A stretch of DNA of 20,248 nucleotides from a virus: the IMG/VR virus record IMGVR_UViG_3300034044_000038, positions 1-20,248 of that record; one strand, 5' to 3'. The notes under the pieces were generated by a model. The model was not told the DNA's origin. It made no database searches and worked only from the letters and a program-made list of their open reading frames with translations. Position 1 is the first letter of the stretch. Each line of letters opens with the position of its first letter. Shown here in pieces: positions 1 through 20,248 of the stretch. Position numbers and translations under genes: made by a program.

Positions 1-33
1 GTGATACCACATACAGGATTTCTCTAGTAATTT

Positions 34-84
34 GAGAGGTTTTTAAAATTTAATCTAATTTTTAGATTTGCTAGCTAACCTCTC
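34..84. repeat. Nested inverted repeat (possible stem-loop)
   Basis: GAGAGGT at 34-40 pairs with ACCTCTC at 78-84. Inside it, AATCTA at 52-57 pairs with TAGATT at 63-68 around a five-base loop. Together they could form a two-level hairpin on either strand. No clear U-tract follows, so it is not an obvious terminator. It lies downstream of the minus-strand gene 184-441 and could be a 3' structure of that transcript. No gene is seen in bases 1-183. Confidence 0.35.
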
Positions 85-183
85 GTATTTGTAAACATTG
101 AAGTTTTCATTACTATTGTGTCAATTCACAATTATAGTTATTAATATATTAAATAATATTGATATTTTTTAATGTAAACAAGT

Positions 184-441
184 TTAAAAAGGTTTTGTAT
201 TTTCTCTCCTTTTTAATTCTTTTATGTAATGATGATAACCAAGTTCTTTTTTTGCATCTTCCCCATACAAAATTTCTTCATCATACCACATTTCATCATA
301 AGTATGACCACCACCATACATTACTTTTAAACCCTCTTCAGCTTTTCTTTCTATAAGGTTTATTATGTTTTGTAAGTGACTTAAGTTTAAATCCTTTAAC
401 AAAATCTTTTCTCCATTTTTTGTTACATGAGTGTATTCCAT
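184..441 (-). CDS. Small conserved-type phage protein of unknown function
   Basis: An 85-residue soluble protein starting at an ATG after an AT-rich leader and ending with TAA. The N-terminal half (KNGEKILLKDLNLSHLQNII, then an IERKAEEG helix) and the C-terminal half (a D/E/Y-rich stretch with YDEEILYGEDA and a basic end) look like one compact helical domain. I recognise this layout, an opening K-N-G-x-K-I-L-L strand, a helix and then a Tyr/Glu-rich helix, as common in small proteins of many phages, but no function is established. It has no signal peptide and no membrane span. It stands alone on the minus strand with long non-coding DNA upstream, and is probably an early gene. The overlapping plus-strand frame at 159-356 is compositionally implausible. 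Confidence 0.75.
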   Translation of the reverse strand: MEYTHVTKNGEKILLKDLNLSHLQNIINLIERKAEEGLKVMYGGGHTYDEMWYDEEILYGEDAKKELGYHHYIKELKRRENTKPF

Positions 442-997
442 AATATTATAATTTTAAAAGGTTGATGAATGATAAAAATAAAAGAAATAAAATCTCTCCA
501 AGTTTTAAAGTAATAAATTCTTAAAGTAAAGAAGGAAAGAAAGCTATAGTGTAGGTAATAGATAGCCCAGTTTTAAAAACTGATAATTAGTAATATGATT
601 TATTATTAAGTGAATGAAAATTTTGATGAGGAAAATAAAAGGGTAAATAAGTAGGTTGGAGGTGTGTCATCTTCTCTAACTTCTTCACAATCAATTGATT
701 AAACTCTTTTTTTTACTCTTTTTCTTTCACTTTTTTGTGTATTTCTTTCTATTTTAGATAGATTTTCAAATCTTTTTTCAAATCTTTGATTAGATTTACT
801 GCTTATTAAGCAACTTAGGGCAAAGTTATAACTTTTTTTTTTAATAATCAAGTCTTTTTTAAAAAAAAATGAAAAAAAGTTAATTATTTGCTTAAATAGA
901 TTATTTAATAGATTAATCAGTAGATTTAATAGACCAATTAATCAATGGGCTTATATAAGGGTTATAAAAAAGGGGTTAAATAGGGCTTTATTTAGAT
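442..997. other. Gene-free AT-rich stretch
   Basis: I see no convincing gene here on either strand. The stretch has pyrimidine-rich runs (about 702-790), long T and A runs (833-842, 861-869) and a short palindrome at 568-582. A K/E/R-rich minus-strand frame ending with TAA at 699 has no ATG and is not called. Near 957-989 there are three related short direct words (AGGGTTAT, AGGGGTTA, AGGGCTTT). A 13-base word, AAGAAAGCTATAG, occurs at 537-549 and again at 1142-1154. Confidence 0.5.
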
Positions 998-1066
998 AAA
1001 AAAACCTTCCCTTTGTGTAATTGAGATATGGATATTGTCAATTATATAGTTTACACATCGGGAAGG
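998..1066 (-). terminator. Long stem-loop with U-tract (possible minus-strand terminator)
   Basis: CCTTCCC at 1005-1011 pairs with GGGAAGG at 1060-1066. The pairing continues inward after a two-base mismatch (TGTGTAA with TTACACA) and again with AATTGA and TCAATT. Read on the minus strand, the stem ends in GGGAAGG followed by seven T (998-1004), the shape of an intrinsic terminator with a large branched loop. No coding sequence lies immediately upstream on that strand, so it may end a non-coding or leader transcript. It could instead be an unrelated cruciform. Confidence 0.45.
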
Positions 1067-1069
1067 CAC

Positions 1070-1131
1070 CACAACTTTTAACTTATTTTAATATGAATTG
1101 CATATTAAAAAGGTTTTTGAGTAGAGTTGTG
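1070..1131. other. Nested hairpin: CACAACT...AGTTGTG enclosing a perfect 10-bp stem
   Basis: CACAACT at 1070-1076 pairs with AGTTGTG at 1125-1131. Inside, TTTTAATATG at 1086-1095 pairs perfectly with CATATTAAAA at 1101-1110 around the loop AATTG. With the adjacent stem at 1005-1066 and smaller hairpins at 1223-1245 and 1346-1372, it makes a dense block of secondary structure without a convincing gene. Confidence 0.45.
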
Positions 1132-1308
1132 ATTAACTTTTAAGAAAGCTATAGGTTAATAAGGACCTGTAAAATATTAAAGTTTGAATAGATTTTTTAA
1201 TTCATACTTTATTATCTTTTGTTAATCTTTGTAACATTAAGATTAGGTAATGAATACAGAGTGTTTCACGGGTTTTAAAGTCGTTCTGGTGGTCTTTGTT
1301 GGTGTTGA

Positions 1309-1333
1309 GTGGTGTTTTGGTCTTTATGAGAGC
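1309..1333 (-). promoter_or_regulatory. Motif copy with core CATAAAGACC
   Basis: On the minus strand this reads GCTCTCATAAAGACCAAAAC. It is the weakest of four sites sharing a CT-x-ATA-x-GACC core with sites at 1877-1901, 2305-2329 and 2572-2592. A second AAAGACCA lies nearby at about 1289-1296. It sits at the upstream end of the hairpin-rich gene-free stretch on the same strand. Whether it is a promoter, an operator or chance is unknown. Confidence 0.25.
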
Positions 1334-1345
1334 TTTTGCATTATT

Positions 1346-1372
1346 ACACACCATTTTCACACTTTGGTGTGT
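1346..1372. other. 7-bp hairpin ACACACC / GGTGTGT
   Basis: ACACACC at 1346-1352 pairs with GGTGTGT at 1366-1372 around a 13-base loop. It lies in a locally G/T-rich patch (about 1260-1380) that differs in composition from its surroundings. The 64-codon minus-strand frame here (1202-1396) begins inside the U-tract of a terminator and has no protein-like pattern, so I treat this as non-coding. Confidence 0.35.
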
Positions 1373-1396
1373 GTGGTTTGCATTTTTAAAAAACAT

Positions 1397-1422
1397 AAAA
1401 AAGCACTACCGTTAGGTAGTGC
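1397..1422 (-). terminator. Intrinsic terminator of the 1433-1840 gene
   Basis: An eight-base-pair stem, GCACTACC (1403-1410) with GGTAGTGC (1415-1422), closes a four-base loop that reads TAAC on the minus strand. It is followed on that strand by six T (1397-1402) and, after three bases, six more (1388-1393). It starts about ten bases after the TAG stop of the minus-strand gene. This is a textbook Rho-independent terminator. Confidence 0.9.
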
Positions 1423-1432
1423 CTTTAGTGGT

Positions 1433-1840
1433 CTAAAGCTCAGCTTTGTTTTCAGGCTCTGTTTCAGGTGTAACAGTTGCTCTTTTCTTAATGCCTGAAA
1501 GAGCTTTTTCCATTTTAAGCTCTGCAAGAGCTTTAATATAGTAAGCTCTAATTTCAGGGTCTTTTTCACTTTTAACCAAAGCTTCCATAACATCAATTTG
1601 GTCGTCACCTGGTACATAATATCTTGTACCATCTTGGTTAAAAGCAAGCTCTGCTGTTTGACCGATTGGTTGTGTTGTGAAATACAATGGCTTACCATTG
1701 TCTGATAATATCACTTCATAACCTTCAGCTTCTTTAATTTTAGCATATTGGTCTAACTCTTCTTTAGTACCATTAACTTCATAGGCAAATGTTAAATTTC
1801 CTGCCTTACTTCTGTACTGATTTACTTTTACTAATTTCAT
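1433..1840 (-). CDS. Small acidic/helical phage protein, unknown function
   Basis: 135 residues from an ATG after an A-rich leader to a TAG stop just before a strong terminator. The N-terminal half is strand-rich (VNQYRSKAGNLTFAYEVNG, then a helix and an LYFTTQPIG segment). The C-terminal half is helical (residues about 80-120) with an E/P/T-rich tail. The layout resembles small proteins I have seen in Bacteroidetes phages that open with a VN-x-Y-x-S-K-x-G-N strand, but I cannot assign a function. A nucleic-acid-binding role is a guess. Base composition is higher in G+C (35-42% in sampled 60-base lines) than the late genes (about 27%), suggesting different origin or expression. A copy of the AAAGACC motif lies 36 bases upstream of the start. 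Confidence 0.85.
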   Translation of the reverse strand: MKLVKVNQYRSKAGNLTFAYEVNGTKEELDQYAKIKEAEGYEVILSDNGKPLYFTTQPIGQTAELAFNQDGTRYYVPGDDQIDVMEALVKSEKDPEIRAYYIKALAELKMEKALSGIKKRATVTPETEPENKAEL

Positions 1841-1876
1841 AACTTTTTTAATTTTTAGTTAAACATTTATTTTTCC

Positions 1877-1901
1877 TAAGTGTGGGGTCTTTATAGAGCT
1901 A
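1877..1901 (-). promoter_or_regulatory. Repeated motif upstream of 1433-1840
   Basis: The minus strand reads TAGCTCTATAAAGACCCCAC, then ACTTA. It matches the site at 2305-2329 at 18 of 25 positions without gaps, including a shared AAGACCC core. Both lie just upstream of a minus-strand gene. It could be a promoter, an operator or a leader element. The sequence does not look like the usual Bacteroidetes TTTG / TAnnTTTG promoter. Confidence 0.4.
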
Positions 1902-1904
1902 TTT

Positions 1905-1932
1905 TTATAAAAAAGGGTGGTTACACCCTTTT
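1905..1932 (-). terminator. Intrinsic terminator with the stop codon in its loop
   Basis: AAAAGGGTG (1911-1919 on plus) and CACCCTTTT (1924-1932) form a nine-base-pair stem around a loop that reads TAAC on the minus strand. T residues follow on that strand. The TAA stop of the 57-codon gene is the first three bases of the loop, so the last codons of the gene form the ascending arm. The loop is identical to that of the terminator at 1397-1422. Confidence 0.8.
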
Positions 1933-2094
1933 AATTCTAATTACATTCAAATCCTTTATTGAAAAGGATTTGTGATAGAAGGTTTTAATTCTATTCAATC
2001 CTTTTACAAGTGCCTGACTGTTAGAGCTTGCCTTTAAGCTCATACTAATTCTTGCACCATTTTTTAATGATGCTCTTACTTTGAAATTTTCCAT
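1921..2094 (-). CDS. 57-residue basic protein, likely paralogue of its upstream neighbour
   Basis: Starts at an ATG preceded by AAAGAGAT and ends at the TAA in the terminator loop. The protein begins MENFKVRASLKNGARISM and ends NVIRIKRV; it is basic with no membrane span. It aligns without gaps to the protein encoded at 2107-2289 over about 37 positions. Shared positions include N-[FY]-K-V near the start, an N two residues after the first strand, and an A...A-L-x-K pattern in the helix. The two genes also share the leader word AAGAGATATG. The likely structure is a short strand pair followed by a helix. Function is unknown. The genes are 12 bases apart and probably co-transcribed. Confidence 0.75.
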   Translation of the reverse strand: MENFKVRASLKNGARISMSLKASSNSQALVKGLNRIKTFYHKSFSIKDLNVIRIKRV

Positions 2095-2106
2095 ATCTCT
2101 CTTTTT

Positions 2107-2289
2107 TTATTTATAAATACTATAACCAAAATTTACAACATATTTATCTATGTTGGGTTGAACGTGCTTAAACTTTTTAAAACTTTTTAATAAAGCACTA
2201 ACTCTGTTTAAAGCCTGTTGTTCAACAATAAGTTCATTACTATTTCCTATAGTAATATGAACTTTGTAATTGACAATTCTTGTTTTCAT
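2107..2289 (-). CDS. 60-residue basic protein, first of a tandem pair
   Basis: The first gene of the leftward transcript. Its ATG follows AAAATAAGAGAT, the same leader as its neighbour. It starts MKTRIVNYKVHITIGNSNEL and has a basic helix (ALLKSFKKFK) and a strand-rich end (YVVNFGYSIYK). It has no signal peptide or membrane segment. The gapless resemblance to the 57-residue neighbour suggests an old tandem duplication. It lies next to a putative origin/control region, which fits an early DNA-binding or regulatory role, but that is inference only. Confidence 0.75.
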   Translation of the reverse strand: MKTRIVNYKVHITIGNSNELIVEQQALNRVSALLKSFKKFKHVQPNIDKYVVNFGYSIYK

Positions 2290-2304
2290 ATCTCTTATTT
2301 TTAT

Positions 2305-2329
2305 TAAATGATGGGTCTTATCAGGGCTA
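2305..2329 (-). promoter_or_regulatory. Repeated motif upstream of 2107-2289
   Basis: The minus strand reads TAGCCCTGATAAGACCCATC, then ATTTA, 15 bases before the start codon at 2289. It matches the 1877-1901 site at 18 of 25 positions. It directly abuts the left arm of the 12-bp inverted repeat (2329-2340). Confidence 0.4.
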
Positions 2330-2566
2330 ATTGAGGGGTTATAAGTGGTTGCAATACAACATAGATATAACCACCATTATATTAATAACACAACCATATG
2401 ATAACCATTACAATATAGATATAACAATCATAATGAGTAGTGCCAAGCCTAAGCAAAGGCTTAAAAATATAGGTTGATAAACATTTATCCCCAACAATAA
2501 ATTAAATCTATGACTCTGAAATATTATTTGAAGTACCAAATTTAATCTAGGGGGAACCCCTCAATT
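2329..2566. repeat. 12-bp perfect inverted repeat flanking the iteron-like region
   Basis: AATTGAGGGGTT at 2329-2340 and its exact reverse complement AACCCCTCAATT at 2555-2566 are 214 bases apart. They enclose all the iteron-like repeats. In such AT-rich DNA a 12-bp match with a G4 core is unlikely to be trivial. Both arms lie next to copies of the GACC motif. Confidence 0.6.
2355..2431. repeat. Iteron-like direct repeats (three copies)
   Basis: ACAACATAGATATAACCACC (2356-2375) and ACAATATAGATATAACAATC (2410-2429) are direct repeats; extended to 23 bases they match at 20 positions. A looser middle copy, ACAACCATATGATAACCATT, lies at 2390-2409. Spaced direct repeats in a gene-free AT-rich region are typical binding sites for an initiator or repressor. 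Confidence 0.5.
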
Positions 2567-2571
2567 TTTTT

Positions 2572-2592
2572 TCAAGTGGGGGGTCTATAGGG
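2572..2592 (-). promoter_or_regulatory. Third copy of the GACC motif, in a G-run context
   Basis: The minus strand reads CCCTATAGACCCCCCACTT. It resembles the 1877-1901 site (CTCTATAAAGACCCCACACTT) with a two-base deletion. It is flanked by G-runs on the plus strand at 2578-2583 and 2590-2594. Confidence 0.3.
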
Positions 2593-2703
2593 GGAGATCT
2601 TCACATTCTCTAACACAAAACTAAAAAAATAGCCTTGGTTATTTTTATTATATTTTTTTAAATTTTCCAACTTTTTATATTATTTATTAACAATAGGCAT
2701 ATT

Positions 2704-2764
2704 TTTTTAACAGTTATTTTCATCAAAAAACAGCTTAAAACTTAGGTTTTTCAACTGTTAAAAA
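2704..2764. repeat. 12-bp perfect inverted repeat (possible cruciform)
   Basis: TTTTTAACAGTT at 2704-2715 is the reverse complement of AACTGTTAAAAA at 2753-2764. The 37 bases between can pair further through an A-run and a GTTTTT segment. AACAGTT/AACTGTT could be a protein-binding half-site pair. No terminator-type U-tract follows the stem. Confidence 0.45.
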
Positions 2765-2785
2765 TTGAAATTTGTATATATAGGG
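2757..2785 (+). promoter_or_regulatory. Possible promoter related to the 17-bp element
   Basis: GTTAAAAATTGAAATTTGTA followed by TATATAGGG shares TTTGTATAT with the exact 17-bp elements at 3797-3813 and 9173-9189, and has a similar TTAAA word upstream. It would drive the rightward operon from about 210 bases before its first gene. The match is partial, so this is tentative. Confidence 0.3.
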
Positions 2786-2832
2786 TTTGGGAGTGTGTTG
2801 CCGGATTAAAAAAAAAGTTGTAGATTTGTTGC

Positions 2833-2887
2833 AAAGAAAGAAAGAAAAAAAAGAAAAGAAGCAAAAGAAAAAAAAGAAAGAAAGAAA
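2833..2887 (+). repeat. Perfect homopurine mirror repeat (possible H-DNA)
   Basis: The left arm 2833-2857 is AAAG three times, then eight A, G and four A. The right arm 2863-2887 is the exact mirror: four A, G, eight A, then GAAA three times. The spacer is GAAGC. All 50 arm bases are purines. Perfect homopurine mirror repeats of this size can fold into an intramolecular triplex under superhelical stress. It lies about 110 bases before the first late gene. Confidence 0.85.
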
Positions 2888-2948
2888 TAATATTTCTTTT
2901 TAATCTAATTAAAAAAACAAAATTTAAAAAAAATTAATTAATTTTTAA

Positions 2949-2968
2949 TACGTATATAATAATACGTA
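2949..2968. promoter_or_regulatory. Paired TACGTA palindromes upstream of the late operon
   Basis: TACGTA occurs at 2949-2954 and 2963-2968, each within ATACGTA, with TATAAT between them (2955-2960). A G-run follows (2972-2977), and the start codon is at 2998. The arrangement suggests an operator or promoter for the rightward operon. Confidence 0.4.
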
Positions 2969-2997
2969 ATTGGGGGGTTTAATATTATTTAGAGTTT

Positions 2998-3348
2998 ATG
3001 ATTATAGAAGGTGGCATACACGGGATTTCAAAGATATTATATGAAATTGATTCTGTTTATTTATCTAAGTATTATGATTATAAATTTCCTAATTATTCTG
3101 ATTTAGATTTTGATGATTTTTCTTTTTATTTAAGAGCTGTTAATTATTATATTACTAATAAAGATTGTTCTTTAGAAGATTTTTTCAATCATTGTTTATC
3201 TGACAGGTTATTAAATGGTTGGATTTGCGGTAATGATTTTAATTTTAAGAGAGGTGTTAGTCCTTTTGTTTTGACTTATAAAGAATTAGATTCTAAAATG
3301 TTATTAAGATATGAATTGCTTTTATCAGTTATTAAAAGTTTTTATTAG
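2998..3348 (+). CDS. Unknown 116-residue protein, first gene of the rightward operon
   Basis: Starts at the ATG after an AT-rich leader and stops at TAG. It is soluble and unusually rich in Tyr, Asp and Phe (for example YYDYKFPNYSDLDFDDFSFY), and probably helical toward the C terminus. There is no signal peptide, no membrane segment and no motif I recognise. It lies 20 bases before the HExxH protein and is probably co-transcribed with it. It could be a partner of that protein, but only proximity supports this. Confidence 0.8.
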   Translation: MIIEGGIHGISKILYEIDSVYLSKYYDYKFPNYSDLDFDDFSFYLRAVNYYITNKDCSLEDFFNHCLSDRLLNGWICGNDFNFKRGVSPFVLTYKELDSKMLLRYELLLSVIKSFY

Positions 3349-3368
3349 CATAGTTGAAAATTATTAAG

Positions 3369-3776
3369 ATGCATAAGGTAAAGTATAAAAAAAATAAAAA
3401 CACATATTATGTAAGACTTGTTTTACCTTTATATAATATTTCTTATTATGTATTTGTTGGAGATACTATGTTAGATACTTGTAAATATTTTGATAAAGTT
3501 TTTAAAGGTAGTTTTTATTCAAAAGATCCAAATGTATATACTTCGGGTGCTTATTGTTCAAAGAGCATTTCTACAGAAGGTGATGTTTATTTTTCATTAT
3601 TATTTTCTAGAGAATTTTTAAAACAAAATAAAAATAGTTTAATTGCACATGAAGGTTTACATTTAACTTATTTTATTGGTGAATATTTAGGGTTAATTTT
3701 TGATATTGAAAATCATGAAGCTCAAACTTATATGTTACAAGATATAGTTAATAAAGTAACAAAAGTTCTTAAATAA
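3369..3776 (+). CDS. Small HExxH metalloprotease-like phage protein
   Basis: 135 residues from the ATG at 3369; a TTG at 3354 in the same frame is a weaker alternative. Residues 94-98 are HEGLH, a zinc-metalloprotease signature, within the hydrophobic helix SLIAHEGLHLTYFI. A second conserved-looking element, ENHEAQTYML, follows at 114-123, so Glu117 could be the third zinc ligand. I recognise this pattern, an HExxH helix followed by N-x-E-A-x-x-Y, in small phage proteins of unknown function. The N-terminal half is strand-rich. Peptidase activity is inferred from the motif only. It might process a virion protein or a host factor. It is followed by a promoter-like element and the tail block. 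Confidence 0.8.
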   Translation: MHKVKYKKNKNTYYVRLVLPLYNISYYVFVGDTMLDTCKYFDKVFKGSFYSKDPNVYTSGAYCSKSISTEGDVYFSLLFSREFLKQNKNSLIAHEGLHLTYFIGEYLGLIFDIENHEAQTYMLQDIVNKVTKVLK

Positions 3777-3796
3777 TTTTTATTTGTTTAAGATTC

Positions 3797-3813
3797 TTTG
3801 TATATTATATATA
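3797..3813 (+). promoter_or_regulatory. Exact 17-bp promoter-like element before the tail block
   Basis: TTTGTATATTATATATA ends 16 bases before the ATG at 3830 and is identical to 9173-9189. Both are preceded by TTTAA-x-GAT-type words and sit in short gaps ahead of gene blocks. It probably marks a transcription start for the tail genes. The recognising polymerase is not known. Confidence 0.6.
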
Positions 3814-3829
3814 TAAAGAAATTTTAAAC

Positions 3830-5353
3830 ATGGCTCAAGACAGTAATAATAATATAGAGGTTTTATTAAAGAAAGGTAAAGTAAAAAAAACTTTAGATAA
3901 GAATGATTATTTTATCCTTCAATCCTGGAATGATCGAAATGGAGGTTATAAAGATAAAATTGAAGAATATGCTATAAAAGCTTCCGATGTAGCAAGTACA
4001 CCTACTGTTGATACAAACACTTGGGATATGAGCAATGTTGCTTTTATAGATGGTATCAACGGTGATGATTCAAATGGTGTTTTAGGAGATGGCAACAAAC
4101 CTTTTAAAACAATTTCTAAAGGTTTAGAGTTTTCTGATAAAATAATTGTTAAATCTGATATTTTAATTTCTGATTATGTTAGGATTAGAGATAGGGTTGT
4201 TGATATTTGGTTTATGCCGAATACAAAAAGTTATAATTTAACTTTTAGAACAGAAGGTAGTGTATCTACTTTAAACTTATACAATTCAGGAAATGTTATT
4301 CATACAAATACTACTTTTTATAGTGTAGCAAATATAGGTTATTTAAATGTAACAGGGAGTGGTGATTTTGTAAATTTTCAAGGTATTTTAAGTTATTCGC
4401 TAAAAACTTGGTATGTGCATTTTGTTTTTAATAAGATGTATGATACAAGCTTGAATAGTGGTCATGTGTTATTTGCTTCTACAAATTCTGATTTTTATAT
4501 AGAAGGGGTTTCTATAAAAAGAGATGTAAGAAATAGTTCAGAAGCAATTTTTAATATTAGATCTAATGCTAAAGTAAGAGTTAATATAGAAGAAAAGATT
4601 CAAAGTAATGTAAGAATTTTTTATTTTAGAAATCAAAGTTCTAGTCTTTATACAGGTGAAACAAAAATAACAGTCCCTGAAATATCAGTTGTTGAAAGTT
4701 CTTATTATTATGTATTATCTGCTGCTATTGAAATACAGCAAGTTTCTTCGGGGTCTATCGAGTTTAATATTGATAAAATAAATAGAAGTAAGTTTAGTAA
4801 CCCTATAAATGATGGATTAATTTCAATGTACTTGATAGGTTATGTAGGAGATTGTAAAATTGATTTTAATAACACATATTTTAAAGATTTTAATAATTCT
4901 TTATTGTTTAATGTTAATTATTACAATATTGCATATTTTTTAAACTTTAATAACTGTCATTTTGATTTATTAGCTAATGTTAAATTTTGGAACGGGTTAA
5001 GTCCATCTTCTAATCAAGGTACACAAACTACAACGATAAGATTTGAAAATTGTTTTTTTGAACTAGACAAAACTTATTTTTCATTTGAAAATAGTTCTTA
5101 TTATTACTTTACAAATTGTAAAATTAAAGGAGATAACCCTATTGTATTTGAATTAAGTACCGGAGCTAATACTGCTGAATTATTCTTATATAATACAGTT
5201 ATAGAAAATACAAATAGCACTAACATGATTTCTAATTACGATTCTACTAAACATTCTGTAGGATTTCATGCAGTTATAGGAAGTTTACCACTAAATGCTG
5301 GAGTAGTTGATGATTTTGGTGGATATGTTAATAATACAAAAGTAAAAATATGA
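3830..5353 (+). CDS. Tail spike / tail fibre with beta-helix fold
   Basis: 507 residues. After a short N-terminal attachment-like region (1-65), residues 70-100 carry VAFIDGINGDDSNGVLGDG followed by KPFKTI. This is the entry motif that commonly precedes the right-handed parallel beta-helix in phage tail spikes. The remaining 400 residues are strand-rich, with repeated N, S, F and Y and short turns (for example FNNCHFDL and FTNCKIKG), as expected for stacked beta-helix rungs. There is no signal peptide. It probably recognises, and may degrade, the host surface polysaccharide; catalytic residues cannot be assigned by eye. The TGA stop overlaps the next ATG (ATGA), indicating translational coupling. 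The 17-bp promoter-like element lies immediately upstream. Confidence 0.85.
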   Translation: MAQDSNNNIEVLLKKGKVKKTLDKNDYFILQSWNDRNGGYKDKIEEYAIKASDVASTPTVDTNTWDMSNVAFIDGINGDDSNGVLGDGNKPFKTISKGLEFSDKIIVKSDILISDYVRIRDRVVDIWFMPNTKSYNLTFRTEGSVSTLNLYNSGNVIHTNTTFYSVANIGYLNVTGSGDFVNFQGILSYSLKTWYVHFVFNKMYDTSLNSGHVLFASTNSDFYIEGVSIKRDVRNSSEAIFNIRSNAKVRVNIEEKIQSNVRIFYFRNQSSSLYTGETKITVPEISVVESSYYYVLSAAIEIQQVSSGSIEFNIDKINRSKFSNPINDGLISMYLIGYVGDCKIDFNNTYFKDFNNSLLFNVNYYNIAYFLNFNNCHFDLLANVKFWNGLSPSSNQGTQTTTIRFENCFFELDKTYFSFENSSYYYFTNCKIKGDNPIVFELSTGANTAELFLYNTVIENTNSTNMISNYDSTKHSVGFHAVIGSLPLNAGVVDDFGGYVNNTKVKI

Positions 5354-5679
5354 TATATATAAGCGTAAATAAGGCTACAAATTCTGAACATTTTTTTATA
5401 AATGGAATAACAGAAGATGGTACAACAGTAGCTAGTGAAAATTTTATTGATGAAATAAAAGATCTTACAATTAAAAATTCTTTAATTTCTTTCATTGATA
5501 ATTACATTAATGATAAAAATATTGTTATTACAAATTATGATGGAGAGTTAGATTTAGATTTATTTGTAAATAAAGTAGTAAATGATAATGGTGACACCCC
5601 TATTCAATTAGATTATTTAAATATGAAAACTGAGGTTGATGCTTTAATTAATTTTATAAAACAATTTAATATATTATAA
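5350..5679 (+). CDS. Unknown protein coupled to the tail spike
   Basis: 109 residues, starting in an ATGA overlap with the tail spike stop. It is acidic, with a strand-rich first part (IYISVNKATNSEHFFINGIT) and a helical C-terminal part (MKTEVDALINFIKQFNIL). It has no membrane span or signal. Tight coupling with the spike suggests a small structural partner or folding helper, but nothing in the sequence proves it. Confidence 0.85.
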   Translation: MIYISVNKATNSEHFFINGITEDGTTVASENFIDEIKDLTIKNSLISFIDNYINDKNIVITNYDGELDLDLFVNKVVNDNGDTPIQLDYLNMKTEVDALINFIKQFNIL

Positions 5680-5680
5680 T

Positions 5681-6349
5681 ATGGGTTTAGGAAATAATTC
5701 AATGGGTGCAAATTCTGGAAATAGAGGAAGTAATTTCAACTATGAGTTTAGATCTTTACAATTGCTATCTCAGATTGTCAATAATGTATCTGGATCAGTT
5801 GGAGGAGCAGCAACAGAAGCAACTTTACAAAGTGTTTTAAATACATTAAATTCAAATAAGGATGTTGAAATATTGCTTATAAAAGATACTGGAAATTCTG
5901 ATAAGATTGTTCAACAAATAAAAAAATATGATCAGGGTACTGGAACTTGGAATACTACGTATGAAGAAGCTGATGGCACTCCGTATATTCCAGTTGGTCC
6001 TTTAGTTTATTTAGATATATCTTCAATATTAAATTTATTATTAAATGAATTATTAACTTTAAACAGTAAAGATTTTTCTACAGAAAGTACTTTATCAACT
6101 GTAGCTACTCCCGTTGTTAATATACCAGTTAATGTAATTAGATCTACAACTGCTGGGGCAAATACTATAGGAGCTGGTAAGAGAAGAATCTCTTTTTTCA
6201 ATGCTGGAAATGCTGATACAAATGTTGGTGGTTCTATTTTAAAAGCTGGAGAAGTAATTAGTTTTTCAGCTGATGGGTTAAGAGATAGTTTATCATCAGT
6301 ATCTTATGATTCTTTAACAAGTGAATTATTAATAACAACTGTAGGATAA
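5681..6349 (+). CDS. Probable virion/tail structural protein
   Basis: 222 residues. A Gly/Asn/Ser-rich N terminus (MGLGNNSMGANSGNRGSN) is followed by a helix (residues about 24-56, with ATEATLQSVLNTLNS), a small domain, and a C-terminal strand-rich domain of about 65 residues (RRISFFNAGNADTNVGGSIL to the end). The last part resembles compact beta domains at the ends of phage tail or decoration proteins. The TAA stop overlaps the next ATG by one base. There is no signal peptide. The tail assignment rests on composition and context. The minus-strand frame at 6007-6201 is a shadow. Confidence 0.85.
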   Translation: MGLGNNSMGANSGNRGSNFNYEFRSLQLLSQIVNNVSGSVGGAATEATLQSVLNTLNSNKDVEILLIKDTGNSDKIVQQIKKYDQGTGTWNTTYEEADGTPYIPVGPLVYLDISSILNLLLNELLTLNSKDFSTESTLSTVATPVVNIPVNVIRSTTAGANTIGAGKRRISFFNAGNADTNVGGSILKAGEVISFSADGLRDSLSSVSYDSLTSELLITTVG

Positions 6350-7344
6350 TGGATATATATAGATTATTACCTAAAGACCAATATGATGCTGCAATTAATG
6401 CAAATTCTCCTTCTGCAACAAATGCTTTTGCTACAATTTTAGACCTATCTGGAATTACTAATATTTATAATAATGATGGAACAATAGGTTCTACTAGATC
6501 TGTTGGAATAACTGATAGTTTAAAATTTGGTTCAGACTTATTAGTTTTAGATGAAATTAATAGAAGAGTTGGTATTAATAAATCTGTACCAACAGCAGGT
6601 TTTCATGTATTATCTATAAATGAATTTGGTTCATATTTTGATGGATATAGCACATCACCATCAGAGTATATCATGAAATTAAGGAATTTTGATGGCACTA
6701 ACTATACAGAATTAAATAGATTTAGAAATAATGGTAAAGTTGAGTTATGTTTGAACAATCCAAATTTATCAGTAGGAAATGCTTATAATAACACTATTAT
6801 AAATAGCAATAGTATAACAAGTAACGCTTTAAATGGGGGTAATGGTGCAAATGGAGTAGGCTTTGTAGCTAAAAATAATGCTAATTCAAATAATGTACAA
6901 ATAGGATTTTATTCTAATAAATTTGGAAGAAGCTATATTAGCAGTACTCATGATATTATATTCACAAATTGGGTTGGAAATGATTTAGGTTCTTTTACTA
7001 ATGGTGCAGAAGCAATGAGAATAGGCAATAATACAATGCAAGGTGTTTCAATCGGAACAAATAACACATCATTACAGAAGTTCTTAGTTAGAGGAAGTGG
7101 AAATTCAAATTCTACAATTTTAGCAAGATTTCAAGCTTTAGCAGGAAATGATTTAATCACTTTCTATAATGGAGGAAGTATTAGTATTGGAGCTACATTA
7201 TCAGCAAATCAATCTTTATTAGAAGTTAATGGAGATGTAGAAATAGTAGATTCAACTAAAGGCTTTATAGTTCATGATAGAAATGATGGGAATAGGTATC
7301 GTATATTCACAACTAATGGTATATTAAATACTGAAATAGCATAA
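6349..7344 (+). CDS. Tail fibre protein with repeated G-I-G type motifs
   Basis: 331 residues. Three segments share a pattern of hydrophobic-Gly-Ile followed ten or so residues later by L-x-V-x-G: RRVGINKSVPTAGFHVLS near residue 80, VSIGTNNTSLQKFLVRGSGN near 245, and ISIGATLSANQSLLEVNGD near 280. This pattern is common in trimeric phage tail fibres. The protein is rich in Asn, Gly and Ser, lacks charged helices and ends in a small strand domain (GFIVHDRNDGNRYRIFTTNG). No endosialidase-type chaperone with its catalytic dyad is visible. The likely role is adsorption. Its ATG overlaps the previous stop by one base. Confidence 0.85.
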   Translation: MDIYRLLPKDQYDAAINANSPSATNAFATILDLSGITNIYNNDGTIGSTRSVGITDSLKFGSDLLVLDEINRRVGINKSVPTAGFHVLSINEFGSYFDGYSTSPSEYIMKLRNFDGTNYTELNRFRNNGKVELCLNNPNLSVGNAYNNTIINSNSITSNALNGGNGANGVGFVAKNNANSNNVQIGFYSNKFGRSYISSTHDIIFTNWVGNDLGSFTNGAEAMRIGNNTMQGVSIGTNNTSLQKFLVRGSGNSNSTILARFQALAGNDLITFYNGGSISIGATLSANQSLLEVNGDVEIVDSTKGFIVHDRNDGNRYRIFTTNGILNTEIA

Positions 7345-7362
7345 TTAAAAAAAATAAAAAAC

Positions 7363-7746
7363 ATGGCAATTCAAGTAAATGTTCAAACAAATAAAGATGG
7401 TTTAATAATACCATCAGGATTAATAATAGTATATAACACTCATTTTCCAACAGGAACGCCTCAAGCAGATGAAAATGGCAATTTTAATGGGGTTATAAAA
7501 GCTAAAGTCACAGCTGATTTAATACCATTTACAAACAAGGCTGTTTATCAATCGAGTTTGGGTAAAAATAGTTTAGGCTATGTAGATGAAGTTCCAACTT
7601 ATTATGAAAGAGAATTAACAGCAGATGATTATATAGCTCTTTCAGGCACAAATGCTTTTTTAACAGTAAGTACATGGATTAAAGAATTTATTGAAACTAA
7701 AGTAGGTGCTGGAAATACTTCAATAGTTGATTTAACTATAATTTAA
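7363..7746 (+). CDS. Small structural protein of the tail block, function unknown
   Basis: 127 residues after an A-rich leader (AATTAAAAAAAATAAAAAAC). It begins with strands (MAIQVNVQTNKDGLIIPSGL) and contains a helix (STWIKEFIETKVG) before a hydrophobic end. It has no signal or membrane segment. Small proteins of this type sit among fibre genes in Bacteroidetes phages, but I cannot name the family. It lies ten bases before the next gene. Confidence 0.85.
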   Translation: MAIQVNVQTNKDGLIIPSGLIIVYNTHFPTGTPQADENGNFNGVIKAKVTADLIPFTNKAVYQSSLGKNSLGYVDEVPTYYERELTADDYIALSGTNAFLTVSTWIKEFIETKVGAGNTSIVDLTII

Positions 7747-7756
7747 TTAAATAATT

Positions 7757-8281
7757 ATGGGAAATAGAATACATTTAACAACAGATGATATTGGAGTTAG
7801 TGTTGCAGAAAATAAGTGGCAACCAACAGCAATAATATTAGGTTCTTGTGAAGTCAACGGAGCTACAAAAGCATTATCTTTAGGAGCTGGTATTTATATA
7901 CGGTTTGACCCTAGTTCCGATGATGAAATTTTATTTAATGTTGCATTATTTAGAAATGGCTTAGTTTATGACGGAAGTAATATTAATGTTGAAATAGATT
8001 GGATGAAATATGGTTCTACTGGAGGAACTGTATTATGGGAATTAGATTATGCTTTTGTTTCTATTGGAGAAAATGCTTACAGTAAACAAGATGGAACAAT
8101 AACTAAAACTGTAGATGTTTCAGCATTGGGCAATCAAGTTTTAACTACAACGTCATTAGGAGCAATTTCTGGAGTTGCTGGGGCTAAAATATTAATTCTA
8201 ACATTAAGGAGAAATTCAACAGGAGTTGGTTCAGACACATATAGTGGAGATGCAGAAGTTTACGGATTTAATATTTATTAA
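7757..8281 (+). CDS. Probable beta-sandwich virion protein
   Basis: 174 residues, almost entirely beta-rich. It begins MGNRIHLTTDDIGVSVAENK and ends with LILTLRRNSTGVGSDTYSGD then AEVYGFNIY. I recognise this ending, L-x-L-x-R, a G/S/D loop and then E-x-Y-G-x-x-I-x-Y, from phage structural proteins with a jelly-roll fold. Such domains commonly decorate fibres or capsids and bind receptors or glycans. Binding is not shown here. It belongs to the co-directional tail block, seven bases before the next gene. Confidence 0.85.
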   Translation: MGNRIHLTTDDIGVSVAENKWQPTAIILGSCEVNGATKALSLGAGIYIRFDPSSDDEILFNVALFRNGLVYDGSNINVEIDWMKYGSTGGTVLWELDYAFVSIGENAYSKQDGTITKTVDVSALGNQVLTTTSLGAISGVAGAKILILTLRRNSTGVGSDTYSGDAEVYGFNIY

Positions 8282-8287
8282 AAAATT

Positions 8288-8890
8288 ATGGCAACAATAG
8301 TACAATTATATAGAAAATACGGTAGCCCTAAAATTGCTATTGATTTTTTAAAAGCAAGAGCTTTAGCAAAAATTGAAATGGTTAATAAAGGAGGATGGAA
8401 TAATTTAACAGATGAAGAAAAAGATTACATCATACTTTTTTATTTAAAAGATCCTTCTATTGATGAAGCGACTAATAATACAAATAAAGTTACTTATTTG
8501 ATGGGAAAAGGAATGTCTTATAATGAAGCTATAGATTATTTGACAACAGCTTATTCTAAGTTTCACTCAAAAGAAAGAGATTCAACTTATAAAAGAGCTA
8601 CTTCTGTAGATACAACTAATTTATTAGCAAAATATTTAACAACTGAAGATATGGCTTCATTTTTAGATATTACTAAAATGATGATTGATAAATATAAAGA
8701 TGAAGGAATAACGGGAACTGAATATAGTGTTGTTGGAGAAGGGTTAACTGATTTTATAAACAGTACACCTGGAACATCTTTTGAAAATTTAGGATTAGCT
8801 AGTCAAGGTTATGTTTTAAAAACAGGAACTATTGATGACTTAAAAAATGGATTAATAGATATTTTAATTAACGGTAATTATGCAAAATAA
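8288..8890 (+). CDS. Helical tail-block protein, unknown function
   Basis: 200 residues, mainly helical (for example SPKIAIDFLKARALAKIEMV and FLDITKMMIDKYKDEG), soluble, with no signal peptide. It has no motif I can name. The stop overlaps the next start by one base (TAATG), so the two are translationally coupled. Its position between beta-rich fibre genes and the lysis group suggests a tail or adsorption-apparatus role, by context only. Confidence 0.85.
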   Translation: MATIVQLYRKYGSPKIAIDFLKARALAKIEMVNKGGWNNLTDEEKDYIILFYLKDPSIDEATNNTNKVTYLMGKGMSYNEAIDYLTTAYSKFHSKERDSTYKRATSVDTTNLLAKYLTTEDMASFLDITKMMIDKYKDEGITGTEYSVVGEGLTDFINSTPGTSFENLGLASQGYVLKTGTIDDLKNGLIDILINGNYAK

Positions 8891-9144
8891 TGGGATTATT
8901 TACACCAGATGAAATAGTATATAACTTTGGAAAGTTAGTAGGAAATGTTATACAAATAGATAATGTTAATTATACTATAAGCTATGTTAAGCTAGAGAAA
9001 ATGTCAAGACAGCTTTCTGTTGAAACAACAAGTGGAGACATTATACCTTTAAATCAAGATGAATTTTATGAATTTCCAAACTTAACATATACACCTTTTA
9101 AAGTACCTACAAAACCAAAACCAAAAAAAAGAAAAAAGCAATAA
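8890..9144 (+). CDS. Small basic-tailed protein, unknown function
   Basis: 84 residues. A compact strand-rich domain (IQIDNVNYTISYVKLEKMSR and so on) is followed by a Pro/Lys-rich basic tail, PTKPKPKKRKKQ. The strand pattern could be a small barrel such as an SH3-like fold, but this is a guess. It is the last gene of the first tail block. A 64-base gap with a promoter-like element follows, and no terminator hairpin is seen. Confidence 0.8.
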   Translation: MGLFTPDEIVYNFGKLVGNVIQIDNVNYTISYVKLEKMSRQLSVETTSGDIIPLNQDEFYEFPNLTYTPFKVPTKPKPKKRKKQ

Positions 9145-9172
9145 TAAAATAATTATATTTTTAAAGATATAA

Positions 9173-9189
9173 TTTGTATATTATATATA
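9173..9189 (+). promoter_or_regulatory. Exact 17-bp promoter-like element before the lysis group
   Basis: TTTGTATATTATATATA, identical to 3797-3813, ends 19 bases before the ATG at 9209. TTAAAGATATAA precedes it. No terminator separates it from the upstream genes, so it may give an internal boost to transcription. Confidence 0.6.
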
Positions 9190-9208
9190 ACAAACCAAAT
9201 TAAATAAA

Positions 9209-9526
9209 ATGACAATTTTTAAAGATAAAATAACAGATATTAGCTGGCTAAATGAAGAAGGAAATAATATTCAATATTCTTTTTCAGATTTAGCAATATT
9301 ATGTTTAAATAGTAAGCCTGAAAAAGGAGGCTATTCTATTATAGAAATGGCTGAAAGACTTTCTATAATTGATAAATTAAAAGAGTGTAAAGAAAAAGAA
9401 ACTGTAGAGCTTGAAGCAAAAGAAGTTTTAAAATTACAAGAAGTAGTTAAATTTATGTCAGATAAATGGCAAATAATGCATAAAGACATTGTCGAATTTG
9501 ATAGTTATATAATGAATTTAAAATAA
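9209..9526 (+). CDS. Unknown 105-residue protein
   Basis: Starts 19 bases after the promoter-like element, and its TAA is followed directly by the ATG of the patatin gene with no gap. It is soluble, with a strand-rich first 30 residues and a long charged helix after that (MAERLSIIDKLKECKEKETV to KFMSDKWQIM). There is no signal peptide. The direct abutment suggests co-expression with the phospholipase. Function is unknown. Confidence 0.85.
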   Translation: MTIFKDKITDISWLNEEGNNIQYSFSDLAILCLNSKPEKGGYSIIEMAERLSIIDKLKECKEKETVELEAKEVLKLQEVVKFMSDKWQIMHKDIVEFDSYIMNLK

Positions 9527-10342
9527 ATGATAAAAGGATTAGTAATATCAGGAGGAGGCTGTAAAGGAGCTTTTGCAGCAGGTATTTTGTATAAGAATAA
9601 AAAAGAATATGATAAATATTATGGGACTAGTACAGGTTCTTTAAATGTATTATTAGCTGCTGTTGGTAAATATGAAGAACTAAAAGAAAATTTTATAGTA
9701 AATAATGAAGACATATATGATATAAACCCTTTTAATAAAAAAAATAAATTATCATTATTTAAAGCTTTTATTAGATTTATAAAAAGAAAAAAAACAATAG
9801 CTACAACAAACAAACTTTTAAAAAAAATAAGAGAGCTTTATACTGAAGATGACCATAATAGATTAGAAGAAAAAGAAATCATAGTTACAGTTACTAACTT
9901 AACAACAAGAAATGTTGAATATAAATCGTCAAGCTCTTATTCTTGGGAAGATTTTACATATTGGGTTTGGGTTTCAACATTAGCATATCCTTATGCAGAA
10001 ACTGTGTTTATAAATGGTTATGAATATGGTGATGGAGGTTTTAGTGTTAATTTACCAATAAAGATAGCATCTGAAGATTGTGAAGAAATTGACACTATTG
10101 TCTTAGTTCCTGAAAAACAAAATGAAAACTTTGAAAATCAATCTATATTAAATGGTATTACAAGTATTGTACATTTATTACTTGCCACAAGTATGAATAA
10201 AGATATATCAAATGGTAAAAAAATAAGAAAAAGTAAAATCAATTGGCATTTTACACCTTATACATTAACAGCTTTATCAATGTATTTTGATAAAAAACAA
10301 ATGACTGAATGGTTTAATTTAGGTAAAACAGTAAAATTATAA
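9527..10342 (+). CDS. Patatin-like phospholipase
   Basis: 271 residues with the full set of patatin signatures. The glycine-rich oxyanion loop is SGGGCKGAF (residues 8-16). The nucleophile elbow is GTSTG (33-37), with Ser35 as the predicted nucleophile. The second half of the dyad is DGG (169-171), with Asp169 as the predicted partner. Patatins hydrolyse acyl chains from phospholipids. The N-terminal beta-alpha core looks complete, so it should be active. There is no signal peptide, so it would act inside the cell unless released by a holin. It lies just upstream of a membrane coiled-coil protein and a two-span holin-like protein, with which it overlaps or abuts, suggesting a role in membrane breakdown at lysis. 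It could instead act in entry as a virion enzyme. It is a less usual phage gene. Confidence 0.9.
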   Translation: MIKGLVISGGGCKGAFAAGILYKNKKEYDKYYGTSTGSLNVLLAAVGKYEELKENFIVNNEDIYDINPFNKKNKLSLFKAFIRFIKRKKTIATTNKLLKKIRELYTEDDHNRLEEKEIIVTVTNLTTRNVEYKSSSSYSWEDFTYWVWVSTLAYPYAETVFINGYEYGDGGFSVNLPIKIASEDCEEIDTIVLVPEKQNENFENQSILNGITSIVHLLLATSMNKDISNGKKIRKSKINWHFTPYTLTALSMYFDKKQMTEWFNLGKTVKL

Positions 10343-10623
10343 TGGACACACAAATAACAATAGCAACAATAGGAGGTCTTTTAGGAATTACTTTTGGAAT
10401 ATGGTCTTGGTTAAAGTCTAGAGATAAAGAAAGAAGTGAAAAAGATAAAGAAGCAACAGAAGTTAAAATAAAATTAGACATTTATAAAGCAGAACTTGAA
10501 GATTTAAAAAAAAGAGTTGATAATTTAGATATAAAAGTAATGCAAAAAATAGAAGATTTATCTAATAAAATTGATAAATTAATGCTTACAATAATTAATA
10601 AAATTGAAAATCATGATAAATAA
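10342..10623 (+). CDS. Membrane-anchored coiled-coil protein (spanin- or holin-accessory-like)
   Basis: 93 residues. One hydrophobic span lies at about residues 5-24 (TIATIGGLLGITFGIWSW). A long charged helix with heptad-like hydrophobics runs to the end (IYKAELEDLKKRVDNLDIKV and onward). A short N terminus, one span and a coiled coil fit an inner-membrane spanin or an accessory holin. No outer-membrane spanin with a lipobox is seen nearby. The ATG overlaps the patatin stop by one base. Confidence 0.8.
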   Translation: MDTQITIATIGGLLGITFGIWSWLKSRDKERSEKDKEATEVKIKLDIYKAELEDLKKRVDNLDIKVMQKIEDLSNKIDKLMLTIINKIENHDK

Positions 10624-10876
10624 TTTAATTAAAAGTTTTAAAAATTTTCTTTCTAAAATAATTAGAAGAGATACAAATGAATCTTCAAAAAGATTTATTG
10701 CATTATGGACAATGTCTTTATTAACTTATGCTGTTTTGAGATATACAAAACATGATAATGTAGTGTCTATTATATCAGCATTAGCAACATTTATATTAGC
10801 TTTATTAGGTGTTGCTGTATGGGAACAAGTAGAATTAAATTCAAATAAAAATAAAAAAGAAGATGAGCTTGAATAA
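10613..10876 (+). CDS. Two-span holin-like membrane protein
   Basis: 87 residues from the ATG at 10613; a TTG at 10604 in frame is possible but less likely. It has a basic N terminus (KSFKNFLSKIIRRD), two hydrophobic spans at about 28-45 and 49-70, and a short acidic/basic tail. Size and topology are those of a class II-type holin, which forms the membrane hole that releases endolysin. It overlaps its neighbours on both sides (11 and 14 bases), so it belongs to the same translational unit. Holin identity is inferred from topology and context. Confidence 0.75.
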   Translation: MINNLIKSFKNFLSKIIRRDTNESSKRFIALWTMSLLTYAVLRYTKHDNVVSIISALATFILALLGVAVWEQVELNSNKNKKEDELE

Positions 10877-11399
10877 ATTAAAAACAGTAGCTATTAATAT
10901 AGCAAATACAGGTTCTCCTGAGGAGAAGAATGATTTAGCTATGATATTAATTGAAGCATTGAAAAATTATGGTAAGGGGGGTATAATAACAGATCCTGAT
11001 ATTGCTAAAAATTTTGTAAATGAAGAACAAATATCAAATACTGTAGTAACAAAAAACTCAAAAAGGAGTAGGTATGTATCTGGAAACAAGTATGGAACTT
11101 CAAGAATAAAAGAAATTGAATATTACACACAATTTGTAACATCACAACATAATATTTTACCAGATATTATGCAGACTTATTTTGAGATATTTTCAATTTT
11201 AGATCCTATTTCATATTTAGACACAACACCCTATAAAGATTTTTATATGAAAAGAGCTTCTCTAATTGATATATCAAATTCAACAGGTTCTCCTTTTGAA
11301 GGAGTAACAGGAAATCCAAATTATTTATATATAAGTCCTTTTAAAACAGATCCTAATTCTTATATATATAATGCTCCTATTGGAGATTTGACTATATAA
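10863..11399 (+). CDS. Unknown protein at the end of the lysis group
   Basis: 178 residues, overlapping the holin-like gene by 14 bases. The N-terminal 45 residues are helical, followed by a basic linker (VTKNSKRSRYVSGNKYG) and a Tyr/Pro/Asp-rich C-terminal half (ILDPISYLDTTPYKDFYMKR and so on). It has no signal peptide, no membrane span and no motif I recognise. It is the last gene before a strong terminator. It may be structural rather than lytic. Confidence 0.8.
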   Translation: MSLNKLKTVAINIANTGSPEEKNDLAMILIEALKNYGKGGIITDPDIAKNFVNEEQISNTVVTKNSKRSRYVSGNKYGTSRIKEIEYYTQFVTSQHNILPDIMQTYFEIFSILDPISYLDTTPYKDFYMKRASLIDISNSTGSPFEGVTGNPNYLYISPFKTDPNSYIYNAPIGDLTI

Positions 11400-11423
11400 T
11401 AATCATAACGTTGGTTAAAAATT

Positions 11424-11449
11424 AAGCAGGGTAATTCCTGCTTTTTTTT
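11424..11449 (+). terminator. Intrinsic terminator ending the lysis group
   Basis: AAGCAGG (11424-11430) and CCTGCTT (11437-11443) form a seven-base-pair stem around the loop GTAATT. Six T (11444-11449) follow the stem. It begins 24 bases after the TAA at 11399 and separates the lysis group from the packaging operon. Confidence 0.9.
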
Positions 11450-11457
11450 ATTAAAAC

Positions 11458-11486
11458 TTGTAAAGTTTAAAAATTTTTTATATTTT
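11458..11486 (+). promoter_or_regulatory. Possible Bacteroidetes-type promoter of the packaging operon
   Basis: TTG at 11458-11460 and TATATTTT at 11479-11486, 18 bases apart, loosely fit the Bacteroidetes pattern TTTG / TAnnTTTG. They lie between a terminator and the ATG at 11529. A promoter is expected here because of the terminator. In such AT-rich DNA the match itself is weak evidence. Confidence 0.35.
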
Positions 11487-11528
11487 TACACAAATTAAGT
11501 TTAATTAATTATTAAAATAACAAAAATT

Positions 11529-11828
11529 ATGAAAAAAAGTAAACAAGATTTTTCTTCATTATCTGAAGAAGAAATTGAAGAAATGGTAAAAACTAGAGAC
11601 CTTCAAAAAAAAGAAATGTTTAATTTTTATAAAGAGGAGATTCCTTTTTTAAAAAAAATGTTTGAATATGAAGAACTAATGATGAAAATTGAAGCTGTTA
11701 AATTAGAAAAATTAAAAATAATGATAGGACAAGCTCAATTAATGAATGGACCTAAAAAAGGTAGTGATAATGACATTGATGTAAAAGAAGAAAATGTAGA
11801 ACCAAAAGAAAATAAAAAAAATGAATAG
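11529..11828 (+). CDS. Small helical protein, first gene of the packaging operon
   Basis: 99 residues. It is almost all helical, with charged heptad-like stretches (LSEEEIEEMVKTRDLQKKEM, FNFYKEEIPFLKKMFEYEEL), followed by an acidic/lysine-rich disordered tail (DNDIDVKEENVEPKENKKNE). No signal or membrane span. I have seen similar short helical proteins near packaging genes in Bacteroidetes phages, but no function is known. It overlaps the amidase gene by eight bases. Confidence 0.85.
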   Translation: MKKSKQDFSSLSEEEIEEMVKTRDLQKKEMFNFYKEEIPFLKKMFEYEELMMKIEAVKLEKLKIMIGQAQLMNGPKKGSDNDIDVKEENVEPKENKKNE

Positions 11829-12465
11829 ATATTCTGATAAACAAAGATTTATTTATTTGTTAGACGCAGGACATGGAGGACTAATAAATAATGAATATGT
11901 TACAAAAGGAAAAAGAAGTCCTGTTTGGGAAGATGGTTCACAATATTTTGAAGGAGTTGGTAATAGAGATATAAGAAAAAAATTAGCTAATAAGCTTGAT
12001 TTTTTAAATTTAGATTATCACTTTGTAACAAATGGACCTCTTGATGTTGATTTAGATGATAGAGTTAGAATAATTAATAGTTATTGTGATGCCTATAATA
12101 CTAATAATTGCGTTTTAATATCAATCCATTCAAATGGTTATAAAGAATCTTCTGCAAATGGATGGGAAGTTTATACAACAAGAGGACATACTAAAAGTGA
12201 TATTTTAGCAACAATAGCATATGAGGAAATGATAAAAAAATTTCCAAAAAGAAATTTCAGAAAAGATACTAAAGATGGTGATGTAGATAAAGAAGCTAAT
12301 TTTTACATTATTGCTAATAGCAAATGTAGAGCTATTTTAACTGAAAATTTTTTTCATACAAATCCTCATGAGTGTAAAAAAATATTGATGACTGAAAAAG
12401 GTAGAGATGACATTGCTCAAGCTCATTTAAATGCTATTTTAAGATTTGAAAAAGAAATAAAATAA
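11821..12465 (+). CDS. N-acetylmuramoyl-L-alanine amidase (endolysin, Amidase_3 type)
   Basis: 214 residues covering a single catalytic domain. It cleaves the bond between N-acetylmuramic acid and L-alanine in peptidoglycan. Zinc-site motifs are in the correct order: LLDAGHGG (His18), the Glu in FEGVGNRD (Glu44), SIHSN (His103), and the catalytic Glu in LTENFF (Glu175). There is no signal peptide and no separate wall-binding domain, so it needs a holin to reach the wall; the two-span protein at 10613-10876 is the likely partner. It is separated from that gene by a terminator, so timing may differ. The TAA stop overlaps the next start by one base. Confidence 0.93.
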   Translation: MNRYSDKQRFIYLLDAGHGGLINNEYVTKGKRSPVWEDGSQYFEGVGNRDIRKKLANKLDFLNLDYHFVTNGPLDVDLDDRVRIINSYCDAYNTNNCVLISIHSNGYKESSANGWEVYTTRGHTKSDILATIAYEEMIKKFPKRNFRKDTKDGDVDKEANFYIIANSKCRAILTENFFHTNPHECKKILMTEKGRDDIAQAHLNAILRFEKEIK

Positions 12466-12878
12466 TGGTTAAATTAAACAAAATCCAAAAATCTGGTTAT
12501 ATGAACTTATGGGACATAGTTATGTTCCAGGTTCATATATATTGTATTTTAAATAATAAAAATTTATCAATATCTGATATTGAATGTATTACTTTATTGT
12601 CAATAAATGGAGAAATGGAATTGTCTGATTTTTGTAATATAGCTTGTGAATATGAAGAAAGAGATAGAGATCCTGAAAACTATTTAGAAAAAGCTGTTTT
12701 TAAAACTCCTCAATCTGTAAGAAATTCAGTTTCAAAACTTGAAAATTTAAATATAATTTTAAAAGAAGGAAAAAGTAAAAAAAAGATAAAAGTAAATCCC
12801 AATTTAAATATTGTTACTAAAGACAATATTTTTATTGAATTAAAATTTTTAAGAAAGAATGACTCCGAAAAACAATAA
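12465..12878 (+). CDS. Winged-helix-like DNA-binding protein
   Basis: 137 residues. The N-terminal helices (MNLWDIVMFQVHIYCIL, then SDIECITLLSI) are followed by KTPQSVRNSVSKLENLNIIL and KEGKSKKKIKVNPNL. The latter has the helix-turn-helix then basic-wing order seen in winged-helix regulators, with S-V-R-N-S-V-S-K-L as the candidate recognition helix. The assignment is by pattern only. It overlaps the HU/IHF-like gene by 20 bases, suggesting a paired role in DNA handling or late regulation. Confidence 0.8.
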   Translation: MVKLNKIQKSGYMNLWDIVMFQVHIYCILNNKNLSISDIECITLLSINGEMELSDFCNIACEYEERDRDPENYLEKAVFKTPQSVRNSVSKLENLNIILKEGKSKKKIKVNPNLNIVTKDNIFIELKFLRKNDSEKQ

Positions 12879-13254
12879 AGATTTAGTAAAAAGTGTATCT
12901 GAAGAACTGAACTTATCAGAAGAATTAGTTTATGATGTGACAGGTTTTTATTGGAAATTGATTAAAAAAGAGGTTGATGAGTTTTCTGATTTAAGAATAG
13001 AAGTTAAAGGTTTAGGTAATTTTAAAGCTAGAAAAAATAAAATTAATAGTTTAGAAAAAAAATATAAAATTCAATTAAAAAAATTTGAAAATTATAAGCA
13101 TAATAAAAACATGTTATATACATATAATAAAGCTTTAAAAAAACTTGAAGATTTATCTAATTTAAGAAAGAAATTTGAAGAATATGATAAAAAAAGAGAA
13201 TCTTTTAAATTAAAAAAAGAACAATATGAATATCAAAAAAATAATAAAAAATAG
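12859..13254 (+). CDS. HU/IHF-like DNA-binding protein with coiled-coil tail
   Basis: 131 residues. Residues 5-60 match the HU/IHF fold in order: two helices (KDLVKSVSEELNLSEELVYD, then GFYWKLIKKEVDEF) and a strand ending in VKGLGNFKARKNK, like the HU G-[FL]-G-x-F turn. The flexible DNA-wrapping arm expected after this point is absent; instead residues 65-131 are a lysine-rich coiled coil. HU/IHF-like proteins are, to my knowledge, a recurring gene of crAss-like phages. It may bend DNA in packaging, replication or transcription. It overlaps both neighbours (20 and 29 bases). Confidence 0.8.
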   Translation: MTPKNNKDLVKSVSEELNLSEELVYDVTGFYWKLIKKEVDEFSDLRIEVKGLGNFKARKNKINSLEKKYKIQLKKFENYKHNKNMLYTYNKALKKLEDLSNLRKKFEEYDKKRESFKLKKEQYEYQKNNKK

Positions 13255-13534
13255 AAAATTAATTTTAGAGGGTTTAAAGAATAACATTTTTAAAAAAGAA
13301 GCTGTTGAAGAAATTGCATCAGAAAGAATGAATATTTGTATAACTTGTCCTTATATTGATTTAGAAGGTGATAAGTGTGAAGTTAAAGGTACACAACCTT
13401 GTTGTGGTAAGTGTGGTTGTTCCTTAAAATTAAAATTAAGATCTTTAGCTTCTAGTTGTGGGGATAAAGAAAACCCAAGATGGGAAGCTGTATTATCAGA
13501 TGAAGAAGAAGTAAAACTAGAAAATTTAAAATAA
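13226..13534 (+). CDS. Eight-cysteine, probably zinc-binding protein
   Basis: 102 residues. A basic helical N terminus (NIKKIIKNRKLILEGLKNN) precedes a cysteine cluster: CITC (38, 41), C51, CC (59, 60), CGKCGC giving C63 and C65, and C78. Spacing fits one or two zinc-ribbon-like sites. The domain ends near W86 and an acidic tail follows. Cys-rich proteins like this are seen in Bacteroidetes phages, but I cannot name the function. It begins inside the 3' end of the HU/IHF gene and overlaps the nuclease gene by one base. Confidence 0.85.
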   Translation: MNIKKIIKNRKLILEGLKNNIFKKEAVEEIASERMNICITCPYIDLEGDKCEVKGTQPCCGKCGCSLKLKLRSLASSCGDKENPRWEAVLSDEEEVKLENLK

Positions 13535-14361
13535 TGAGTTTAATATTTAAAGAAGAAGGTCATAAATATGAAAATATAGATCCAGAATCTAAGATAAAAT
13601 GGACAGGTGTTACAAGTTTTATACATAGTTTTCAAGAACCTTTTGATAAGGGAGCTGTTGCTATTAAATCTTCTAAAAATAAAAATTCGAAATGGTATAA
13701 TATTAATCCTGAAGAAATAATAAAGATTTGGGATGAAGAAAATAAAAGAGCCATAACATTAGGTTCTTATTATCATAACCAAAGAGAATCTGACATATTA
13801 AGTTTAGATACTTTAGGTGTTGAAGGAATTGATTTACCAATAATACCTCCTATAATTAAAGAAGGTGTTAAGTATGCACCAAAACAAAGATTATCAAATG
13901 GAATATATCCGGAACATTTTGTTTATTTAAAATCTGCAGGTTTATGTGGACAAGCAGATAGAGTTGAAGTTATTGATGGAAAAGTAAACATTATAGATTT
14001 TAAAACAAATAAAGAAATAAAAACTAAGTCTTATGTAAATTGGGAAGGTATTTCTAAGAAAATGTTATCTCCTATATCTCATTTAGATGATTGTAATTTT
14101 ATACATTATTCTTTACAATTAAGTATGTATATGTATATGATTCTAAAACATAATCCTAAATTAAAGCCTGGTAAAATGATATTACATCATGTTGTCTTTG
14201 AAAAAGAAGGTGAAACGGAATTTGGGTATCCTATTATTAAATATAATGAAAATGGTGATCCTATTGTAAAAGAAGTAATACCTTATGAATGTAATTATTT
14301 AAAGGATGAGGTAATTACATTAATTAATTATTTAAAAGAAAAAAAACAATATGATAGCTAA
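13534..14361 (+). CDS. PD-(D/E)XK family nuclease
   Basis: 275 residues with the motif order of Cas4/RecB-type nucleases. It has LGSYYHNQRE (His81, Glu85), GLCGQADRVEV (Asp142), NIIDFKTNK (Asp155 and Lys157, the D-x-K core) and QLSMYMY (Gln195, Tyr199). No iron-sulphur cysteine cluster of the Cas4 type is obvious. It probably cuts or trims DNA during packaging, replication or recombination. It sits two genes before the large terminase in one overlapping operon. Start at the TAATG overlap; 11-base overlap with the next gene. Confidence 0.9.
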   Translation: MSLIFKEEGHKYENIDPESKIKWTGVTSFIHSFQEPFDKGAVAIKSSKNKNSKWYNINPEEIIKIWDEENKRAITLGSYYHNQRESDILSLDTLGVEGIDLPIIPPIIKEGVKYAPKQRLSNGIYPEHFVYLKSAGLCGQADRVEVIDGKVNIIDFKTNKEIKTKSYVNWEGISKKMLSPISHLDDCNFIHYSLQLSMYMYMILKHNPKLKPGKMILHHVVFEKEGETEFGYPIIKYNENGDPIVKEVIPYECNYLKDEVITLINYLKEKKQYDS

Positions 14362-14875
14362 ATTATTTGACGTACAAAATGGTAAAATAATACCTACAGA
14401 GCATTGTTATACTATTAAATGGTTAAAAGATATAATGGAGGAATATAAAGAAGATGATGAGTATTTAAAAGTATATATGTATTTGTTTTACATGACTTAT
14501 CCTAATCCAGATGAAAATCCTTATTTTCATTTTATATCAACAGATAAAGAAGAAACTATATTAAATGATATAGATGCTAATTTTTCTACAGAAGATGAAT
14601 TAGTTCAAAATGCTTTAAAAAAAATAAAAAAGATGTATGAAACACCTACATCAAGAGCTTATGAAGGCATAGCCGGAATGTTAGACAAACTGGCAAAGTT
14701 TATGAAAACAGAAGAAATAACAACAGGTAGAGATGGTAATATGACAGCTATAATACAAGCTGCTAAAAACTATGAACAAATAAGAAATTCTTTTAAAGGA
14801 GCTTATAAAGATTTACAAGATGAGCAACAATCAAGAGTGAGAGGTGGTAAAGGTATTTCTTATGATCAGATGTAA
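14351..14875 (+). CDS. Unknown protein directly before TerL (possible small terminase)
   Basis: 174 residues, mostly helical. It has a mixed N-terminal part (MIAKLFDVQNGKIIPTEHCY), a helical central section (ELVQNALKKIKKMYETPTSR and onward), and a Gln/Arg-rich end (KDLQDEQQSRVRGGKG). It has no signal peptide. A small terminase is expected upstream of TerL in many phages, and the size and helical content fit, but no helix-turn-helix is convincing. This identity is a guess from position. Confidence 0.85.
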   Translation: MIAKLFDVQNGKIIPTEHCYTIKWLKDIMEEYKEDDEYLKVYMYLFYMTYPNPDENPYFHFISTDKEETILNDIDANFSTEDELVQNALKKIKKMYETPTSRAYEGIAGMLDKLAKFMKTEEITTGRDGNMTAIIQAAKNYEQIRNSFKGAYKDLQDEQQSRVRGGKGISYDQM

Positions 14876-14878
14876 TGT

Positions 14879-17086
14879 ATGAAAAGAAAACAAGATTATC
14901 CATTATTTATACCGACTTGGGAAAATGGTCAATGGGTTCAGGATACTGAATTTAATTCTTTAGAAGAATTTATTTCTTTTTTAGAATCACTATTTAAAGA
15001 ACCAGGGCAATATAATTTTGATGAAAGTACTATTTTATGGAAAGAACAGGCTTTAAATTATAATAAAAATGGATTTTATTGTAAAGCTCCTTTTAGAAGT
15101 AAGGATTTTATAAATTACTGGGATGATCAAAAAAGGAAATCAAGAATAGGAGTGATTTGGAAAAATAATGGTAACACTTGGTATTTAACAAGAAACTATT
15201 ATTTTTGGTTAAATTTTTTACCAATATTTGACAAAGAAAAAGGGATATATGATTTCCCTAATATTTGGGATGTTCAATATCATATGGCATTGTATGAAAT
15301 ATTAGCTGAATTAAACAATAAACACGTTGCTATTTTAAAGAAAAGACAAATTGCTTCTTCTTATTTTCATGTAGGTCTTTTAATAAATTATTATTGGTTT
15401 GAAGAAGGTGCTAAGTTAAAAATGGGAGCTTCTTTAAAAACTTTTATAAATGAAAAAGGTTCTTGGAAAATGGCTCAAGAATATTCAGATTTTTTAAATG
15501 AACATACTGCCTGGAACAGAGCACATAATCCAGGAAAAGTAATGGATTGGGAGCAAAAAATACAAATAACCATTAATGGTAGAGATATTTATAAAGGTCT
15601 TAAATCAACTTTAACAGGTCATAGTTTTGATAAAGATGCTACAGGTGGAGTTGGTGGACCTTGTCGTATATTCTTTCATGAAGAAGGAGGTATTGCACCT
15701 AAAGCAGATCAAACATATGAGTTCATGAGACCAGCTTTAAGTTCCGGAATGCTAACCACAGGATTATTTATAATTGCTGGTTCAGTTGGTAATTTAGATC
15801 AATGTAAACCTTTGAAAAAATATATATTAAATCCAGAAAAAAATGATTTTTACGCAGTAGAGTCAAATTTAATAGATGAAAAAGGAACCATTGGAAGGCA
15901 TGGGTTATTTATACCAGAACAATGGTCAATGCCTCCTTATATAGATGAATATGGAAATTCATTAGTTGAAGAGGCTTTACAGGCAATAATGCAACAAAGA
16001 GTAAAGTGGAAAAAAGATTTAGAACCTTTTGAATATCAATTGCGGATTTCACAAAAACCAACAAACATCAAAGAAGCTTTTGATTGGAGGTCTGAATCAA
16101 TTTTTCCACTTAATTTAATAACCCAACAGCAAAGAAGAGTTGATGATGGTTTATATCCTTATGAGAGAATTGAATTAAAAAGAAATTTAGAAAAAAACAT
16201 AGTTGTTAAAAAATCAGATAAACAACCTATAACTGATTTTCCTGTTAAAAAGAATATGGTAAACAAAGAAGGGTGTTTACTTGTATGGGAAAGACCTAAA
16301 GAAAAACCTGAATGGGGTATGTATTATGCATCTGTGGATCCTGTATCTGAAGGAGCAACTACAACTTCAGATTCTCTGTGTTCTATTTATGTATATAAAA
16401 ATTCTATAAGAGTTAGAAAAAAAAGAGAAGATGGGAGTTTTGAATATTCAGTTGAACCTGGTAAGATAGTTGCAGCATGGTGTGGTAGATATGATGATCT
16501 TAATAAGACACATGAGCAATTAGAATTAATAATAGAATGGTATAATGCTTGGACACTTGTTGAAAATAATATTGCTTCTTTTATTCTTTATATGATTGCT
16601 AAAAGAAAAAATAAGTATTTAGTACCTAAAGATCAAATATTATTTTTAAAGAATATAGGGTCTAATAAAACTGTATATGCTGACTATGGTTGGAAAAATA
16701 CAGGTAGATTGTTTAAAGATCATATGTTATCTTACACGTTAGAATTTTTAAATGATGAAATTGATCAAGAATTAGATGAAGATGGTGTAATTATAAATAG
16801 AACTTATGGTGTAGAAAGAATACCGGACCCTATGTTATTAAAAGAAATGTCAGAATATAGAGAAGGTTTAAATGTTGATAGATTGGTTTCTTTTGCAGCT
16901 TTAGTATCATTTATAAGGATACAAGAATCTAATAGAGGTATTAAAGAAGTTGAAGAAAAAACAGATTCAACTTTGGATAAGTCTAAAAATTTGTTTAACT
17001 TAAAGAGAAACCCTTTTGTTAATTTAGGAAAATCTAAATACAAAAAAACTAACACACATAAAAGAGGTTTTAGAAATTTAAAATAA
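14879..17086 (+). CDS. Terminase large subunit (TerL)
   Basis: 735 residues; the ATP-driven motor and nuclease that packages phage DNA into the prohead. N-terminal ATPase: a Walker-A-like segment LKKRQIASSY at 153-162, a Walker-B-like CRIFFHEEGG at about 262-271 with the catalytic Glu, and a coupling-type motif FIIAGSVGN near 297-305. C-terminal RNase H-like nuclease: YYASVDPVSEG at 482-492 (Asp487), WTLVENN at 558-564 (Glu562), and a further acidic site that I cannot pin. The Walker A is atypical, lacking the usual G-K-[ST]. The protein is long compared with many TerL proteins. It ends with a basic tail. The portal gene starts one base after the stop. The minus-strand frame at 16804-17106 is a shadow. 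Confidence 0.93.
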   Translation: MKRKQDYPLFIPTWENGQWVQDTEFNSLEEFISFLESLFKEPGQYNFDESTILWKEQALNYNKNGFYCKAPFRSKDFINYWDDQKRKSRIGVIWKNNGNTWYLTRNYYFWLNFLPIFDKEKGIYDFPNIWDVQYHMALYEILAELNNKHVAILKKRQIASSYFHVGLLINYYWFEEGAKLKMGASLKTFINEKGSWKMAQEYSDFLNEHTAWNRAHNPGKVMDWEQKIQITINGRDIYKGLKSTLTGHSFDKDATGGVGGPCRIFFHEEGGIAPKADQTYEFMRPALSSGMLTTGLFIIAGSVGNLDQCKPLKKYILNPEKNDFYAVESNLIDEKGTIGRHGLFIPEQWSMPPYIDEYGNSLVEEALQAIMQQRVKWKKDLEPFEYQLRISQKPTNIKEAFDWRSESIFPLNLITQQQRRVDDGLYPYERIELKRNLEKNIVVKKSDKQPITDFPVKKNMVNKEGCLLVWERPKEKPEWGMYYASVDPVSEGATTTSDSLCSIYVYKNSIRVRKKREDGSFEYSVEPGKIVAAWCGRYDDLNKTHEQLELIIEWYNAWTLVENNIASFILYMIAKRKNKYLVPKDQILFLKNIGSNKTVYADYGWKNTGRLFKDHMLSYTLEFLNDEIDQELDEDGVIINRTYGVERIPDPMLLKEMSEYREGLNVDRLVSFAALVSFIRIQESNRGIKEVEEKTDSTLDKSKNLFNLKRNPFVNLGKSKYKKTNTHKRGFRNLK

Positions 17087-17087
17087 T

Positions 17088-19859
17088 ATGGAAGTATATA
17101 ATGCATTAGATTTAAAAAAAGGTAAAAAGTCTAAAATAAATAAAATAGCTACTTTAACACAACCTATTCAATTTTTACCTAGATCAGAAAAAGATGAAGA
17201 TTGGGTTGTTTGGAATATGGATTGGTTTGAATGGCAAGGTTTAAAACAATTAAAAAGAAATGCTAAAAGACTTTTAAAAAATTATAAGTTAGCTAATGGT
17301 ATTATAGATAAAACAGATTACATAGTTGAAGAAAATAATGAATATTCTGATATAGTAGAACAATTAACTTCAGATGAATTATCAGCTTTTGAATTAAAAT
17401 TTTATCCTATTATTCCAAATGTAATTAATACTTTAGTAAATGAATTTAGTAAAAGAAATACAAAATTAATATATAGGACTGTTGATGAAAATTCATACAA
17501 TGAAATGTTGGATTTAAAAAGAAAACAGATTGAAGAAAAACTTTTAGGAGATGCTCAAGTTAAACTATTAGCTAAATTACAAGAACAAGGGGTTAATTTA
17601 GGAGATCCTAAAGTTCAAGAACAAATGAACTCTCAATTAAAAAGTTTACCTGAAATTCAAGAATTTTATGAAAAATCTTATACAGACATTGCAGAAGAAT
17701 GGGCACAACATCAATATGAAGCAGATGTTGAAAGATTTTCAATGGATGAACTTGAAGAAAGAGGTTTTAGAGATTTATTGATTACAGATAGAGAATTTTG
17801 GCATTTTAAAATGTATGAAAATGATTATGATGTTGAATTATGGAATCCAGTTCTTACATTTTATCAAAAATCTCCAGATGTAAGATATATTTCAGAAGGG
17901 AATTGGGTAGGTAAAGTTGATATGATGACTGTTGCTGATGCTATAGATAAATATGGATGGTTGATGACTCAAGAGCAATTAGAAAAACTTGAAGCTATTT
18001 ATCCAATTAGATCTGCTACTTATGGTACAGAAGGTTATCAAAATGATGGTTCTTTTTATGATTCAACTAAATCTCATTCAGATAATGTTGATATGCCTTC
18101 ATTAGCTTATAGACAATTTACATCTGTAAGTAATGATTTTACAAATTCAGGTTTTGATATTGTTTCTTGGATTTTAGGTGAATCAGAAGATTTTTTAGAT
18201 TTTGGTCAAACTAATTTATTAAGAGTAACTACAGTATATTGGAAATCTCAAAGAAAAGTTGGATATTTAACTAAAATAGATGAATTAGGAAATATTGATT
18301 CAAAAATTATTGTAGATGAAAATTATAAAATTACTGATAAACCCATTTATAACACTCAATTATTTACTGAAAAAACCAAAGATAATTTAATATATGGTGA
18401 ACATATTGATTGGATTTGGATTAATGAAGTTTGGGGAGGTGTTAAAATAGGACCTAATCATTCTGCTTTTTGGGGTTTAAATAATAGTAATGGAATTGAT
18501 CCTATTTATTTAGGCATTAATCAAAATAAAATTGGAAAAATTAAATTTCAGTTTAAAGGAGATCATACTTTATATGGTTGCAAATTACCTGTTGAAGGTG
18601 CTATTTTTACAGATAGAAACTCAAAGTCTGTTTCTTGTGTAGATCAAATGAAACCTTGGCAAATAGCTTATAATTTAGTTAATAACCAAATAGCAGATAT
18701 ATTAGTTGATGAATTAGGTACTGTTATAGCATTGGATCAAAATGCCTTACCAAAACATTCAATGGGAGAAGATTGGGGTAAAAATAATTATGCAAAAGCT
18801 TATGTTGCAATGAAGGATTTTCAAATGTTACCTTTAGATACAACTATAACAAATACTGAAAACCCTTTAAATTTTCAACATTATCAAGTATTAAATCTTG
18901 AGCAAACTAATAGATTAATGTCAAGAGTTAATTTAGCTAATTATTTTAAACAACAAGCTTTTGAAGTTATAGGAGTTAGTCCTCAAAGAATGGGACAACA
19001 AATTGAACAGAATACAGCAGAAGGGGTTAGAGCTGCTATTAACAATTCATATGCTCAGACAGAACAATATTTTATCCAACATAGTGATTATTTAATGCCT
19101 AGAGTTCATCAAATGAGAACTGATTTGGCTCAATTTTATCAATCAACAAACCCTTCTGTTAGATTACAATATTTAACATCAAGTCATGAAAAGATTAATT
19201 TTAAAATAAATGGTACAGATTTATTATTAAAAGATATTAATGTTTATAGCTCAAGTAAAAGTTCTCATAGAGCTGTTATGGAAAGATTAAGACAATTGGC
19301 TATACAAAATAATACAACAGGTGCTTCTATTTATGATTTAGGAAATATAATTAAAGCTGATAGTATTCCTGAAATAACAGAAGTAATGAGACAATCTGAA
19401 AACAAATTAAAACAACAAAAACAACAAGAGCAAGAATATCAACAACAAATGCAAAAACAACAAATTGAAGCTCAACAAAGAGAAAAACAAATGGAGCTTG
19501 ATTTTAAAGCAATGGAGGCTGAAAAAGAAAGAAGAAAAGATATTCTTGTTGCAGAAATAAAAGCTGCCGGATATGGTTCATTAGTAGATTTAAATAAAAA
19601 TAATGAATCAGATTATGTTGATGCAATGAAAGAAATTAGAGGAAGTCAGCAATATCAAGAGCAAACTTCAATTAAAAGAGAGGTTGAGAGAAACAAACAA
19701 ATGCAACATAGAGAAAAAATCAATTTAGAAAGAGAGAAATTAAACACTCAGAAAAAAATATCAGAAGACCAATTAAGAATAGCAAGAGAAAATAAAAACA
19801 GATTTGATTTTAAAAAACCAGAGGAAAAAAAAGAAAAAAATAATAAAAAGAAAAAATAA
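17088..19859 (+). CDS. Portal protein with long coiled-coil C terminus
   Basis: 923 residues, forming the dodecameric ring through which DNA enters the head. Position right after TerL, size and domain layout all support this. There is an N-terminal globular part (about 1-130), a helical insert (about 140-220), and the portal core with DIAEEWAQHQYEADVERFSM and the aromatic ELWNPVLTFYQKSP. A helical stem/clip follows (NTAEGVRAAINNSYAQTEQY, about 640-670). From about residue 766 a Gln/Glu/Lys-rich coiled coil runs nearly to the end, finishing in a lysine-rich tail. Unusually long portals with such tails are consistent with crAss-like phages. An operon-end hairpin pair follows. Confidence 0.9.
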   Translation: MEVYNALDLKKGKKSKINKIATLTQPIQFLPRSEKDEDWVVWNMDWFEWQGLKQLKRNAKRLLKNYKLANGIIDKTDYIVEENNEYSDIVEQLTSDELSAFELKFYPIIPNVINTLVNEFSKRNTKLIYRTVDENSYNEMLDLKRKQIEEKLLGDAQVKLLAKLQEQGVNLGDPKVQEQMNSQLKSLPEIQEFYEKSYTDIAEEWAQHQYEADVERFSMDELEERGFRDLLITDREFWHFKMYENDYDVELWNPVLTFYQKSPDVRYISEGNWVGKVDMMTVADAIDKYGWLMTQEQLEKLEAIYPIRSATYGTEGYQNDGSFYDSTKSHSDNVDMPSLAYRQFTSVSNDFTNSGFDIVSWILGESEDFLDFGQTNLLRVTTVYWKSQRKVGYLTKIDELGNIDSKIIVDENYKITDKPIYNTQLFTEKTKDNLIYGEHIDWIWINEVWGGVKIGPNHSAFWGLNNSNGIDPIYLGINQNKIGKIKFQFKGDHTLYGCKLPVEGAIFTDRNSKSVSCVDQMKPWQIAYNLVNNQIADILVDELGTVIALDQNALPKHSMGEDWGKNNYAKAYVAMKDFQMLPLDTTITNTENPLNFQHYQVLNLEQTNRLMSRVNLANYFKQQAFEVIGVSPQRMGQQIEQNTAEGVRAAINNSYAQTEQYFIQHSDYLMPRVHQMRTDLAQFYQSTNPSVRLQYLTSSHEKINFKINGTDLLLKDINVYSSSKSSHRAVMERLRQLAIQNNTTGASIYDLGNIIKADSIPEITEVMRQSENKLKQQKQQEQEYQQQMQKQQIEAQQREKQMELDFKAMEAEKERRKDILVAEIKAAGYGSLVDLNKNNESDYVDAMKEIRGSQQYQEQTSIKREVERNKQMQHREKINLEREKLNTQKKISEDQLRIARENKNRFDFKKPEEKKEKNNKKKK

Positions 19860-19869
19860 ATAGTAATAT

Positions 19870-19923
19870 AATCATTTTATTACCTTTTTATTAATAAAAT
19901 GATTTAAACTTAATTAGTTTAAA
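19870..19923. terminator. Two adjacent perfect hairpins after the portal gene
   Basis: A 13-base-pair stem, AATCATTTTATTA (19870-19882) with TAATAAAATGATT (19892-19904), encloses a pyrimidine-rich nine-base loop. Overlapping its 3' edge, TTTAAACT (19903-19910) pairs with AGTTTAAA (19916-19923) around TAATT. They start ten bases after the portal stop. Stems are AT-only or nearly so and lack a strong U-tract, so they may be weak terminators, RNA-processing sites or 3' stabilisers. Confidence 0.5.
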
Positions 19924-19970
19924 AAGAATTAATTTATTAAATTATATTATAAACCAACAATAAAAATAGT

Positions 19971-20248
19971 ATGTCAGATATTATAACAAAAAAAGAAGAA
20001 AAGACTATTGATTCAAAAGAGTTAGATCAGTTATTAGGAGTTCCTGGTGCTGATGTAGTAATAGTAGATGAAAAAGAAAAAAAACCTAATTTGTTTACTT
20101 CTGAAAAAGTAGATTTAAAATTCTTAAATGAAGAAGAAGAGGAAGAAGATGATAAGGGTGAAGAAGATGACAAAGGTGAAGGAGATGGTAAAGACGAAGA
20201 AGATGATAAAAGTGTAGAAGCTTCTAAAAAGCCTACAGAAGAAGATGT
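19971..20248 (+). CDS. Acidic N-terminal part of a gene cut by the window edge (probable head-assembly protein)
   Basis: 92 codons are visible, beginning MSDIITKKEEKTIDSKELDQ and then turning strongly acidic, with Glu/Asp/Gly/Lys runs such as EEEEEEDDKGEEDDKGEGDG. The leader has ATATTATAAACCAA, similar to the region after the 17-bp promoter-like elements. In crAss-like phages the gene between portal and major capsid encodes a structural or scaffold-type protein; an acidic, disordered N terminus fits that. The rest is outside the window, so identity is inferred from position. Confidence 0.75.
   Translation, partial: MSDIITKKEEKTIDSKELDQLLGVPGADVVIVDEKEKKPNLFTSEKVDLKFLNEEEEEEDDKGEEDDKGEGDGKDEEDDKSVEASKKPTEED

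Follow-up and report, generated by a model that had tools for sequence, protein, structure and literature searches.

A perfect homopurine mirror repeat lies in the divergent junction of a crAss-like phage fragment, and begins at the transcription start predicted for a Bacteroidota sigmaA-type promoter sequence. The repeat is real, statistically notable, lineage-specific, and sensibly placed. The explanation that we favour, tentatively and with somewhat less than even confidence, is that the repeat would supply the opening 55 nt (+1 to +55) of a 5' leader, carried by a transcript that this host-type promoter directs rightward, the tract itself having most likely grown by slippage.

The window—the whole stretch of DNA analysed here, 20,248 nucleotides—is a 20.2-kb virus record, and the following genes identify it as a fragment of a crAss-like phage:

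14879–17086, rightward block: terminase, by match to a phage family
17088–19859, rightward block: portal, by match to a phage family

The families matched by the terminase and the portal are phrog_6681 and phrog_6547. The portal is about 23–26% identical to those of cr, csAss and Cellulophaga phi17:2 phages, and its top match among deposited phages is that of a Leptolyngbya phage (33% over 83% of the protein). The latter phage, L114 (PP438436.1), is listed with the cyanobacterium Leptolyngbya boryana as host and, upstream of the genes on its terminase side, carries a large cluster of tRNAs. The related terminase and portal, together with opposed early and late blocks, point to a member of the crAss-like phages (Crassvirales). 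One terminase relative belongs to a Chitinophagaceae MAG, but two others belong to unrelated MAGs, so the host is uncertain. No Shine-Dalgarno-like sequence was detected ahead of the ORFs of the window, which agrees with a host from the Bacteroidota, whose genes also lack it (PMC6847099). The rightward structural-side genes include a patatin-like phospholipase (9527–10342; Pfam E 1e-21).

Genes run leftward to the left of 2289 and rightward from 2998, so that positions 2290–2997 form a very A+T-rich divergent junction between the leftward genes and the rightward structural and packaging genes. The GC skew changes sign close to this junction, where gene orientation also changes. Two 29-nt direct repeats separated by 54 nt (CAATACAACATAGATATAACCACCATTAT, 83%) are located at 2352–2434, on the left of the junction. 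No tRNA is encoded in the window, which rules out a tRNA-type site, and no credible Rfam match was obtained within positions 1–4000.

The tract lies inside this junction, which bears out the placement before the rightward genes proposed in an earlier sequence-only reading. The architecture described there, a homopurine mirror of 25 + 25 nt around GAAGC, was confirmed by a mirror scan of the window, in which both arms are exact and contain purines only:

2833–2857, plus strand: left mirror arm, homopurine, AAAGAAAGAAAGAAAAAAAAGAAAA, exact
2858–2862, plus strand: spacer GAAGC, from the sequence
2863–2887, plus strand: right mirror arm, homopurine, the exact reverse of the left arm and not its complement
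2841–2886, plus strand: 23-nt direct tandem repeat (2841–2863 and 2864–2886), 20 of 23 positions identical, read from the sequence

The runner-up exact mirror in the window has arms of 14 nt. No other exact two-letter mirror (arms of at least 15 nt, loop of at most 12 nt) was found in approximately 1.4 Mb of fetched related loci, some of which overlap. Within the mirror, A8 occurs twice at a spacing of 23 bp, and a further run, A9, lies upstream at 2808–2816. The unit of the direct repeat, AAAG-A8-GAAA, is mirror-symmetric by itself and is flanked by AAAG copies; the tract is also flagged as a low-complexity array, and a related repeat family, D2, was detected. Since the tract is both a mirror and a direct repeat, the two readings are inseparable here.

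The sequence-only reading had argued that A-richness does not account for the mirror, and this holds, as shuffles preserving composition never produced arms of 25 nt. None of the 1500 samples drawn under each model of the 709-bp gap reached that length (maximum 17), and random samples of the whole window gave arms of 17 nt at most. When the tract itself is taken as the null, the chance of a perfect 25-nt mirror is about 0.0003–0.004: it appeared in 0 of 40000 permutations of its bases, in 121 of 40000 permutations of its A-run lengths, and in 5 to 87 of 20000 Markov samples of order 1–4 (87 at order 4). Simple simulations of tandem slippage and duplication yielded such a mirror in 0.3–2% of cases (0.003–0.02), more often than most shuffles did. 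Base composition is thus no explanation for the symmetry, and repeat growth accounts for it better, yet the mirror stays uncommon under every model. Given that the unit AAAG-A8-GAAA is self-symmetric, duplication alone generates much of the mirror symmetry. AAAG and A8G units were most likely multiplied by tandem slippage or by duplication to give the tract, and we regard its symmetry as partly a by-product of this growth. The symmetry itself is real, and one example proves no selection for it.

What is new relative to the earlier reading is a sigmaA-type promoter sequence immediately upstream of the mirror, which has a counterpart elsewhere in the window:

2798–2828, plus strand: predicted Bacteroidota sigmaA-type promoter (TTG at 2798–2800, N20, TAGATTTG at 2821–2828), by pattern match, with predicted +1 at 2833
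821–851, minus strand (read from 851 to 821): near-identical twin promoter, TTG-N20-TAACTTTG, by pattern match

The first of these has a TAnnTTTG -7 element preceded, at about 20 nt, by TTG, and TAGATTTG ends 4 nt ahead of the mirror. The Flavobacterium -7 element spans positions -12 to -5 (PMC9723704; PMC6847099); by this spacing G 2828 is -5, which makes 2833, where the mirror begins, the predicted +1. On the plus strand, the promoter pattern is expected 0.04 times in the gap and about once in the whole window, and its link with the mirror was spotted post hoc. When up to 3 mismatches are allowed, the 23-mer TTAAAAAAAAAGTTNTANNTTTG is matched twice in the window, a count attained by none of 100 shuffles; with R at two positions, it is also present in nine viral contigs besides the window, and an ATG follows shortly downstream in five of these. 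Promoters of F. johnsoniae are AT-rich around -18 and -28, where motifs have been reported (PMC6847099), and the A9 tract corresponds to these. However, the refined -7 consensus of this bacterium is TAHHTTTG, with G virtually absent at -10 (PMC6847099). The twin TAACTTTG agrees with this consensus (no G at -10 or -9), whereas TAGATTTG departs from it by its G at -10, so 2798–2828 is classed as promoter-like rather than as a confirmed Flavobacterium-type promoter. Its -33 element is GTTG, not TTTG. Compared with Bacteroidota sigmaA promoters (TTTG / TAnnTTTG), the resemblance thus lies in TTG-N20-TAGATTTG just before the mirror and in the A-tract of the spacer, and the difference in the G at -10 and in the long purine leader from +1. 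No purine tract occurs at the +1 of the twin, or at +1 in the nine contigs with the 23-mer, so the tract does not belong inherently to promoters of this class.

As the tract begins at the predicted +1, it is probably leader sequence that is transcribed, and not a spacer that keeps the genome halves apart. Three features follow it:

2881–2899, plus strand: A-U hairpin AAAGAAAT-AAT-ATTTCTTT at the 3' end of the tract, by RNA folding
2998–3348, plus strand: first rightward ORF (116 aa), by ORF call, with a weak profile match to phrog_5154
3369–3776, plus strand: second rightward ORF (135 aa); it contains the motif HEGLH and matches, below threshold, the profile of a putative zinc peptidase family (DUF5700), phrog_1365

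A leader starting at 2833 would measure approximately 165 nt; those of F. johnsoniae average 33 nt (PMC6847099). Its fold has a z-score of only -1.6 and the purine tract is mostly unpaired, which rules out a structured RNA.

According to the leader explanation, transcription would start at 2833 from the Bacteroidota sigmaA-type promoter in the early/late junction, and the host RNA polymerase would transcribe an initial run of A and G interrupted by one C. The resulting purine leader would be unstructured up to a weak A-U hairpin, beyond which the transcript would continue into the ORFs at 2998–3348 and 3369–3776. Transcription of middle and late genes by the host RNA polymerase has been proposed for crAss-like phages (PMC8375218). 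Since purines occupy the RNA-like strand of the tract, an R-loop or a triplex behind the polymerase would be chemically plausible, which is also in line with a review (PMC12887540). The sequence would permit triplex (H-DNA) or R-loop formation, with lineage-specific modulation of the promoter as the most that might result. A transcription-coupled DNA switch, in which firing of the promoter at 2798–2828 would drive the +1 to +55 mirror into a triplex or R-loop and thereby feed back on the promoter or prime replication where early and late genes meet in this phage lineage, has little probability in our estimation.

The regions upstream of the terminase were compared in fifteen relatives, whose TerL proteins are about 60–65% identical; the top terminase relative in IMG/VR (69%) is on a contig that stops short of the junction. 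Their opposed gene blocks match those of the window, with gaps of about 70–380 bp where ORF calls are clear, versus 709 bp here. At the equivalent junction, all fifteen lack both the mirror and a purine tract, which rules out a conserved element and leaves the proposed role as a conserved early/late separator unsupported. The sequence-only reading would have been refuted by relatives that kept purine-richness and lost the symmetry; at these junctions even the purine-richness is gone, in a comparison that turned up nothing closely related to the junction itself. No DNA match to the junction was found among phage records, nor any protein relatives in IMG/VR for the ORFs at 2998, 3369, 5681, and 1433, nor a second viral contig where the left arm is preceded by TTGN. 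A promoter followed by a purine run was matched five times in the records of the relatives, at scattered places, two of these matches being the same site. These junctions point to a lineage-specific mirror, probably with no conserved function, and because the relatives lack it we read it as most likely a lineage-specific purine-rich leader and not a conserved switch.

Several of these observations would also suit a neutral low-complexity tract, a purine repeat grown by slippage in a long non-coding gap that would have no active promoter and no function. The relatives without the tract, its direct-repeat and AAAG structure, the slippage simulations (0.3–2%), and the strong A+T-richness of the gap all agree with it. 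However, the promoter sequence, its twin, and the exact placement at +1 argue against it, as does the rarity of a perfect 25-nt mirror in all models, and we consider it rather unlikely. Another alternative views the tract as an H-DNA element, where a triplex driven by negative supercoiling would stall or insulate polymerases between the genome halves. H-DNA requires a homopurine-homopyrimidine mirror repeat (Mirkin 1987, as cited in PMC12887540). The tract, a homopurine mirror with a short spacer, has the sequence for it, as the earlier reading had stated, the triplex itself being a prediction from sequence; its symmetry exceeds that of shuffles, and supercoiling is likely at a divergent junction. 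It shares with H-DNA-forming mirror repeats the long exact arms, the single all-purine strand, and the short spacer, but it differs from them in the predicted phage transcription start and the overlapping direct repeat. Fifteen related junctions manage without a mirror, and the pyrimidine strand is poor in C, the tract being mostly A, which would result in largely TAT triads. Such a role for the mirror is improbable.

An origin primed by an R-loop, of the T4 oriF kind, would involve firing of the promoter and a purine RNA that stays annealed to the pyrimidine template, with unwinding of the A+T-rich stretch downstream. T4 oriF and oriG consist of a promoter and a downstream A+T-rich unwinding element (PMC3016281), and the order of parts in the junction (promoter, purine tract, low-stability stretch from 2905) and the nearby change in the sign of the GC skew are reminiscent of them. 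The 60-nt stretch from 2905 is indeed among the least stable of the window (rank 30 of 20188), but those at 19892 and 9131 are as unstable, so the melting minimum is not unique, which differs from the T4 origins; a purine mirror at the latter is not described in PMC3016281. As the skew also changes just where gene orientation does, and the relatives lack the tract, an origin of this kind is as improbable as the insulating triplex. Slightly less probable still is an A-tract DNA element, in which runs of A would set promoter activity, either through bending or stiffening of the DNA or as binding sites for a nucleoid protein of phage or host. The two A8 tracts, the A9 tract upstream, and a weak HU-family match of the ORF at 12859, slightly below the Pfam cut-off, are compatible with this proposal. 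However, the spacing of the tracts is out of simple helical phase, the tract is not conserved, and it would be too distant from any start near 2975 for an UP element, a role that we reject for a later start.

The window holds two exact copies of a motif common to the relatives, both in gaps ahead of rightward genes, as well as a possible early-side element:

3797–3813, plus strand: late-promoter-like motif TTTGTATATTATATATA (then TA), exact, by motif match
9173–9189, plus strand: second exact copy of TTTGTATATTATATATA, by motif match
2545–2640, minus strand: tentatively equated with the G-rich early-side element of relatives, by a moderate alignment (mean column identity 50%)

The first copy, at 3797, does not come until about 910 bp downstream of the tract. 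Most of the fifteen relatives hold TTTGTATATT(A/G), a few bases, and TATA near the first rightward gene, and the motif is widespread in related crAss-like phages, mostly some 30–50 nt before start codons (L010, L035, L043, L045, L058, L081, L087, L090, L112, and others). It probably represents the late promoter of this phage group. The G-rich early-side element (GGGGTACCCC ... AGCTGGGGAGCAGA ... AACACACAA) is likewise shared by most of the fifteen and is conserved at the junctions of L087, L089, L097, L088, and L099, flanked by the leftward genes on one side and the late promoter on the other. The junction of the window resembles those of other crAss-like phages in its opposed blocks upstream of terminase and portal and in the late-promoter-like motif, and differs from them in its longer gap, the extra purine mirror, and the host-type promoter.

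With the mirror, a perfect repeat that has the sequence for H-DNA sits exactly at a predicted phage transcription start, which makes for a clean case to test. The promoter anatomy of the junction is the more general finding, and the late-promoter-like motif of these mostly environmental crAss-like phages is of broader reach than the mirror repeat.
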